This document shows, one piece after another, positions 1 to 64,000 of a stretch of DNA of 64,000 nt; within the stretch, counting starts at the first letter, position 1, and each line of letters opens with the position of its first letter. Source of the stretch: Balneola sp. (lineage in GTDB: Bacteria > Bacteroidota > Rhodothermia > Balneolales > Balneolaceae); contig JANQSE010000006.1 in NCBI GenBank assembly GCA_028284195.1, forward strand, positions 496,001 to 560,000. The letters are read 5' to 3'. The position numbers were made by a program, and so were the translations under genes. A model generated the notes under the pieces. That model searched no databases. It had not been told where the DNA came from and saw only the letters and a program-made list of their open reading frames with translations.

Positions 1-235
1 CCATCCAAAATTCTGTTTCGTCTGCTTCTTCAATAACTATGCTTAATTTTGCTATAAATGCTGCTTTGCTTTGAGCTACACAAGCGGCTCTGTAATTTGC
101 AGCAACTGAAGTGGAACTGCGAATTAACTGCTCTTTTATATGATTTCCCAGATAATTTCTGGGAAGATTTACAGCTAACTTTATGCATCTATGAGCAAAA
201 TTTTTAGTTCGTATTTTTAATTCATCTTTGTTCAA
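1..235 (-). CDS. Four-helix-bundle (23S rRNA intervening-sequence-type) protein, 3' end outside window
   Basis: Partial gene entering from the left edge; about 78 residues are visible from a TTG start (MNKDELKIRTKNFAHR...). The text matches the four-helix-bundle/IVP family: a basic amphipathic first helix, the central 'RSSTSVAANYRAAC' segment and the following 'AKLSIVIEEADETEFW' helix are its signature. The family was first seen in insertions within 23S rRNA genes, but many members stand alone as here. Function is unknown. TTG is chosen because it aligns with the usual 'MNKEEL' beginning and no ATG is in frame before an upstream stop. It follows nuoF by 39 bp on the same strand and may be read through from the nuo operon. 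Confidence 0.85.
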   Translation of the reverse strand, partial: MNKDELKIRTKNFAHRCIKLAVNLPRNYLGNHIKEQLIRSSTSVAANYRAACVAQSKAAFIAKLSIVIEEADETEFWM

Positions 236-274
236 GTTAAAATCATCAATCCAAAATTATCCATCATCAATATA

Positions 275-1558
275 TTAAGCTAATGCATAAGTGCTTTGCT
301 TGCACCGGGCTTCAAATTCGTCTCTAAATCTGTCAATGGTGTATCGTACGGGCCATGCCGCTGCATCGGCAAGTGCACATATTGTACGACCTTCCATCTG
401 AGAACAAAGGTCAATCAAAAGATCTAAATCTCTGATTTCTCCATCTCCGTTTTTAATCTTGATTAAAATCTTCTCTAACCAACCAGTTCCTTCGCGACAT
501 GGAGTACACTGCCCGCATGACTCGTGATGATAGAAATGGGAAATTCTCCACAGCATTTCAACCATGTCGGTGTCTTCATCCATTACGATCATTCCGGCGG
601 TTCCCATCATAGAGCCTGCTTCCCGAAGTGAATCTGCATCCATATTTACGCCTTCCAAAGAATCTCCACGAAGAATTGGGGTAGAAGACCCACCGGGTAT
701 CAGTCCTTTAAGTTTCTTGTCATTTCTCATTCCGCCTGCAACTTCATTGATTAAAGTAAGAACGGGTATGCCTGTTGGTAATTCATAAACACCAGGTCGG
801 TTTACATGGCCGGAAATTCCATAAAGAACGGGCCCGGGATGTGCTTCAGCACCAATTCCGCTAAACCAATCAGCACCATTTTTAATCACCAAAGGCACGC
901 AGGCAAGTGTTTCAATATTGTTGATGGTGGTTGGCCGTCCCCAAAGTCCTTTTTGAGCAGGGAAGGGAGGTTTTACCCTTGGATATCCTCTTTTACCTTC
1001 CAAAGACTCAAGCATAGAAGTTTCTTCACCACAGATATAAGCGCCGGCTCCGCCAGTAACGTGAAATTCTATATCAAAACCTGATCCTAATACATTCTTA
1101 CCTATGAACCCTCTGTCGTAAGCATCTTTTAGTGCTTTTTCCATCATCAGGATCCAGGATCTGTATTCACCGCGAATGTAAACATAAATTGTTGTTACCT
1201 GCATTGCATAAGCTGCAATCAAAGCTCCTTCAATGAAAAGATGTGGATTGTACTCAAATATTTTCCGGTCTTTGAACGTGCCTGGTTCAGATTCATCTCC
1301 ATTACAGGCAAGGTATCGAGGGCCGCCATCCGGCTTAGGCATGAACGACCATTTTAGCCCGGCATTAAAACCAGCTCCGCCACGGCCCCGAATGTTGGCT
1401 GCTTTTACTTCGTTAACTACACTTTCGGGTGTCCAATCGTTAGATAAAACTTTTTTTAATGACTCATACCCTCCATTCTGAACATACACATCAATCTCAT
1501 GGAGATTCGGAATGTCTGGTATGATAACGGGGGTGTATGATTTCCAATCAAATGCCAT
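275..1558 (-). CDS. nuoF: NADH-quinone oxidoreductase subunit F (NADH-binding, FMN and 4Fe-4S)
   Basis: Peripheral-arm subunit of respiratory complex I that oxidises NADH with FMN and passes electrons to iron-sulfur centres. Visible motifs: the NADH-binding glycine-rich 'GRGGAGFNAGLKW' (about residue 57), the FMN-site 'CNGDESEPGTFKDR' (about 85), and the 4Fe-4S ligands 'ESCGQCTPC' (about 347) with the fourth Cys in 'RTICALAD' (about 393). The 427-residue length is normal. It is the last recognisable gene of the nuoABCDEF run; its start lies 2 bp after the nuoE stop. nuoG and the membrane subunits H-N are not in this window. Confidence 0.98.
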   Translation of the reverse strand: MAFDWKSYTPVIIPDIPNLHEIDVYVQNGGYESLKKVLSNDWTPESVVNEVKAANIRGRGGAGFNAGLKWSFMPKPDGGPRYLACNGDESEPGTFKDRKIFEYNPHLFIEGALIAAYAMQVTTIYVYIRGEYRSWILMMEKALKDAYDRGFIGKNVLGSGFDIEFHVTGGAGAYICGEETSMLESLEGKRGYPRVKPPFPAQKGLWGRPTTINNIETLACVPLVIKNGADWFSGIGAEAHPGPVLYGISGHVNRPGVYELPTGIPVLTLINEVAGGMRNDKKLKGLIPGGSSTPILRGDSLEGVNMDADSLREAGSMMGTAGMIVMDEDTDMVEMLWRISHFYHHESCGQCTPCREGTGWLEKILIKIKNGDGEIRDLDLLIDLCSQMEGRTICALADAAAWPVRYTIDRFRDEFEARCKQSTYALA

Positions 1559-1560
1559 AT

Positions 1561-2100
1561 TTAGCTTCTGTTTTCGTGTTGCGGCATTCCTACCGGTTCA
1601 AATTCAGGGATCTTTCCTTCTTTCAGGCTTTCAATTACGGCGTCCAGTTTTTCTTCGGTAAGATTATTCACATACACATCGTTGGTGATCTGCATCATTG
1701 GGGCATACCCACAGGCTCCCAAACACTCTACCGATTGTATGCTGAACATGCCGTCTTTTGTTGTTTCGCCTGCCTTAATCCCAAGCTTATTTTCGAGGTA
1801 ATGAAGCATATCGTACCCGCCACAAAGCTGACAGCTGGTTGTTGTGCAAATATCCAGCACATACTTCCCCATTTTCTCTTTGTAATACTGAGTATAGAAT
1901 GTTGCCACCCCATGAACATGAGAAACCGGAAGCCCTAAGGTTTCTGCTACCAGATGTTGAACTTCAGGTTCAACATGGCCAAATCTGCGTTGAGCGACCC
2001 AAAGAGTAGGGAGTGTTGCCGGCATTACTTCCGGAAACTTTGCTTTTATAATCTCGATCTCTTGTAGATCTTCAGGAGTAAATTCGTAGTTCTTCGCCAT
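1561..2100 (-). CDS. nuoE: NADH-quinone oxidoreductase subunit E (2Fe-2S)
   Basis: 24-kDa-type thioredoxin-fold subunit of complex I carrying the 2Fe-2S centre N1a. The four ligands are visible as a CX4C pair (CTTTSC, about residue 86) and a CX3C pair (CLGAC, about 127), spaced as in the family. The N-terminal half is helical with the usual 'HVHGVATFYTQY' segment near residue 62. The length of 179 residues is slightly above the usual 155-170 because of a C-terminal extension. The start ATG shares one base with the nuoD stop, so the two are translationally coupled. Confidence 0.97.
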   Translation of the reverse strand: MAKNYEFTPEDLQEIEIIKAKFPEVMPATLPTLWVAQRRFGHVEPEVQHLVAETLGLPVSHVHGVATFYTQYYKEKMGKYVLDICTTTSCQLCGGYDMLHYLENKLGIKAGETTKDGMFSIQSVECLGACGYAPMMQITNDVYVNNLTEEKLDAVIESLKEGKIPEFEPVGMPQHENRS

Positions 2101-3392
2101 TATTTATCTGCTTCTCCCATTACTGGGTCAACCCCGCCAATTACCACTACGGTATCTGCTACCATTTCGCCGTCAAGTATGTTTTCCAGTACCTGAAGGT
2201 TTCGGAAAGATGGGGTGTTAATCTTAATTCTCCAGGGATGGCCGGTTCCGTCACTTTGTATGTAGTACCCAAGCTCGCCTTTTGGTGATTCTACTGCATG
2301 GTAACATTCTGCACCTTCTGGTGGACAGATTCCGGTATCAGTCATCATAAAATCATGGATCATGCCTTCCATCGAGTAATACACTTCGTCTTTTGAAGGG
2401 TAAGCATGCTTTGCATTGTTAGATCGAATGGAGCCTGTAGGTATTTTATCTAAGCATTGTTTGATGATCCGAATGCTTTCATGGAGTTCTTCCATTCGCA
2501 CAAAGTAACGCGCAAGGTTATCGCCTTCCATTCGTGTTGGTATTTCAAAATCAACTTCACTGTACTTCAGGTAAGGAGCGATGATTCTTTGATCCACTGC
2601 ATACCCTGAAGCTCTAAGCACAGGGCCGGTTGCTCCAAGGTCCAGCGCATCTTTGGTTTCAAGTACGCCCACATTTTCGTTTCGGTCTATAAAAATCCTG
2701 TTCCTGTCTAAAAGGCCATGCCAGTCTTTTAATTCTTTTGGAAAGCTGTTTACAAATTCTTTGATAATGGCCGTGGCATCTTCGGTGAGGTCGTTAGCAA
2801 CTCCACCGATTCTGGAGTGGGATACCGTAAAACGATGCCCCGCTATCTGATCCATAATGTCGTAGATCTTTTCACGCTCACGGAACGTCCAGATAAAGAA
2901 GGAAATAGCTCCGGCATCCATTACCATCGTGCCCAGCCAAAGTAGGTGAGAGGAAATACGAGCTAATTCACACCCGATCATACGGATGTACTGAGCACGG
3001 TCTGGCACTTCTACGTTTGCGATCTTTTCCACAGCCATGCATAAAGCCACGTTATTGCTGTAAGGGGAGAGGTAATCCATACGATCGGTGTATGGCATAA
3101 ACTCCTGGTAGGTTTTGTTTTCGGCAATCTTTTCAACCCCGCGATGGAGGTAACCAATATCCAGTTTGGTTTTTTCAATGGTTTCGCCTCTAAGTTGCAG
3201 TACCAAACGCAGTACGCCGTGAGTGGCAGGGTGCTGCGGTCCCATATTCAGGATCATTTTTGCATTTAGCGGATCATCAATATCAACATCCTCAATGGTG
3301 GTGTGCTTATCCTCAAGGCTTTTATAAATGCTTCGCTGATGGAGTTCCTGAAACTGTGGATCTACTTTATCATTAATGTTTTGCAATTTCAT
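2100..3392 (-). CDS. nuoD: NADH-quinone oxidoreductase subunit D (quinone-site, 49-kDa type)
   Basis: Complex I subunit related to the large subunit of NiFe hydrogenases; with NuoB it forms the quinone-binding cavity. The loop 'MGPQHPATHGVLRLVLQL' (about residue 50) contains the conserved His that contacts the quinone head group, and 'IGYLHRGVEKIAENKTY' (about 79) is the second family hallmark. At 430 residues it is full length. The N-terminus carries about 45 residues before the conserved core. It begins 6 bp after the nuoC stop and overlaps nuoE by one base; nuoC and nuoD are separate genes here, not the nuoCD fusion of enterobacteria. Confidence 0.98.
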   Translation of the reverse strand: MKLQNINDKVDPQFQELHQRSIYKSLEDKHTTIEDVDIDDPLNAKMILNMGPQHPATHGVLRLVLQLRGETIEKTKLDIGYLHRGVEKIAENKTYQEFMPYTDRMDYLSPYSNNVALCMAVEKIANVEVPDRAQYIRMIGCELARISSHLLWLGTMVMDAGAISFFIWTFREREKIYDIMDQIAGHRFTVSHSRIGGVANDLTEDATAIIKEFVNSFPKELKDWHGLLDRNRIFIDRNENVGVLETKDALDLGATGPVLRASGYAVDQRIIAPYLKYSEVDFEIPTRMEGDNLARYFVRMEELHESIRIIKQCLDKIPTGSIRSNNAKHAYPSKDEVYYSMEGMIHDFMMTDTGICPPEGAECYHAVESPKGELGYYIQSDGTGHPWRIKINTPSFRNLQVLENILDGEMVADTVVVIGGVDPVMGEADK

Positions 3393-3398
3393 AATGCC

Positions 3399-3911
3399 TT
3401 ACTCCGTATCTGGGGTTGTGTTAGGCAGTTCTATAGAGCCGGGAATTCCCAAAAGTGGAAATTCTTTTCTCATGGGGAAGTACTCAAAATCTTCCGGCAT
3501 AAAAATTCTTCGCAAATCAGGGTGACCTTCGAATCGGATACCGAACATATCATATACTTCACGCTCGTTCCAGCCGGCAGCTTTCCAGATTGAGGTAACA
3601 GAATCAATTACAGGGTTTTCTTCTTCCACACGGGCTTTTAAAAACAGGCGGGTTTGCGTGCGAAGATTCATCAGGTTATAAACTACTTCAAAGCGTTCAT
3701 CAGAAGTATAACGGTCGTTCCCAAAAACATCGCAAAGAAAAACGAAATGTTGTTTTTCTTTCAGGTATGTGCAGATCTCAACAATAGAATCTGTTTCAAC
3801 CCGAACGAAAGTATCATCGCTTGATTGATATACTTCTATCAGTTTATCAGAATATTCGCTTGATAACCCATCAACAACCGCTTGTAAAGTATCATTTAAT
3901 TCTAGGCTCAT
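3399..3911 (-). CDS. nuoC: NADH-quinone oxidoreductase subunit C (30-kDa type)
   Basis: Small structural subunit of the hydrophilic arm of complex I. The family signature in the C-terminal half is clear: 'AGWNEREVYDMFGIRFEGH' (about residue 112), then 'DLRRIFMPEDFE' and 'FPMRKEFPL'. The length of 170 residues is typical of a stand-alone NuoC. It contains no cofactor. It starts 3 bp after nuoB and ends 6 bp before nuoD, in the standard A-B-C-D-E-F order, which supports one polycistronic message from the promoter proposed upstream of nuoA. Confidence 0.97.
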   Translation of the reverse strand: MSLELNDTLQAVVDGLSSEYSDKLIEVYQSSDDTFVRVETDSIVEICTYLKEKQHFVFLCDVFGNDRYTSDERFEVVYNLMNLRTQTRLFLKARVEEENPVIDSVTSIWKAAGWNEREVYDMFGIRFEGHPDLRRIFMPEDFEYFPMRKEFPLLGIPGSIELPNTTPDTE

Positions 3912-3914
3912 GAA

Positions 3915-4397
3915 TTAGGTATCTAAAAGAACGGAATGTTCTGTTTTAATTTTATCCTGGATTTTCATTAAAGCATGGATTACTGCATCGGGCCGCGGAG
4001 GGCATCCTGAAACGTAAGCATCAACCGGTAAGAAATTGTCTACCCCTTGCACTACACCATAGCAGCGATGCATACCTCCGGTTGAAGCACATGCGCCCAT
4101 AGCTATACACCATTTTGGATCCGGCATTTGATCCCAAATCCTTCGGATGGCATGAGACATTTTATAGGTAGTCCATCCCGCAACAATCATTACATCGCTT
4201 TGACGTGGAGAAAATCGGAATACTTCAGAACCAAATCTGGATACGTCATATTTAGGCCCGGCAAATGCCATCATTTCGATGGCGCAACAGGCAAGCCCCA
4301 TAGGCATAGGCCAGGCTGCGTTTGCGCGTCCCCAGTTTATCAATTTATCTAAACGAGTAGTTAGATAACCTTCGCCAAGTGCTGATTCAATTCCCAT
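3915..4397 (-). CDS. nuoB: NADH-quinone oxidoreductase subunit B (4Fe-4S centre N2)
   Basis: PSST-type complex I subunit holding the terminal 4Fe-4S cluster N2, which reduces quinone. The tandem-cysteine motif '[10 protein letters not shown]' (about residue 35) and the downstream cysteines in 'GACASTGG' and 'SGCPPRPDA' supply the four ligands expected. The length is 160 residues. '[12 protein letters not shown]' near residue 126 is the classic end of the conserved core. The start is 8 bp after nuoA; downstream, nuoC begins after 3 bp. Confidence 0.98.
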
Positions 4398-4405
4398 CAG
4401 TAAAA

Positions 4406-4780
4406 CTAAATTTTATTTGTTTTAAGATCCCAATCCAGAGTTCCTTTTTTCAAAGTATAGAGCAACCCTATTAGTAGTATGGTGATAAATACCATCATAG
4501 CGATGAACGTTCCCAAGCCCAAATCTAAATAGCGAACTGCCCATGGGTAGATAAAAACTACCTCCAAATCGAATACGATGAATTCCATGGCTACCAGGTA
4601 AAAGCTTATGGAGTATCGCTCACGGGCTTCCCCAACCGGATCCATTCCACTTTCATACGGATTTAATTTGTGCTTATTAGGACGAAAAGGACCAAGTATT
4701 CTCGATAATGTCATTAATAAAAGTGCGAGAACAATCGCAATACCTGTAAGAATGAGAATAGGGAAATAGCTGTCGAGCAT
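4406..4780 (-). CDS. nuoA: NADH-quinone oxidoreductase subunit A (membrane)
   Basis: Small hydrophobic subunit at the junction of the membrane and peripheral arms of complex I. Three transmembrane segments are visible at about residues 5-27, 63-82 and 89-110. The conserved loop '[18 protein letters not shown]' and the acidic membrane helix '[16 protein letters not shown]' identify the family. The length of 124 residues is typical. It is the first gene of the minus-strand nuo operon; a candidate promoter lies 28-59 bp upstream, in a 217-bp intergenic region shared with the divergent DUF151 gene. Confidence 0.97.
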
Positions 4781-4807
4781 ATACTTTTCAGATCACAATT
4801 TAAGTGC

Positions 4808-4839
4808 CAAAAGTTAGGTTCAATGTTTGGCAATGTCAA
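4808..4839 (-). promoter_or_regulatory. Candidate promoter of the nuo operon (TTG-N20-TAACTTTTG)
   Basis: Read on the minus strand, TTGACATTG is followed, 20 bases after its TTG, by TAACTTTTG. This resembles the Bacteroidota-type -33/-7 promoter (TTTG or TTG, then TAnnTTTG) with the same 20-base spacing as the better match at 20061. It would place a transcription start about 20 bases before the nuoA ATG. Prediction by eye only. Confidence 0.45.
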
Positions 4840-4997
4840 TAAAATCGGGCGTGAATATAGGCTTTAATTTACTTTAAATAAGAATGAATTTTAATTCAGA
4901 ATAATTCTATTTAAAAGTGCATGAAAGGCGGCCGATTTGGTTTACGCCTTGCTTAAAAAAGTGTACATTTCTGCTCATTCCAAAAGAAAGGATTCGT

Positions 4998-5579
4998 TTG
5001 AGAAAAGTAAAGATGGAAATTTTAGGATTATCAACCAGCCCCAGCAGTGGAGGGGCGTACGCGTTGATTCTTTCCGAAATAAAGGGCAATCGCAGGCTTC
5101 CAATAATAATAGGCTCTTTTGAAGCACAGGCAATAGCGTTGGAGTTGGAAAACATTAAACCACCCCGCCCAATGACCCATGACCTTCTTAAGAATATGAT
5201 CCTGGGTTTGAATGCAGAGTTGAAGTACGTATTTGTAAACGAACTTTCGGAATCTACCTTTTATGCACAGATCGTGCTCGAACATGAAGGACAGGCTATC
5301 CAGCTGGATGCCCGCCCCAGCGATGCAATAGCACTGGCAGTACGTTTTGGGTGCGATATATTTGTTTGTGATGAAGTGCTTTTGGATGCCGGGATTACTA
5401 CCGAACCAGAAGCTGAAACTTTGGAAGAAGCTTTGAACGCAGACATAGAAGAACCCGCACAAAAAGAACTATCTAAACTTGAACAATTAAATGAACAGTT
5501 AAAACAAGCCATAGAAAATGAAGACTATGAAAAGGCAGCAAAAATCAGAGATTCAATTCAAAAATTACAGGCCAATTAG
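4998..5579 (+). CDS. DUF151 bifunctional-nuclease-family protein with C-terminal UVR domain
   Basis: The DUF151 domain spans about residues 4-130 ('LPIIIGSFEAQAIALELE', 'LDARPSDAIALAVRF') and is followed by an acidic linker and a UvrB/UvrC-type UVR helix pair at about 158-192 ('LNEQLKQAIENEDYEKAAKIRD'). DUF151 proteins are often called bifunctional nucleases after a plant homologue; the bacterial role is not established. The start is judged to be TTG at 4998 (MRKVKMEILG), which has an AAAGGA Shine-Dalgarno-like sequence 5 bp upstream; an ATG five codons on is the alternative, and the open frame further upstream is unlike the family. The stop overlaps the start of bshC, so the two are coupled. 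Confidence 0.85.
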   Translation: MRKVKMEILGLSTSPSSGGAYALILSEIKGNRRLPIIIGSFEAQAIALELENIKPPRPMTHDLLKNMILGLNAELKYVFVNELSESTFYAQIVLEHEGQAIQLDARPSDAIALAVRFGCDIFVCDEVLLDAGITTEPEAETLEEALNADIEEPAQKELSKLEQLNEQLKQAIENEDYEKAAKIRDSIQKLQAN

Positions 5580-7186
5580 TGATTAAGGAAACCTACTCCT
5601 TTAACGAGCTGCCATTTTCAAAACTATTTAAAACGTACGTTTCTGATTACACCGCATTGAGTGAGTATTATAACGGAAGCCCTTTTTCAGAAAGTGCTGT
5701 TAAAGAACGGGTAACAGGCCTTCAAAAAAAACAAAGCCATTCAGATTTTATTCCTGCACTCCGGCAGTTTCATGAGTTGTTAGATATTTCACAGCCCGAA
5801 CAAATTGAGAAGTTATCAAAAAATGACTCGCTTGCCATTGTAACCGGCCAGCAGTTGGGAGTTTTTGGCGGCCCTTTGTTTACTATTTACAAAACCATTA
5901 CTGCATTATTACTAGCAAAAGAATGGGAACAAAAGCTTTCCAGACCCGTGGTTCCAGTGTTCTGGTTAGCGGATGAAGATCACGATTTTGATGAGATTGC
6001 CTGGTTTGGAATTCCTGGTAATGAGAACTTTATAAAACTTGAGTATGATGGAGAACCGGGTAATAAGCTGGTTTCTGATGTAAAGATTACTTCTGGCATT
6101 GATGTTTTAAAAAGAACGATAAAAGAACAAATGTTCGATACCGATTTTTCTGATGAGTTATGGAGCATGTTTGATTGTTTTTATTCTGAAGGATCTGATT
6201 TTCGAAAAGCCTTTGCCCAAATGATGGATCAGTTATTTGGTAAACATGGCCTTTTAATTGCAGGGAGCAATTTTAGGTCGATTAAAGAAGTAGTAGCCAA
6301 TACCTTTGCTAATTCTATTTCAAATGCTGATGAAATAACCTCTGCTTTGGAAAAGCAATCTGCAAAGATTGAAAAGAATTTTCACCGTCAGGTTATTTTG
6401 GGCGATACCAACCTTTTTTATATCGATGATGAAGCAGGGCGTTTAAAAATTGAATCTTCTGAAAATGGATGGGGTGCAGGGAGTTTTTCATGGAACAAAT
6501 CTGATCTGCTTAAAGAAATCGAGTCCAGTCCCCATAAATTTTCTCCTAACGTTTTTTTACGGCCTGTTATTCAGGATCAATTGTTGCCAACGTTAGGATA
6601 TGTAGCCGGCCCTGGTGAAATTGCGTACTATGCCCAAATGAAAGAACTATATCCTTTATTTGATTTGCAAATGCCCATTATATTTCCCCGGTTTAGTGCT
6701 ACACTTATAGAATCAGGTATAGATCGGATCTTTGATAAAATCCCATTCAAGTTTCATAGATATGGAGAGCGTATCGAGGATTTAGAATCAGAATATGTTA
6801 AGCATTCAGAATCTACTGATGTGGAAGTATTGTTTGGAAGATGGAAAAATGGGATCAGCAAAATCTCTGAGGAGCCTTCCAAAACTATTTCAGAAATAGA
6901 TGGCTCGCTAGAAGGAATGGTTGGGAAAACTGTTACCGGATTTGGAACAGAATTAGACAAACTTAAAGGCAGAGTTTACCGATCAATAAAACAGCAGGAG
7001 CAGACACAATTACAACGAATTCGAAAAATTAAAGCTCAATTGTATCCTGATAATGGACTGCAAGAGCGTATGGCTTCATTTATGTATTTCATGAATAAGT
7101 ATGGAACAGGTTTTTGGGATGAATTAATTGTTGAGCTCGAAAAAGAGCCACTCGCGTTGAATACACATCATATCATCAAGCTTTAA
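5579..7186 (+). CDS. bshC: Bacillithiol biosynthesis cysteine-adding enzyme BshC
   Basis: Putative ligase adding cysteine to glucosaminyl-malate in bacillithiol synthesis. Family blocks are present in order: 'AIVTGQQLGVFGGPLFTIYK' (about residue 85), 'PVFWLADEDHDFDEI' (about 125), 'RPVIQDQLLPTLGYVAGPGE' (about 325), and a C-terminal coiled coil followed by 'GLQERMASFMYFMNKYG'. The length of 535 residues matches the family. The GTG start shares a base with the stop of the previous gene (TAGTG), and the stop overlaps the following ATG (TAATG). BshA and BshB are not in this window, so pathway completeness cannot be judged here. Confidence 0.95.
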   Translation: MIKETYSFNELPFSKLFKTYVSDYTALSEYYNGSPFSESAVKERVTGLQKKQSHSDFIPALRQFHELLDISQPEQIEKLSKNDSLAIVTGQQLGVFGGPLFTIYKTITALLLAKEWEQKLSRPVVPVFWLADEDHDFDEIAWFGIPGNENFIKLEYDGEPGNKLVSDVKITSGIDVLKRTIKEQMFDTDFSDELWSMFDCFYSEGSDFRKAFAQMMDQLFGKHGLLIAGSNFRSIKEVVANTFANSISNADEITSALEKQSAKIEKNFHRQVILGDTNLFYIDDEAGRLKIESSENGWGAGSFSWNKSDLLKEIESSPHKFSPNVFLRPVIQDQLLPTLGYVAGPGEIAYYAQMKELYPLFDLQMPIIFPRFSATLIESGIDRIFDKIPFKFHRYGERIEDLESEYVKHSESTDVEVLFGRWKNGISKISEEPSKTISEIDGSLEGMVGKTVTGFGTELDKLKGRVYRSIKQQEQTQLQRIRKIKAQLYPDNGLQERMASFMYFMNKYGTGFWDELIVELEKEPLALNTHHIIKL

Positions 7187-7776
7187 TGTCTGTTGTTCAA
7201 GAGAAATCAGAGCTCCGCAAACAGCTTTTTGAAAAAAGGAAGTTAATTTTGAAAAGAGAATGGGAGCTTCGATCAAAACTGGTGATTGATAAACTCAAAG
7301 CGACTGATGAGTTTAAGAAATGCGAGAGCGTCCATTGCTTTGTATCAATGAATAAACGAAAAGAGGTAAATACTCATGATTTTATCAAAGAGCTGCTTTC
7401 TTCAAACAAAAAACTAACGATACCTGCAACCGATTTTGAATCGGGAGAACTTCTTCACTCAAAACTGAATTCATTCGATGATTTACAGGAAAATAAATGG
7501 GGTGTGCTCGAACCTGTAAATGTAATTGAGGTTGAGTTAGGTTTTGATCTGATTTTGATCCCTTTACTTGCTGCTGACAGATCATATAACCGGCTGGGAT
7601 ATGGCAAAGGATTCTATGACCGGTTTCTGAAAAACTCAGATGCTATAAAAATAGGTTTACTATTTGATGAGTTTATATTAAACAAAATACCAGTTGAAGA
7701 CTTTGACCAGAAGCTGGATATTTTAATTACCGATAAATCTGTATATCGGCGTAACAATGAGTGGTTGAGCTCGTAG
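7186..7776 (+). CDS. 5-formyltetrahydrofolate cyclo-ligase
   Basis: Converts 5-formyl-THF to 5,10-methenyl-THF with ATP, returning a storage folate to the one-carbon pool. The diagnostic C-terminal block 'LIPLLAADRSYNRLGYGKGFYDRF' (about residues 124-147, here split by the catalytic loop) contains the conserved R-x-G-x-G-x-G-x-Y-D pattern. The N-terminus begins with the usual basic helix 'KSELRKQLFEKRK'. The length of 196 residues is typical. It is coupled to bshC by a TAATG overlap. No 6S RNA was recognised nearby, although the gene is adjacent to ssrS in proteobacteria. Confidence 0.93.
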   Translation: MSVVQEKSELRKQLFEKRKLILKREWELRSKLVIDKLKATDEFKKCESVHCFVSMNKRKEVNTHDFIKELLSSNKKLTIPATDFESGELLHSKLNSFDDLQENKWGVLEPVNVIEVELGFDLILIPLLAADRSYNRLGYGKGFYDRFLKNSDAIKIGLLFDEFILNKIPVEDFDQKLDILITDKSVYRRNNEWLSS

Positions 7777-7795
7777 TGGTTGCGAGGAGAAAATT

Positions 7796-8518
7796 ATGGC
7801 ACAACAAACACAACAAAAAACCGGATCTAAAACCGGGTCAGCATCTTTAGAATTTGAAGAGTTTGAACTCCAATCTACCATGCAGGAGTTCCTTAAAGAA
7901 GAACCAAAAGAAGAAGGTAAAGGGGTCTGGAATTTCTCCACATTTGCAGGGTTAGGAATGCTCTTTATTGCAATGACTTTTATGCTTCAGTTAATAGGTT
8001 TTCCAATGGGTTCCGGCCTGGCATCCTTCGCGCAAGATGCGATCACAGCGTTACCAATTATTGGAGGGATCTTAGTTACCCTTGTAGGGTTTGGTTTTTT
8101 AGTTGGTGACAGAAGAAGAGAAAAGAAAGCCGGGCGAAGAGAAAGGAGAAAAAACTCCAGAAGAAACCGAAAAAAGAATATCTATGCTGATGATATACAT
8201 GGAACCGAAGAGTTTACCGGCACTTTAAATAACGACCTGGATTCTCCTGGTAGCAGATCGTCAACTTCGTCTAATTACAGTTACGACAATTTTGGATACC
8301 GGCATGCCAAACGCTTAATGAAATCAAGAACGAATAAAAAGATTGCAGGTGTTTGTGGTGGCCTGGCTAAGTATTTTGGTTTAAGTTCCACAGTTGTGCG
8401 CTTCATTTTTGCTGCTGTATTTATTATGGGGTGGGGAACCAGCTTGCTTATTTATATAGGCCTGGCTTTAGCAATGCCAAAAGAGCCCATCGAGTTAATG
8501 GATGATTTTGATTTTTGA
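7796..8518 (+). CDS. PspC-domain membrane protein
   Basis: Unusual N-terminal arrangement: a Gln/Glu-rich cytoplasmic segment (1-42), two hydrophobic segments at about 49-70 and 80-104, then a very basic Arg/Lys stretch (about 105-135) and a Ser/Asn linker. The C-terminal 60 residues are a PspC domain ('NKKIAGVCGGLAKYFGLSST', then a membrane segment with 'GWGTSLLIYIGLALAMP'). PspC proteins sense or counter envelope stress; in this group they occur without the rest of the Psp system, so the role is inferred. A GAGGAG Shine-Dalgarno sequence lies 8 bp before the ATG. Confidence 0.85.
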   Translation: MAQQTQQKTGSKTGSASLEFEEFELQSTMQEFLKEEPKEEGKGVWNFSTFAGLGMLFIAMTFMLQLIGFPMGSGLASFAQDAITALPIIGGILVTLVGFGFLVGDRRREKKAGRRERRKNSRRNRKKNIYADDIHGTEEFTGTLNNDLDSPGSRSSTSSNYSYDNFGYRHAKRLMKSRTNKKIAGVCGGLAKYFGLSSTVVRFIFAAVFIMGWGTSLLIYIGLALAMPKEPIELMDDFDF

Positions 8519-8555
8519 TTGAATTCCTGTGCACATTTCTTCTTAGATTCTCTCT

Positions 8556-9155
8556 ATGCTAATTACGTTTGAAGGTATAGATGGAAGCGGGAAATCAACC
8601 CAAATTGCACTTCTCAAGGAAAGCCTGGTAGAATCAGGTAAAAAGGTTAAGGTTTTTCGTGAACCCGGAGGAACAGGTATTTCTGAGTTAATTCGAGGGA
8701 TGCTCCTGAACCCGGAAATAAAAATTGATCCTGTAACCGAACTATTGCTTTTCTCATCTGCCAGGTCGCAACTTATTGCAGAAAAGATAAAACCACTACT
8801 TGAGCAAAATGCGGTGGTAATCTTAGATCGCTTTTATGATTCAACGACTGCATACCAGGGATATGGAAGAAAAAGCATACCGCTTGATCAGGTTCATCAA
8901 ATAAATGAAGTGGCATCTCATGGCCTGGAGCCGGATATCACTTTTTATTTAAGATTAAGCTTAGAAGAATCGGCAAAACGAACAATTCATATGCAGAAAG
9001 ACAGAATGGAGCAAGCGGGGATTGAATTCTTTGAACGGGTTATTCAAGGATTCGATACGCTTGCAGAGCAAAAAAAACGATTTGTTGTTATTGATGGATC
9101 AGATACGACGGAAAAGGTGCATCAACAAATAGTGGATAAGCTCAAAGGTTTTTAA
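8556..9155 (+). CDS. tmk: Thymidylate kinase
   Basis: Phosphorylates dTMP to dTDP. The P-loop 'FEGIDGSGKST' is at residues 4-14, 'FREPGGTGISELIR' at about 35 holds the dTMP-binding Arg-Glu-Pro-Gly, and 'LDRFYDSTTAYQGYGR' at about 91 is the DR(Y/F) motif with the Q-G-Y-G base-binding segment. The length of 199 residues is normal for a bacterial enzyme. It stands 37 bp after the PspC gene. Its end overlaps by four bases with the convergent M23 peptidase gene. Confidence 0.97.
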   Translation: MLITFEGIDGSGKSTQIALLKESLVESGKKVKVFREPGGTGISELIRGMLLNPEIKIDPVTELLLFSSARSQLIAEKIKPLLEQNAVVILDRFYDSTTAYQGYGRKSIPLDQVHQINEVASHGLEPDITFYLRLSLEESAKRTIHMQKDRMEQAGIEFFERVIQGFDTLAEQKKRFVVIDGSDTTEKVHQQIVDKLKGF

Positions 9156-10126
9156 TCCATCGATTTGGTATTTGCCTCTGCAATTTCTTTGAAGTATAGA
9201 TACTCCTCAGGAGAAACATCTGCAAACATATAGTAAGTAGGGTTTACTTTCTTATTATTGAAGTGAATCTCGTAGTGAAGATGAGGCCCCTCAGTAAGTC
9301 CTGAATTACCTGAATATGCAATTAGCGACCCGCGCTTCACTTCTGTTCCTTTTTTAACATCCTTTGGAACGGATGAGAGATGGGCATATAAAGTCTTATA
9401 TCCATATCCATGATCAATTACTACAATTCTACCGAGAGTTCCCCGTAGCCCGATATATGTAACAACTCCATCGGCAGTGGCATACACAGAGCTTCCAATA
9501 TCTGCTCTGAAATCGGCCGCAGCATGCATTCTGGGGTACCCCAAAACGGGATGGTCTCTCATACCAAAACTACTTAGCAAAATCCCTTGTGTTGGTTTTA
9601 TAGCCGGAATATGATGTAGCTTTTCTTTGTTGGAGTTGTATGCTTCTTTAAGTTCTTCAAAACTTAGTTTTTGAATACTAACCCGGCGTTCCAAATTTGA
9701 AAGTTTAGAATTAGTCCATCGTAAAAGTTCTGCAGTAGATTGATTATAGACATCGAACTCGGTATTAGTTAATGCCCCCCCGGTTCCTGCCAGCCGCTCG
9801 TCTTCAGAAATATGTTCCAATCCTAAAACAGATCGATATACTTCATTATCGGTTGCTGCAATAGATTGTAGTTTGTTATCCATATCAATAATGGATTGCT
9901 TTGTGGATTCTAATTGATTATACAAAACTTCATTTTCTGCCTGTAAAGCAAGTTCGGCAGGTGTACCCACATAATTAGTTAGAAAAATAATGCCAAGCCC
10001 CGAAAGAACAACGCCTGTTAAAATCCACACTGATAAATTGTAGATAATCTGCTCTGCCTTATTATACTCAATAGGCGTGAACTCGCAGGTTTCCTGATCG
10101 TAGTAGTAATGATTGTGTAAAGACAT
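9152..10126 (-). CDS. M23-family metallopeptidase, membrane-anchored
   Basis: LytM/lysostaphin-type peptidoglycan endopeptidase. One transmembrane segment at about 30-50 is followed by a coiled coil (about 58-80 and 135-165), and the M23 domain occupies about residues 180-300. The zinc-binding set looks complete: 'MHAAADFRAD' (H and D, about 203), 'KTLYAHLSS' and 'GPHLHYEIHF' (HxH, about 281). This makes it more likely an active hydrolase than a degenerate EnvC-like activator. The short cytoplasmic N-terminus is rich in His and Tyr ('HNHYYYDQET'). It lies 72 bp downstream of hprK. Confidence 0.92.
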   Translation of the reverse strand: MSLHNHYYYDQETCEFTPIEYNKAEQIIYNLSVWILTGVVLSGLGIIFLTNYVGTPAELALQAENEVLYNQLESTKQSIIDMDNKLQSIAATDNEVYRSVLGLEHISEDERLAGTGGALTNTEFDVYNQSTAELLRWTNSKLSNLERRVSIQKLSFEELKEAYNSNKEKLHHIPAIKPTQGILLSSFGMRDHPVLGYPRMHAAADFRADIGSSVYATADGVVTYIGLRGTLGRIVVIDHGYGYKTLYAHLSSVPKDVKKGTEVKRGSLIAYSGNSGLTEGPHLHYEIHFNNKKVNPTYYMFADVSPEEYLYFKEIAEANTKSMD

Positions 10127-10198
10127 ATCCTATTTTTAAAGCCCGCTAAAGTTAGCAACTACAATTGCCTAATCAAAGAATAACAAAGTATTCTAATA

Positions 10199-11230
10199 TT
10201 ACTCCAAATCACCTTCAAAATACTCAATAGCGCGTTTAGGAGTAGGATCAAATGCTCCGGTTTTGTTTTCTATTTTTGATTGGACCTTATTTTGGAACGC
10301 TTTTGCGGGATCGTAGCCATAATGTTTCAATAAATAATTCATAGCAATCACTTCAGCAATTACAGTAATATTTTTACCCGGAGTGATTGGAAGGTGAATA
10401 AGGGGGATATCAGTATCCAGAATTGAAACCGAATCATGGTTTAAGCCCGTGCGCTCTACATCTCGTGTTTCATCCCACAAAGTTAATTCAAGTACCACTT
10501 CTAATCTTTTTTGATACCGGATAGATCGAATACCGAACATTGACATTACATCTACTATACCCAGGCCCCGAATTTCCATAAAGTGTTTGGTCATTTCTGT
10601 GGCCGAAGACATTAACACATTACTTTTTTTGGTGAGCATTACCACATCATCTGCAACCAAACGATGACCGCGCTCAATCAAGTCAAGAGCTATTTCGCTT
10701 TTACCAATTCCGGATTTTCCGGTAATCAGAATTCCAATTCCATATACATCTACCATGGTCCCATGAACCATAGTTTGGGTTGCAAATTGATCTTCCAGAA
10801 AATCCCTTAGCAGAAACATGAACCGGGTAGTTTCCAGTGGGGTAGAGTAGACCGGAATAGAGGCTTGTTCTGCCATCTCTATCAATTCATCTGGAAGTGA
10901 ATTGCTGTCGGTTAAGAAAATTACAGGCAGTTCAAAGGCAGTAATATGAGAAAATGCTTCTTTTTGTTTATCGATAGAGAGTTTTTCAAGAAACTGTGTT
11001 TCTGTATTTCCAATGATCTGTATTCGTTGATAAGTGAATAAATCTACATAGCCGGCGAGAGCTATTCCGGGCCGGTGAAGATCAACTTCAGTAACAAACC
11101 GGTGATCTGAACAATCGACAGTTGTACATGCTGTAAGGTTAATTTGCACGCGTTCCCGTAGTTTTTGAACTATGTAAGAAACACTGATCTTTTCTTTTCG
11201 GGGAATAGGTTCGCTGGCTGAGAATGGCAT
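10199..11230 (-). CDS. hprK: HPr kinase/phosphorylase
   Basis: Serine kinase/phosphorylase of the PTS phosphocarrier HPr. The C-terminal kinase domain carries the P-loop 'ITGKSGIGKSEIALDLIERG' (about 168-187), 'HRLVADD' just after it, and the HprK signature 'MEIRGLGIVDVMSMFG' (about 217). The N-terminal regulatory domain fills residues 15-130. The length of 343 residues is slightly above the usual 310-330. It begins 3 bp after hpf. Neither HPr nor PTS components are in the window, so whether HPr or an Npr-like protein is the partner remains open. Confidence 0.96.
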   Translation of the reverse strand: MPFSASEPIPRKEKISVSYIVQKLRERVQINLTACTTVDCSDHRFVTEVDLHRPGIALAGYVDLFTYQRIQIIGNTETQFLEKLSIDKQKEAFSHITAFELPVIFLTDSNSLPDELIEMAEQASIPVYSTPLETTRFMFLLRDFLEDQFATQTMVHGTMVDVYGIGILITGKSGIGKSEIALDLIERGHRLVADDVVMLTKKSNVLMSSATEMTKHFMEIRGLGIVDVMSMFGIRSIRYQKRLEVVLELTLWDETRDVERTGLNHDSVSILDTDIPLIHLPITPGKNITVIAEVIAMNYLLKHYGYDPAKAFQNKVQSKIENKTGAFDPTPKRAIEYFEGDLE

Positions 11231-11233
11231 GTG

Positions 11234-11533
11234 CTAGTTTACTGCGTGTAGTTTTTGTTTGTATCGTTTTAATTGGCGTGTGGCAACATCAATCGCAAGT
11301 GATATAGCTTTTTCATAAGACTCAGATTTTTCATTCACGGTAATTACCTTACGCGGTACTTTTAAAATAATTTCTGCCTTTTGTGGTTTTTTTGGATCTG
11401 AAGTTGGTTCTAATATTATATCGCAAGACACAATACGATCATAAAATTGTTCAAGCTTTTCTACACTTCCTTTACTGAATTCTTTAAGGTTTTCGCTTGC
11501 ATCAAAACGTCTTGAAGTGAATGATATATTCAT
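11234..11533 (-). CDS. hpf: Ribosome hibernation promoting factor, short form
   Basis: Ribosome-associated YfiA/HPF-type protein that binds the 30S decoding region and inactivates ribosomes during stress or stationary phase. The 99-residue protein has the beta-alpha-beta-beta-beta-alpha layout: 'FTSRRFDASENLKEFSKGSVEKL', a basic beta hairpin ('KAEIILKVPRKVITVNEKSE') and the C-terminal helix 'ATRQLKRYKQKL'. There is no C-terminal dimerisation domain, so it is a short HPF. It is preceded by a good Shine-Dalgarno sequence (AAGGAG, about 7 bp before the ATG) and sits between xerC and hprK. Confidence 0.95.
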   Translation of the reverse strand: MNISFTSRRFDASENLKEFSKGSVEKLEQFYDRIVSCDIILEPTSDPKKPQKAEIILKVPRKVITVNEKSESYEKAISLAIDVATRQLKRYKQKLHAVN

Positions 11534-11551
11534 TTTTTCTCCTTGTTAGGT

Positions 11552-12469
11552 TTATGTTTTAGCCCTTGGGTGTGCACTTTCATACACATTTTTAAGTCGT
11601 TCCACACTGGTGTGTGTGTACACCTGGGTAGCTGCTAAATTAGCGTGTCCCAGAAATTCTTTTATTATTCTAATATCAGCCCCGCGGTCCAGCATATGCG
11701 TAGCAAAACTATGCCGCAGTACATGAGGACTTTTTTGGGTTGCTTCGCTTGTTTTTGTTAAGTATTTCTCAACAATACGCTGAGCATTTCTTGCATACAT
11801 ACGCTGCCCGTGTGCCGAATGGAACAGAGCTTTAGTGGCATCTGTATCTGTTTGGTTACCAAACAATTTCTCTTTTGTCTCAAAGTGGGCTTTTAATGCC
11901 TCAACTGCACTGGCCCCTAAAGGTACTATTCGTTGTTTATTTCCTTTACCAATCACACTTATTTGGTTGTTTCTTAGATCAACTTGTGAGAGATTCAAAT
12001 TAATAAGTTCGCTTAGCCGTATGCCGGTTCCATAAAAAAGCTCTAAAAGCGCACGGTCTTGTCGCCCGGCTGGTGTTTCTATATCTATCGAATCCATCAT
12101 GCGGGTGATGTCTTCGGAGTTTACCGTTTTGGGGAGAGTTTTCTCTTTTTTTGGTACAATTAATAAGTGAGCTGGATTTTTGCTGATATAACCACGCTTA
12201 AAACTGAACTTAAAAAAAGATCGAAGAGCAGCTACTTTTCTTGCTATGGAACTTTTGGCAATTCCCTGCTCCGATAGTTCTCCCAACCACAACCGGATAG
12301 TTAGCCTGGTAACGTTATGTATATCAATGTTTTCAACATCTGTTTGTGCTTGCTCTGTACAAAATTCTAAAAAAGAAGTCAGGTCATTTTGATACGAAGT
12401 AATGGTGTGAGGAGAGGCATTTTTTTCAACCTTGAGATATTTAAGGTATTTCTCGATGATCACTTTCAT
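11552..12469 (-). CDS. xerC: Tyrosine recombinase, XerC/XerD type
   Basis: Site-specific recombinase of the family that resolves chromosome dimers at dif. An N-terminal SAM-like DNA-binding domain (about 1-90, 'YLKVEKNASPHTITSYQNDL') precedes the catalytic domain with all six residues: Arg in 'GTGIRLSELI' (about 153), Lys in 'GKGNKQR', His-x-x-Arg in 'PHVLRHSFATHML', His in 'LGHANLAATQVYTH' and Tyr in the same block. The ATG at 12469 is chosen because the 39 residues encoded upstream overlap the preceding glycosyltransferase gene and do not resemble Xer. The paired location with hpf suggests a housekeeping Xer protein rather than a mobile-element integrase. Confidence 0.92.
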   Translation of the reverse strand: MKVIIEKYLKYLKVEKNASPHTITSYQNDLTSFLEFCTEQAQTDVENIDIHNVTRLTIRLWLGELSEQGIAKSSIARKVAALRSFFKFSFKRGYISKNPAHLLIVPKKEKTLPKTVNSEDITRMMDSIDIETPAGRQDRALLELFYGTGIRLSELINLNLSQVDLRNNQISVIGKGNKQRIVPLGASAVEALKAHFETKEKLFGNQTDTDATKALFHSAHGQRMYARNAQRIVEKYLTKTSEATQKSPHVLRHSFATHMLDRGADIRIIKEFLGHANLAATQVYTHTSVERLKNVYESAHPRAKT

Positions 12470-12533
12470 TGGATGGAATATGTATATCCGTTCACAAAAA
12501 AGAAAATGATTATGAAAATTAAATGAAGAAATT

Positions 12534-13691
12534 TTAGTTGATTTCCCGGCCTTTCCAACGTACCGGCTTTTTGGTAAAATAATCAACTAAGCAGCGAACA
12601 CCTAAAGCCTGAAACCAAAGTACACCAAATTGGTGTGTAAATGCTGAGTAGATATCCCATTTAAAAATAAAATTGAGCACCGATCTTTGAATCACAATCA
12701 GAGTTAGAGGAATTGCTGAAAGAATTATAAGTTCATTTGAGTTTTGAGCGAATCCGTATATCAGGGAGAAAACAGGAAACACAAATACTACTATATGGAG
12801 GAAAGCCATTAAACCGAAAGAGAATGAATTTTGATTGAACCCCACAAAAAAATTCTTTCTTAATCCATGCCATACTTCTGAGCCCGAAGTGTACATTCGG
12901 CAATAAACTGAGTCCGCTCCGTGAAGCATTTTTAAAGATAGCCCATTCCTTTTTATGTTCTTGGCAAGTTCAACATCGTCAACTATGCGGTCTTTCACTG
13001 ATTGATGACCTTTGATATATTCATAAGCAGTTCTGTTGAATGCGATAAATTGTCCGCAGGCTGCTGCAAAAAGTGGATTAATGTTGGAGGCTAATTTTGC
13101 AGGTAACCATCTGGGTTTTCGTTCAACATATTTTGCTGGCAGCAGGGTGTATAAGGCAAAGTAAATCAATGGTATTGCCTGTTTTTCCCAGAACGTTTCG
13201 GTTACCTGCTCTGGCCAAATAGTTATGCAATCAATTTCTTGCAATTGCTGTACTGTTTTTGGAATTACGTCAGGCTTCAGCCAAACATCAGCATCTATAT
13301 AAATAAGTATTTCTCCGGAGGCATGTTCACTTAACTGATGACATGCCCATGGCTTCCCCAGCCAATCTTCAGGTTTTTCTTCGCCTTTAATATGGGTAAG
13401 GTTGCTTATGATCCTCGAAAGCTGCTCAAGTATTTGAGTTGTGCCATCCGTTGATTGGTCGTCAAGAACTATAACTTCGAAATGTTCATAGTTTTGTTTA
13501 AGTGCTGAAGTTACGCATCTCTCAATTACTTGAGCTTCGTTACGGGCAGGAATGCATATACTAACTTTAGGCTGACGGCCTGTATTAGTTAGCTTCGTTT
13601 TACTTAAAGCTTCAAATTCAAACAGATTTCTGGCAAGAACCAGGCTTGTAAAGAACAAAAAACTAATTGCTATGTATAGCAGAGTTACCAT
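12534..13691 (-). CDS. Family 2 glycosyltransferase, membrane-bound (possible carotenoid glycosyltransferase)
   Basis: The GT-A domain begins with 'VSICIPARNEAQVIERCVTS' (about residue 42) and shows the metal-binding 'IYIDADVW' (about 128), and a 'DDVELAKNIKRNG' catalytic-region block (about 238). A hydrophobic N-terminal segment (2-22) and two to three C-terminal membrane spans (about 290-345) make it an integral membrane enzyme like CrtQ or HpnI. Substrate is not visible in sequence. The divergent neighbour is CrtC-like, which suggests, but does not prove, a carotenoid acceptor. ATG at 13691 is preferred over the TTG one codon earlier. Confidence 0.85.
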   Translation of the reverse strand: MVTLLYIAISFLFFTSLVLARNLFEFEALSKTKLTNTGRQPKVSICIPARNEAQVIERCVTSALKQNYEHFEVIVLDDQSTDGTTQILEQLSRIISNLTHIKGEEKPEDWLGKPWACHQLSEHASGEILIYIDADVWLKPDVIPKTVQQLQEIDCITIWPEQVTETFWEKQAIPLIYFALYTLLPAKYVERKPRWLPAKLASNINPLFAAACGQFIAFNRTAYEYIKGHQSVKDRIVDDVELAKNIKRNGLSLKMLHGADSVYCRMYTSGSEVWHGLRKNFFVGFNQNSFSFGLMAFLHIVVFVFPVFSLIYGFAQNSNELIILSAIPLTLIVIQRSVLNFIFKWDIYSAFTHQFGVLWFQALGVRCLVDYFTKKPVRWKGREIN

Positions 13692-13758
13692 CAATATGAA
13701 TGTAAAGTAAGTTGGGTTCTAGTCAAATCTGCTTTCTGATAAAGTAATTATGTGTTGA

Positions 13759-13788
13759 TTGTTCTTCATGATAAAGTGCGTATAATTG
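13759..13788 (+). promoter_or_regulatory. Candidate promoter of the crtC-like gene
   Basis: TTG at 13759-13761 is followed after 19 bases by TATAATTG at 13781-13788, which fits both a Bacteroidota -7 box with one mismatch and a sigma-70 -10 hexamer (TATAAT, with TTGATT at 13755 as an alternative upstream element). It ends 3 bp before the ATG, so if used the message would be leaderless or nearly so. Prediction by eye. Confidence 0.35.
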
Positions 13789-13791
13789 ACA

Positions 13792-14865
13792 ATGAACATT
13801 TCTACAGATTTTGCAGAAGACCGCCCATTCCATAATAAACCATCCGGTGGATATGAATGGTGGTATTTTGATGCTGTTAGCAATGATAAAGAATGGGGAA
13901 TCGTTGCAATTTTTTATCAGGGAAATCCATTCTCACCAGAATATATCAAGGGATTGGAAAAAGGTTCCACATCGCCTGATGAACACCCGGCACTAAGTAT
14001 TTCGGTGTATCACAAAGGGAGAACTGAATTTTATAGTTTCATAGAATATACCCATTCAGATTTTTACTGGAATGATGGGCAGGAAGAATTAAAAATTGGG
14101 AATTGCTCGTTTGTAAAAAAACAAGCCGGACAAAATTTATCCTACATAGTTGAATTAACTGCTGAACTTCCTTCAAAGCACAGCTTAACAGGAACACTTA
14201 AGTTTGAATCTGAAGTACTTCCGGCTGGTTTTTTTACAAGTTCACATAATAAATCGGGAAATCATTTTTGGAATTTAGTTCAACCAAGGGCGACAGTGAA
14301 AGGGGCGTTGGAAATTTCAGGGAGAAAAGGGAATCATTCTGTTGAATTCAATGGTATGGGCTATCACGATCATAATGTAGGTTTGGAGCCACTGAAGGAA
14401 GATTTTGAAGATTGGTATTGGGGCAGGTTCCATTTCGCAGAATACACACTTATCTACTATATGATAAACAGGAGAGAAGGCAACGAACACCGGGCTTGGT
14501 TACTTGATAATTATAAGGCCGCAGTTGTGGATGAATTTACAACCTTGAATATTGAAAACCATTCAAAAACGTATTTTGGGTTAAATTCTGCCCGAAAAAT
14601 AAAGCTTGAATCAACCCAAACAAAAGTAATAATCGAAACTGATAACATTGTTGATAATGGCCCATTCTATCAAAGATTTTTGGGGAAGGCTACGCTAAAC
14701 TATAATGGAAATTCTTACATCAGTGAAGGGGTCTCTGAATACATATATCCGAAGAAAATATACAGCAGATTTTTTTGGTGGGCGGTAAAAATGCGGCTCC
14801 GGTTTATTTCCCGGAAGCCACACTGGGTTCAAAAAATTAAAATGTTTTACGAATGGACCTGGTAA
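13792..14865 (+). CDS. crtC: CrtC-like carotenoid 1,2-hydratase family protein (lipocalin-like fold)
   Basis: The N-terminal motif 'GGYEWWYFDAVSND' (about residues 20-33) and the later 'GYHDHNVGLEPLKEDFEDWYWGRF' region (about 184) are the hallmarks of the CrtC/AttH-like family. CrtC adds water to the end C=C of acyclic carotenoids such as neurosporene and lycopene. The length of 357 residues fits. It lies divergent from a membrane glycosyltransferase, an arrangement that would make sense for a hydroxylated and then glycosylated carotenoid. Other AttH-domain proteins have unrelated roles, so the substrate is inferred. ATG is preferred over the TTG two codons earlier. Confidence 0.8.
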   Translation: MNISTDFAEDRPFHNKPSGGYEWWYFDAVSNDKEWGIVAIFYQGNPFSPEYIKGLEKGSTSPDEHPALSISVYHKGRTEFYSFIEYTHSDFYWNDGQEELKIGNCSFVKKQAGQNLSYIVELTAELPSKHSLTGTLKFESEVLPAGFFTSSHNKSGNHFWNLVQPRATVKGALEISGRKGNHSVEFNGMGYHDHNVGLEPLKEDFEDWYWGRFHFAEYTLIYYMINRREGNEHRAWLLDNYKAAVVDEFTTLNIENHSKTYFGLNSARKIKLESTQTKVIIETDNIVDNGPFYQRFLGKATLNYNGNSYISEGVSEYIYPKKIYSRFFWWAVKMRLRFISRKPHWVQKIKMFYEWTW

Positions 14866-14868
14866 CGA

Positions 14869-16242
14869 TTAACGAGGCAGGGTTTCATCCATATCGGCTA
14901 CCATATATGCAAATACCGCCATTGTAGCAACACATTCGTTGAAGTCATAAATGTTTAATTTGTCGATGGTATCAACCGCAGTATGATGAAACCAGAAGTA
15001 TTTGCTTCCCTCAACTCTCAAGCCCATTCCTGGTACACCATTTCTCATCAACGGGCCAATATCTGCGCCGCCGCCGCCTTTAGTTACCTTTCCTGATTCT
15101 ATCGGTTTTAATAATTCACCGATGGATAAAAGAATGTTATAGGCTTCATCGCTGCCGCTAAATCCAAATCCAATAGGATCAAACACGCCACTATCTGATT
15201 CCATCGCCAGTACATGTTTTTCTAATGATTTCTCTTCTTCCTGCACCCATCGTAAATACTCGTTAGCACCTCGTAATCCATTTTCTTCATTTGTCCACAG
15301 AACAACCCGTATTGTTCTTTTGGGTCGTTGGCCTGTTTCTTTTATCAATCTTAAGGCTTCCCAGGCGGCTACACAACCGCCGCCGTCATCCATAGAACCA
15401 TGGCCGTTGTCCCACGCATCAATATGTCCGCCCATTACAATAATTTGATCAGGAAATTCACTTCCGGTAATTTCTGCAATCACATTTCTTGATTCAGCAT
15501 CAGGAAGAGTCTTAGCCTCCATATTTAAAGTGAGTTCAACCTTTTCTCCACGTTTGATAAACCGTTCGATAAGATTTGCATCTTCTACAGTAAGGGCAGC
15601 ATGTGGGATTTTCTTTACTCCTTCTTCATAACGCATAACGCCGGTATGTGGCGTTTGCATTGAATAAGAAGCAACCGAAGCAATTACGCTTGCAATGGCT
15701 CCATGCTTGGCCGCAGCAGAAGCACCATTGGTACGATATTGAACAGTTTGGCCATAGGTAGTGAACTCAACATTAAACAGTACAATCTTTCCCTTCGCTT
15801 CAGAAGAGCGTTCCTCCAGCTCTTCGAAACTGTTTACCACCATAATTTCTCCGGTGATACCATCTTTTGGAGTGCCAATGCTTCCACCAAGACTTACCAT
15901 AGGCAGGTTTTTTTGGATAGGGGTATTTAGCGTGGCAGATTCTTTTCCCCGAACCCAGTGCGGTACCATAACAGGTTGTGTCCACACTTTGTCAAATCCA
16001 TCTTTTTTCATTTCCTCAACAATCCAGTCTATGCCGTTTTCCAGCACCTGCGAACCGCTTAATCGAGGGCCATAATAATCGTTTAGATATGTTAAGCGAT
16101 CAAAGCCTTTTGTATTTGCAAGCGATGTACCTATTAACTGGCTGCTTATTTTTTTATGATTGCTGGTAAATTTTGGCTGACCTGAAACAACCGTTGAGAT
16201 AATAAAAAGAATAAGTGGCAAAGAGATTCTGTTAAGTTTCAT
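14869..16242 (-). CDS. Secreted M28-family metallopeptidase with PA domain
   Basis: Predicted exported zinc aminopeptidase/carboxypeptidase of the plasma glutamate carboxypeptidase type. Signal peptide at 1-20 ('SLPLILFIISTVVSGQ'). A protease-associated domain is inserted at about 105-235. The peptidase domain holds the two-zinc ligands: His in 'MGGHIDAWDNGHG' (about 271), Asp in 'SMDDGGG', the catalytic Glu pair in 'WTNEENGL' (about 318), Asp in 'MESDSG' and His in 'FHHTAVDTIDKLN' near the C-terminus. The ATG at 16242 gives the cleanest signal peptide; an upstream TTG is possible. It ends 3 bp from the convergent crtC-like gene. Confidence 0.92.
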   Translation of the reverse strand: MKLNRISLPLILFIISTVVSGQPKFTSNHKKISSQLIGTSLANTKGFDRLTYLNDYYGPRLSGSQVLENGIDWIVEEMKKDGFDKVWTQPVMVPHWVRGKESATLNTPIQKNLPMVSLGGSIGTPKDGITGEIMVVNSFEELEERSSEAKGKIVLFNVEFTTYGQTVQYRTNGASAAAKHGAIASVIASVASYSMQTPHTGVMRYEEGVKKIPHAALTVEDANLIERFIKRGEKVELTLNMEAKTLPDAESRNVIAEITGSEFPDQIIVMGGHIDAWDNGHGSMDDGGGCVAAWEALRLIKETGQRPKRTIRVVLWTNEENGLRGANEYLRWVQEEEKSLEKHVLAMESDSGVFDPIGFGFSGSDEAYNILLSIGELLKPIESGKVTKGGGGADIGPLMRNGVPGMGLRVEGSKYFWFHHTAVDTIDKLNIYDFNECVATMAVFAYMVADMDETLPR

Positions 16243-16317
16243 AGTATTCAATCAAATTTAAAATGTGATTGAAGAAACAGAAAAGATGTGATTTATGCTT
16301 GGGGTATTTGCAAAATA

Positions 16318-18612
16318 TTATGATGCTGAACTTTCTCTAAGCTTAGGTCTCAACCAATGGAAAAGTGCGGGAAGTACAACAAGGTCAGCAATCACTGCAA
16401 AGAATATAGTTGAACAAACAAGCACGCCCATTAAGGTGGTTGAAGTAAATTCACTGGTGATGAGTGTTCCAAAGCCAATGAGTAAGATCATGCTTGTGAT
16501 GATAATGGCTCTGCCGGTTTTTTGTGTGGTAATTTCCAGAGCATCTTGAAAACCCAAACCCCGTTTTAGTTCTATTCTGAAGCGGGCCAGGTAATGAATA
16601 GTATCATCTACGGCAATTCCAAAAGCAATGGTAAAGATTACCGCTGTAGAAGGTTTTATATCGATACCAAGGTAACCCATTAAACCTGCGATTAAGACCA
16701 ACGGCATTATGTTTGGGATGAGTGATATAATTACCATTTTGAAATTACGGAAGAGAAATGCCATTAAAACAGAAATACATATAAATGCCAAACCAATGCT
16801 GGAAGCCAGAGAGTACACCATTTTACCAACCAGGTTTGCACTTAACATAGTTGAACCTGTTATGGTGATTTCTTCTTCATCAAAATTTTCTGCAATGTAA
16901 TTCTCAACAGATGAGCGGATTTCATTAATTCGTTTTGACCCGGCATCTTCGGTTTGTGCACCCAATCTAAGCTTTTGGTAGTTAAAATCGGTTACTCTTT
17001 CAAGGATAGAATTGTCTGTAATTTCAAGGAGTAACAGGTATTGTGAAATTAAATCCTGATTTTGAGGAAGTTTGTTTTTTATGGCTTGTTCCGGAGACAT
17101 TACATTATGTAGTTCTTTCAATAATGTAGTAAAAGAGGTGGCTCGTTTAATTTCCGGGTAGGAGAGAAGGTGGTTTTGCAGGCCTTCAACTTTTTGTATA
17201 AAACTGGGTCTGGTGATCCCGTTTTCTGTTTTAGTATCAATTACCAGTTCCAAAGGAAATGCCGGAGCGAGGTTTTCAGAAAAAAAATCGCTGTCTTTTA
17301 TAAGAATGGAGTCCCTGTTCACATCATCAAAAACACGTCCATTTACCTGCAGCTGGTACATTCCAAAACCAACCAGCAGCGTAGCCAATAACGACATGTA
17401 AGAGATTACCTTAAAATGTTTTTTGTTGATAGAAGAAAGCGTATTCAGTTTTTCACCAATCCAAATATATAACCTGCTGCCTTTCTCTTTAAATACACGA
17501 TCGATTTTAGTGATCCTGAGAATGGCGGGAAGAAATAAAATTGTAATAGTGTATGCGATCAATACGCCAAGAGCGGTATAGATGCCAAATCGTTTCATGG
17601 GTACCACAGAGCTGGTAAGAAGTGTGCCAAAACCGATGGCGGTAGTTAAGCTGGTTAAAAAAGTAGCACTTCCCAGTGTAAGCAGCATTTCCACAATAGC
17701 TTTACGGTGCTGCATTCCATTCTGCACGGCATCATCAAATTTTGAGATCATATGAATGGAATCTGCTACACCAACGCAAAGCAGAATCGGGGCAATAGTA
17801 CTGCTCATTATTTCCAGATAACCGCCGGTTAGTGTGATGGTAGCAATTGTAAACAACACGGTAAACCAAACAATCAACATTGGAATTAGAACCCCGAAAA
17901 TACTTCGGTATAAGTACCAAAGAAGAAGAACAATCAGAACAGAAGAAAACAGAATATAAAACACTACCTCACCATTAAGCATGCTTACGTATTGGTTTCT
18001 GAAGTAGGGGATCCCGGTAATCTTAAAATCGATATTTGAATGATTTTCAAGAATTCCGGTAAGTTCGTTTATAATGGTATTTCTGCTCTCGTAAGTGTTG
18101 TTTTCTTCATCAATCTCTAGATAAAAAGCGGTTGCATTCCCTTTACTATTTATGAAAAAACCTTCCGAAAAGGCATCGGAAATAATGTTTTGTTTGACAG
18201 CGGAAATATTGTTTTGCAATGAATTTTCTTTAAGAAAAGGATCGAATGTAAGGGTGCCATTCCGGTTCACCATCTCTTCAGCCGACCAGATACTTCGAAC
18301 ATCTGTTACATGTTCAATTGTAAAGGCTTTATCTACGATGGTTTTGAGCTCCATCAATTTGTTGTAGCTAAATAAATCAGGATCTTTGTACCCTACCATA
18401 ATGATGTTATCATCCCGGCCAAACTCTTCTTCCAACAAACGGTAAGATTGAACGGTTGGGTCTTCTTTAGGATAAAAGTTTTCGAGATTAAAATCGGTTC
18501 TGATTTCAGAAGCCGGAAAAACAGCTAGTACAACCAATACAAAAATAAACAGAGAAATTATTCTCGGATTTTTGGTTACGAAATCTGCAAATTTTTGCAT
18601 TAAAAGGGTCAA
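16318..18612 (-). CDS. RND-superfamily (MMPL/HpnN-like) lipid transporter
   Basis: Twelve-helix exporter: one N-terminal span (about 15-34), a large periplasmic loop, five spans at about 210-370, a sixth at about 405, a second loop and the final spans from about 610 to 755. Each half carries the sterol-sensing-like acidic motif, 'GVADSIHMISKFDDA' in the first and 'GIAVDDTIHYLARFRIE' in the second, which relay protons in RND pumps. The length of 764 residues fits MMPL-type transporters of lipids and hydrophobic molecules. The following gene (after 63 bp upstream) is an outer-membrane barrel, implying a cell-envelope transport pair. Substrate unknown. Confidence 0.9.
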   Translation of the reverse strand: MTLLMQKFADFVTKNPRIISLFIFVLVVLAVFPASEIRTDFNLENFYPKEDPTVQSYRLLEEEFGRDDNIIMVGYKDPDLFSYNKLMELKTIVDKAFTIEHVTDVRSIWSAEEMVNRNGTLTFDPFLKENSLQNNISAVKQNIISDAFSEGFFINSKGNATAFYLEIDEENNTYESRNTIINELTGILENHSNIDFKITGIPYFRNQYVSMLNGEVVFYILFSSVLIVLLLWYLYRSIFGVLIPMLIVWFTVLFTIATITLTGGYLEIMSSTIAPILLCVGVADSIHMISKFDDAVQNGMQHRKAIVEMLLTLGSATFLTSLTTAIGFGTLLTSSVVPMKRFGIYTALGVLIAYTITILFLPAILRITKIDRVFKEKGSRLYIWIGEKLNTLSSINKKHFKVISYMSLLATLLVGFGMYQLQVNGRVFDDVNRDSILIKDSDFFSENLAPAFPLELVIDTKTENGITRPSFIQKVEGLQNHLLSYPEIKRATSFTTLLKELHNVMSPEQAIKNKLPQNQDLISQYLLLLEITDNSILERVTDFNYQKLRLGAQTEDAGSKRINEIRSSVENYIAENFDEEEITITGSTMLSANLVGKMVYSLASSIGLAFICISVLMAFLFRNFKMVIISLIPNIMPLVLIAGLMGYLGIDIKPSTAVIFTIAFGIAVDDTIHYLARFRIELKRGLGFQDALEITTQKTGRAIIITSMILLIGFGTLITSEFTSTTLMGVLVCSTIFFAVIADLVVLPALFHWLRPKLRESSAS

Positions 18613-18675
18613 AAAATAATTGATTTAAATAATGGTCTGCTAACTGTTTTGTACAAGATTACATTCCTCAAAACT

Positions 18676-20022
18676 TTAGAAAAAGGCAGTTAGAGCAACA
18701 AAGCCAAATGAACTTGAAGCATAGTTCTTAAAATTAAAGTGGCCGTAATACGGCTTGCTTTCTTCTCCTCCAAACAGATGAAACCCTAACGAAGCTGCCA
18801 GCCCGTCTTTAATATCATAAGCTGCTTCCGGGTTTATCCAGTAATCAGAACCTTCGTAATTGTATCTGCCAAAGAGGCGAAGGTCTAATTTATTTCTCAT
18901 CATCGATTTTTGGAGAGAGAGGGTAGAGAAGAAAAAGTGCTCTTTCTGGAGTATATCGCTGTCGTAATCAAAAATACGTTCGTATATGAATTCTGTGCTT
19001 ATGGATACATCTCCGAAAGAAGTTGTTAAACCAAGCATACCTGTTAGCCATGGTTTTTTCTTTAAAAAACCATCTTCGTTTTCATCAAAGGCAGCGATAA
19101 GTGCCTGTTGTTCGGAAGAGGTGAGGTTATTCAAATCTGTGTTTATGAACTGTTCCGGTAAATAATCTACGTATTTGCTGAAATAATAAGCCGACTCAGA
19201 TTTCAGAATTATATTGTCTGATAAGATATAATTGCCCGAGTAAGCCAGAATGGGCGACCGTAAATATGATTTACTGAGTTGTAATGCAGGAAGACCCGAA
19301 ACCAAAGCTAGTTCTTTTTTATAGGACGGATTTCCCGGAGTCCATAGCATAGCGATTATATCTAAATCCCATTTCAGATTTTTGCGGAGGCTCCATTTAA
19401 TCATTCCCTGAAAAGAATTAAATGAGTTTTCGCGAAGAGAATCGGCATAAATAACATTCGTTTGCTTTTCAATTTCTGTAAAAGGGAACCATCTTGACCC
19501 GGGTTGAGCTTGTATGTTTGATTGGAAAATTGGAACAGCTACGAACTCAAGAAAATTACTCCCATAATACCGGGTGTATTTAACAGCCGGTATACCCGTT
19601 CTTAAAACATCAAATTGAAGGGTAAGAAATTCTCTTAAATCAATGGGTGAAAGTATATCGGCTATAAAGTGTGCTTCTGTTCTTCCCTGGCTGATTATTT
19701 GCTTTCCTATTCTCAGGTCGCTGTTTTCAAAAAAAATATCTATGTAGCCTTCCAAAAAATCATATGTGTAGTTATTTGCTGATTCTGTATAGGTATTAAG
19801 AACTTCATTTGAGATAAAAACTTTCCCATAGCTGGTGGTAACAGCTGCATCCACAACAAACCGGTTTCTGCCAACCAGATATTCGTTACTTGATGAGGTT
19901 AGCACGGCATTGTAGTTTCTAAGGTAACCTGACATATTTTGCCCCAATAATTCGCCAGATGTTTGCACGAGAATAAGAAAGAGTAAAAAAGATAGTAACC
20001 TTTTTGTTTGACTGAACAACAT
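18676..20022 (-). CDS. Outer-membrane beta-barrel protein (DUF1302/alginate-export-like)
   Basis: Signal peptide at 1-27 ending 'SGELLGQ', then 420 residues of alternating aromatic/polar strands ending in Phe ('FGFVALTAFF'), typical of a barrel. The segment 'LRIGKQIISQGRTEAHFIAD' followed by 'LSPIDLREF' (about 100-130) resembles the signature region of DUF1302-type barrels, which are commonly found beside RND/MMPL transporters. Acidic loop 'AFDENEDGFLKKKPW' (about 305) could bind calcium. It is first in a minus-strand pair with the RND gene. Family assignment rests on pattern only. Confidence 0.7.
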   Translation of the reverse strand: MLFSQTKRLLSFLLFLILVQTSGELLGQNMSGYLRNYNAVLTSSSNEYLVGRNRFVVDAAVTTSYGKVFISNEVLNTYTESANNYTYDFLEGYIDIFFENSDLRIGKQIISQGRTEAHFIADILSPIDLREFLTLQFDVLRTGIPAVKYTRYYGSNFLEFVAVPIFQSNIQAQPGSRWFPFTEIEKQTNVIYADSLRENSFNSFQGMIKWSLRKNLKWDLDIIAMLWTPGNPSYKKELALVSGLPALQLSKSYLRSPILAYSGNYILSDNIILKSESAYYFSKYVDYLPEQFINTDLNNLTSSEQQALIAAFDENEDGFLKKKPWLTGMLGLTTSFGDVSISTEFIYERIFDYDSDILQKEHFFFSTLSLQKSMMRNKLDLRLFGRYNYEGSDYWINPEAAYDIKDGLAASLGFHLFGGEESKPYYGHFNFKNYASSSFGFVALTAFF

Positions 20023-20060
20023 TAAAAGTAGTAATTAAAAGTTTTTCTTAGCCTGTAACG

Positions 20061-20091
20061 TTGAGGCTTAATCAATTTATCCGTATTTTTG
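20061..20091 (+). promoter_or_regulatory. Bacteroidota-type promoter upstream of the SRPBCC gene
   Basis: TTG at 20061-20063, 20 bases, then TATTTTTG at 20084-20091, an exact match to the TAnnTTTG -7 box. It implies an untranslated leader of about 90 bases before the ATG at 20188; a seven-codon AUG frame (from the ATG at about 20099) lies at the head of this leader. Confidence 0.6.
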
Positions 20092-20187
20092 CGTCAATAT
20101 GGTTAAATCCTACCTGTATCCGTGAAAGTCGGTTCATCATCAAGATTTTAATCTCAAAAAAGAACAAACTTACTAAGTAATCTTATT

Positions 20188-20661
20188 ATGGCGCACGAAA
20201 GAATCGAAATTGATTTACCTCTTGCCAAAGTGTATGAGTTATTAAGCAATCCGGTTGAATTCCCTAAATTCCTAAGTCGTATCGATACCGTAAATCGAAT
20301 AAACTCTCAAACATTCGAGTACAAAACTACTATCGGTAACGAAGAATTCCAATGGACAACTAATTTAATTGACAATCTTCGAAACACTCGATTTGCCTGG
20401 ATCACCATTAACGGTAATTTGAATCAAACGGGAACTATCCGCTTCACTCCATTAGATAATGGCCAGCGTACCAGCGTTGAGTTTTCATTAGACTACCGTA
20501 CGTTTTTTGGAGATCCAAGCGAAGAGCTAGCTTCATTTATTGAAGAATCGTCAGCACAGTTGGTAAAAGATTTGGAGGCATTTAAAAGCCTTGCTGAATC
20601 CGGAACATTCAAAGAAGCTGAATTAAAACCAGCCGAAGAAACAGAAGAAGTTACTGCATAA
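20188..20661 (+). CDS. SRPBCC (START-like) family protein
   Basis: 157 residues with the coenzyme Q-binding/polyketide-cyclase-like fold: 'ERIEIDLPLAKVYELLSNPVEFPKFLSRI' at the N-terminus, a beta-sheet core ('RFAWITINGNLNQTGTIRF') and the long C-terminal helix 'ASFIEESSAQLVKDLEAFK'. An acidic tail ('ELKPAEETEEVTA') extends past the domain. The fold binds hydrophobic ligands such as polyprenyl lipids; no specific substrate can be read. It is monocistronic: its own promoter upstream and an intrinsic terminator 29 bp after the stop. Confidence 0.8.
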   Translation: MAHERIEIDLPLAKVYELLSNPVEFPKFLSRIDTVNRINSQTFEYKTTIGNEEFQWTTNLIDNLRNTRFAWITINGNLNQTGTIRFTPLDNGQRTSVEFSLDYRTFFGDPSEELASFIEESSAQLVKDLEAFKSLAESGTFKEAELKPAEETEEVTA

Positions 20662-20689
20662 CGGCTCTTCAAATATTTACTATTTTGAA

Positions 20690-20719
20690 TGCACAGCTTT
20701 AAAGTTGTGCATTTTTTTT
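20690..20719 (+). terminator. Intrinsic terminator of the SRPBCC gene
   Basis: A near-perfect hairpin (arms TGCACAGCTT and AAGTTGTGCA, one G-T wobble, 20690-20711) is directly followed by eight T residues (20712-20719). The U tract runs into the first possible aroE start. Confidence 0.85.
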
Positions 20720-20744
20720 GTCCAGTAATTTAGCCCCATTCAAT

Positions 20745-21602
20745 TTGACGTTCACTGAATTTATATCCTCAGAAAAAAGCCAGCTTTCGCATTATCTGGT
20801 AATAGGTAATCCGGTAGAGCAAAGCCTTTCGCCTCTTATGCACAACATAGCATTAAAGCAGAATAAGCTTGGTGGGGAGTATATGGCTGTTTCCTTATCT
20901 CATTCTGAGATACATACCGCAATAGCACATTTTACAAGCGGTTCATTTTTGGGAGCGAACGTAACCATTCCGCACAAAGAACTTTTCGTGGATGTTGTGG
21001 ATGAATTATCCGATACAGCAAAGGAGATCGGGGTTATAAATACAATTATCAAAAAAGCAGAGAAATTGATTGGAGACAACACAGATGCTTATGGATTTAT
21101 TCAACCTCTTCAGAATTATAGAGAAGAACTGGATGGAGCACGGGTGGTTATTTTTGGAGCGGGTGGAGCAACACAGGCAATTGTTTACGCTTTAAAAAAA
21201 ATTGGTGTTAAAGAACTGGTTCTTGTATCACGAAGGCCGGAAATGTATGAAGCATCTGCAGAACCAGAGATAACGCGATGCAATTATGAAAACTGGACGG
21301 CTTATGCGGAAAAAGCTTCTATGATTGTTAACGCTACACCATTAGGAATGACTTCTAATATAGAACGTTCTCCGGTAGCTGACCAAGATATGGAAATGCT
21401 GGCAGGCAAAATTTGTTACGACATCGTATATAACCCTGTGGAAACAAAATTTCTTCAACAAGCATCATCCGTTGGAGGAACGACAATTGGAGGATTGGAT
21501 ATGTTGATCCATCAGGGAGCAAAGTCGTTTAATTTGTGGACAGGATTACATTTTCCGATTGATGATATAAAAAAAGCATTGCATGAAGTTTTATCAGCCT
21601 GA
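20745..21602 (+). CDS. aroE: Shikimate dehydrogenase
   Basis: NADP-dependent reduction of 3-dehydroshikimate, step 4 of the shikimate pathway. Shikimate-binding 'GNPVEQSLSPLMHN' (about residue 22), catalytic Lys in 'NVTIPHKE' (about 75), catalytic Asp in 'GDNTDAYGF' (about 109), the nucleotide fold 'IFGAGGATQAIVYAL' (about 135) and 'GGLDMLIHQGAKSFNLWTG' (about 250) are all present. Start is uncertain: the reading frame opens earlier at TTG 20718, but that codon is in the U tract of the preceding terminator; TTG 20745 is preferred (285 residues). No ATG is available before the conserved core. Overlaps pgeF by 20 bp. Confidence 0.93.
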   Translation: MTFTEFISSEKSQLSHYLVIGNPVEQSLSPLMHNIALKQNKLGGEYMAVSLSHSEIHTAIAHFTSGSFLGANVTIPHKELFVDVVDELSDTAKEIGVINTIIKKAEKLIGDNTDAYGFIQPLQNYREELDGARVVIFGAGGATQAIVYALKKIGVKELVLVSRRPEMYEASAEPEITRCNYENWTAYAEKASMIVNATPLGMTSNIERSPVADQDMEMLAGKICYDIVYNPVETKFLQQASSVGGTTIGGLDMLIHQGAKSFNLWTGLHFPIDDIKKALHEVLSA

Positions 21603-22350
21603 ATTACTAACGCCCAAAATATTTGGCCATGAAACTCTTTCAGCATGGTTTAGTCTTAAGGGAAAACCTTTACATGACGGTGTGAATATTGAAGGATTAA
21701 ATCTTGGGTTTAACACGGAAGAATCGGCCGAAATAATTGAAAAAAACCGGGAGATACTTGCGGATTCGATCGAAACTCAACTCATTCATATAGCGTTTGC
21801 AAATCAGGTACATGGAAGTGATATAGTTGACGTTAGTAAAGGTGGAATTTATGATGAAGCTGATGGATTTATCACTTCAGAACAAGGTTTGGCTTTGGCT
21901 ATACAGGTTGCTGATTGCGCGGCTGTTCTTTTTGGTGACTCTGAAGCAGGAATAATAGCTGCAGTACATGCGGGATGGAGAGGGGCTGTTGCTGGTATTG
22001 TTCCAAAGGCGGTAGGAAGGATGATGGCAAGAGGAAGCGAGCCAGAAGATATAAAAGTATTTATAAGTCCATGCATTTCAACTCAAAATTTTGAGGTAGG
22101 AGAGGAAGTGGCAGAACAGTTTCCATCTCAATTTGTGGATAACAACTCTTACGTAAAACCACATGTTGACTTAAAAGGTTTTATAATTGATCAACTGATT
22201 AGTTTAGGAGTTCGAGAGAGTCATATAGAGGCAAATACACGCTGTACGTTTGCCGATGAGAATCTATATTCCTATCGAAGAAATGGAAGAAAAAGCGGCA
22301 GAATGATGGGGATCATTAAATTGAATGATTTGAACCTGAACCCGGTTTAG
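21583..22350 (+). CDS. pgeF: Multicopper-oxidase-fold purine nucleoside phosphorylase / peptidoglycan editing factor (YfiH/PgeF family)
   Basis: The family is characterised both as a purine nucleoside phosphorylase/adenosine deaminase and as an editing factor that removes wrongly incorporated amino acids from peptidoglycan precursors. Zinc-binding motif residues are visible: 'NQVHGSDI' (about residue 73), 'VADCAAVLFGD' (about 108), 'AAVHAGWRGAVAG' (about 126) and the C-terminal 'CTFADENLYSYRRNGRKSGR' (about 226). The length of 255 residues is usual. Its ATG lies inside the end of aroE, so translation is probably coupled. Confidence 0.92.
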   Translation: MKFYQPELLTPKIFGHETLSAWFSLKGKPLHDGVNIEGLNLGFNTEESAEIIEKNREILADSIETQLIHIAFANQVHGSDIVDVSKGGIYDEADGFITSEQGLALAIQVADCAAVLFGDSEAGIIAAVHAGWRGAVAGIVPKAVGRMMARGSEPEDIKVFISPCISTQNFEVGEEVAEQFPSQFVDNNSYVKPHVDLKGFIIDQLISLGVRESHIEANTRCTFADENLYSYRRNGRKSGRMMGIIKLNDLNLNPV

Positions 22351-22559
22351 CTTTCTATCTGAAGGATAGCCTCACTTTTAAAATGTATCCGGGAAGAAAT
22401 AGAAATAAAATCTCATGAGACAAAGCAAATATCTGAGGATGCGAAAGCTTTTTGGAGAAAAAATTATGGTAAAATTCCTGAATAGTTCGATTAATGAAAT
22501 GAGTTTCTAATTTAATTGGTTCTGCTCTATATTCACCGGAATTTCTAAAAAGGAAAGAA

Positions 22560-23708
22560 TTGAAAAAACAGAAACTGGCTATTCTTGGATCAACGGGTTC
22601 GATCGGTACACAGGTACTGGAAGTAGTTCGCCAGCATCCCAATTCATTCGAAATAGTTGCGCTTACAGCAAATGGAAATTGGGAACTCTTAGCCAGGCAA
22701 ATCAATGAGTTTAATCCTGCTTATGGGCTTATTTGTGAAGAGCAAAGCTTTTCTGATTTTAAAAATGCTGTACACACAAATACAGAATTACTTTGTGGAG
22801 CAGATGAGATCGTCCATATTGCTGCAAGTGATGAGGTAGATACCGTACTCAATAGTTTGGTTGGCTTTTCCGGTTTTATACCAACGGTTAAAGCATTAAA
22901 AGCAGGAAAGAAAGTAGCACTTGCCAATAAAGAATCTCTCGTGGTAGGTGGAGCGATAATCAATCAGTTGTTGAAAGAAGGTAAAAGCTCACTCGTTCCC
23001 GTTGATTCGGAACACAGTGCTATGCTTCAATCCATCGTTGGCGAAGATCCTGCATCCATAGAAAAAATTGTGATTACGGCGAGCGGGGGGCCGTTTAGAG
23101 ATTATTCTATGGAGCAGCTTAAAACGGTAACCTGCGAACAAGCACTTAAACATCCTAATTGGGAAATGGGAGCGAAGGTTACCATAGATTCTGCTACCAT
23201 GATGAATAAAGGGTTGGAAATTATTGAAGCAAAATGGTTATTCGATATACCTGCTTCTAACATTGAGCCGGTTATTCATCCGCAGAGTATCATTCATTCC
23301 ATTGTTACTTTTATTGACGGATCGAGCAAGGCACAGTTAGGCCCTCCGGATATGAAAGTACCCATTATTTATGCACTCACTTATCCTGGCAGGCTGGCGC
23401 TTAATACTCCAAGAATGGATTGGTCAAAAGTGCAGGAACTTACATTCACCCCTGTTGATTATGGCAAATTCCCCTGTTTAAAGCTGGCAATTGAATCAGC
23501 AGAAAAAGGAGGGGTAGCACCAACTGTATTAAATGCTGCAAACGAAGTAGCAGTTAAACGCTTTTTGAATAAAGAAATTAATTATATTGGCATTTCAAAA
23601 ATTGTGGGTAAATGCCTGGAAAAGATTGATACGGATAAGCCCGTTGAAACAGGCACATTAATTGAAACAGATAAAGAGACACGCGAGTTGGCAGCTCAAA
23701 TAAATTAA
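22560..23708 (+). CDS. dxr: 1-deoxy-D-xylulose-5-phosphate reductoisomerase
   Basis: Second enzyme of the MEP pathway to isoprenoids. NADPH-binding 'GSTGSIGTQVLEVVRQHP' (residues 9-26), 'ANKESLVVGG' (about 122), metal/substrate-binding 'PVDSEHSAML' (about 147), the flexible-loop 'ASGGPFRDY' (about 173) and 'NWEMGAKVTIDSATMMNKGLE' region (about 200) are present. The length of 382 residues is normal. The TTG start is supported by an AAGGAAAG Shine-Dalgarno sequence directly upstream. The 209 bp before it contain no gene that I recognise. rseP begins 1 bp after its stop. Confidence 0.97.
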   Translation: MKKQKLAILGSTGSIGTQVLEVVRQHPNSFEIVALTANGNWELLARQINEFNPAYGLICEEQSFSDFKNAVHTNTELLCGADEIVHIAASDEVDTVLNSLVGFSGFIPTVKALKAGKKVALANKESLVVGGAIINQLLKEGKSSLVPVDSEHSAMLQSIVGEDPASIEKIVITASGGPFRDYSMEQLKTVTCEQALKHPNWEMGAKVTIDSATMMNKGLEIIEAKWLFDIPASNIEPVIHPQSIIHSIVTFIDGSSKAQLGPPDMKVPIIYALTYPGRLALNTPRMDWSKVQELTFTPVDYGKFPCLKLAIESAEKGGVAPTVLNAANEVAVKRFLNKEINYIGISKIVGKCLEKIDTDKPVETGTLIETDKETRELAAQIN

Positions 23709-23709
23709 T

Positions 23710-25041
23710 ATGGAATTTTTAGACATCTTACAAACAATAGGCATATTCATCGGAGCTTTAATGATTTTGGTATTTGTTCACGAACTGGGTCATTTTCTAG
23801 CCGCCAAAATGTTCGGTATGCGGGTAGAACGTTTTTCAGTTGGTTTTCCTCCACGCATTTGGGGATTTAAAAAAGGAGATACCGATTATTGCATTGGGGC
23901 AACCCCTTTAGGCGGTTATGTAAAAATAGCTGGCATGGTAGATGAGAGTATGGACAATGAATTCCTGAACCAGGAACCACAACCGTGGGAATATAGAAGT
24001 AAGCCTGTTTGGCAGCGAATGATCGTAATTACAGCAGGTGTAATTTTTAATATGATCCTGGCTTTTTTCATTTTTTCAGGGATGATTATGACTAATGGCA
24101 AACTGGTTGTTCCGGTCGAAAATGTAGCAGGTATTTATGTTACTGAACAGTCTATTTTATATGAAATGGGTTTTCGGAATGATGATAAGATTATCGGTGT
24201 AAATGGACGGAATGTAGAGTACTTCAATGACTTGGTTGCTCCGTCGGCACTAACTGCAGAAAACTTAACATACCAGGTTATCAGAGATGGTGAAGAAATT
24301 ACAATACCAGTTGCATCATCTTTTCTGGATAGTATTCAAACCCGTGGATTTTTGGATCCCAGTTTAATTTTACCAAGTACTCCTTCCGGAATAGCCGCCA
24401 GTACCCCGGCAGCAGAAGCCGGGCTGCAAAGAGGAGACAAAATTACAGGCTTTAACGGACAAAAAATTGGTTATTGGATCCAACTTACAGACATGATCCG
24501 TTCCAGCCCCGAAGGAGAAGCAATTACGTTCACAATAAATCGTAACGGAGATATTTTTGACCTCGAAATTATTCCTGAAAATAAAGCTATAGGCATTTAT
24601 GCCCCGGATCTGGATATTGCCGGAGGAGTAAGAATTGATTACGGTTTCTTTGAATCTGTTAACGCCGGCTGGAACGAAACTATAGATCAAACCACGGGGA
24701 TATTGCAAGGCTTTGCCAGAATGATATCAGGTGATATTTCAGTTCGTCAAAACCTTGGAGGCCCGATTGCTATTGCAAATATGACAAAACAAGCTACTGA
24801 TTCTAGTGGCTGGATAGGTTTTTGGACAATCACGGCTCTCCTGAGTATCACGCTTGCAATTATGAACATACTACCAATTCCTGCCCTAGATGGTGGCCAC
24901 TTGGTTTTTCTTATTTATGAAGCTGTTGCCAGAAAAGAACCTACCGAAAAGGTTAAAATTATTGCTCAAAATGTAGGATTCTTTATTATTGTAACACTTA
25001 TGATATTCGTTGTCTTCAATGATGTGATCAAGCTTTTTTAA
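23710..25041 (+). CDS. rseP: RIP metalloprotease RseP (site-2 protease family)
   Basis: Inner-membrane zinc protease that cuts transmembrane anchors, typically anti-sigma factors or signal-peptide remnants. The first membrane helix carries HExxH as 'FVHELGHFLAAK' (about residues 22-33), the last-helix motif is 'NILPIPALDGGHLVF' (about 386), and two tandem PDZ domains fill about 125-300. Four membrane spans are visible (7-30, 107-130, 370-390, 418-440). The length of 443 residues fits. It lies between dxr and psd, as is common next to dxr in bacteria. Confidence 0.96.
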   Translation: MEFLDILQTIGIFIGALMILVFVHELGHFLAAKMFGMRVERFSVGFPPRIWGFKKGDTDYCIGATPLGGYVKIAGMVDESMDNEFLNQEPQPWEYRSKPVWQRMIVITAGVIFNMILAFFIFSGMIMTNGKLVVPVENVAGIYVTEQSILYEMGFRNDDKIIGVNGRNVEYFNDLVAPSALTAENLTYQVIRDGEEITIPVASSFLDSIQTRGFLDPSLILPSTPSGIAASTPAAEAGLQRGDKITGFNGQKIGYWIQLTDMIRSSPEGEAITFTINRNGDIFDLEIIPENKAIGIYAPDLDIAGGVRIDYGFFESVNAGWNETIDQTTGILQGFARMISGDISVRQNLGGPIAIANMTKQATDSSGWIGFWTITALLSITLAIMNILPIPALDGGHLVFLIYEAVARKEPTEKVKIIAQNVGFFIIVTLMIFVVFNDVIKLF

Positions 25042-25044
25042 ACT

Positions 25045-25698
25045 ATGTTTGCACGCGAAGGTTACCTCACTATGACGATAGCCGTTTTATTTACGGCCGT
25101 TATTTTTGCTTTAACTTATATTTATATCCCACATTGGGTTGCTTATCCAATCTACATTGTGGTGGGAGTTTGCTGCGGGATTGTAATTTATTTTTTCAGA
25201 GACCCGGAGCGAGCTGTACCAGAAGGAGAAAATCTTGTTATTTCTCCGGCTGACGGAGTGGTGGTTTTAATCAAAGAATACGATGAGCAGGTTTATATCA
25301 AAGGTAAAACCACTCAAATCAGTATTTTTCTTTCACCGTTAGATGTGCATGTAAATCGTAATCCTGTCTCCGGAAAATTAGAGTATTTAAAGTATCATCC
25401 CGGAAAGTATTTAATGGCATGGAATGAGCATTCATCGGAATTTAATGAACGGGCTGATTTTGGAGTTCTTCATCCAACAGGTACAAAATTCTTCTTTAAG
25501 CAAATCACAGGCTTTCTTGCAAGGCGCATCGTGTATCACATCAGAAAAGGAGACGAACTTATTGCGGGAGAACGATTCGGAATGATGAAATTCGGCTCCA
25601 GAATGGACATTATAGTTCCTTCTAATGTAGAGATTAAAGTAAAAGAAGGGGATCGTACCATAGCCGGAGAATCCATACTTGGGAAGATTGTTTCATGA
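25045..25698 (+). CDS. psd: Phosphatidylserine decarboxylase, short bacterial type
   Basis: Makes phosphatidylethanolamine from phosphatidylserine. Two N-terminal membrane segments (about 9-25 and 31-50), then 'SPADGVVVLIKE' (about 70), 'FLSPLDVHVNRNPVSG' (about 99) with the catalytic His, and near the C-terminus 'GMMKFGSRMDIIVPS' (about 178), whose Gly-Ser bond is the self-cleavage site that creates the pyruvoyl cofactor. The length of 217 residues marks the archaeal/Bacteroidota-type short enzyme. Starts 3 bp after rseP and overlaps pssA by four bases. Confidence 0.96.
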   Translation: MFAREGYLTMTIAVLFTAVIFALTYIYIPHWVAYPIYIVVGVCCGIVIYFFRDPERAVPEGENLVISPADGVVVLIKEYDEQVYIKGKTTQISIFLSPLDVHVNRNPVSGKLEYLKYHPGKYLMAWNEHSSEFNERADFGVLHPTGTKFFFKQITGFLARRIVYHIRKGDELIAGERFGMMKFGSRMDIIVPSNVEIKVKEGDRTIAGESILGKIVS

Positions 25699-26522
25699 AA
25701 TATCCCATCCAAAAACGATATGGTTCTTTCAAGGAGAAGAGAAGACGGATCAAACAAAATAAGCCTCCTGTAAATCGCCGTATTGCGGTTCCCAGCTTTT
25801 TTACTCTCATGAACTTGTTCAGTGGGTTTCTGTCAATTGTTTCGGTGGCAGAAGGTGAACTAGAGCGTGGTGCGTGGCTGATTGCCATAGCCGGACTTTT
25901 TGATGTAATGGATGGCTTAATGGCTAGGCTCGCTGATGCAACCAGCGACTTTGGTATAGAACTGGATTCACTAAGTGATATGGTATCATTTGGTGTAGCT
26001 CCCGGTTTTTTGATTTATACATTCAGCTTACATGAACTTGGTATTTTAGGGTTGATTATCAGCGGAATACCACCGTTATGCGGGGCTGTGCGTTTAGCCA
26101 GATTTAATGTAAATGCCCGCCTTGCTCCTTCAAACAACTACTTTATCGGGCTTCCTATACCTGCACAAGCTATTATTTTAGGTTCTTTCTTTTTGACCTT
26201 CCGGGATGAGCAGGTATTATTTAGCAACTTTGACCAAGGAATTAATTCCGTGCTTATTCCGGTGGTAATTCTGATATCATTTTTAATGGTGAGTACAATA
26301 AAGTTCGACAAAATTCCCCGGTTCGATCGTCAATCAATACGGGAAAACAGAGGTAAACTTGGGTTACTGCTTCTTTATTTAGTGCTGATAGTTTCACTTA
26401 AAGAATATGGTTTAATGGCTGTATTTACCATTTTTATTGCCAAAGGTCTTGCATTAGGGGCTGTTCACTACTTTGGAAACTACACCCGGGAAGGAGAAGA
26501 TGTTTTCCAGGATTATAGTTGA
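25695..26522 (+). CDS. pssA: CDP-diacylglycerol-serine O-phosphatidyltransferase
   Basis: Makes phosphatidylserine from CDP-diacylglycerol and serine. The CDP-alcohol phosphatidyltransferase motif D-G-x2-A-R-x8-G-x3-D-x3-D is seen from 'DGLMARLADATSDFGIELD' to 'SLSDMVSFG' (about 75-102). Six or so membrane helices follow the basic N-terminus ('KRYGSFKEKRRRIKQNK'). It overlaps psd by ATGA, so the enzymes that make and decarboxylate phosphatidylserine are translated together. Its end overlaps the convergent wecB gene by 10 bp. Confidence 0.96.
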   Translation: MKYPIQKRYGSFKEKRRRIKQNKPPVNRRIAVPSFFTLMNLFSGFLSIVSVAEGELERGAWLIAIAGLFDVMDGLMARLADATSDFGIELDSLSDMVSFGVAPGFLIYTFSLHELGILGLIISGIPPLCGAVRLARFNVNARLAPSNNYFIGLPIPAQAIILGSFFLTFRDEQVLFSNFDQGINSVLIPVVILISFLMVSTIKFDKIPRFDRQSIRENRGKLGLLLLYLVLIVSLKEYGLMAVFTIFIAKGLALGAVHYFGNYTREGEDVFQDYS

Positions 26523-27610
26523 TTTTTTATGAGGTGTACTATCTTTTTTGAAGCATCTCCGTTACCGTAAGGATTAAACTTCTGCCTGGAAATACCTGAT
26601 GCCAACACCTTCAAGGTTTCCTTAACAATTAATTTCTTATCTGATCCAAGAAGTTTTGTAAAACCGCTTTCTATAAGCTCCTGGCGTTCTGTTTTTTCCC
26701 TCAACACAAGCAGTGTTTTCCCCAACGCAGCTGCCTCTTCCTGGATTCCTCCCGAATCAGTTAGAATTACATCGCAACGATCCAATACATGATGAAAAGA
26801 TAAATAGCTTAACGGCTGTATTACTTTAAGCCTTGGATGCTTGTAATCTTCCAGGTGCACTATTTCCTGAACAGCAGGGCTTGGATGTGCAGGAAACAAA
26901 ATGAGTAACTGCTCGTGTTGGTCCAGAATTTCGACTAAAGCACTCATTATCTGTTCAAGCGGTTCGCCATGGTTTTCTCTGCGATGAGCCGTAACAAGAA
27001 TCAGCTTTTCTTCTTCCGGAATTTCCCTGAGGATTTCAGGCACAGAGTTAGCGTATTGTTTTAATTCCTTGATCTTGTAAAGTGCATCAATTACGGTGTT
27101 ACCTGTCTCAAAAATAACCGAAGGATCAACTCCTTCATTCAAAAGATTTTGTTTTGCCTGAGATGTAGGAGCAAAATGTGCGGATGCTATTCCACTTATT
27201 TGTTTTCTGTTCACTTCCTCAGGAAATGGGTTATAAATATCAAAAGAGCGGAGGCCTGCCTCAACATGATATACCGGTATTTTTAGGTAAAATGCAGCCA
27301 GGGCGCATAAAAAAGCAGATGTGGTATCTCCCTGAACAATCACTGAATCAGGTTTTACGGTATAAAGTAGTTGTTTAATTTTTGGCAGCAAAAACTCTGT
27401 AAGCTCAAAAAGGTCAGAAGTTGTTCCCATGCTTTTAAGATCATAGTTTGGTTCAATTCTAAACAGTTGAAGCATTTCTTCTGCAAGCTGGTTGTGCTGC
27501 CCTGTATGCAAAGTTATTACATCGAAATCCGAGCTTTTCAATTCATGCATTACCGGAGTAAGTTTTATTATTTCCGGCCGGGTCCCAAAAGCTACCAGTA
27601 TTTTTTTCAC
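26513..27610 (-). CDS. wecB: UDP-N-acetylglucosamine 2-epimerase (non-hydrolysing)
   Basis: Interconverts UDP-GlcNAc and UDP-ManNAc for surface polysaccharides. Seen: 'AFGTRPEIIKLTPVMHEL' at the N-terminus, 'VQGDTTSAFLCALAAFYL' (about 93), the catalytic-region 'HVEAGLRSFD' (about 117) with 'PFPEEVNRKQ', and the C-terminal 'LTDSGGIQEEAAALGK' (about 282). The length of 365 residues is normal. It is the last gene of the nine-gene surface locus and overlaps the preceding glycosyltransferase by four bases. The UDP-ManNAc dehydrogenase WecC is not in the locus. Confidence 0.95.
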   Translation of the reverse strand: MKKILVAFGTRPEIIKLTPVMHELKSSDFDVITLHTGQHNQLAEEMLQLFRIEPNYDLKSMGTTSDLFELTEFLLPKIKQLLYTVKPDSVIVQGDTTSAFLCALAAFYLKIPVYHVEAGLRSFDIYNPFPEEVNRKQISGIASAHFAPTSQAKQNLLNEGVDPSVIFETGNTVIDALYKIKELKQYANSVPEILREIPEEEKLILVTAHRRENHGEPLEQIMSALVEILDQHEQLLILFPAHPSPAVQEIVHLEDYKHPRLKVIQPLSYLSFHHVLDRCDVILTDSGGIQEEAAALGKTLLVLREKTERQELIESGFTKLLGSDKKLIVKETLKVLASGISRQKFNPYGNGDASKKIVHLIKNQL

Positions 27611-28638
27611 CCAAGCACCTTTTTGTATTGGGCTAAGGTTTGTTCAGCTACCTGCTGCCAGGTAAAGTTTGCTGCGATATGATCTGCGAGATCTTTATGC
27701 TGTTTCTTTTGTAAAGAAATTTCTATTCCTGTTTTAATTGATTGAATAGAGTAGGGGGATATAAATTCCGCATAGCCGACAAAATAATCCCGGGTTCCTC
27801 CAACTTCTGTTATTGCAATATTGGCACCCGCAAGTGCTGCTTCCAAAGCGGCTATTCCCGGGGTTTCGAATTGAGATGGAAGTACAAAAACATGGCACGC
27901 TGCATACGCAGAAGCCAGTAACTCAGACGTATGCTCTACAGAATCCATCAAATGAACATTGGAATTTTGTGCGGCCAGTTTTAAACAAGCCCTGCTGTAT
28001 TCTGAGTTGTCAAAGTCGCCAATAATTACAACATCGCGTTCTATACTTTTAACAGCTTTCAGCAAATTAAGTACATTCTTTCGAGGCGCAGAGACCTGGC
28101 CTGCGAACAGTATAAAATCGTTTAAACCGGTTTCTTTAATAAAGTAATCAGGAGAACTTTCTGCAAATCTGAGTTCTACTCCATTAGGTACTATTGCGAT
28201 ATCAGAGCCGGAAATTCCAAATGCGTGCGAGATCAAATAAGCTTCATCGGTTGTATTGGGCAGTAGCAGATCCGCTTTTCTACATGCTTCTTTTTTAATT
28301 CCGAATTCAGAGCGTATTCCGGAACTCACAGCCGAGAGTCTCTCTTCAATACTAAGCAGGCGGCGGATATTTTTAGCACTTCTGTTTGAATAAATGACTG
28401 GAGAAAGTACAATTTTTCGATTTTGTTCTTTAAGCCTGGATATTACCCCAAGTGTTTCTGTACTTGCTGAAAACACATGGAATATATCGGCATCAACATT
28501 AGAAATATCATCCCAGGGGGATATGAAATGGATATCAACTTCAAGGTTCTTTAAATGATGAGCCGTCATCAATGCCTGAGTTCGCACGCCTCCATTTATA
28601 ATGGCTATACTCTGCGGAGCTATAAAACCGATCTTCAT
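27607..28638 (-). CDS. Family 4 glycosyltransferase (GT-B)
   Basis: Cytoplasmic sugar transferase for polysaccharide assembly. The N-terminal donor/acceptor fold begins 'MKIGFIAPQSIAIINGGVRTQ' and the C-terminal GT4 block shows the retaining EX7E motif 'FETPGIAALEAALAG' (about 263-277), preceded by 'HVFVLPSQ'. The length of 343 residues. Donor and acceptor cannot be read. Overlaps wecB and the polysaccharide deacetylase by four bases each, so it is translated with them. Confidence 0.9.
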   Translation of the reverse strand: MKIGFIAPQSIAIINGGVRTQALMTAHHLKNLEVDIHFISPWDDISNVDADIFHVFSASTETLGVISRLKEQNRKIVLSPVIYSNRSAKNIRRLLSIEERLSAVSSGIRSEFGIKKEACRKADLLLPNTTDEAYLISHAFGISGSDIAIVPNGVELRFAESSPDYFIKETGLNDFILFAGQVSAPRKNVLNLLKAVKSIERDVVIIGDFDNSEYSRACLKLAAQNSNVHLMDSVEHTSELLASAYAACHVFVLPSQFETPGIAALEAALAGANIAITEVGGTRDYFVGYAEFISPYSIQSIKTGIEISLQKKQHKDLADHIAANFTWQQVAEQTLAQYKKVLG

Positions 28639-30155
28639 AGGTTACTTCGATTCCTCCAATCCATAAAACTTGTTTTCAGTAAGTTCCATTTTTTGCTATA
28701 AAGCTCTTTCATCTCATTTATTGAAGGTAGAGAAGGAGTTTGGTATTTAAAAACGTGGGGTATCGATTTGGGTAGCATCCTGGTAGTTGCCGGAACCAGA
28801 TTAAATGTGCCGGGCCTGGACGAGACATGCAGAAATAGGTCTTTATTAGTTGATTGAAGCATTACGGAGTTATCTTCAAGAAATGCCGTGAACTGAGATT
28901 CATGTCGTTTTTCCCAAAACCGGGCGTATTCGATAAAGGTTAAATTGGTGAGTTTATCGTTATTTACTTTACCAAGAATGGATCCAAAAACCTCTAAGCC
29001 GGGCTGCAAAGGATGGTGGTAGAAAATTATGGGTTTAAACAGGTTTTTCTTGTTTTGATACACTTGCTGAAAATAAGTACCCATTTGATCTGAAGAATAT
29101 CTTTTACGGCTCAGGCTTCCTGTACATACAGGGTGTATTGGAATTTGCAGATGTTTTGTAGTAAAAAAGGGAAGAGCGTCATAGGCTTTAGTAAACTCAG
29201 AGCTGTAATTGAAATTAAACTCTTTCAACACTTCGCCTAGTGCTTCACTCCAAATTCCATATGGTGCACAATACCCTTCAGGAGTAATATTATGTTCTCT
29301 AAGCTTGCCCAAACCATCATTGATATTTTTTTTGATCTTAGCATGTTGAGCACCGGCACCATGTTCATATCCATGCAAAGCAATTTCCTGACCTTTGAAA
29401 TTCTTAAAGTAGCCGAGCCATTCTTCATGTGCTTTAACGTGCAAAAACCATGATGCTTTGATGGAATGTTTTTTTAATAGGCCATAAATCTCAGAAAGAG
29501 ATTCCTTTGTTCCGTAATCCGTATCAATACGGAAACAGAATACAGAATTTTTTTCCGGTGATATCCATTTTTTAATGAACGGTAGTTTTTTCTTATGAAG
29601 TAACCGTTGTATAGTAAGTTCAATCAAATCTGTAATAGTTCCCCGGTCTGTTTCGGATACAATTTCATCGGGGTGGGGTTTTGATATGCTCAAAAATCGT
29701 TTTCTAACATATCTGTTGTTTTCAAAAATACGATTCAGATCCAGGCCAATAAATCCTGTTGATGAATCATCTTCAAAATCGACAAGTCCTGAAAGTAACC
29801 TGGAGTTTTTGGAAGATGCCCACTCGGAATAAAGATCAATATGAGAAATGCGATCGAATTCGGTACCGGATCCGGTATTAAAAATGGATGTACTGCGAGT
29901 TAAAGAAACTACTTTTGTATAAATTTTGGGGCTGGTACAAATTTCCAGCACACTGTTACCTTCAGCTCGGAAATTGAGAACAGCATGTATTTGCTCGGAA
30001 TTTAATTCTGTACTCTTTTCAATGATAAGAAGTACATAACGGTCAGAAAGAGACTGATCGAAACCGGCAGTCTCATACCAAACTCCAATACTATCCAGAA
30101 TACTTACCAAAGCCTCTGTTGGGTTGATTAGTCCTATACAAAGACGACGCTTCAT
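28635..30155 (-). CDS. Polysaccharide deacetylase-like (NodB-homology) protein with extra N- and C-terminal regions
   Basis: The NodB domain occupies about residues 200-370. Motif 1 reads 'CFRIDTDYG' (about 207, D-T-D), the metal-binding His pair is in 'ALHGYEHGAGAQHAK' (about 258), and motif 3 is 'YCAPYGIWSE' (about 295). This is close to a complete carbohydrate esterase family 4 active site. About 200 N-terminal residues look like a Rossmann-type domain ('GLINPTEALVSILDSIGVWY') often seen in such sugar-processing proteins; about 130 C-terminal residues are unassigned. No signal peptide, so it may act in the cytoplasm on a lipid-linked sugar. Confidence 0.82.
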   Translation of the reverse strand: MKRRLCIGLINPTEALVSILDSIGVWYETAGFDQSLSDRYVLLIIEKSTELNSEQIHAVLNFRAEGNSVLEICTSPKIYTKVVSLTRSTSIFNTGSGTEFDRISHIDLYSEWASSKNSRLLSGLVDFEDDSSTGFIGLDLNRIFENNRYVRKRFLSISKPHPDEIVSETDRGTITDLIELTIQRLLHKKKLPFIKKWISPEKNSVFCFRIDTDYGTKESLSEIYGLLKKHSIKASWFLHVKAHEEWLGYFKNFKGQEIALHGYEHGAGAQHAKIKKNINDGLGKLREHNITPEGYCAPYGIWSEALGEVLKEFNFNYSSEFTKAYDALPFFTTKHLQIPIHPVCTGSLSRKRYSSDQMGTYFQQVYQNKKNLFKPIIFYHHPLQPGLEVFGSILGKVNNDKLTNLTFIEYARFWEKRHESQFTAFLEDNSVMLQSTNKDLFLHVSSRPGTFNLVPATTRMLPKSIPHVFKYQTPSLPSINEMKELYSKKWNLLKTSFMDWRNRSNL

Positions 30156-31555
30156 TTCAACAGCTTTTCTTTTGCCCAGTTTAATTCACCTATTTTCAGG
30201 ACTTTGGTGTACCAGCTTGCAACGGGAATTACAAACAGTATGATTACTGAGGCAATTAAATAATGAACTTCCAGCATCTGCAATGAAATATATAACAGGC
30301 CGCCCAGACAGATCATGATACTTAGTGATCGCATAATTTTTACCCGGATGACTTTCCGGAACCAAAAAAAAGAAAAACAGGTAATTGTAAGTTCAGCCAA
30401 TACAACTGCCATTGCAATTGATGTTGGTGTGCCAAATGCCGCAAATGTTGTTATTATAATCACAGCAATACTTCCTCCAAAGCTTGTGGCTAAAAAATAC
30501 TCGTAATCTTTTCCGGTTGCTATTAACCCAAAAGAGAAAAGGCTGTTTAAAAAAGTGAGGAATATAAAAGGCGAAAGAAACTTAAGAACACCAGCACTCT
30601 CCAAATATTCAGATCCGAACAAGAAATAGATAATCTGCTCGGCATTTATAGCTACAAGCATTACAATAGCTACACCGCCTACGATAATAAGATTAAGTAC
30701 CATACGTACTCTTGTTTTAGCCAGTTTTTTATCAGAAGACCAAATTGATGCAAGGTTAGGGAGTAAAAGGTTAACAAAAATCCGATCAATCATCATTGCT
30801 ACCAGCACCACCCTGAATGCTGCACCGTATATACCAGCATCACTTAGAGTGAGTAAAGCTCCGATAAGAATAGGAGGAAGTAACTGAACAATTTGCGCAA
30901 ATATACTTCCTAAACCTAAAATAGAGCTACTTTTTAACAGCTTTGGGTAAATTTTAGAGCCTCGTGGACGGAGTGTAAATGGTTTGTCGATAATTGAAAA
31001 AGTAGCAAGTACAGCAACAGCAGAAGTAACCGAAATAGTGTATAAGATGGGGACCATAGTTACATCGCTACTACTGTTTACAAAAATAAAAACTAACCCC
31101 AAATATAAAGCCCCGTTTACAAGCCTCGATAAAGCTACCTTTCCAAACTCCTGGTTTCCGTTGTAGTACCATTCCATAAGCAGGGAGTAAGGAACAAGAG
31201 AATACAAATAACCAAGTACTACTTGTCTTTGTATTTCTCCCATTGGAATATTCGAAATAATGATGGTAGCAGCTATAAGAACAAAGGCTCCTAGTGCTAT
31301 TTTTGCATTAAATATTTCTTTAGCACGAAATTCCCTCTTCTGCGGCTCTTTAGCTATTTCACGAACTCCTATGTTAAGTAAGCCCAGATCTGCTCCATGA
31401 GCAGCATATCCCAAAATAGAAACGGCTACTGTTATTAAACCATAAAACTCGGCTCCCAATTGTCTGGCTAAATAGATAGAAGTAAGAAAAGCGAGGCTGC
31501 GCCCGCCAAAATCTCCGATAGCAATCCAAAAGGCTTTTTCCTTCATCCTACTCAT
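30152..31555 (-). CDS. Wzx-type polysaccharide flippase (MATE/oligosaccharidyl-lipid family)
   Basis: Integral membrane protein with 12-14 hydrophobic segments over 467 residues. 'IGDFGGRSLAFLTSIYLARQ' and 'YGLITVAVSILGYAAHGADL' at the N-terminus are typical of Wzx/RfbX-like flippases that move undecaprenyl-linked repeat units across the inner membrane. Start chosen at ATG 31555 (MSRMKEKAFW), which overlaps the stop of the previous gene by 8 bp; the frame is open for five more codons. Its place between glycosyltransferases and a deacetylase supports the role. No Wzy polymerase is recognised in the locus. Confidence 0.88.
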   Translation of the reverse strand: MSRMKEKAFWIAIGDFGGRSLAFLTSIYLARQLGAEFYGLITVAVSILGYAAHGADLGLLNIGVREIAKEPQKREFRAKEIFNAKIALGAFVLIAATIIISNIPMGEIQRQVVLGYLYSLVPYSLLMEWYYNGNQEFGKVALSRLVNGALYLGLVFIFVNSSSDVTMVPILYTISVTSAVAVLATFSIIDKPFTLRPRGSKIYPKLLKSSSILGLGSIFAQIVQLLPPILIGALLTLSDAGIYGAAFRVVLVAMMIDRIFVNLLLPNLASIWSSDKKLAKTRVRMVLNLIIVGGVAIVMLVAINAEQIIYFLFGSEYLESAGVLKFLSPFIFLTFLNSLFSFGLIATGKDYEYFLATSFGGSIAVIIITTFAAFGTPTSIAMAVVLAELTITCFSFFWFRKVIRVKIMRSLSIMICLGGLLYISLQMLEVHYLIASVIILFVIPVASWYTKVLKIGELNWAKEKLLK

Positions 31556-32564
31556 TATGGAATGTAGCAATTAGGTGGATTAGCAAGTTTGTTTTCTCTG
31601 CTTTAGATGAAAACAGGTGGACGTTAGGACGGTTATTCAATTCTGAGATGCATCCCAGGTTTGGAGCAAGTACGGGTTTATTGTAACTAAGTGCCATTTC
31701 TACTGAACCCGAAGTTAAAATATGATCGAAATTAAATACGCATAGATCAGAAGCTCCAAATATGTAAGGTAACCAGTCATCTTCTATAAATTTTGGCAAA
31801 ATGTGAATCATTGGATTATGTTGAGCCCTTGCCATTAGTTTGCTACCGATAGGCTGTTCACTTTTTTTTATTGGCCCGGCAATAAGCACCTGCGTATGTA
31901 GTTTTTGTTCTTCTACAATATCTATGGTTTTTTCTATTTGTTTGTATTTCGAAATGTTACCGAAAAACAAAATGGTTGGGGTATTCGGGATCAACTGTAT
32001 GCCAAAACGGGTGTTTAAAAAAGAGACACTATCTGCTTTTGATACTTCTGTAGATGGAAACGAGGGATGGCCCAAAACCACTATTTTGCTCGTGGCAATA
32101 TTAAAACGATCGCTTACAGCTGCCACACTATTTAGGCAATGTATGTGAACTACATCAGCTTTTGCCGCCAGCCAGCAATGTATGTTTAAATGCATTTTTA
32201 AGTACCGTCTGTTGTGCGGCTCCAGATTATGAATAGTCCATACTATTTTGCCTCTCAAAAGCTTAAAGAGCCATACGCACAGCAGTTTCCAGGGCATGCC
32301 TGCCAGAGCCTTTGCATCTTGGAATTCAAACCAGTGATAGTGCAGGATTACATTTTTGTTGAATAATTTTTTGAAGACGAACACAATATGGCTGAATACC
32401 GATACATCTTGTATGTGATAGGGTTCAGACTCAATCAGATTCGAATACAGCAAATAGAGATAGTCTGATGCTTTGTGCTCATACCGGATTTTAGGAACAA
32501 CAAATACCGTTCCTTCCTGTACCCCAATAGATGAGTAAATATCGCCGGGCGATTTAAATACCAT
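31548..32564 (-). CDS. Glycosyltransferase, GT4-like
   Basis: 338 residues with a GT-B layout: N-terminal acceptor domain with 'HYHWFEFQDAKALAG' (about 77) and 'IVWTIHNLEPHNRRY' (about 108), and C-terminal donor domain with 'ILFFGNISKYKQIEK' (about 199) and 'DLCVFNFDHILTSGSVEMAL' (about 272, the EX7E-like region). 'TIHNLEPH' is characteristic of enzymes that act on lipid-linked oligosaccharides. Starts 13 bp downstream of the second PorV/PorQ-like gene, which ties the sugar genes to the secretion genes. ATG preferred over the TTG one codon earlier. Confidence 0.82.
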   Translation of the reverse strand: MVFKSPGDIYSSIGVQEGTVFVVPKIRYEHKASDYLYLLYSNLIESEPYHIQDVSVFSHIVFVFKKLFNKNVILHYHWFEFQDAKALAGMPWKLLCVWLFKLLRGKIVWTIHNLEPHNRRYLKMHLNIHCWLAAKADVVHIHCLNSVAAVSDRFNIATSKIVVLGHPSFPSTEVSKADSVSFLNTRFGIQLIPNTPTILFFGNISKYKQIEKTIDIVEEQKLHTQVLIAGPIKKSEQPIGSKLMARAQHNPMIHILPKFIEDDWLPYIFGASDLCVFNFDHILTSGSVEMALSYNKPVLAPNLGCISELNNRPNVHLFSSKAEKTNLLIHLIATFHNE

Positions 32565-32576
32565 CAATTAAACGTT

Positions 32577-33521
32577 CTAAAATTTATATTGTAACCCAAT
32601 TGAGTGTAATGTAGCAAATCCTGTTTCGAAAGGTACTAAGGCATAGTTAATTACAATTTGATCAGTGTTGAACCCGGCTCCGAAGGAAATCGGCCTTGCT
32701 GTGTTTCCTGTTTTGTAACCTCCGGAAATTTCTACTGTTTCAACAATATTAAACCGAAGCCCAAAATTAAAGTGTGATTCCGGGCTAATATCACCTTGCT
32801 GATTCGTATTTATGGAATTGAGCGGATTCACAAAATCGGAAGAAACACTCACTAAAACAGGCAGATCAGAGTTTTTTTGAGGCAGAAATTCAAACAAATC
32901 AATTGCCACGCCGGCCCTGAATATTTCGGGCAGGCGGGTAGAAACATTATTGAGCTCGTTTACGCTACCAATATTAAGAATAGAAGCTCCTGCTCTAAAT
33001 CTGGAATCAACAAAACTACCGGCGATTCCCGCATTGAAAGCATAACCAGATGCCTGATATTGAAAATTTTCTTCATTAAGGAATTGCCCGGCTATTCCCA
33101 CCGAAAAAATGTTGAAATCATAAGCCAGAGCCCCGCTTAGTGATAAATAGCTGACCGAAAAATCGCCATTTGAATTTCCGGGATTATTTCTTTGCTCAAT
33201 ACCATCGACTGATGAACTGAAAACCCCGAAAGAAATAGCTCGTTTCCCTTTAACAAAGTTAGCTCCCCCAAAAATATAATTGCTTTCGTTAATTCTGGAA
33301 GAGTACCCAAGATCCAGTGTAGAAGTGGCATTTAAAGAAAGTAGCGCCGGATTTATATAGATAGAGCTTGCTCCATAGGGTATTGAGGCACTCGCTTCAC
33401 TTATTGCCAGAGAGGCCGGGTTTGGAGCCTGGGTAAGCATAGAAAATCCCGGACGGGTTTGTTGAGCCGTTGATTCTGTGCTAAACAATAAGAAAGCTGT
33501 TACTGTAAATAATAATCTCAT
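32577..33521 (-). CDS. PorV/PorQ-like outer-membrane protein
   Basis: Signal peptide at 1-19 ('FTVTAFLLFSTESTAQ'), then the N-terminal family block 'ASLAISEASASIPYGASSIYINPALLS' (about 38-64) and regular beta strands to a terminal Phe ('LHSIGLQYKF'). This is the FadL-like barrel family (UPF0164/PorV/PorQ) whose members shuttle or modify cargo of the type IX secretion system. It overlaps the preceding PorV-like gene by four bases. The exact orthology (PorQ, PorV or a lineage-specific paralogue) cannot be settled by eye. Confidence 0.75.
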   Translation of the reverse strand: MRLLFTVTAFLLFSTESTAQQTRPGFSMLTQAPNPASLAISEASASIPYGASSIYINPALLSLNATSTLDLGYSSRINESNYIFGGANFVKGKRAISFGVFSSSVDGIEQRNNPGNSNGDFSVSYLSLSGALAYDFNIFSVGIAGQFLNEENFQYQASGYAFNAGIAGSFVDSRFRAGASILNIGSVNELNNVSTRLPEIFRAGVAIDLFEFLPQKNSDLPVLVSVSSDFVNPLNSINTNQQGDISPESHFNFGLRFNIVETVEISGGYKTGNTARPISFGAGFNTDQIVINYALVPFETGFATLHSIGLQYKF

Positions 33522-34555
33522 AATTTCAAGCTGAGAGAAAATACATGCATATTTGATATTCTGTTGGGTTCCAACACAAAGGCATAATCAACAGAAGGAG
33601 AAAATTTGTTGAAGGGAAGATAGAGTGAAAATCCCCCACTTGCTCCCCAGCTATCCGAATTGCTTAAATCGGGAAGATTGTATCCGCCACGTAATGAAAT
33701 ACGCTCATGAGCATTCCATGCTGCGCCTAATCGAAACTGCTGGGCATTGGTTTTTAATTCTAGGATTGATGTAAGAAGAGCAGGTCTTCCATTTGCTATA
33801 AAAATCTCTTCTTCGTTTGCTTCCGATGAGAGAGCCTGGATCTCGTAATCTGCTGAAATAGTATATTTTTCTTTTTGGTATGCAAGCCCCCATTTAAAAC
33901 GGGTAGGAAACTTGTTAATCACATTTCTTGATTCTGATTGGTTATAAAGTTGTGCAGAATTCCACCGATATTCAGCGAACATATCCTGTATTGTAAACCC
34001 AAAATTCAGGTAAGGTTTAATTTTGTATAAAATTCCCAGGTCAATGCCAACGCTTGTTTCTGCATCTATATCATTATGATAATCAGCATAATTAATTTTA
34101 AACCCGATGCCTGCATGTACCTTTTTGCTCATACGTATTCCAAAAGCAGTAAGAACCTGATATTCTGAGGTGCCAAATTCTCCGTCTGGATATCCGCTGA
34201 GCGTTCTTCCATCAATATTGTTAATGCCTGTTCGTATAAGTGCAATGGTTAACCCGGCGGCAGGGGGAAGCTGAAAAACACCGCTTACTGTTTGATGGAT
34301 ACGATCGAACGCAAGCGATGAAACAGAAATATCGAGCTGTTTGTGATCAAGAAAAAGAGCTGCATGAGCAGGGTTGTAATACGCAAAAGCACCTTGTGAA
34401 GTAGTAGCGGTCATGGCGTTACCCATACCTAATGCTTTAGACCCAAACCCAATACGCTGCGATGCGCCTGCAAACCCGCCCGGTTGTGCAATCAGAGCAG
34501 ATGCAAACAAGAATGGAATGGCTACAGTAATGATTAATATCTTTTTCATTTTCAT
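33518..34555 (-). CDS. PorV/PorQ-family outer-membrane protein
   Basis: 345 residues with a signal peptide (1-22, 'IITVAIPFLFASALIAQ') and the PorV-type start 'QRIGFGSKALGMGNAMTATT' followed by 'AFAYYNPAHAALF' (about 30-65). The rest is beta-barrel. The family brings C-terminal-domain proteins to the cell surface in type IX secretion. It is coupled by four-base overlaps both to the upstream cargo-like protein with a sorting-type C-terminus and to the second barrel gene downstream. Confidence 0.8.
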   Translation of the reverse strand: MKMKKILIITVAIPFLFASALIAQPGGFAGASQRIGFGSKALGMGNAMTATTSQGAFAYYNPAHAALFLDHKQLDISVSSLAFDRIHQTVSGVFQLPPAAGLTIALIRTGINNIDGRTLSGYPDGEFGTSEYQVLTAFGIRMSKKVHAGIGFKINYADYHNDIDAETSVGIDLGILYKIKPYLNFGFTIQDMFAEYRWNSAQLYNQSESRNVINKFPTRFKWGLAYQKEKYTISADYEIQALSSEANEEEIFIANGRPALLTSILELKTNAQQFRLGAAWNAHERISLRGGYNLPDLSNSDSWGASGGFSLYLPFNKFSPSVDYAFVLEPNRISNMHVFSLSLKL

Positions 34556-36150
34556 TCAACCACTAAAATTTTGCCGTTAACGGTTCTATTCGGTGTTTGT
34601 ATTATGTATATGTATGGTGCGTTAGCAACTTTTCGTCCCTCATTGTCAACACCATCCCAAACGGCTTCGTAAGTTCCTGCCGGGAAGTTTTCATTCTTGA
34701 TATCCCGAACCAGATTCATTCCAAAATCAAATACACGGATGTTTACATTCCCGGCTTGTTTAAGCTCAAATTTTATCCGTACTAGTTCATGCAATGCAGG
34801 TGAGAATGGATTGGGGTAGGCATAGGTGTTAACAGATTTTGCATCCGGTTCAAACACATTTCCGCCTGAAAGTGGAAAATCAACCCGTGTGATCTCCCAT
34901 GTTTCTCCCAGATCATCAGTTGAAATAATGCCATCATCTGTTCCAACCCATAGGCGGTCATCCGAAGCGGCAACTGATAAAAACTCTGTATTCTCTTTTA
35001 AAAAAGTATTTGAACTTTTTATTTGAGGAAATTTGCTCCAGCTTAATCCATTATTGAACGAAACAAACAGGCCATTATCACCAGCTGCAAAAATTCCTCC
35101 GTCTTTAAACCCGATACTATTAATTTTTTCGCCAATAAGATGTTGACTAAATGAGCTTCCATTATTGTTGGTTGAAACGATACCAAATTGTTCGCCTGCT
35201 CCGGGGTCAATCACCCAATTGGTCATCCATACAGAGCCATTTACCGGATCTTCTTCAATTTCTATAACCCAGTTACCAAGCAAGCCGTCGTTTGTATTTT
35301 CAAATACGATATGCTTCCAGGAAATGCTGTCTATACTTGTTGTAACCGCATCTACTGATATGTTTACTCCATTAGCTGACCCATACCAAACCTGGCCGTT
35401 AGTATCGATATGCAAACCAAACCCACGAAGGTTAAAATCACCCCGTACATCAAAACGATTAATTGTTTGCCCTTGATATGTGGAATTCCAGGTGTAGGTA
35501 TTTTCCGGTACCAAATCACGCACACCAACAGGTGGTACTATCACTTTTTGCCAGCTTTCGCCGCCATCAATACTGCGTATTAACCCTGAACTGAACGCAG
35601 CCGCAAATATAGTATCACCTTGTATCTGAATATCGTAAGGAGGCGATTGTTGAGATACAGTATTTCTGATTCGAAAATATTGCATTCCTCCATACATAAA
35701 TTGAATATCACAGTCGCCTGTGTAAGGCAGGGTGGTGTCATCGCAGTTTTCAGGAGGCTGTTCATCTAATGGGAATTCTTTGAACTCCCAATTTATCCCG
35801 TTGTCATCAGAGGTATAAAATCCAAAACCGGATGGTATGCTTTCACCATCTAAATCAAAGGTGAACCCAAGCCCAACGGCGATTCTTGGGCCATCGCTAT
35901 CAATAGAGAAAACCCTGGCTGCCGAATTAGTAATACTATCAATCCCATTGGGTTGAAGCCACTCCAATCCGTTATTCACATTAAAATTAAGAGCGGGACT
36001 TATCCAAACAGTGTCACCAATAGCAAAAAGGTTAGAAACACCATTTTGTCGAATAGAATTAAAGCGAGAATCAACCGGATATACCGTTTGAGATAGCACC
36101 GGAGTTGAAAAAACAGCAATTATAGAAAAAAGCCCAAATAATCTATTCAT
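34552..36150 (-). CDS. Secreted beta-propeller protein with C-terminal sorting (T9SS type A/FlgD-like) domain
   Basis: Signal peptide at 1-20. Residues 30-430 hold repeated BNR/sortilin-like blades: 'YTSDDNGINWEFKEF', 'LIRSIDGGESWQKV', 'VSTNNNGSSFSQHL', 'FVSFNNGLSWSKF', 'ISTDDLGETWEI' (the S-x-D-x-G-x-x-W Asp-box pattern). The last 85 residues are a FlgD-Ig/CTD-type sorting module, opening with 'TYAYPNPFSPAL' and ending 'YIYIIQTPNRTVNGKILVVE'. This is the design of a type IX secretion substrate anchored at the cell surface. It overlaps the lipoprotein gene upstream by 8 bp and the PorV-like gene by four. Confidence 0.83.
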   Translation of the reverse strand: MNRLFGLFSIIAVFSTPVLSQTVYPVDSRFNSIRQNGVSNLFAIGDTVWISPALNFNVNNGLEWLQPNGIDSITNSAARVFSIDSDGPRIAVGLGFTFDLDGESIPSGFGFYTSDDNGINWEFKEFPLDEQPPENCDDTTLPYTGDCDIQFMYGGMQYFRIRNTVSQQSPPYDIQIQGDTIFAAAFSSGLIRSIDGGESWQKVIVPPVGVRDLVPENTYTWNSTYQGQTINRFDVRGDFNLRGFGLHIDTNGQVWYGSANGVNISVDAVTTSIDSISWKHIVFENTNDGLLGNWVIEIEEDPVNGSVWMTNWVIDPGAGEQFGIVSTNNNGSSFSQHLIGEKINSIGFKDGGIFAAGDNGLFVSFNNGLSWSKFPQIKSSNTFLKENTEFLSVAASDDRLWVGTDDGIISTDDLGETWEITRVDFPLSGGNVFEPDAKSVNTYAYPNPFSPALHELVRIKFELKQAGNVNIRVFDFGMNLVRDIKNENFPAGTYEAVWDGVDNEGRKVANAPYIYIIQTPNRTVNGKILVVE

Positions 36151-36952
36151 TGTTCACCAGGTTAAATGGGGTTTCAAGTGTATCGCTGCTTAATCCCGAT
36201 TTATCGATAGCCCAGTAAATGACTGTTCTGTTGTTTGGTGTATTGGAACTGTTGATCGAAAAAGTTCTTGTAAAAACAGAATCGGAAGGGGTTTGATCAC
36301 CGCTTGAGGCAGATCCGTCATCAAATAATTCAAAAGGGTCAGAATTTAATAACGAACCATCCTGATTTCTGAAATTTAAAAGTACCCGGTCTATATTTCC
36401 CTGTCCATCAATATCTCTGACTTTAGCTGTAAAAAGAGCGGTTACCGTTGCAGAACCGGAAGGAATTTCTATTTCCTGTGGATTACCAACTTCCAGAATT
36501 TCGGGAGCATTTATGGGTACTCCCATTTGGTTTATTATTGATTGTGCATAATTAGCATTGCTGCCATCTAAAGCCGGAGTAACAACTACGGTATAGGTGG
36601 CAAATTTGATAGTATTGGTAGAAATTTGAAGCTCACCTGAAAACATGTTTCCTGGCTGAGATATAGCCAACGAACCTTGAAAAGAAGGAAGATCTTCGTC
36701 ATCTACAAAAACAGAATAGTTCGGAGTATTTCCATCTCTGAAGTTGAGTCCTTGTACAGAAATATTGAAAGTTATTGTAGTGTCTTTTTGCCCATCATTA
36801 ACCGGGTTAAAAGAGATAGAAGATGGAGAAACTGTGAGATTTTGTACAAAGGGTTTTGCCTCATCAAAATCAGTAGGAGACAGAGAAGAGTCGCATGAAT
36901 ACGTAAAAAGAGAAGCTATAAAAACAACCAGAAAAAAATAGAGTAAATGCAA
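36143..36952 (-). CDS. Lipoprotein with Ig-like repeats, first gene of the surface locus
   Basis: Signal peptidase II-type N-terminus: hydrophobic stretch then lipobox 'LFTYSC' with Cys at residue 20, followed by an acidic start 'DSSLSPTDFDEAKPF'. The 249 remaining residues look like two or three Ig-like beta domains ('SFNPVNDGQKDTTITFNISV', 'SATVTALFTAKVRDIDGQGN') similar to other Bacteroidota surface lipoproteins with no known function. The TTG start has no strong competitor. It leads the minus-strand operon; the 173 bp upstream are shared with the divergent trp promoter. Confidence 0.75.
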   Translation of the reverse strand: MHLLYFFLVVFIASLFTYSCDSSLSPTDFDEAKPFVQNLTVSPSSISFNPVNDGQKDTTITFNISVQGLNFRDGNTPNYSVFVDDEDLPSFQGSLAISQPGNMFSGELQISTNTIKFATYTVVVTPALDGSNANYAQSIINQMGVPINAPEILEVGNPQEIEIPSGSATVTALFTAKVRDIDGQGNIDRVLLNFRNQDGSLLNSDPFELFDDGSASSGDQTPSDSVFTRTFSINSSNTPNNRTVIYWAIDKSGLSSDTLETPFNLVNNE

Positions 36953-37087
36953 AAAATCGCTTATTAAAAATTCGGATGATAGTTTTGTAACGATATAGAA
37001 TAGGCGATGTTTTTTTGGTTCTTTGAAATATTATGGATTCAACGATTATATAGCAATACAAATTTTAGGGTAAAAGTAAGTCTTGAA

Positions 37088-37118
37088 TTGCTATTAAATT
37101 TTTGCGCTACTATATTCG
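37088..37118 (+). promoter_or_regulatory. Candidate promoter of the trp operon
   Basis: TTG at 37088-37090, 20 bases, then TATATTCG at 37111-37118, one mismatch from TAnnTTTG and with the same spacing as at 20061 and 4808. It implies a transcription start very close to the leader-peptide ATG at 37126. TAAATTTTTG at 37095 is an alternative -7 box giving a longer leader. Confidence 0.4.
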
Positions 37119-37125
37119 TGCCGAA

Positions 37126-37197
37126 ATGAAAAACACACAACTACATAACACTTCGTGGTGGCCTAATGCTTATATAAGCAGTGGGGTCGTTGTGTAA
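37126..37197 (+). CDS. trpL: trp operon leader peptide (attenuation control)
   Basis: A 23-codon frame, too short for standard gene calling, begins MKNTQLHNTS and then has two adjacent Trp codons (TGG TGG at 37156-37161), ending in Val-Val-Val-TAA. Tandem Trp codons, location 168 bp before trpE and the RNA structures immediately downstream are the textbook arrangement of a trp leader peptide. Ribosome stalling at these codons when charged Trp-tRNA is scarce would free the antiterminator strand. There is no clear Shine-Dalgarno sequence, as is usual in this group. Confidence 0.9.
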   Translation: MKNTQLHNTSWWPNAYISSGVVV

Positions 37198-37226
37198 AAG
37201 ATTTTGTATTAAATACATACCCACTG
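37162..37226 (+). promoter_or_regulatory. trp attenuator: 1:2 hairpin and 2:3 antiterminator
   Basis: Immediately after the Trp codons, 37162-37171 can pair with 37176-37185 (CCTAATGCTT with AAGCAGTGGG; one mismatch and one G-T pair, loop ATAT). Segment 2 of that hairpin, CAGTGGG at 37179-37185, is also a perfect complement of CCCACTG at 37220-37226, the 5' arm of the terminator. The two pairings exclude each other. A ribosome stalled at the Trp codons covers segment 1, so segments 2 and 3 pair and the terminator cannot form. Confidence 0.85.
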
Positions 37227-37253
37227 TTCCTTTGGAAGAGTGGGTTTTTTTTT
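37220..37253 (+). terminator. Intrinsic terminator of the trp attenuator
   Basis: An 11-bp stem (CCCACTGTTCC, 37220-37230, with GGAAGAGTGGG, 37234-37244; one G-G mismatch), a TTT loop and nine T residues at 37245-37253. It lies between the leader peptide and trpE, where a constitutive terminator would silence the operon, so it must be conditional. Confidence 0.92.
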
Positions 37254-37280
37254 GACTTTAACTTTTGATTAACTATAAAT

Positions 37281-37356
37281 GTCATCCTGAAGCTACTGCT
37301 GAAGGATCTTCACAACGTAAAAGAAGTGCGGATTCTTCGCTTTCGCTCAGAATGAC
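37281..37356. repeat. REP-like palindromic element, copy 1 (before trpE)
   Basis: A 76-bp element with inverted ends (GTCATCCTGA ... TCAGAATGAC) and internal GAAGGATCTTC-type segments. Its reverse complement matches 44107-44181 almost throughout: shared blocks include GTCATTCTGAGCG, AGCGAAGAA, AGATCCTTC, GCAG and TCAGGATGAC. It ends 9 bp before the trpE ATG and so sits between the attenuator and the first structural gene. Such extragenic palindromes are usually spread by RAYT transposases or are non-autonomous; no transposase is in the window. Confidence 0.85.
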
Positions 37357-37365
37357 AAGTCTTTT

Positions 37366-38826
37366 ATGAACAAAGAACAATTTTTAGAGCTTAGTAAATC
37401 ATATACAGCGGTTCCGGTGTACAAACGCTTGCTGGCCGATGTTCTGACTCCGGTTTCATTATTTATGAATATCCGTGAAGACGCAGAGAATCCGTTTCTG
37501 CTTGAATCGGTAGAAGGAGGAGAGCAATTAGCGAGGTATTCATTTATTGGCCGGAATCCATACCAGAAGCTGATATTTGATGGAGAGAATACTGTACTGA
37601 AGTCAAAGGCAACTAGCGTTCAAATTGATCAGCCTTATTTTGATGAGCTTAAAGCACAGACAACAAAATATACAGAGCCGCATTTACTGGAATTGCCTCG
37701 TTTAACCGGTGGAGCTGTAGGGTTTTCGGCTTATGATACATTCCGGCTTGTAGAAGATCTTCCAAATGTTCCTGATGATGATCTGCATTTACCAGAAGCC
37801 GTATGGGGATTCTATGATCAGATTTTTGCTTTTGACCATGTAAAGCACCAGATTATATTGATTAAAACAGTTTTCATCGATGATGAAACTGATATCGAAG
37901 TGGCATATGAACACGCTTTAGAAACTTTATCCGAAATGGAAGAAGCAGCGATGAGTGGAAATATGAAAAGAAGAGATTTTAATATAGATACCAAATCTCT
38001 TTCTAGTAATATTGAGAAAGCCCGTTTTACTTCGATGGTAGAAAAAGCCAAGGATTATATTTACGAAGGAGACATTTTCCAGGTAGTACTATCTCAGCGA
38101 TTCGAGGCCACGATGCATGGAGATGCTTTTATGCTTTACCGAGCTTTGCGAATGGTAAATCCTTCTCCATATCTGTTCTTCCTTGATTTCGATGGTTTCC
38201 AGCTGGTAGGTTCTTCTCCTGAAGTTCTTGTGCGGGTACAGGATTCAGAGGTTAGAGTACTTCCAATAGCCGGAACACGCCCCAGGGGGAAAACTCACGA
38301 AGAGGATCTGGAGTTGGAATCTGATTTAAAGTCTGACCCTAAAGAAGTTGCTGAACATATCATGTTGGTTGATCTGGGTCGAAACGATCTCTCAAGGGTA
38401 TCGAAACCTGGAACAGTAAAGTTGGAAAGAAATCAGGTTATAGAACGATATTCGCATGTAATGCACATTGTAAGTGATGTTGTAGGGGAGATTTCGAATG
38501 ACAAAACATCGGTGGATGCATTGATGCAGTGTTTCCCTGCCGGTACGGTGAGCGGCGCGCCAAAAATACGGGCTATGGAAATAATTGATGAACTGGAGCC
38601 TGTTAAACGGGGTATTTATGCCGGAGCAGTAGGTTATTTCGACTTTTCGGGAAATATGGATACATGTATTGCTATACGTACGATGGTTGTTACGGATAAC
38701 AAAGTTTATATTCAGGCCGGCGCGGGTATAGTAGCGGATAGTGATCCGGTTAAAGAATTTGAAGAAACACAAAATAAAGCGGGTGCGCTAATACAGGCAC
38801 TTAGCATAGCACTTAATATAGAATGA
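37366..38826 (+). CDS. trpE: Anthranilate synthase component I
   Basis: Converts chorismate and ammonia to anthranilate. The feedback-inhibition motif 'LLES' is present in 'NPFLLESVEGGEQLARYSFIG' (about residue 43), suggesting Trp inhibits the enzyme. The chorismate-binding domain covers about 215-480, with 'IFQVVLSQRFE', 'LVGSSPEVLVR', 'IAGTRPRGK' and 'CFPAGTVSGAPKIRAMEI' (about 387). The length of 486 residues is typical. The ATG follows the REP-like element by 9 bp, leaving little room for a ribosome-binding site. Overlaps trpS by four bases. Confidence 0.97.
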   Translation: MNKEQFLELSKSYTAVPVYKRLLADVLTPVSLFMNIREDAENPFLLESVEGGEQLARYSFIGRNPYQKLIFDGENTVLKSKATSVQIDQPYFDELKAQTTKYTEPHLLELPRLTGGAVGFSAYDTFRLVEDLPNVPDDDLHLPEAVWGFYDQIFAFDHVKHQIILIKTVFIDDETDIEVAYEHALETLSEMEEAAMSGNMKRRDFNIDTKSLSSNIEKARFTSMVEKAKDYIYEGDIFQVVLSQRFEATMHGDAFMLYRALRMVNPSPYLFFLDFDGFQLVGSSPEVLVRVQDSEVRVLPIAGTRPRGKTHEEDLELESDLKSDPKEVAEHIMLVDLGRNDLSRVSKPGTVKLERNQVIERYSHVMHIVSDVVGEISNDKTSVDALMQCFPAGTVSGAPKIRAMEIIDELEPVKRGIYAGAVGYFDFSGNMDTCIAIRTMVVTDNKVYIQAGAGIVADSDPVKEFEETQNKAGALIQALSIALNIE

Positions 38827-39809
38827 GTAGAAAAACGATCCTTTCAGGCATTCAGCCATCCGGAAAGCTTCATATAGGTAACTATTTTGGAGCAATGAGG
38901 CAGCATATTCAAATGCAGGAAGAAGATGCCGACTCTTATTACTTCATAGCCAATTATCATTCGCTTACTTCTTTAAATGATGGTAAGCAGTTGTATCAGA
39001 ATACGATTGATGTGACTTTGGATTATCTGGCGCTGGGATTAGATCCAGATAAAGCGGTATTCTTTGCACAGTCAGATGTTCCTCAGGTAACAGAACTGGC
39101 CTGGATGTTAGGTACTTTGTGTCCTGTGAGTTTGATGGAAAAAGGAGTTTCCTACAAAGATAAAATTGCTGCGGGGCTTAGTCCTAACGTCGGTTTGTTT
39201 ACCTACCCAATTCTACAGGCTGCCGATATTCTTATTTACCATTCTGATATAGTTCCAGTTGGTGAGGATCAAAAGCAGAACATTGAAATAGCCAGGGATT
39301 TAGCAGGTAAATTTAATCGGGCTTATAACGGGGAATACCTCAGAATACCTGAAGATCATATTTTAAAGTCAGTTGCTGTTGTTCCGGGAACTGATGGGCG
39401 AAAAATGAGCAAGAGCTATGGAAATATCATTCCGCTGTTTGAGGAAGGAAAAGCCTTAAAGAAGATCATCATGTCAGTACAAACCGATTCAAAGGGGCTT
39501 GAAGAGCCTAAAGACCCTGATTCTGATAACGTTTTTGCACTTATTAAGCTTTTTGCATCTGATGAAAAGCAAAAAGAAATAGCCGATCAATACAGAGCAG
39601 GAGGTTTTGGTTACGGTCATGCCAAATTAGAGCTTCTGTCACTTGTTGAGAGCTATTTTGAAGAAGCCAGAGAAAAGCGACGGAATCTTGAAAAAGACAT
39701 CAACTATGTAAAAGACGTGCTCAGAGAGGGTGGTGGAAAGGCCAGAGAGTGCGCAGAATCTGTGATGGAGCCGATCAGAGAAGTTACAGGTATTATCAGG
39801 AGTTTTTGA
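38823..39809 (+). CDS. trpS: Tryptophanyl-tRNA synthetase
   Basis: Class I aminoacyl-tRNA synthetase that charges tRNA-Trp. The HIGH-type motif is 'PSGKLHIGNYFGA' (residues 12-24) and the KMSKS loop is 'GRKMSKSYGN' (about 196). The length of 328 residues is normal. It is placed inside the trp operon, overlapping trpE by ATGA and trpG by TGATG, so it is under the same attenuator that senses its own product, charged tRNA-Trp. No second trpS can be assessed from this window. Confidence 0.97.
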   Translation: MSRKTILSGIQPSGKLHIGNYFGAMRQHIQMQEEDADSYYFIANYHSLTSLNDGKQLYQNTIDVTLDYLALGLDPDKAVFFAQSDVPQVTELAWMLGTLCPVSLMEKGVSYKDKIAAGLSPNVGLFTYPILQAADILIYHSDIVPVGEDQKQNIEIARDLAGKFNRAYNGEYLRIPEDHILKSVAVVPGTDGRKMSKSYGNIIPLFEEGKALKKIIMSVQTDSKGLEEPKDPDSDNVFALIKLFASDEKQKEIADQYRAGGFGYGHAKLELLSLVESYFEEAREKRRNLEKDINYVKDVLREGGGKARECAESVMEPIREVTGIIRSF

Positions 39810-40369
39810 TGGTTTTAATAATTGATAACTATGATTCTTTCACTTACAATCTCGTTCATCTGGTGGCAGCTGTTACCGATGACTACAAAGTTATCCGTAA
39901 TGATGAACTGACCCTCGAAGAAATCAGGGAAATAAATCCGTCAAAGATTCTAATATCTCCTGGCCCGGGTCGGCCGAATGATGCCGGAATAAGTAAAGAG
40001 GTGATCTCCGAGTTAGGTAAATCCACTCCGATTTTAGGAGTGTGCTTAGGACATCAGGCGATTGGAGAAGTGTTTGGAGCTAAAGTTAGCTACGCTCCTA
40101 AACTTATGCACGGCAAAGTTTCGCGGGTTTTACATGATGGAGAAAGTGTATTCATGGACGTGGAACAAAATTGTATTGCAACAAGGTATCATTCCCTGGT
40201 GTTAGCACCAGACTCCATTCCTGATATACTGGAGGTTACAGCTACTTCCGAAGAAGTAATCATGGGTGTAAGGCACAAAGAATACCCAATTGAAGGAATT
40301 CAGTTCCATCCGGAAAGTATTCTAACCACAGAAGGCCCAAAGATGATTAAAAACTGGTTGGAGCAATAA
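39809..40369 (+). CDS. trpG: Anthranilate synthase component II (glutamine amidotransferase)
   Basis: Supplies ammonia to TrpE by hydrolysing glutamine. The class I amidotransferase triad is visible: Cys in 'GVCLGHQAIGEVFGA' (about residue 78), His and Glu in 'IQFHPESILT' (about 165). The start is ATG 39809, in TGATG with the trpS stop, giving 'MVLIIDNYDSFTYNL', the standard beginning; the frame is open 20 codons further upstream but that sequence is trpS. 186 residues, a stand-alone TrpG not fused to TrpD. Confidence 0.96.
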   Translation: MVLIIDNYDSFTYNLVHLVAAVTDDYKVIRNDELTLEEIREINPSKILISPGPGRPNDAGISKEVISELGKSTPILGVCLGHQAIGEVFGAKVSYAPKLMHGKVSRVLHDGESVFMDVEQNCIATRYHSLVLAPDSIPDILEVTATSEEVIMGVRHKEYPIEGIQFHPESILTTEGPKMIKNWLEQ

Positions 40370-41409
40370 TGACATTCAAAAATATCTTAAATAAGCTTTC
40401 TTTTTCAGAAGATTTAACGGAGATCGAAGCAGGTTGGGCTCTCACTCAGATCATGGAAGGGGAAGTACCGGAAGAGCAAATCGCTTCTTTCCTTACAGCA
40501 TTGAGGATTAAAGGAGAAACGGTAACGGAATTAACCTCTTTTGTGAAAGTGATGCGTGAAAAATCTGTCAAAGTTGATGTTGATGTTACCAATGCCATTG
40601 ATTTGGTCGGGACAGGGGGCGATAAATCCGGAACTTTTAATATTTCAACGGCAGCTACATTTGTGGTAGCAGGAGCTGGTGTTCCTGTTATAAAGCATGG
40701 TAATCGCAGTGCTTCAAGTAAATGTGGTAGTGCAGATGTTTTGGAGTATCTTGGAGCAGCTATTGAGCTTGGTAAAGAAGGTGTAGAACAGGTTTATAAT
40801 GAGGTTGGGATGGCTTTTATGTTCGCTCCGATGTTTCATCCTGCTATGAAATATGTAATGCCAACAAGAAGATCACTTGGTTTCAGAACGTTCTTCAATA
40901 TTCTGGGACCTATGTCAAACCCGGCTGGTGTACAGAAATATGTAATAGGTGCTTTTGATGTGGATGTTGCTTCAAAAATGGCATCAATTCTCGCTAATCT
41001 CGATACAAAATTTGCCTACACTTTTCATGCAGAAGACGGGTTAGACGAAGTGAGCATAACCGGAGAATCTACAGTGTTCGAACTGGCGAATCAATCAGTG
41101 TCTGATTCCTACCGCTTTGACCCGGAATCAATTGGCTTTAAAAAGTACACAATGGATGAGTTGATGGGCGATGATGCTGAGAAGAATGCTTTCATTCTGA
41201 AAAGCATTCTTGCTAACACATCTACTGAAGCACAAAAAGATATCGTACTCATAAATGCTGCTTTTGCAATTCATGCTTCCGGAATGGTTGATTCCTTGGA
41301 AGAAGCAAAAAAGAAAGCGACATACAGTCTTGAAAGTGGCAAAGCAAAAGAAGTGCTCAACAACTTCATTGATACAACTAATGATGCTAAGGGAGTGTTA
41401 AAACACTGA
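40369..41409 (+). CDS. trpD: Anthranilate phosphoribosyltransferase
   Basis: Transfers phosphoribose from PRPP to anthranilate. The PRPP-binding 'DLVGTGGDKSGTFNIST' (about residues 77-93), 'VIKHGNRSASSKCGSADVLE' (about 107) and the later 'FMFAPMFHPAMKYVMPTRRS' region are standard. The length of 346 residues is typical. One-base TAATG overlap with trpG and TGATG with trpC. Confidence 0.97.
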   Translation: MTFKNILNKLSFSEDLTEIEAGWALTQIMEGEVPEEQIASFLTALRIKGETVTELTSFVKVMREKSVKVDVDVTNAIDLVGTGGDKSGTFNISTAATFVVAGAGVPVIKHGNRSASSKCGSADVLEYLGAAIELGKEGVEQVYNEVGMAFMFAPMFHPAMKYVMPTRRSLGFRTFFNILGPMSNPAGVQKYVIGAFDVDVASKMASILANLDTKFAYTFHAEDGLDEVSITGESTVFELANQSVSDSYRFDPESIGFKKYTMDELMGDDAEKNAFILKSILANTSTEAQKDIVLINAAFAIHASGMVDSLEEAKKKATYSLESGKAKEVLNNFIDTTNDAKGVLKH

Positions 41410-42227
41410 TGAGTACAATTCTGGACCAAATAGTTAAGCAAACCCTTGAAGACCTTTCTTCCCGAAAAAAGGAGATTAGTTTTAACGACCTGCATTCGTT
41501 AGAAGGTTTCGAAAAACAACGCATTGATTTTAAGAGCGCTTTGCAAAAGGAAAATACGGTTTCAATTATTGCAGAGGTAAAGAAAGGTTCTCCTTCAAAG
41601 GGGGTGATTCGGGAAGACTTTAATCCGATGGATATTGCGCTGAGTTATGAAGATGGAGGAGCCTCTGCAATTTCTGTATTAACCGATAAACCTTTTTTCA
41701 TGGGTGATCTGGATTATCTGAACTCTATTTCTAAACGAGTTCAACTTCCACTGCTCAGGAAAGATTTTATAGTAGATCCATTCCAGATCAAAGAAGCGAG
41801 AGCTTATGGTGCTGATGCAGTACTCATTATTGTTGCGATAACAGAAGGGAATCAATTGGATGAACTGCTTGCTGCTGCGAAAGAATTCGGTTTATCAGCA
41901 TTGGTTGAGTGTTATGATGAGCATGATTTTGATCGACTTGATTTCTCAAAAGTTGACATTCTTGGTGTGAATAACAGAGATCTTAAAAACTTTGAGGTTG
42001 ATGTACATCGGGGAATAAACATTCTTCAAAGAGCTCCGGAAGGAACCGTGCTGGTTTCTGAAAGCGGATTAGCATCCGGAAAAGATCTGGCTTTGCTACA
42101 AAAAGAAGGTATACACTCTGCCTTGATTGGAGAGTATTTTATGAGGCAAGTAGATCCTGGATTAGCAGTTCGGTCTCTGCTGGAATCATTCGAAGAACAA
42201 TTTGATGGGGATGTCGAAAATGCATGA
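41409..42227 (+). CDS. trpC: Indole-3-glycerol phosphate synthase
   Basis: Closes the indole ring from CdRP. TIM-barrel motifs: catalytic Lys in 'IIAEVKKGSPSKG' (about residue 54), 'LLRKDFIVDPFQI' (about 115), 'LVECYDEHDF' (about 165), 'LGVNNRDLKNFEVD' (about 184) and 'VSESGLASGKDLALLQ' (about 217). 272 residues, a single-function enzyme with trpF as a separate gene. Start overlaps the trpD stop (TGATG). Confidence 0.97.
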   Translation: MSTILDQIVKQTLEDLSSRKKEISFNDLHSLEGFEKQRIDFKSALQKENTVSIIAEVKKGSPSKGVIREDFNPMDIALSYEDGGASAISVLTDKPFFMGDLDYLNSISKRVQLPLLRKDFIVDPFQIKEARAYGADAVLIIVAITEGNQLDELLAAAKEFGLSALVECYDEHDFDRLDFSKVDILGVNNRDLKNFEVDVHRGINILQRAPEGTVLVSESGLASGKDLALLQKEGIHSALIGEYFMRQVDPGLAVRSLLESFEEQFDGDVENA

Positions 42228-42861
42228 TCTAACAAAGATAAAGGTATGCGGGCTTACCAATCTTGAAGATGCCCGTTTTGCTTCTGGTCTGTTCGTGGAT
42301 TACCTGGGATTCATTTTCTATGAGAAAAGCCCTCGTTTTATCGATCCTGCTAAAGCAGGTGCTATCATAAACTGGCTCGAAGGTCCAAAAAAAGTAGGCG
42401 TATTTGTAAATCAACCATTGGATGAGGTGAATGCACTGGCCAAAGAAACCGGTCTGGATTTGGTACAGCTTCATGGCGAGGAATCTGTTGAATATTGCAG
42501 TTTGGTTGAAAAACCAGTGATTAAGGTTTTTCATATCACAGCTGAAACTATTAAAGATGAGCTTGAAAAAAACATCGGTAAGTATAAAGAAATGGTCGAC
42601 TTTTTTCTTTTTGATACGAAGATTGGAGATCAAAGAGGAGGAACCGGACAAACGTTTGACTGGGATAAACTGCATGAATTAACTGATAAAGAATTCTTTC
42701 TTTCCGGTGGATTGAATGCAAATAACGTTGGAGATGCAATCCAACAGGTAAATCCTTACGCTGTTGATGTATCAAGTGGAATTGAAGAAGAACCGGGGCT
42801 TAAAGACCTGGAAAAAATGGAAAAGTTCGTTAGAGCTGTTCGACCGGAAGAATTTATTTGA
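42220..42861 (+). CDS. trpF: Phosphoribosylanthranilate isomerase
   Basis: Amadori rearrangement of phosphoribosylanthranilate to CdRP. 'KIKVCGLTNLEDARFA' at the N-terminus has the catalytic Cys; 'LHGEESVEYC' (about 88), 'GGTGQTFDWDKL' (about 138) and 'LSGGLNANNVGDAI' (about 161) complete the set, with the general-acid Asp in 'LFDTKIG'. Several in-frame starts (42202-42220) exist; ATG 42220 is chosen because a GGGGA Shine-Dalgarno-like sequence precedes it and it overlaps the trpC stop by 8 bp. 213 residues. Confidence 0.95.
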   Translation: MHDLTKIKVCGLTNLEDARFASGLFVDYLGFIFYEKSPRFIDPAKAGAIINWLEGPKKVGVFVNQPLDEVNALAKETGLDLVQLHGEESVEYCSLVEKPVIKVFHITAETIKDELEKNIGKYKEMVDFFLFDTKIGDQRGGTGQTFDWDKLHELTDKEFFLSGGLNANNVGDAIQQVNPYAVDVSSGIEEEPGLKDLEKMEKFVRAVRPEEFI

Positions 42862-42891
42862 AGGCTTTAAAGAAGTAACAGAGATTTGACT

Positions 42892-44091
42892 ATGAATCAG
42901 GAAGTAAAAGAAACATACCAACAGCCTAACAAAAAAGGCTATTTCGGTAAGTATGGAGGGAAATTCGTTCCGGAAATACTTATCCCTGCAGTAAAGGCAT
43001 TAGAAGAGGAATATGAGCGCGCTAAGAACGATCCTGAATTTCTTGGTAGCTTTCATTCGCTATTGGAAGAATATGTTGGTCGGCCAACAGAGTTGACTTT
43101 TGCCAACCGTTTAACTGAACACTACGGCAAAGCGCGTATCTATCTTAAAAGGGAAGATCTTTGCCATACCGGAGCGCATAAAATAAATAATGCCATCGGT
43201 CAGGTTTTATTAGCACAGAGAATGGGTAAGAAGAGAATTATTGCAGAAACAGGAGCGGGCCAGCATGGCGTTGCCACTGCAACAGCATGTGCCAAATTTG
43301 GTCTGGATTGTGTGGTTTACATGGGAGCTGAGGATATGGTTCGTCAAAAGCTCAACGTTGATCGTATGACTTTGCTTGGCGCAGAAGTAAGAAGTGTGGA
43401 AAGTGGGTCAAAAACACTCAAAGATGCTACGAATGAAGCTATTCGGGATTGGGTAACCAATGTAGAAGACACTTTTTATATCATAGGTTCAGTGGTAGGG
43501 CCTCATCCTTATCCAATGATGGTTCGTAATTTTCATCGCGTGATTGGAGATGAAACCAGGAGGCAGATCATGGAAGCAGAAGGAAGGATTCCTGATTACC
43601 TGATAGCGTGTGTTGGAGGTGGATCTAATGCAATGGGTTTTTTCTATCCGTTTATTGATGATGAAATAAATATTATCGGAATTGAAGCTGCGGGATATGG
43701 AGTTAACTCTGGAAAAACGGCTGCTACAATAACTAAAGGTACTCCCGGTATTCTTCATGGATCAATGAGTTATCTGTTGCATGATGAGAACGGACAAATA
43801 GAATTAGCACACTCAATCAGTGCCGGATTGGATTATCCAGGAATAGGACCGGAACATTCATTCCTTCATGACTCGGGAAGAGTAAACTATCATGCAGTAA
43901 CCGATTCAGAAGCGATGGAAGCTGTTAAGCTTCTATCAAAGACAGAAGGTATTATTCCGGCATTGGAAACTGCTCATGCTTTTGCATGGCTTGAAAAGCT
44001 AATGCCATCTACTGAAGTTAATGAAGTAGTGGTTGTAAATTGTTCGGGCAGAGGAGATAAAGATATGGGTACTATTTCGGAAAACTTGTAA
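42892..44091 (+). CDS. trpB: Tryptophan synthase beta subunit
   Basis: PLP enzyme joining indole and serine. The PLP Lys is in '[13 protein letters not shown]' (about residue 98), '[14 protein letters not shown]' (about 120) and the phosphate-binding '[12 protein letters not shown]' (about 242) are clear, with '[10 protein letters not shown]' at the C-terminus. The length of 399 residues marks a TrpB1-type subunit that works with TrpA. ATG 42892 preferred over a TTG two codons earlier. It begins 30 bp after trpF and is separated from trpA by the second REP-like element. Confidence 0.97.
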
Positions 44092-44106
44092 TCAATTAAT
44101 ATAAAA

Positions 44107-44181
44107 GTCATTCTGAGCGTTAGCGAAGAACCTGCAAATTGAGTAACTATGCAGATCCTTCGGCAGCAGCCTCAGGATGAC
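44107..44181. repeat. REP-like palindromic element, copy 2 (between trpB and trpA)
   Basis: A 75-bp element beginning GTCATTCTGAGCG and ending CTCAGGATGAC, the inverted partner of the copy at 37281-37356 (same element, opposite orientation, differing at scattered positions in the core). It lies 15 bp after the trpB stop and ends 8 bp before the trpA ATG. In the transcript it would form a long hairpin between the genes of the two subunits of one enzyme. Confidence 0.85.
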
Positions 44182-44189
44182 AAGAAAGC

Positions 44190-44987
44190 ATGAACAGAAT
44201 TAAAAGGAAATTTGAAGAACAATCTGCGGGTGAAAAGCTGATGAGTTTGTTCATCACTGCAGGATATCCTGACCTTGATTCAACCGTAGAGCTGGTTTTA
44301 GGAATGGAAAAGAACGGGGCTGATATCATAGAATTAGGTATTCCATTCAGTGATCCACTAGCAGACGGTCCTACTATTCAGTATTCAAGCGATATCGCTA
44401 TTAAAAACGGCATTACCATCGATAAGATTTTTGAAATGGTAAGTAAAATTCGTGAAGTCTCTCAAATACCAATTATCCTCATGGGATATATGAATCCAGT
44501 GCTTAGGTACGGTGTAGAGAAGTTTTGCGAGAATGCTGCAAAATCAGGAATAGATGGATTAATTCTACCCGACGTTCCTGTTGATGAAGATGAGATCATC
44601 AAAAAAAATATCTCAGATAATGATCTAGCAATGATTCACTTGGTTGCTCCAAACAGTACAGACGTAAGGATGAAGCTGGCGGATTCCAAGTCCTCAGGGT
44701 TTGTGTATTGTGTTTCTGTAACTGGTGTAACAGGAGCGCGGGATGGTGGCGAAATATCTAGTTCTGTTGATACATTCATCCAGCGGGTAAGAAAAAACAT
44801 AACAGAAAACCCAGTTATGATCGGTTTTGGTATCAAATCTTATGAAGACGCACAGAACATAGCATCAAATGCCGATGGATTTATAGTGGGAAGTGCATTA
44901 ATTAATTGCATCAAAAAATCGTATCCTGAACCCGGCTGGAAACAGGAATTGTTTTCTTTGGTACACTCATTAAAACACGGAAATTAA
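44190..44987 (+). CDS. trpA: Tryptophan synthase alpha subunit
   Basis: Cleaves indole-3-glycerol phosphate to indole for TrpB. The catalytic Glu and Asp are in 'IIELGIPFSDPLADGPTIQ' (about residues 47-65), followed by 'LMGYMNPVLRYG' (about 102), 'GLILPDVPVDE' (about 127) and 'GFGIKSYEDAQ' (about 210). 265 residues, complete. It closes the trp genes; the next gene starts after 10 bp with no terminator between. The REP-like element directly upstream may hide or replace its ribosome-binding site (AAGAAAGC before ATG). Confidence 0.97.
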   Translation: MNRIKRKFEEQSAGEKLMSLFITAGYPDLDSTVELVLGMEKNGADIIELGIPFSDPLADGPTIQYSSDIAIKNGITIDKIFEMVSKIREVSQIPIILMGYMNPVLRYGVEKFCENAAKSGIDGLILPDVPVDEDEIIKKNISDNDLAMIHLVAPNSTDVRMKLADSKSSGFVYCVSVTGVTGARDGGEISSSVDTFIQRVRKNITENPVMIGFGIKSYEDAQNIASNADGFIVGSALINCIKKSYPEPGWKQELFSLVHSLKHGN

Positions 44988-44997
44988 TTAACACATT

Positions 44998-46086
44998 ATG
45001 TCTTCAAGAAGAATAGCATTTCTCTTCATTTTTATTGCTGGAACCTGTTTAATTGCTTGTGATGGTGATTACCGGTCGAGAGCACAGGGAAATACCAGAG
45101 AAGTTTTTGTAGTAATGGATTCCACCAACTGGAATGGTGAAGCTGCAGAAGCTATCAGAAACACCTTTGGGGCTTATCAATATCATATGCTTAATCCCGA
45201 ACAGAATTACGACCTCACATTCCGCGATATACATACAAATCCCCAGTTAGAGCGGTTAAAAGGCATGAAGAATGTAATTTTTGCCGGAGTTCTTGATGAT
45301 TCTTCCAATGTATCCAGAACCATCAGAGGGTTTTTAGATGAAGGTGTTGAGGCAAGAGTACGCAATGGCGAAAGTTTTGCATTTCCCATAAAAGATCAGT
45401 GGTTTAAAGATCAATACGCGCTCATTCTCACTTCTACCTCAGATTCGGAATTGGCCGAAAAGATAATCAATTCAGAACGTGCGCTAACTGCAGATATTCT
45501 GCAAAAAGAATTGCAAAGATGGACGTATGATGTGTATGAGAAGAAAGAGCAAACTCAATTTTCGGATTCAATGTGGGTTAAGCATGGATTCAAAGTAAGA
45601 GTGCAGCACGATTATGTTGCTCGCATTGATACAACCGATTTTATAAGCTTCAGGAGAAATCTCGAAATTAATGACCGGTGGTTTTGGTTATGGTGGAAAG
45701 ACAATGTAACCGATATCAGTTTTTTGGATAATGACTGGATTAACGCAACCCGTGATTCCTTAAACCAGCAGTACATGAAGGGAAGTACCATCCAGAAATA
45801 TATAACCACAGCCAGAACGGATAATCTTAATCCGGTAACTAGGGGCTTTCAAAAAGGACGTTTATTTGCCTACGAAACCCAGGGCTGGTGGGATATGGTA
45901 AATGCGGCCATGGGCGGCCCGTTTGTGAATTTTACGTATTATGACCCGGCTACAAACAGATTGTTTATGATCGAATATTCGCAGTTTGCTCCTTCGGTTC
46001 GCAAAAAACTTCCTTTTATCCGGCAATTCAGAGCAATGGGTCGTACTTTCGAGAGCGATTCAACCTGGAACCAACCAGGCAGTTAA
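44998..46086 (+). CDS. DUF4837 family lipoprotein
   Basis: Lipobox 'CLIAC' with Cys at residue 21 after a hydrophobic signal. The mature part matches the DUF4837 family of Bacteroidota ('REVFVVMDSTNWNGEAAEAI' at about 35, 'KNVIFAGVLDDSS' at about 81, 'WWDMVNAAMGGPFVNFTYYD' at about 300). Function unknown; the family is widespread and usually chromosomal. It lies 10 bp after trpA and its stop abuts the TTG start of bioF, so it bridges the tryptophan and biotin genes in one likely transcript. Confidence 0.88.
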   Translation: MSSRRIAFLFIFIAGTCLIACDGDYRSRAQGNTREVFVVMDSTNWNGEAAEAIRNTFGAYQYHMLNPEQNYDLTFRDIHTNPQLERLKGMKNVIFAGVLDDSSNVSRTIRGFLDEGVEARVRNGESFAFPIKDQWFKDQYALILTSTSDSELAEKIINSERALTADILQKELQRWTYDVYEKKEQTQFSDSMWVKHGFKVRVQHDYVARIDTTDFISFRRNLEINDRWFWLWWKDNVTDISFLDNDWINATRDSLNQQYMKGSTIQKYITTARTDNLNPVTRGFQKGRLFAYETQGWWDMVNAAMGGPFVNFTYYDPATNRLFMIEYSQFAPSVRKKLPFIRQFRAMGRTFESDSTWNQPGS

Positions 46087-47259
46087 TTGGGCGATAAAGA
46101 ACGCAAACACCAATTTATTTCTGATGCTTTGAATGAACGTGTATCGAAGCATCAGTTGCGTTCTCTTCACAATATAAAACCTGCTCAAAATCGAACATCA
46201 ATTATTGTTGAAGGCAAGCGGTACATCAATTTTTCTTCTAATGACTACCTGGGGCTAAGCACTCATCCGGCTTTAATTGAACGATCAAATGAATTCGCAC
46301 AAAAATATGGAACCGGCTCGGGAGCCTCGCGGCTGGTAACCGGAACCCTGCACATTCATTCAGGATTGGAACAAAAACTTGCGGAAGTTTTTGGCTCCGA
46401 AACTGCTTTGCTATTCAATTCTGGTTTCCAGGCAAATACATCCATTTTACCTGCTGTAGCTAATCGCCATTCTTTAATACTGGCAGACAAGAAAATCCAC
46501 AACAGCCTTATACAAGGAGCTTTGCTAAGCCGGGCTGTTTTCCAGCGGTACGAACATAATGATTATGAACACTTGGAAAGCTTATTAAAAGAAGCAGCCG
46601 GTCGATACAATCGTATTTGGATTGTATCAGAGACAATTTTCAGCATGGATGGGGATAGAAGTGATCTGGACAAACTTATTTTTTTAAGCAAAAAATATGA
46701 TGCTTTATTGTATAGTGATGATGCTCACGCCCTGGGTGTATTAGGGGATAAAGGTTTAGGACTAAACTATGGGAGGCAAGGCATAGATATTTCGTTAGGA
46801 ACTTTCGGGAAGGCATTCGGTGCATTTGGTGCTTTTGTATGCTGTTCCAGCAAAATGAGAGAATACCTGATTAACTTTTCCGGTGGATTTATCTATTCAA
46901 CAGCACTTCCGCCGGCTGTTATAGGCTCTGTTGATGCAGCACTGGACTTAATTCTGGTTATGAACACCGAAAGGGAAGAGTTGCTCCTGAATTGTAATTA
47001 CCTGAAGAAAGAATTGAAATTAATCGGTTTTGGCACTTTGAATTCAGAGAGCCAGATAATTCCTGTAATGATAGGGAATGAGGAAGAAGCATTACGTTTG
47101 TCCGATAAATTAAAGCAGCATGGTTTTTGGGTAACAGCCATACGCCCTCCAACTGTTCAATCCAATGCGTCGCGATTGAGAATTACGCTGTCTGTACATC
47201 ACGAAAGAAACCAGATCGATAATCTTTTAGGAGTACTTTCAGAATGGAAAAGAATGTAG
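46087..47259 (+). CDS. bioF: 8-amino-7-oxononanoate synthase
   Basis: PLP-dependent condensation of pimeloyl-ACP and alanine, entry to the biotin ring steps. 'FSSNDYLGLSTHPALIE' (about 47), 'SGASRLVTGTLHIHSGLE' (about 78), 'DDAHALGVLG' (about 216) and the PLP Lys in 'GTFGKAFGAFGAF' (about 240) are present. The length of 390 residues fits. The TTG start directly follows the previous stop codon. Overlaps the next gene by 16 bp. Confidence 0.93.
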   Translation: MGDKERKHQFISDALNERVSKHQLRSLHNIKPAQNRTSIIVEGKRYINFSSNDYLGLSTHPALIERSNEFAQKYGTGSGASRLVTGTLHIHSGLEQKLAEVFGSETALLFNSGFQANTSILPAVANRHSLILADKKIHNSLIQGALLSRAVFQRYEHNDYEHLESLLKEAAGRYNRIWIVSETIFSMDGDRSDLDKLIFLSKKYDALLYSDDAHALGVLGDKGLGLNYGRQGIDISLGTFGKAFGAFGAFVCCSSKMREYLINFSGGFIYSTALPPAVIGSVDAALDLILVMNTEREELLLNCNYLKKELKLIGFGTLNSESQIIPVMIGNEEEALRLSDKLKQHGFWVTAIRPPTVQSNASRLRITLSVHHERNQIDNLLGVLSEWKRM

Positions 47260-47942
47260 AAATACTGGCTTACCATGGGTGGGGTTTTGATGGTTCTTTT
47301 TGGGATAGTTTTAAGAAAGTAATTCCGGAAAGTGTTCCATTTAAAACGGCAAACCGAGGATATTTTGACAAACCTTTTCATCCAAGGTTTAATCCTGATA
47401 CCAACGTACGGGTCGTATTTACGCACTCTTTTGGTTTGCATTGGTGTAATTCAGGAATACTGAGTAAGGCAGATTATCTGGTTATGTTTAATGGATTCGG
47501 AGAATTCCATCCAAAAAAAGAAAAATACAGAGCCATCTCAAAAAAAGGCTTGGCGCGCATGATTTCTGAACTTGTTTTGGCTCCGGAAAAAGTTTTGAAG
47601 TTGTTTTATGGAAATGTGTTCTATCCCGGAAACACCCTAATAAAGGTGAAGCAAGATCTTGATAAGCAAAAGCTGGCAGAAGATCTAAAGGAACTTGATA
47701 ACACCCGGTTTCCGCTTATCGACCTTGACTTTGGTTCTGTGATGATTGCACTAGACAGCGGAAAAGATCAGGTGCTGATGCAGCCACGCGGAAAGGAAAT
47801 GACAGCCGGCCATCTCCACAAAAAATATGTAAAGGTTTATGATGCGGCCGGGCATGCATTGCCCCTCACAAATCCTGAAGATTGTTGGTCGTATCTATGC
47901 TCAATCATTCCTATTTTTGAGCGTCATGAAAATAACCGTTGA
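47244..47942 (+). CDS. BioG/BioH-like alpha/beta hydrolase (putative pimeloyl-ACP methyl ester esterase)
   Basis: 232 residues starting with the oxyanion-type 'LAYHGWGFDGSFWD'. The nucleophile elbow reads 'FTHSFGLHW' (about residue 60), with likely acid in 'ALDSGKDQVL' (about 170) and catalytic His in 'DAAGHALPLTNPED' (about 203). In biotin synthesis BioH, BioG, BioJ and BioV all release pimeloyl-ACP from its methyl ester. Position between bioF and bioC argues for that role here, but the protein is diverged and could not be assigned to one subfamily by eye. Confidence 0.75.
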   Translation: MEKNVEILAYHGWGFDGSFWDSFKKVIPESVPFKTANRGYFDKPFHPRFNPDTNVRVVFTHSFGLHWCNSGILSKADYLVMFNGFGEFHPKKEKYRAISKKGLARMISELVLAPEKVLKLFYGNVFYPGNTLIKVKQDLDKQKLAEDLKELDNTRFPLIDLDFGSVMIALDSGKDQVLMQPRGKEMTAGHLHKKYVKVYDAAGHALPLTNPEDCWSYLCSIIPIFERHENNR

Positions 47943-48741
47943 CCATCAAACATCATCAAAAACAGTAGCTGAGGCATTCTCTGAATCAGCTTCGATGTAT
48001 CATCAAAAAGCAGAGGTACAACAAAAAGTAGCTCAGGGGTTAATCTCTTCATTACTGCCCTGGAAAAATTCATTGCCGGAAGGCCCTATTCTTGAAATAG
48101 GATGCGGAACCGGGTTCCTTTCCGAACAACTAATTAAAGAATTTCCAGGCCGGAATATTGAGCTGACAGATATATCAGAAGGGATGCTTCGGTTTTGTAA
48201 AGAAAGGCTTGATAAGGAACACCTGCTAAACAGTAATGCCTCTTTCTATTTATTGGATGCAGATGAAATCCAGCCGGAAGAAGAAAGGTACAGCTTGATA
48301 ACCAGTAATTTCACAGCTCAATGGTTTAAAGATACAGCTATGAGCTTAGAGCGGCTTTCCGGATTGCTAAAACCCGGCGGATTGTTGTTATGCTCTTTTC
48401 CCGGAAATCATTCTTTTGAAGAATGGCACTCTAACTGTTTGGAGCTGGGATTACCCTTTACTGCTAACCCGCTGCCGGATGTTGAAGAAGTGATTATCAA
48501 ACTGTCGTTAAATCCGCTTCAAATCGATTACTATGAGGATGATCTGTATCAGGAATTTGAACATTCCATAGACTTCTTTAAACACTTAAAAGAGATTGGT
48601 GCTTCTGTTTCGGAAACAGGAAAACAGTTAAACCCCAAGCAATTACGCTTGTTAACCAATTTCTGGGATGATAAAACTTCCAATAATGTTAAAGTAAAAT
48701 GGCATGTAGTTTATCTGGCTGCTAAAAAGGAATATTCATGA
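47926..48741 (+). CDS. bioC: Malonyl-ACP O-methyltransferase
   Basis: SAM-dependent methyltransferase that disguises malonyl-ACP so that fatty acid synthase can build pimelate. The SAM motif is 'ILEIGCGTGFLSEQLI' (about residues 55-70), with 'LTDISEGMLRFCKERL' (about 82) and 'LITSNFTAQWFKD' (about 122). 271 residues from ATG 47926, which overlaps the hydrolase gene by 17 bp; the longer open frame upstream does not look like BioC. Overlaps bioD by four bases. Confidence 0.9.
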   Translation: MKITVDHQTSSKTVAEAFSESASMYHQKAEVQQKVAQGLISSLLPWKNSLPEGPILEIGCGTGFLSEQLIKEFPGRNIELTDISEGMLRFCKERLDKEHLLNSNASFYLLDADEIQPEEERYSLITSNFTAQWFKDTAMSLERLSGLLKPGGLLLCSFPGNHSFEEWHSNCLELGLPFTANPLPDVEEVIIKLSLNPLQIDYYEDDLYQEFEHSIDFFKHLKEIGASVSETGKQLNPKQLRLLTNFWDDKTSNNVKVKWHVVYLAAKKEYS

Positions 48742-49361
48742 AATTTCCAGAACAATTTTTTATAACCGGAACGGACACAGGAATTGGCAAAACATTTGTT
48801 TCTGCCATGCTGATGAGCAATCTGGATGCTACATACTGGAAACCCGTGCAGGCAGGATTGGACGAGGAAACCGACACAGAATTTGTTCAGCGTATTAGTG
48901 GTGCTGATTCTGGCCGCATTATCCCGGAAACGTACCGGTTAAAAACTCCGATGAGTCCGCATGCTGCGGCAGATATTGATGAAATAGATATTGAGCTTTC
49001 AGACTTTAAACTGCCCGAATTCAACACAAAACATTTAATCGTGGAAGGCGCAGGAGGGCTCATTGTTCCTTTGAATTGGAAAGACATGGTAATCGACCTT
49101 ATAGAGCATTTAAACCTTCCTGTTGTATTGGTGGCGAGAAGTAGTCTTGGAACGCTCAATCATACGCTTTTATCATTAAAGGTACTGCATGAGCATGGCA
49201 TAGAAGTTTGTAGCATTATCATGAATGGAGATAAACACCCATCTAATAAGGAAACTATCGAGCATTTTGGGAACCTTCCTGTTTATGAAGTAGAGCCTTT
49301 AGAAATAGTTAATCGTGATTCGTTAATCCAGCAGTACAATCAAATCACACATAGCTATTAA
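48738..49361 (+). CDS. bioD: Dethiobiotin synthetase
   Basis: ATP-dependent carboxylation and ring closure of DAPA. The P-loop 'TGTDTGIGKTFVSAML' (residues 8-23), Lys of 'YWKPVQAG' (about 34) and the substrate loop 'VEGAGGLIVPL' (about 105) define the family. 207 residues, complete. Overlaps bioC by ATGA and is followed by bioA after 6 bp. Confidence 0.96.
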   Translation: MKFPEQFFITGTDTGIGKTFVSAMLMSNLDATYWKPVQAGLDEETDTEFVQRISGADSGRIIPETYRLKTPMSPHAAADIDEIDIELSDFKLPEFNTKHLIVEGAGGLIVPLNWKDMVIDLIEHLNLPVVLVARSSLGTLNHTLLSLKVLHEHGIEVCSIIMNGDKHPSNKETIEHFGNLPVYEVEPLEIVNRDSLIQQYNQITHSY

Positions 49362-49367
49362 TCAGTT

Positions 49368-50636
49368 ATGCACAAAAATATTTGGCATCCTTTTACGATT
49401 ATAAAAGACGCTCCTGAACCTTTGAAAGTTAAAAGTGGAAAGGGCGCATATCTTACTCTTGAGGATGGAAGAGAGGTATTGGATTGCATATCAAGTTGGT
49501 GGGTCAATTTACATGGACATTCCCATCCTCAAATCGCAGAAGCCATTTATGAACAGGCTCAAAACCTGGAGCATGTGATTTTTGCAGGTTTTACTCATGA
49601 TCCTGCAGAACAGCTTTCGGAATTAATTGTACAAGAACTTCCTAAAAATCTGAATAAAGTCTTTTTTTCGGATAATGGCTCTACCGCTGTTGAGGTCGGC
49701 ATGAAAATGGCCTATCAATACTGGAAAAATATTGGCCAGGAGCGAAAGACCTTTATTTGTTTTGAAGGTGCCTATCATGGTGATACACTTGGAGCGATGT
49801 CAGCCGGAGAGCGGTCTGTGTTCACCGATGTTTTTAAAGAGTGGATGTTCGATGTAGAGGTGATTCCTTATCCAGAAACCTGGATTGATGACGAGCAAAG
49901 AGCCGGTAAAGAAGATGCTGTTATTGAACATCTGGAAAAATTGCTGACAGATCATCCCCAGAAATATGCAGGCATACTGATGGAACCTCTGGTACAGGGT
50001 GCAGGAGGGATGAGAATGTGCTCGGAGGAGTTCCTTCAGAAAGTTCACTGGAGTAACCGGCAATTCGGTACCTTGTTATTGTTTGATGAAGTAATGACGG
50101 GATTTGGCCGTACTGGGGATTATTTTGCCTGTAAAAGAGCTCAGGTGCAACCGGATATCATTTGTTTGAGCAAAGGCATTACAGGTGGCTTTATGCCACT
50201 TTCGGTTACTGTTTGTAGCAATGATATTTTTGAGAGCTTTAACTCAGCAGATCCGATTAAAACATTCTGGCATGGACATAGCTATACCGGTAATCCGTTA
50301 GGTTGTGCGGCTGGCATTGCTTCCTGGAAACTCTTGAAAGAAAGTGAAGCTGTTTTTAAAGGAATGGAAGCAATTCATTTGAAGAATTTTAATCAATTAA
50401 AGGGGCATCCAAAGCTTGAAAAACTGCGTGTGAAGGGTACGATTGCAGCAATGGATATCATTAATGATGAAGAAACAGGATATTTAAATTCCGTTGCAAA
50501 GAAGATTAAAGAGACCTGTGTAGATCACGGACTTTTGCTTCGGCCTTTAGGAAATGTGCTCTATCTGATGCCTCCTTATTGCGTTACAGATGAGGAATTG
50601 GAAATGATTTACGGAAAGGTCTCAGATTTAATCTGA
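49368..50636 (+). CDS. bioA: Adenosylmethionine-8-amino-7-oxononanoate aminotransferase
   Basis: Uses SAM as amino donor to convert KAPA to DAPA. 'SSWWVNLHGHSHPQIA' (about 43-58), 'GAYHGDTLGAMS' (about 138), 'LLFDEVMTGFGRTG' (about 233) and the PLP Lys in 'CLSKGITGGFMPLS' (about 266) are all typical of BioA rather than other class III aminotransferases. 422 residues. It is the last biotin gene here; bioB is not in the window. Confidence 0.96.
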   Translation: MHKNIWHPFTIIKDAPEPLKVKSGKGAYLTLEDGREVLDCISSWWVNLHGHSHPQIAEAIYEQAQNLEHVIFAGFTHDPAEQLSELIVQELPKNLNKVFFSDNGSTAVEVGMKMAYQYWKNIGQERKTFICFEGAYHGDTLGAMSAGERSVFTDVFKEWMFDVEVIPYPETWIDDEQRAGKEDAVIEHLEKLLTDHPQKYAGILMEPLVQGAGGMRMCSEEFLQKVHWSNRQFGTLLLFDEVMTGFGRTGDYFACKRAQVQPDIICLSKGITGGFMPLSVTVCSNDIFESFNSADPIKTFWHGHSYTGNPLGCAAGIASWKLLKESEAVFKGMEAIHLKNFNQLKGHPKLEKLRVKGTIAAMDIINDEETGYLNSVAKKIKETCVDHGLLLRPLGNVLYLMPPYCVTDEELEMIYGKVSDLI

Positions 50637-50711
50637 TATCTGCAACGCTTTATTTCAGCCCTTCAATTAATTCTCTTACATTCGGTTGAATTTCAATTTG
50701 AATAATTAATA

Positions 50712-51632
50712 ATGGAAGTTAACTGGAACGGAGTTTATCCAGCAGTAACTACTGCTTTTTTTGAAAATGAAGAACTCGATATCAAAACCTATCTGTCTAA
50801 TATAGAAGCTCAGATACAGGCAGGAGTAGATGGAATCATTATTGGGGGATCGCTTGGTGAATCAAGCACAATTTCCCACGATGAGCGAATAGAATTGCTC
50901 AAAGCAACACTTAAACAAGCAAATGAAAGGGTTCCTGTGTTGGTAAATATTGCAGAAGGTTCCACAAAAAAGGCCATTGAACTGGCAAAACGCTCTGAAA
51001 ATGAAGGAGCTCACGGATTAATGGTATTGCCCCCTATGATGTATAAGCCTACTGATGAAGAAACGATCGCACATTTTAGCGCTGTCGCAGAAAGCACATC
51101 ACTCCCAATCCTTTTATACAATAATCCTGTAGACTATAAGGTCGAAATCACTCTTGATATGTTCGAGCGTTTTGTGCCATACAAAAACATTCAGGCTGTA
51201 AAAGAAAGTACCCGCGACATCTCCAATGTCACCAGGCTAAGAAACCGGTTTGGAGAGCGGTTTAAGATTCTTTGTGGAGTGGATACGTTAGCAATGGAAG
51301 AATTACTCATGGGTGCTGACGGCTGGGTTGCAGGATTAGTGGATGCATTTCCTGCAGAAACAGTAGCAATCTTTAGATTAGTTAAAGCGGGAAGAGTTGA
51401 AGAGGCTCTGGAAATATACCGATGGTTTTTGCCTATACTCGAACTGGACATAAACCCACAACTTGTTCAGAATATTAAACTGGCTCAGGTTTATACTGGA
51501 TTGGGGACAGAGTATGTTCGTTCTCCACGGAAGAAATTGACAGGCGAAGAAAGAGAACGTGTAATCAGCATTATTGAAGAAGGGTTAAAGAACCGTCCGG
51601 AATTACCTGACTATTTAAGTATTGAGATTTGA
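50712..51632 (+). CDS. DHDPS-family lyase, probable 1-pyrroline-4-hydroxy-2-carboxylate deaminase
   Basis: TIM-barrel aldolase family. 'IIIGGSLGESSTISHDER' (about residue 43), the catalytic Tyr in 'LLYNNPVDYKVEIT' (about 134) and the Schiff-base Lys in 'AVKESTRDISNVTRL' (about 160) are present. The sequence resembles dihydrodipicolinate synthase, but the three following genes encode hydroxyproline catabolism, where this family's deaminase converts 1-pyrroline-4-hydroxy-2-carboxylate to 2-oxoglutarate semialdehyde. Assignment rests on that context. 306 residues, starting 75 bp after bioA. Confidence 0.82.
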   Translation: MEVNWNGVYPAVTTAFFENEELDIKTYLSNIEAQIQAGVDGIIIGGSLGESSTISHDERIELLKATLKQANERVPVLVNIAEGSTKKAIELAKRSENEGAHGLMVLPPMMYKPTDEETIAHFSAVAESTSLPILLYNNPVDYKVEITLDMFERFVPYKNIQAVKESTRDISNVTRLRNRFGERFKILCGVDTLAMEELLMGADGWVAGLVDAFPAETVAIFRLVKAGRVEEALEIYRWFLPILELDINPQLVQNIKLAQVYTGLGTEYVRSPRKKLTGEERERVISIIEEGLKNRPELPDYLSIEI

Positions 51633-51633
51633 T

Positions 51634-53211
51634 ATGATTACCGGAAAAAATCAGATTGGAAATACGTTATCAGCCGAAGGGAATAAGGTGTACAGAACTT
51701 TTAACCCTGTTGATAATCAGGAAAACTCCTGGGAATTTTTGGAAGCAAATTCAGAAGAAATTAATAGGGCAGTTGCATTAGCTTTATCTGCTTTCGAACA
51801 ATACAGAACGTTCTCGGGGAAGCAAAAGGGAGCATTCCTCAGATTGATAGCAGAAGAGATACTGGAATTAGGAGATGCTTTATTAGATATTTATTGTCAG
51901 GAATCAGGACTACCTCAGGGAAGGGCACAAGGTGAGCGGGGCAGAACAGTTAATCAACTATTAGCTTTTGCTGACCTTGTTGAGGAAGGTTCATGGGTTG
52001 AGGCGAGTATTGATACAGCTATTCCGGATAGAAGCCCTGTACCTAAACCTGATATCAGAAAGATGAATATCCCTTTAGGGCCTGTGGTCGTTTTTGGTTC
52101 CAGTAATTTCCCATTTGCATTCTCTACTGCAGGTGGTGACACCGCTTCTGCTTTGGCTGCAGGTTGCCCGGTTATTGTAAAAGCTCATCCTATGCATTCA
52201 GGAACAAGCGAGAAGGTCGCATCCGCTATAATAAAAGCTGCAAACAAAACGGGGATGCCTGATGGAGTATTTTCAAACCTGAACAGTAGTGGCCCGGAAG
52301 TTGGCAAGCAACTGGTTTCTCATCCCGGTATTAAAGCAGTGGGATTCACCGGAAGTATAAAAGGAGGACGAGCTTTATTTGATCTTGCCTCTGAAAGAGA
52401 GGAACCCATTCCGGTATTTGCCGAAATGGGAAGTATTAATCCGGTTGTCGTTTTGCCCTCCGCGTTAAAAGATCGATCAGAGTATTGGGCAACGCAGTAT
52501 GCTGGTTCTGTTAATTTAGGAGTTGGCCAGTTTTGTACAAATCCCGGACTGATACTTGGAATCGAAAGCATTGAACTCGATGAATTTTCCAAAAATTTAG
52601 GTGAAAAATTGATTTCTCAGAACTCAGGGAGTATGCTTCATCCGAACATTCATTCATTCTATGACCAATTAAAAAGCGAGTTTTCAAAGCAAAATGGAGT
52701 AGAAACAGTTGCAGAGCAAAGTGCAAATTCGAAGCCAAATGTTGCTAGTCAAATGGTAGTGAAAGTAAAAGGAAGCACTTTTATAGAAAATCCCACGCTG
52801 CATCAGGAAGTTTTCGGCCCATTCTCAATGATTGTTTCATGTAAAGATGAAAGTGAGCTCATTACGATTATTAAAGAGCTCGAAGGTCAGCTTACCGGAA
52901 CTGTTCTTGGAAATGATGATGAGATTAAAACTTATTCAGTTCTAATTGATGCTTTACAAAACCGAGTAGGTAGAATAATTTTTAATGGAGTGCCTACAGG
53001 GGTGGAAGTTTGTCCTTCAATGATGCATGGTGGACCATATCCTGCATCAAGTGATAGCAGATATACGGCTGTGGGAACACATGCAATCTTCAGATGGGTT
53101 CGTCCATTTGCATTTCAGGACTGGCCTGATGAACTGCTTCCTGAAGAACTTCAGAATGATAATCCTTTGGGCATTTCAAGACTGGTTAATAATACTCTTA
53201 CACGTTCATGA
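51634..53211 (+). CDS. 2-oxoglutarate semialdehyde dehydrogenase (aldehyde dehydrogenase family)
   Basis: Oxidises the semialdehyde to 2-oxoglutarate, the last step of hydroxyproline breakdown. NAD(P)-fold 'GFTGSIKGGRALF' (about 233), the general-base Glu in 'PVFAEMGSINPVVVLP' (about 258) and the catalytic Cys in 'GVGQFCTNPGLI' (about 292) are visible. The 525-residue length and the N-terminus lacking the usual 'GxW' start fit the KGSA dehydrogenase subgroup (type II/III). ATG 51634 is chosen; the preceding TTG frame overlaps the lyase gene. Confidence 0.88.
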   Translation: MITGKNQIGNTLSAEGNKVYRTFNPVDNQENSWEFLEANSEEINRAVALALSAFEQYRTFSGKQKGAFLRLIAEEILELGDALLDIYCQESGLPQGRAQGERGRTVNQLLAFADLVEEGSWVEASIDTAIPDRSPVPKPDIRKMNIPLGPVVVFGSSNFPFAFSTAGGDTASALAAGCPVIVKAHPMHSGTSEKVASAIIKAANKTGMPDGVFSNLNSSGPEVGKQLVSHPGIKAVGFTGSIKGGRALFDLASEREEPIPVFAEMGSINPVVVLPSALKDRSEYWATQYAGSVNLGVGQFCTNPGLILGIESIELDEFSKNLGEKLISQNSGSMLHPNIHSFYDQLKSEFSKQNGVETVAEQSANSKPNVASQMVVKVKGSTFIENPTLHQEVFGPFSMIVSCKDESELITIIKELEGQLTGTVLGNDDEIKTYSVLIDALQNRVGRIIFNGVPTGVEVCPSMMHGGPYPASSDSRYTAVGTHAIFRWVRPFAFQDWPDELLPEELQNDNPLGISRLVNNTLTRS

Positions 53212-54209
53212 GATCTGAATTTAAATGTATTGATGCACATACTTGTGGAAACCCTGTACGACTTGTTGCGGAAGGAGGACCGGAGCTTGTCGGTGAATCT
53301 ATGAGTGAGAAACGAGCTCATTTCCTGAAAGAATATGACTGGATTCGTAAAGGACTGATGTTTGAACCTCGTGGCCATGATATGATGAGCGGCAGTATTC
53401 TTTATCCTCCTTCAGAACCCCAAAATGATGTTGGGGTTTTGTTTATAGAAACAAGCGGATGTTTGCCGATGTGTGGTCATGGAACAATCGGTACTGTTAC
53501 AATTATGATTCAGGAAGGACTGGTAACCCCAAAAACTCCTGGTAAGCTAAAACTTGAAACTCCGGCCGGACTGGTTAAAGTGAATTATTCGGAAGAAGGT
53601 GGAAAAGTTAAATCAGTTCGTCTTATCAACGTTAAATCTTATCTCGCTCAGGAAAATATAGAAGTAGAATGTTCTGGTTTAGGAAAACTATTAGTAGATG
53701 TTTCTTATGGAGGTAATTTTTATGCTATTGTTAATGAGCAGGAGAACTTCTCCGGATTACAGGATTATTCTGCTGGAGATTTGATTAGCTGGAGCAGAAA
53801 AATCCGTTCCAGGATCAATAACCAACATACATTCGTTCATCCCGAAGATTCCACCATAAATGGGTTAAGCCATGTTTTGTGGTCAGGGAAAACAATCAGC
53901 AAAGGCTCAACCGCCAGAAATGCTGTTTTCTATGGCGATAAAGCTATTGATAGATCACCATGCGGAACCGGAACATCAGCCAGAATGGCTCAATGGTACG
54001 CTAAAGGAAAGCTAAAAAAGGGCGATGAGTTTATACATGAAAGTATTATTGGCAGCAAGTTTATTGGGAGAATTGAAGAAGAAACCGAGATAGGAGGCAT
54101 GAAGGCGATTATCCCAAGCATTGAAGGATGGGCTAGAATAACCGGATATAATAGCATTATTATAGACGATCAAGAAGATCCTTATGCTCATGGTTTTCAG
54201 GTACTGTAA
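53208..54209 (+). CDS. 4-hydroxyproline 2-epimerase (proline racemase family)
   Basis: Converts trans-4-hydroxy-L-proline to cis-4-hydroxy-D-proline. Both active-site cysteines are present, in 'LPMCGHGTIGTVT' (about residue 90) and 'DRSPCGTGTSARMAQWYAKG' (about 250). Two Cys favour an epimerase; trans-3-hydroxyproline dehydratases of the same family carry Thr at the second site. 333 residues. Overlaps the dehydrogenase gene upstream by four bases and precedes the D-amino-acid dehydrogenase by 22 bp. Confidence 0.9.
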   Translation: MRSEFKCIDAHTCGNPVRLVAEGGPELVGESMSEKRAHFLKEYDWIRKGLMFEPRGHDMMSGSILYPPSEPQNDVGVLFIETSGCLPMCGHGTIGTVTIMIQEGLVTPKTPGKLKLETPAGLVKVNYSEEGGKVKSVRLINVKSYLAQENIEVECSGLGKLLVDVSYGGNFYAIVNEQENFSGLQDYSAGDLISWSRKIRSRINNQHTFVHPEDSTINGLSHVLWSGKTISKGSTARNAVFYGDKAIDRSPCGTGTSARMAQWYAKGKLKKGDEFIHESIIGSKFIGRIEEETEIGGMKAIIPSIEGWARITGYNSIIIDDQEDPYAHGFQVL

Positions 54210-54231
54210 CTATATACTAAAGTAACTAATC

Positions 54232-55479
54232 ATGAGTAAAGTTCATGTGATTGGTGGCGGTATTATCGGATTGAGTTCCGCATGGTTTCTGAGAAAGGAG
54301 GGATTTGATGTTATGGTAATAGACAGAACCGACCTTGCAGATGGAGCCTCTCATGGAAATGCCGGGATGATCGTTCCAAGCCATTTCATGCCACTTGCAT
54401 CGCCAGGGGTGGTTTCGCAAGGAATAAAATGGATGTTTAATTCCAGGAGCCCTTTTTTTGTTAAGCCTCGTTTAGATATTGATCTGATTCAATGGTTATG
54501 GAAGTTTTACCGATCATGTTCCCCAGAAAATGTAAACCGATCAGTATCACTTTTAAAGGATTTCAATGAGCTGAGCAAAGACTTGTACAGGGATTTTGCA
54601 TCAAAGGAAGGATTTGAGTTTTGTTTTGAAGAAAATGGCTTGCTTATGCTTTTCAAGTCAGATCAAGCAGCTGAAGAAGAAGAAAAGATTGCGGAAAGAG
54701 GAAAGGCTTTAGGACTTGAGGTTGAAATTCTTGACAAGGAACAGGTTCAGAAAAAAGAAAAGAATCTGAAAACAGAGGTAGTTGGAGGAGTGTTTTATGC
54801 TGGGGATACTCACCTTTATCCTAATCTTTTTATAAAAGAGACGGTTAAACATCTGAAACTGAATGGGGTCAGATTCAAAACAAATTCTGAGGTAGTAGAT
54901 TTCAATCAAAACAATGGCCTTATTAAAGAAATACGGTATGAAAATGGGGAATCTGAACTCGTAGACCAGGTTGTGCTCGCAACAGGAAGCTGGTCAGCTA
55001 AACTCCTGAAAAAGATTGGTTTTAAACTTTTGCTGCAGGATGGAAAAGGGTATTCAGTTACATTAGCTGAACCGGAACTCAAGCCTGCTTATCCAACTAT
55101 TTTATCGGAAGAGAAAGTTGCAATGACACCTATGGGGAATGATCTTCGGATTGGGGGAACATTGGAGATTAGTAACTTCGATCCGAAAGTCAATCGGAAT
55201 AGATTGAAAGGTATATTTGAAAACGTAGCTAAATACTTTCCTGAGATAGAGCCAAAAACATTTAAAGCCCAGACTGTTTGGCACGGCTTCCGGCCCTGTA
55301 CACCTGATGGACTGCCTTATGTAGGCCGGCTGCCAACCATTAAAAATCTTACCCTGGCAACTGGACATGCCATGATGGGTATGAGCTTAGGCCCCGCGAC
55401 AGGAAAATTAGTTGCTCAGATTATTGGTAACAAAAAAACCGATCTAAATTTGACAATAATGAATCCGGATCGGTTTTAA
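54232..55479 (+). CDS. FAD-dependent D-hydroxyproline dehydrogenase (DadA-like)
   Basis: Oxidises cis-4-hydroxy-D-proline to 1-pyrroline-4-hydroxy-2-carboxylate. The FAD-binding 'VIGGGIIGLSSAWFLRKEG' is at residues 5-23, followed by 'GASHGNAGMIVPSHFMPLAS' (about 39). The C-terminal flavin-contact block is 'WHGFRPCTPDGLPYVGR' (about 347) with 'GHAMMGMSLGPATGKLVA'. 415 residues, normal for the DAO/DadA family. The assignment to D-hydroxyproline rather than D-alanine follows from the cluster. Confidence 0.88.
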   Translation: MSKVHVIGGGIIGLSSAWFLRKEGFDVMVIDRTDLADGASHGNAGMIVPSHFMPLASPGVVSQGIKWMFNSRSPFFVKPRLDIDLIQWLWKFYRSCSPENVNRSVSLLKDFNELSKDLYRDFASKEGFEFCFEENGLLMLFKSDQAAEEEEKIAERGKALGLEVEILDKEQVQKKEKNLKTEVVGGVFYAGDTHLYPNLFIKETVKHLKLNGVRFKTNSEVVDFNQNNGLIKEIRYENGESELVDQVVLATGSWSAKLLKKIGFKLLLQDGKGYSVTLAEPELKPAYPTILSEEKVAMTPMGNDLRIGGTLEISNFDPKVNRNRLKGIFENVAKYFPEIEPKTFKAQTVWHGFRPCTPDGLPYVGRLPTIKNLTLATGHAMMGMSLGPATGKLVAQIIGNKKTDLNLTIMNPDRF

Positions 55480-55480
55480 T
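55435..55480 (+). terminator. Candidate terminator formed at the end of the hydroxyproline operon
   Basis: AAAACCGATC (55435-55444) and GATCGGTTTT (55468-55477) are perfect 10-bp arms separated by 23 bases; the second arm is followed by AATTTTG. The structure overlaps the last codons of the dehydrogenase gene and faces the convergent yqaE-like gene. The U tract is imperfect. Confidence 0.5.
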
Positions 55481-55489
55481 TTTGATAAC

Positions 55490-55654
55490 TTATTTACCTG
55501 CTTTAGCCACAATCCAGATAGCATGAACCAATCCAGGTACATAGCCAAGCAGAGTTAATAAGATGTTTATCCAGAATTCAGACCCGACACCTTTGGTAAG
55601 GAAAACTCCTAAAGGTGGCAATATTATTGCAAGAATTATTCTAAGAATACTCAT
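55490..55654 (-). CDS. YqaE/Pmp3 family small membrane protein
   Basis: A 54-residue protein missed by length cut-offs. It begins MSILRIILAIILPPLGVFL and continues with 'GVGSEFWINILLTLLGYVPG' and 'LVHAIWIVAKAGK'. The 'ILPPLGVFL' first span, the 'INILLTLLGYVPGxxHA' second span and the length are exactly those of the YqaE/Pmp3/UPF0057 proteolipids, which help maintain membrane potential under salt or cold stress in yeast and plants. It lies 10 bp from the convergent dehydrogenase gene and 17 bp downstream of the cyclophilin start side stop, on the same strand. Confidence 0.92.
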   Translation of the reverse strand: MSILRIILAIILPPLGVFLTKGVGSEFWINILLTLLGYVPGLVHAIWIVAKAGK

Positions 55655-55671
55655 AAAATTATTGTTTAAGA

Positions 55672-56172
55672 TTAAAATTTATCGTTAAGCATTTCATTCC
55701 ACACTTCAACTTCCCGCACTTCAGACAATAATGCTTCGATATCGCCTTCTATGCTTATGGATTCAATTTGGTCTCCCTGAGTAACTGAGTTAACCACATC
55801 CATGTCTTTATGGGATTCTATTTCACCAAAAACAGAGTGTTTGCCATCTAACCAGGGCGTTTCTACATGTGTAATGAAAAATTGGCTTCCATTGGTTCCA
55901 GGTCCTGCATTTGCCATTGAAAGTACTCCTGGCTTGTCGTGTTTTAACTCAGGATGAAATTCATCTTCGAAAGAATAGCCGGGGCCACCTCTTCCGTCAC
56001 CATTGGGGCAGCCGCCCTGAATCATAAAGTTATCAATTACCCTATGGAAGGTTAACCCGTTGTAATATCCTCTTTTGGCCAGGTTTACGAAATTTGCAAC
56101 TGTTTTAGGGGTTTTGTCAGCAAAAAGAGTCAGGTTAATTTCTCCTTTGTTGGTAGTTAGTTTAGCGTTCAT
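55672..56172 (-). CDS. Cyclophilin-type peptidyl-prolyl cis-trans isomerase
   Basis: Folding catalyst; 166 residues without a signal peptide, so cytoplasmic. The active-site Arg and neighbours are in '[20 protein letters not shown]' (about residues 36-55), with '[20 protein letters not shown]' (about 89) and 'KHSVFGEIE' (about 111). The C-terminus has an acidic extension beyond a standard PpiB. A single gene 8 bp after the PagL-like gene's stop region, in the same direction. Confidence 0.95.
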
Positions 56173-56179
56173 TAGTTAG

Positions 56180-56776
56180 TTATTTGATGAATATACTTAT
56201 GTAAAGAAAGTTAGAGTCTAGCCCGGGATTTTCACTTCCCGTTTGAGCGTTCGAAATATGGTGGAATTTATATCCGGTTGCAATAGCAAAAGAAACAGAA
56301 ATATTTGCAAGAAATGAAATGGACGGGTCAAAAGTATAATTCAACCGGCGACCTTTATCGGTTGGAAATCTTTCTTCCACGAATATAAGAGACCCTGATA
56401 TACTTAGCTGGAGCAAAAATAATTTATCCAGTGGTGTTACAAATTCAAATCCTGCCGGTGAAATACCTAAGCCGGTTATTTCAACAAAGCGATCACCTTC
56501 ATCCCGTTTAGGGTAATCAAAATAGATGTATGGTATTATATCGGCCGTATAGTATAATCTGCCTTTGCCGTATTGCCTTATAGCTTTTCGCCCACCAATT
56601 CCAAAGATTGCTGACACAGCATTTCTTGTTTTTCCCAAAAAACGAACAGATTTAAATGAATATCCTGACCAGACTTTGTACTCAATAGGCTGGTTATCTG
56701 ATTTTATCTGTGCTTCAATAACAGGTGGAAAAAATGCTAATCCAATAAGGGAAATCATCAATAAAGCATTCTTCAA
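56180..56776 (-). CDS. Acyloxyacyl hydrolase / lipid A 3-O-deacylase-like protein (PagL family)
   Basis: Outer-membrane enzyme family that removes the 3-O acyl chain from lipid A. The C-terminal catalytic region reads 'YKFHHISNAQTGSENPGLDS' (about 167-186) with the PagL His and Ser (H-x-S) and the downstream 'NPG' motif. The start is TTG 56776: it yields a clean signal peptide ('NALLMISLIGLAFFPPVIEAQ'), has an AGGAG Shine-Dalgarno sequence 9 bp upstream and overlaps the previous stop as TTGA. The frame is open a further 27 codons, but those overlap the upstream gene. 198 residues. Confidence 0.82.
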   Translation of the reverse strand: MKNALLMISLIGLAFFPPVIEAQIKSDNQPIEYKVWSGYSFKSVRFLGKTRNAVSAIFGIGGRKAIRQYGKGRLYYTADIIPYIYFDYPKRDEGDRFVEITGLGISPAGFEFVTPLDKLFLLQLSISGSLIFVEERFPTDKGRRLNYTFDPSISFLANISVSFAIATGYKFHHISNAQTGSENPGLDSNFLYISIFIK

Positions 56777-57102
56777 GAACTGTTTCTCCTGTTTTGCTTT
56801 ATCAAAATAATTGTTGAAAGAAGCCAAATAAGAGTCCATAACCCGGCTAAATACCATTTTTGCATATAACCGAGCGATACCACAGACATCCCGTAAATGA
56901 TATGATAAACCCAGTTTGGCGTAGTTGTTTTTGATGCTCTTTTTTGAAGGGCTGGCATAAATAGCGCAGCAAATTTGCTCAACAATAACAAACTTGTGTA
57001 AACCCAGATTATAATGAAGGAAGTGTTAGTGGGGAAGAAAACCGCTGATAGTATTACAATCAGGAAAATAAAATCTAACGCAGAATCTTTTATCCAAGTC
57101 AT
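56773..57102 (-). CDS. Small integral membrane protein of unknown function
   Basis: 109 residues with about four hydrophobic segments (9-24, 28-50, 68-82, 84-101) and a basic C-terminus 'KQNRRNSS'. I do not recognise a family. It is coupled to the PagL-like gene by a TTGA overlap, whose Shine-Dalgarno sequence lies inside this gene, so the two are likely made together and may share an envelope role. Confidence 0.7.
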   Translation of the reverse strand: MTWIKDSALDFIFLIVILSAVFFPTNTSFIIIWVYTSLLLLSKFAALFMPALQKRASKTTTPNWVYHIIYGMSVVSLGYMQKWYLAGLWTLIWLLSTIILIKQNRRNSS

Positions 57103-57211
57103 TTTTTTGTTGCAAATGTAGGCTTAAAATCGAAAAAGTTCAGGCCTATTTTTAAAAGTAGCTATAACTTCGTTTTTGGGTTTTCTTGCAGATGAAATCT
57201 ATCTCTAATAG

Positions 57212-57709
57212 TTACTTAGAAGATACGGCAGTTAACTTTGCATAGGTGAGGTAAAACCTTTCGAGATCCTCTACATAAAAATTCTGAAGGGCAGGAGTTC
57301 CATCGGTATTAAGGATATCACTAAAAGTAAATGCTTTGGGATCCTGATAGGTAAAAACGAGCTTTCCATTGGCAAAAGAAACTTCCTGAATTTCTGCAAA
57401 AACATATTCGATCTTATCGGAATCCAAGAGGGTTACTTCACCTAATAAAAAATGTCCTTGAGAGTCGATAAACTGGTTTGCTTCTATATTATAACGGTAT
57501 TCTATTTCTTGATTTGTGTATTCTTTTACCGAGTTTTTAAATTGCATATAAATCGAAGATTTGGTTAAACACAACTTCACTTCGTTATACTTGTCTTCAA
57601 TTTCTATGAGGGTAGGCGTTTTTTCATCAATATTGTCAGTTTCAGCAATAGCCAGACTGCTGAAATTCAAAAGAAGAATCAATGTGAAAGAAAGCTTAAT
57701 TAATCGCAT
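57212..57709 (-). CDS. Exported protein of unknown function
   Basis: 165 residues with a signal peptide (1-23, 'LSFTLILLLNFSSLAIAE'). The mature part is mostly beta-strand in character ('FLLGEVTLLDSDKIEYVFAEI', then 'LVFTYQDPKAFTFSDIL') and acidic. No motif or family recognised. It stands alone between two intergenic regions of 109 and 245 bp. The upstream 245 bp contain an 8-bp inverted repeat (57848-57855 with 57890-57897) but no further gene that I can support. Confidence 0.65.
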   Translation of the reverse strand: MRLIKLSFTLILLLNFSSLAIAETDNIDEKTPTLIEIEDKYNEVKLCLTKSSIYMQFKNSVKEYTNQEIEYRYNIEANQFIDSQGHFLLGEVTLLDSDKIEYVFAEIQEVSFANGKLVFTYQDPKAFTFSDILNTDGTPALQNFYVEDLERFYLTYAKLTAVSSK

Positions 57710-57954
57710 TTTAGATTGAAATAAAAAATCCAGTTAAGGAAACTGACACTAAGACGAATCAAAACTTAAATAGTTTCAAGTTTTTTTACGTCTTTTAAAA
57801 TAGAACAATTTTCAATCAAAAAAATTAGAATCCGTTTTTTGGTATTACCATAAAATGTAGATGTGATACAGATGAACGGTTTTATGGAAAAGAAGGAGAT
57901 AGAAATATTATAAAATTGGTTAAACAAAGATAAAAATGTTTCGTAGGTTACTGC

Positions 57955-58272
57955 GTGCATAAGATTAAGCCACATATTGAATGGATTGCTTTTTTATCGG
58001 GGTTGATTTTAATGGCTTCGATGGACCCTACAGTGAAAGGATTTTCATTTTGTTTGTTTGAACAGATTGGAATTTCTTTTTGCCCAGGTGAAGGGCTGGG
58101 GCATTCAATAGCATGGCTTTTTCGTGGCGAACTAAATAAATCACTAAATGCGAATCTTTTTGGATTATTGGCCGTAGCTGTTCTCAGCGCAAGGATTTTA
58201 TATATTTGGAAAGAGCTTTTATTAAATAAAACTACTACAAAAACAGGTTATTCAGATGGCAGAAATCTATGA
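57955..58272 (+). CDS. DUF2752 family membrane protein
   Basis: 105 residues. The first span (about 8-24) is followed by the family's Cys-Pro-Gly element and Arg, 'GISFCPGEGLGHSIAWLFRG' (about 40-59), then 'NANLFGLLAVAVLSARIL' as second span. Canonical DUF2752 proteins read CPxCGxTR; here the second Cys is replaced, so it is a diverged member. Function unknown. The GTG start is the only option near the conserved part. Overlaps the TM2 gene by 17 bp. Confidence 0.78.
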   Translation: MHKIKPHIEWIAFLSGLILMASMDPTVKGFSFCLFEQIGISFCPGEGLGHSIAWLFRGELNKSLNANLFGLLAVAVLSARILYIWKELLLNKTTTKTGYSDGRNL

Positions 58273-58597
58273 TTACATCCCTGAAGCACAGGGAGAAGAA
58301 GCCCTATATTTAGATAAGTTATTATCAACACTTGAAGAAGAAGATAAAAACCGGTTTGCTAATATTTATCGTTCTCGAAGGAAAGACCCGCAAACCATAA
58401 TGCTGCTTACGCTACTTGGTTTTTTGGGGATAGCAGGTATTCAACGTTTTATATTAAACCAAATTGGAATGGGTATTTTATATATCCTGACCGGTGGGCT
58501 CTGCCTGATCGGTGTAATTGTTGATTTGGTAAATCATAAAGATTTAGCGCTCCAATACAACCGGCAAGTTGCTCAAGAAGTTAAATCCTTATTGTAA
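58256..58597 (+). CDS. TM2-domain protein
   Basis: 113 residues: an acidic cytoplasmic N-terminus (1-40), then the TM2 domain with 'LTLLGFLGIAGIQRFILNQI' as first helix and 'MGILYILTGGLCLIGVIVDLV' region as second helix, joined by the short loop typical of the family. Role unknown; TM2 and DUF2752 proteins are often adjacent in Bacteroidota. Its start lies in the end of the DUF2752 gene. Confidence 0.9.
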   Translation: MAEIYDYIPEAQGEEALYLDKLLSTLEEEDKNRFANIYRSRRKDPQTIMLLTLLGFLGIAGIQRFILNQIGMGILYILTGGLCLIGVIVDLVNHKDLALQYNRQVAQEVKSLL

Positions 58598-58603
58598 AAA
58601 CGG

Positions 58604-59461
58604 CTAAAGAAGCCCGAATACTCGGTTTACATTAAAACCAAATCTAAAATTAGGTTCAAAGAAATCAGTTTCAGTTCTGGTTAACAGATGTTGTTCCGTA
58701 AACCATCTGCCTGACATGAAAAACATCTGGAAAACATGACCGCCTGTTTCTAATTCGTACACAAGTGCGGCATGGTTTTTTGTATTCGATAATCGATTTC
58801 CTAACACCGGGAGGTATTCGAAAGAAATAGATTTACGTTCGGTGAGTTTTACTGTACCTGCTAAACCCAAACCATAAGTAGTATTAAAAATTTTCTGATT
58901 GGCTCTTGTCTGTACCACAGTATTGAAGTGAGAAACCATTGGAGCTACCTGGAGGCTGAAACTATCATTAAGTCTGCGGGCAATCATTACTGAACCAAAA
59001 AAATTAAGTCGTTCCTGAAATGTAAGTGGGAACGCTTCTTTTTGAGTTCTGATTCCAGCATTGCTTTTAAATACAACCGAAACCGGAATTTTATCAGATT
59101 TAGTTTGATGCAATAAACGGTATTCCACAGTAAAATCAACGTTATCTTCTCTGCTGGTTCGCCCAATCCCGATATTTATATTATTGGTCAAACCGTATGC
59201 GAATGCTATTCGAACATTGGCACCTTCGTCGATGCCAAAAAATGTATCTATTCCACCTTTTACATCCCCAAAGTTATGCTGGATCATGCTATTAAGATCT
59301 CCTTTTTCCAGAAGTTGTACTGTTCCCAAGCCTGCAATATTTTTTGTTAAAAAAGTTTCTTCAACAGGAGCATGTGGATTAGCTCTTCGGCGTTCTATTT
59401 GGGCGTTGCTGATATTCAGCACAAAAAAAGACAAGAGGGAAACAGCCAGCAGTTTTTTCAT
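58604..59461 (-). CDS. DUF5777-family outer-membrane beta-barrel protein
   Basis: 285 residues with a signal peptide (1-20, 'LAVSLLSFFVLNISNA') and strands such as 'GANVRIAFAYGLTNNINIGI' and 'HVFQMFFMSGRWFTEQHLL', ending 'FRFGFNVNRVFGLL'. The pattern fits the DUF5777 barrel family. It is the third gene of a minus-strand set (cytochrome-like lipoprotein, YceI, barrel) with gaps of 8 and 3 bp, which points to a common envelope function linked to electron transfer or lipid handling. Function is not known. Confidence 0.8.
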   Translation of the reverse strand: MKKLLAVSLLSFFVLNISNAQIERRRANPHAPVEETFLTKNIAGLGTVQLLEKGDLNSMIQHNFGDVKGGIDTFFGIDEGANVRIAFAYGLTNNINIGIGRTSREDNVDFTVEYRLLHQTKSDKIPVSVVFKSNAGIRTQKEAFPLTFQERLNFFGSVMIARRLNDSFSLQVAPMVSHFNTVVQTRANQKIFNTTYGLGLAGTVKLTERKSISFEYLPVLGNRLSNTKNHAALVYELETGGHVFQMFFMSGRWFTEQHLLTRTETDFFEPNFRFGFNVNRVFGLL

Positions 59462-59464
59462 ATT

Positions 59465-60010
59465 CTAACTTTGAACCGGTTTAAGAAGTGCGTGAATTTT
59501 AATTTTCTGATTTGGGTCAACTTTAATGAAAAGAAGTTTTGGAGGTTTTATCTCATAGTCTTTCAGGTTTAAAATCCATTCGGCTTTAACAAGCAATCCT
59601 TCTTCCGTCATTTGTAACGTGCCATTTACCTCAATTTGTTTTTCTTTTCCACGGATTTTAAACGTGCCTTGTACCTTTGCGTTCTGTACTTCTGATGACC
59701 CTGAATCAAAATCAGAAACGAGTTTTCCAAAAAACTCTCCATAAGGGTATTTCTTGGTATCAAGGGTTAATTTCATATCCTTATCTCTTTTGCCATTGCC
59801 TGTATCAAGCGTTTCAAGGTCTATGTAGAAATCAACGGTGCTATCTTCGAGATTTATTAAACCAATCAAATTCTCAGAATTTCCTTCAAAGTTATGAAGT
59901 GGCACCTTGGAATAGAAAGTAGCCTTACCTTCTTCTGTCTTGTACGATTGTGCAATTAGATGGCCCGATAATAGCAAGAGTGCCAGGCAAAAAAATATTT
60001 TCTTTCTCAT
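59465..60010 (-). CDS. YceI-family periplasmic protein
   Basis: 181 residues, signal peptide 1-21 ('FFCLALLLLSGHLIAQ'). The mature protein has the lipocalin-like YceI layout: 'KATFYSKVPLHNFEGNSENL' at the start, 'DMKLTLDTKKYPYGEF' in the middle and 'VNGTLQMTEEGLLVKAEW' strands. YceI proteins bind polyisoprenoid chains such as quinones. Located between the cytochrome-like lipoprotein and the DUF5777 barrel, 8 bp and 3 bp from them. Confidence 0.88.
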   Translation of the reverse strand: MRKKIFFCLALLLLSGHLIAQSYKTEEGKATFYSKVPLHNFEGNSENLIGLINLEDSTVDFYIDLETLDTGNGKRDKDMKLTLDTKKYPYGEFFGKLVSDFDSGSSEVQNAKVQGTFKIRGKEKQIEVNGTLQMTEEGLLVKAEWILNLKDYEIKPPKLLFIKVDPNQKIKIHALLKPVQS

Positions 60011-60018
60011 ATCATGTA

Positions 60019-60417
60019 TTAATTGTTTTCAGCACCTTGATTTATCCAGGCTATTATTAACCCGATATCCTGGCTGCTGATCCTTCTACCCAACGGCATT
60101 TGAGATCCAAATTCCGGGTTTGAATCCAGTTTGTCAACAAGCGGGCTGTTATCAGCATTTCCTGGTTTTATAACTTCAGTTTGATAAAGAGCTCCAATAC
60201 TATTTATTGCATCCTGATAAGTGGATAAATCTACATTGCTTCTCGATCCTCCGTTAGTATGGCAAGCACTCCCGCCACAGCTATTATTAAAAATTGGTTG
60301 GATTTGTGTGGCATAGCTAACGGGTCCATCCGGGATATCAGGAACCTGATCTTCAACATTGTTAATACAATTAGCAAAAAGTAGAAAGACAGATATGAGA
60401 ATTAGTTTTGCTGTCAT
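60019..60417 (-). CDS. Cytochrome c-like lipoprotein with a CX4CH motif
   Basis: 132 residues from ATG 60417, chosen because it gives a lipoprotein signal 'LISVFLLFANC' (Cys 16); the frame is open 44 codons upstream but that part is not signal-like. 'IQPIFNNSCGGSACHTNG' (about 46-63) places two Cys and His as C-x4-C-H, not the standard CxxCH. A distal Met ligand is likely in 'FGSQMPLGRR' (about 109), followed by the typical end 'GLIIAWINQGAENN'. This is the Planctomycete-type cytochrome family plan. It heads the operon with YceI and DUF5777. Confidence 0.82.
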   Translation of the reverse strand: MTAKLILISVFLLFANCINNVEDQVPDIPDGPVSYATQIQPIFNNSCGGSACHTNGGSRSNVDLSTYQDAINSIGALYQTEVIKPGNADNSPLVDKLDSNPEFGSQMPLGRRISSQDIGLIIAWINQGAENN

Positions 60418-60433
60418 TTGATATGAATAAAGT

Positions 60434-60501
60434 ATGTTATACAAAAATTTAACGAAAGGTAATGGTACAAGAATACCTAAAGAATAAATTTTGTATAACA
60501 T
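60434..60501. repeat. Inverted repeat upstream of the cytochrome-like operon
   Basis: ATGTTATACAAAAATTT (60434-60450) and AAATTTTGTATAACAT (60486-60501) are 16-bp inverted arms with one extra A, separated by 35 bases. The left arm lies 17 bp before the cytochrome-like start, where a promoter or operator is expected. It could be a pair of binding sites or a hairpin. Confidence 0.7.
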
Positions 60502-60532
60502 TTTTGATGAAGGAGGGATAGGATTAAATAAG

Positions 60533-60560
60533 AAACCCGAGCCGTTCAAAACCCGGGTTT
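60533..60560. terminator. Candidate bidirectional terminator
   Basis: AAACCCG (60533-60539) pairs with CGGGTTT (60554-60560); the core also contains the perfect palindrome AAAACCCGGGTTTT (60548-60561). A T-rich run (TTTTTCTTT) follows on the plus strand and CTTATTT on the minus strand. On the minus strand it comes 20 bp after the stop of the remnant described at 60581. Confidence 0.55.
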
Positions 60561-60580
60561 TTCTTTAGGGCATTTGGTGC

Positions 60581-60664
60581 TTATGCAGCATCCAAAAGCT
60601 CGATTGCTCTTCGTGCCACGATTACGGCATCGGTTTTTTTAAGTTACACTGTATTTAACCTCCA
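60581..60664 (-). pseudogene. Possible small gene remnant with a frame change
   Basis: On the minus strand a 19-codon open stretch ends 'KKTDAVIVARRAIELLDAA' and TAA, followed by a terminator-like hairpin, as if it were the 3' end of a gene. No start codon precedes it in frame. An ATG at about 60665 opens MEVKYSVT, then hits TAA just before a run of seven A; a +1 shift there would join the two parts into a 27-residue peptide. It may be a decayed gene, a tiny shifted gene or chance. Confidence 0.25.
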
Positions 60665-60728
60665 TTTATAAATGACATTAAATACTGTAAACCAATGGTA
60701 ATGTTGGTTTGGGTTCGTATCTTAGAGC

Positions 60729-61805
60729 ATGGTTTTAAAAAGGCTCTTAAATCTGTCGATCAAAGAAATAAGCATTGGTACTGTTGTTTTTCTTTTTTGT
60801 GTTGCAGTTGTTTTGCTTTCCAGAACAATGCGAATTTCGGCTCAGACTGCTGTAGTAAGTACCATCCCAACAGAGGTATATCTGGAAGAGGAAACAGATA
60901 TAGATAAATTGCTCGCAGCTCTTTCTGGCACTAATTTAACATTTAATGAAGAAGAGCTGAGATGGGTAAGCCGTTTATTAGGCTGGAGAACATTTAAAAA
61001 AGGGCACTATCAGCTTGAAGGCGAATATTCTTATGATGAATTTTTGACTAAACTTGCTCTTGGAAGCCAGGATCCGGTTTCAATCACAATCCTACCAGGT
61101 ATAACGATTGAAAGATTTTCCAGAAATGTAGCCTATACTATGCAATTCGATAGCTCTGAAATTGCTTCTCTGTTTAATGATGAGGCTTTTCTTGAAGAAA
61201 AGGGATTAAACAAAGAGCAGCTTTTTGGTAGAATGCTACCTAATACATACGATGTATACTGGACAAATTCAGCTCAATCAGTTATTGAAAGAGTTCTCAG
61301 AGAGTTTGACTCAATCGTTAATCAGGCTTATGGAGCCAAAGCGGATTCATTGGGTTATGCTATTGATGAAATTGTAACTATGGCATCAATCGTTGAGTGG
61401 GAAGCAAATATCGAATCAGAGAAACCAATAGTAAGTGGTTTGTATTGGAACCGGTTAAAAAACCGAATGTATCTGCAAGCAGATCCAACCATTAATTATG
61501 CGGTAGGGGAAAGAAGGAGGTTGCTCCTTCAAGATTATAAAGTTGGCCATCCCTTCAATACATATACAAACTTTGGTTTACCTCCGGGACCGGTAACAAA
61601 TCCTTCATTGAGTACCATTAAAGCTACATTGTATCCGGATGAACATGATTACATCTACATGGTGGCAAACCCGGAAGGTGGACATGTATTTAACGTTGAT
61701 TATGAGGATCACCTGAGGGACAGTGAAACCTGGAGGCGGTGGTTAAGAAAGCAATATAGAATTAAGAGACAGAGAGAAAGCCAACAAACAACCGCTAGCT
61801 TTTAG
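60729..61805 (+). CDS. mltG: Endolytic transglycosylase MltG (YceG-like)
   Basis: Inner-membrane lytic transglycosylase that cuts nascent glycan strands and ends their growth. One N-terminal span (about 15-34), a LysM-like subdomain, then the catalytic region 'TMASIVEWEANIESEKPIVS' (about 216-235, with the catalytic Glu), 'YLQADPTINYAVG' (about 253) and the conserved end 'GPVTNPSLSTIKATLYP' and 'YMVANPEGGHVFN'. 358 residues, normal. Usually next to tmk or holB; here it stands opposite the TPR/periplasmic-binding protein. Confidence 0.95.
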   Translation: MVLKRLLNLSIKEISIGTVVFLFCVAVVLLSRTMRISAQTAVVSTIPTEVYLEEETDIDKLLAALSGTNLTFNEEELRWVSRLLGWRTFKKGHYQLEGEYSYDEFLTKLALGSQDPVSITILPGITIERFSRNVAYTMQFDSSEIASLFNDEAFLEEKGLNKEQLFGRMLPNTYDVYWTNSAQSVIERVLREFDSIVNQAYGAKADSLGYAIDEIVTMASIVEWEANIESEKPIVSGLYWNRLKNRMYLQADPTINYAVGERRRLLLQDYKVGHPFNTYTNFGLPPGPVTNPSLSTIKATLYPDEHDYIYMVANPEGGHVFNVDYEDHLRDSETWRRWLRKQYRIKRQRESQQTTASF

Positions 61806-61806
61806 T

Positions 61807-63543
61807 TTATTCCTCGCTGTCTCCGTCGGCTCTTTCCCGGATAATTGATTTAATTCGGATTTTCTGGTTCACGTGCTCACCATTAAACCCAAAGTTTCCC
61901 GTTAGGCCCCGGAAATTTCCCAGCCTTCGTAAACCATTCTTCAAGTAATCCGGATTTTCTACTTGCTCCAGAACTTCCAATACTAACCGAGCCACATCGT
62001 AGCCTATATATGCAAATTGATTAGGTTCAGCCTGGAATCGCAACCTGAATCTGCTGGCGAACTCTTCTACTTCGGTTTCACCATATTGTACATCAAAGCT
62101 CTGTGTGTAATAAATGTTTGTTTCGGGGAGTCTTACATTTTCAAGATCTACATCAGCCCATTCTTCTGATCCTAATAAAATATAGTCGCTCTGTGTTGCC
62201 TCAAGTGCGGTAAGCAAATTCTCCACCAATGTTGTAGCCGCTGCACCAGTAAACGGAGCATAAACAGCCTTTAACCCCGGAGCAGGCATTAGTGTATCGG
62301 TTTTAGATAATTGTTCAGTGTATTCAACTATATCATACCCAGTTCCTGCCAAATCTTCTAAGAAGAAATGCTGTACATATGCTCCCAGTTGTTCTGCTTC
62401 ACGGCGAAATGCGAGAGCAGAGGCTTCTCCCAGAGAATTCATTTCAGCCAAAACAGCTAGTGTATCTAAGCCAAGTGTATTCACTGCATATTGCGCCATT
62501 TTAATGCCTTGTACTTCAAATGTTGGGTTTGTTTGAAATACATAATTGCTTGAGATATTGAGTTCATCAGAATTAGCTAGAGGGGGGATGATCGGTACTT
62601 CATATTCTTCTGCAAGCTTAGAAAATGATTTAGTTACATCCGAAAATAAGGGCCCGATTACAACATCAACGTCATTCTTCCATACCAGTTCATTGAGTAC
62701 ATCTTCAGGCTTTTTATACAGAGAATTGGTTTGAGAAAAATTGATGAAAGCCTTTTTTGAAAAATTATCAACATTAAATTCTTCTACAGCCATTTGTATT
62801 CCAAAGTAAAGATGCTGAGGAATCTCATAGTTTTCTGATTCAATTTCAAAAGAGGGAAGAGCCACCCCGATCTGGTAAGCCATGCCATTGGGGGCAAATG
62901 CATGCTTATTGAGTGGAAATCTTGCTCTGTAATTTGCCGAATCTGCTAAAGCCGCTTCCAGTTGGAACAGATCGATGCTTGCCGTATCGGCTAAAGAGCT
63001 TTTTAAGGTGGTTAACAAAACATTGGCCTGAGAAAAGCTCACACGCCCGAAAGCACCTGCGATTACGTCTGCCAAAACTTCTTTGTACTTACTTTGATTG
63101 AAGACCGTTTTTATCTGGTTGATGCTCAAGAAGCTTATAATCTGGTCATAAAACATAATGGACCTTTGATAAAAAACAGAACTTTTGTTTTCAATTCTCA
63201 TTTCATGAAGAAGATCCAATGCGGCGGCTAAATCATTCAGCTGAAATAAAACCAGCGCTTTTGTGTATGCAGCTTCAGAAGCTATACCATCATCTACCGC
63301 ATCAGCAATCGTTTGTTCAAGATATGTTTTGGCTTTATGGTATCTGCCCAAAGAAAAATAGCTTTTACCCAGAAACAGGTACGCTTCTAGTGTGTCGATT
63401 TGCTCAAAAGCTCTTATAGCTCTCTCATAGTCTCCATTTTGATACAAAGTTTTTCCGGCATCCAGAGATTGGCTTTTAACAGAGCCGGCCGATAAAAGAA
63501 GTAACACAAAGAGGAAAGCAGAAGAGTTTTTTTTCATAATCAT
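61807..63543 (-). CDS. TPR plus periplasmic-binding-domain (LivK-like) exported protein
   Basis: 578 residues: signal peptide 1-24 ('FLFVLLLLSAGSVKSQ'), TPR-like helices at about 25-110 ('TLYQNGDYERAIRAFEQI', 'GKSYFSLGRYHKAKTYLEQ'), a helical linker, then a type I periplasmic-binding domain at about 215-560 ('ALPSFEIESENYEIPQHLYF', 'DVVIGPLFSDVTKSF', 'PIIPPLANSDEL', 'FAYIGYDVARLVLEVLE'). The plan resembles LpoA, the TPR plus binding-fold activator of PBP1A, but without a lipobox. Ligand unknown. Convergent with mltG, 1 bp apart; guaA lies 50 bp upstream. Confidence 0.8.
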   Translation of the reverse strand: MIMKKNSSAFLFVLLLLSAGSVKSQSLDAGKTLYQNGDYERAIRAFEQIDTLEAYLFLGKSYFSLGRYHKAKTYLEQTIADAVDDGIASEAAYTKALVLFQLNDLAAALDLLHEMRIENKSSVFYQRSIMFYDQIISFLSINQIKTVFNQSKYKEVLADVIAGAFGRVSFSQANVLLTTLKSSLADTASIDLFQLEAALADSANYRARFPLNKHAFAPNGMAYQIGVALPSFEIESENYEIPQHLYFGIQMAVEEFNVDNFSKKAFINFSQTNSLYKKPEDVLNELVWKNDVDVVIGPLFSDVTKSFSKLAEEYEVPIIPPLANSDELNISSNYVFQTNPTFEVQGIKMAQYAVNTLGLDTLAVLAEMNSLGEASALAFRREAEQLGAYVQHFFLEDLAGTGYDIVEYTEQLSKTDTLMPAPGLKAVYAPFTGAAATTLVENLLTALEATQSDYILLGSEEWADVDLENVRLPETNIYYTQSFDVQYGETEVEEFASRFRLRFQAEPNQFAYIGYDVARLVLEVLEQVENPDYLKNGLRRLGNFRGLTGNFGFNGEHVNQKIRIKSIIRERADGDSEE

Positions 63544-63593
63544 TTTTGTTGATACAAACGCTTTACACTAAAGATAAGCTAATTTGTTCTCAA

Positions 63594-64000
63594 TTATTCC
63601 CATTCAATAGTTGCCGGAGGTTTTGAGCTTATGTCGTACACCACCCGGTTAATGCCTTTAACCTCGTTTATTATCCGGCTGGAAATACGGCTTAGAAATT
63701 CATGCGGTAAATGAGCCCAGTCTGCTGTCATACCATCCAAGCTGGTTACCGCCCGAATGGCCACAGTAAATTCATAGGTTCTCTCGTCGCCCATAACGCC
63801 TACGCTTTGTACAGGTAAAAGCACGGTTAGTGCCTGCCAAACATCGTTATATAAGTTTTGGGCTTTTAATTCATCAATAAAAATACGGTCGGCATCCCGG
63901 AGTAAGTCTAAACGGCCTTTGCTTAATTCGCCAATAACACGAATCCCTAACCCCGGTCCGGGAAAAGGATGCCTGGCTATAAAGTGTTCAGGAATACCCA
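63594..64000 (-). CDS. guaA: GMP synthase (glutamine-hydrolysing), C-terminal part; 5' end outside window
   Basis: The last 135 residues of GuaA, which aminates XMP to GMP. '[16 protein letters not shown]' is at the right edge, followed by '[16 protein letters not shown]' and the C-terminal dimerisation block ending '[16 protein letters not shown]', the invariant end of the protein. The reading frame is open without interruption from the edge to the stop at 63594; apparent shorter frames are only internal ATG choices. Confidence 0.97.

Follow-up and report, generated by a model that had tools for sequence, protein, structure and literature searches.

The DNA analysed here (the window) is a stretch of 64,000 nucleotides from a 2.68-Mb genome, of which Balneola sp. 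are the nearest named relatives, in keeping with the original prediction, which took the genome to be Balneolota-like. It carries a tryptophan operon on the forward strand, in the order trpE-trpS-trpG-trpD-trpC-trpF-trpB-trpA, and the gene identities were confirmed. The first gene is trpE, encoding anthranilate synthase component I (37366..38826; TIGR00564 above cut-off), and the second is trpS, encoding tryptophan--tRNA ligase (38823..39809; TIGR00233 above cut-off). They are followed by trpG (39809..40369), trpD (40369..41409), trpC (41409..42227), trpF (42202..42861), trpB (42886..44091), and trpA (44190..44987). The position of trpS is constant among relatives, since it lies directly 3' of trpE in 30/30 loci with enough downstream sequence (L007-L036). 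Because trpS is inside the operon, a switch placed ahead of trpE would adjust both tryptophan synthesis and tRNA charging. Such an arrangement suggests a loop that places the sensor, charged tRNA-Trp, under joint control with the enzyme that makes it.

Two other elements of this genome deserve a description. A REP-like interspersed element (37280..37357, forward strand) lies between the leader terminator and trpE and is not part of the attenuator described below. The element occurs again at 44107-44182, between trpB and trpA, and five other stretches of the genome match it; a similar element is found at the same place in one relative (L011) and is absent in another (L012). Elsewhere in the genome, hisG (L237, reverse complement, G000:C12) is preceded by a His-rich leader ORF that reads VKGTQSHTIHLFRNAHHLHHGHHHVQ up to its stop and contains nine His, with TATCTTTG close 5' of the GTG of this ORF. 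The region 3' of the hisG leader ORF holds weak hairpins alone and no clear terminator.

Leader elements, promoter and folding

Directly before the trpE operon, the leader can adopt three pairings that exclude one another and carries an intrinsic terminator, all on the forward strand. The leader peptide ORF (37126..37197) has 23 codons, encodes MKNTQLHNTSWWPNAYISSGVVV, and is read directly from the ATG at 37126 to the TAA at 37195-37197. Its tandem TGG codons for Trp (37156..37161) are the predicted site of ribosome stalling. Hairpin 1:2 (37162..37185; CCTAATGCTTATATAAGCAGTGGG) is inside the ORF and directly 3' of the Trp codons; the original prediction gave the same coordinates, and its statement that the hairpin starts one base after the codons has to be corrected, as it begins immediately after the second TGG. 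Region 2, CAGTGGG (37179..37185), is an alternative partner for region 3, CCCACTG (37220..37226), which is common to antiterminator 2:3 and terminator 3:4. The intrinsic terminator (37219..37253) consists of a stem at 37219-37245, with 11 bp and one internal mismatch, and a U tract of nine T at 37245-37253. The 23-codon frame with its adjacent Trp codons, the exclusive pairing, the 11-bp stem, and the nine T before trpE had all been predicted and were read directly here.

Three features expected of a trpL-type attenuator are present at this locus: a short predicted ORF that precedes a trp gene and has tandem Trp codons, a terminator with a mutually exclusive antiterminator, and, with modest support, a hairpin 1:2 that abuts the Trp codons. 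Folding of the whole leader gave a minimum free energy with z = -3.8, and 0/200 shuffles were as good. Single segments were also compared with shuffles. The terminator (z = -4.2) and the antiterminator (z = -2.7) stood out, and hairpin 1:2 alone was weakly better than shuffles in the window sequence (z = -1.4).

A predicted promoter (37088..37118) was placed 5' of the ORF by a weak consensus scan and by comparison with relatives. It consists of TTG at 37088-37090, 20 bases, and TATATTCG at 37111-37118; it resembles the Bacteroidota TTG / TAnnTTTG type, and its box ends 7 bases before the leader ATG. TTG and TAnnTT boxes recur at a fixed 23-base offset in most Balneolales leaders, at -38/-15, -37/-14 or -36/-13 from the leader ATG. 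Since the boxes are so close to the ATG, transcription is expected to start within a few bases of it, which would make the trp leader leaderless or almost leaderless.

The state of region 3 in silico depends on the position of the ribosome. In the window, region 3 has a probability of 0.77 of pairing with upstream sequence when a ribosome sits on the Trp codons and region 4 has yet to be transcribed. This falls to 0.20 with the ribosome at the stop codon and to 0.19 without a ribosome. The corresponding Balneolaceae averages are 0.75, 0.41 and 0.50. L127, L128 and L139, in which the terminator finder chose hairpin 1:2 as the terminator, were excluded from the folding averages. Once region 4 is present, equilibrium favours the terminator over the antiterminator in all ribosome states, including the stalled one. 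Therefore, the decision between the two forms has to be kinetic. The trp switch of E. coli is likewise kinetic.

Conservation of the leader and covariation of its stems

Regions upstream of trpE were taken from 55 Balneolales loci (L007-L036, L127-L151), from 20 further class members (L169-L188), and, for other families of the phylum, from 40 genomes (L189-L228). A tandem-Trp leader ORF precedes trpE in 52/55, 17/20 and 22/40 of these, respectively, when counted by hand as at least two close Trp codons, a few of them W-x-W. A strict automatic test required both WW within an ORF of 8-60 codons and a terminator 3' of that ORF; it was positive in 25/28 Balneolaceae, 21/27 further Balneolales loci, 12/20 class members and 20/40 phylum genomes. 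Dinucleotide shuffles of the same upstream regions passed the strict test in 0/560, 1/540, 0/400 and 0/800 cases (1/2,300 overall). Most relatives have TGG TGG TGG, and the window is unusual in that TCG replaces the first TGG. One match, L212, proved to lie in coding sequence (signal peptidase-like), and the counts do not include it.

The leader was not found everywhere. It was missing before trpE in L130, and the genomes sampled from families f20, f23, f26, f33, f39, f40 and f42 had no tandem-Trp leader. The members of one genus, g5 (L030, L031, L230-L234, L236), lack tandem TGG and keep the terminator, and most of them have a conserved CTAG-containing stretch like TGTYACTAGTGTTTACCCAC before it. 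The terminator alone may be under another control in this genus. Replacement of the Trp leader by TrpR was considered for g5 and rejected: a strong Trp_repressor hit was obtained in 1/9 g5 genomes (G011, L229), directly 5' of an ORF read as hisG, and not in the other eight, most of which are incomplete. Because of this rarity and of its position beside the hisG-like ORF, the Trp_repressor-family gene of G011 is more likely a his regulator.

Covariation was scored on an alignment of 22 Balneolaceae leaders. The original prediction had proposed such a comparison, and the leader frame, the tandem TGG codons and compensatory changes were indeed found in relatives. Covariation, which was to be looked for in all three stems, differs in extent from stem to stem. 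In terminator stem 3:4, 6/11 pairs changed on both sides, in 31 cells; 0/500 shuffles reached this value, which was also above all slid controls. In antiterminator 2:3, 97% of cells are paired, and a single pair shows compensation, from U-A to C-G. Covariation in this stem is thin because it is almost invariant, and 25/500 shuffles reach the same level. Loops of unequal length make region 1 of the MAFFT alignment unreliable, and hairpin 1:2 was therefore not scored on it. The stem sequences of this hairpin are diverse (GCTT/AAGC, GCTA/TAGC, GTTC/GAAC, GTTG/CAAC), and an arm fits its own partner slightly better than the partner from another species (3.5 vs 3.1 of 4 paired, p = 0.02). Four placements were tried in this arm swapping, of which two gave p = 0.02-0.04 and two were not below 0.05. 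The support that these comparisons lend to hairpin 1:2 is modest.

A probable ribosome-mediated switch and its alternatives

From the sequence and its conservation, we conclude that the leader very probably controls the trp operon by ribosome-mediated transcription attenuation (probability roughly 0.93). Transcription would begin within a few bases upstream of the leader ATG, and the first ribosome would trail RNA polymerase. When charged tRNA-Trp is scarce, the ribosome would stall at 37156-37161 and cover the 5' arm of hairpin 1:2. Region 2 could then pair with region 3, blocking the terminator, and with the antiterminator formed, transcription would continue through all eight genes from trpE to trpA. 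When tRNA-Trp is charged, the ribosome would reach the stop codon and cover region 2. Stem 3:4 would then form, and transcription would be expected to end at the U tract.

The terminator might instead insulate the trp operon or end upstream transcription, next to a conserved short ORF and without any switching by Trp. The strength of the terminator, which folds at equilibrium whatever the ribosome does, would suit this role, as would its retention in genus g5 without the Trp codons. An insulator would not account for tandem Trp codons that stay fixed beside the hairpin in nearly all Balneolales while the other residues of the peptide vary, for a region 2 that is complementary to region 3 in relatives, or for a predicted promoter directly 5' of the leader. 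We regard a purely insulating role as very improbable.

The variable residues also bear on a further role that could exist besides attenuation: a trans-acting leader peptide, or a terminated leader RNA with sRNA activity, of the sort described in Sinorhizobium meliloti (PMC7298713). A leader that is leaderless, as predicted, would be made even with plentiful Trp, as in that species. The variation of the peptide among relatives outside the Trp run speaks against action in trans, and a second function of this kind appears quite unlikely.

Finally, the operon could respond to Trp through a small-molecule or protein sensor, such as a Trp riboswitch, a TRAP-like protein or a T-box, with the ORF being incidental. 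Trp operons of Firmicutes are known to use TRAP or a T-box. TRAP (PF02081, mtrB) was found in 0/29 related genomes, with B. subtilis as the positive control, and the window contains no T-box or other Rfam match. The feature that is conserved is the Trp codons themselves, which leaves a sensor of this kind hardly any likelihood. The Trp repressor TrpR (PF01371) was not found in the genome to which the window belongs.

Extent in the phylum and relation to known systems

An abstract by Vitreschak et al. from 2004 reportedly mentions attenuators in Bacteroidetes/Chlorobi. Naville and Gautheret (2010) wrote that the leader-peptide systems known to them were confined to Proteobacteria and Actinobacteria (PMC2965389). 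In the same year, RF01692 Bacteroid-trp was described as a Bacteroidetes leader with a Trp peptide (Weinberg et al. 2010, PMC2864571), and a 2021 Flavobacterium transcriptome gave strong clues for leader-peptide attenuation, which was inferred there (PMC9723704). In the light of these two reports, the implied view that such attenuators are uncatalogued in this part of the tree is not supported. As a Trp leader is already known from Bacteroidetes and attenuation has been proposed in Flavobacterium, the kind of system is known, and the remaining claim concerns its extent.

RF01692 matches 17/198 genomes of the phylum, all from one family, and 15 of these matches are above the cut-off. All 17 have TGG TGG TGG in a short leader ORF, 16 have a terminator 3' of it (by script), and the downstream protein is TrpE-like wherever it was printed. 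The window is below the gathering score of RF01692, 49 bits, and none of 59 relatives has a match above the cut-off. When 20 leader loci, including that of the window, were compared with all of Rfam, a leader match was obtained in one alone, itself taken from RF01692. For the Balneolota trp leader, we found no Rfam entry at the gathering score and no paper in a literature search. A model built from the Balneolaceae leaders matches other families of the order, the class, and several distant families, and several of its weak matches cover the terminator part alone.

The predicted trp switch is present across much of the phylum, and Rfam recognises it in hardly more than one family. These results extend the classic mechanism to a phylum in which Rfam recognises a small part of it, and the approximately 90 leader sequences provide a basis for a better RNA family. 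More tentatively, at slightly below even odds, trp attenuation may be old and widespread in Bacteroidota in the wide sense, with a leaderless peptide, and may act in Balneolota on Trp synthesis and on trpS alike. Its retention would then imply that in this phylum the leading ribosome keeps up with RNA polymerase. Attenuation works only when RNA polymerase is coupled to the leading ribosome, and as a result, the conservation makes coupling in Bacteroidota/Balneolota testable.

RF01692 Bacteroid-trp shares with the window a Trp peptide leader with Trp codons, a terminator and a TrpE-like protein downstream, but it differs in the core (AAGGCTTGTC...GACAAGCCTT vs CCCRCTG...GAGTGGG). The proteobacterial trpL (RF00513 Trp_leader) has the same layout of Trp codons, 1:2, antiterminator 2:3 and terminator 3:4, a likeness of geometry that had been recognised from the start. 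The window aligns weakly with the whole RF00513 model, at 22.3 bits, below the gathering score of 41. It differs from trpL in that its leader is predicted to be leaderless and its operon includes trpS. The actinobacterial trp and trpS attenuators are classical, with double or triple UGG, and show that trpS can be controlled in this way; they belong to a different phylum, and trpS is a separate target there, whereas it is inside the trp operon here (Seliverstov 2005, PMC1262725). The trpL-trpE(G) system of S. meliloti is alike in its Trp codons, in attenuation without a repressor, and in a leader mRNA that begins at the trpL ATG, a leaderless start that was measured there and is predicted here (PMC7298713). 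In contrast to the Balneolota operon, this Alphaproteobacterium controls trpE(G) alone, with a peptide of 14 amino acids.
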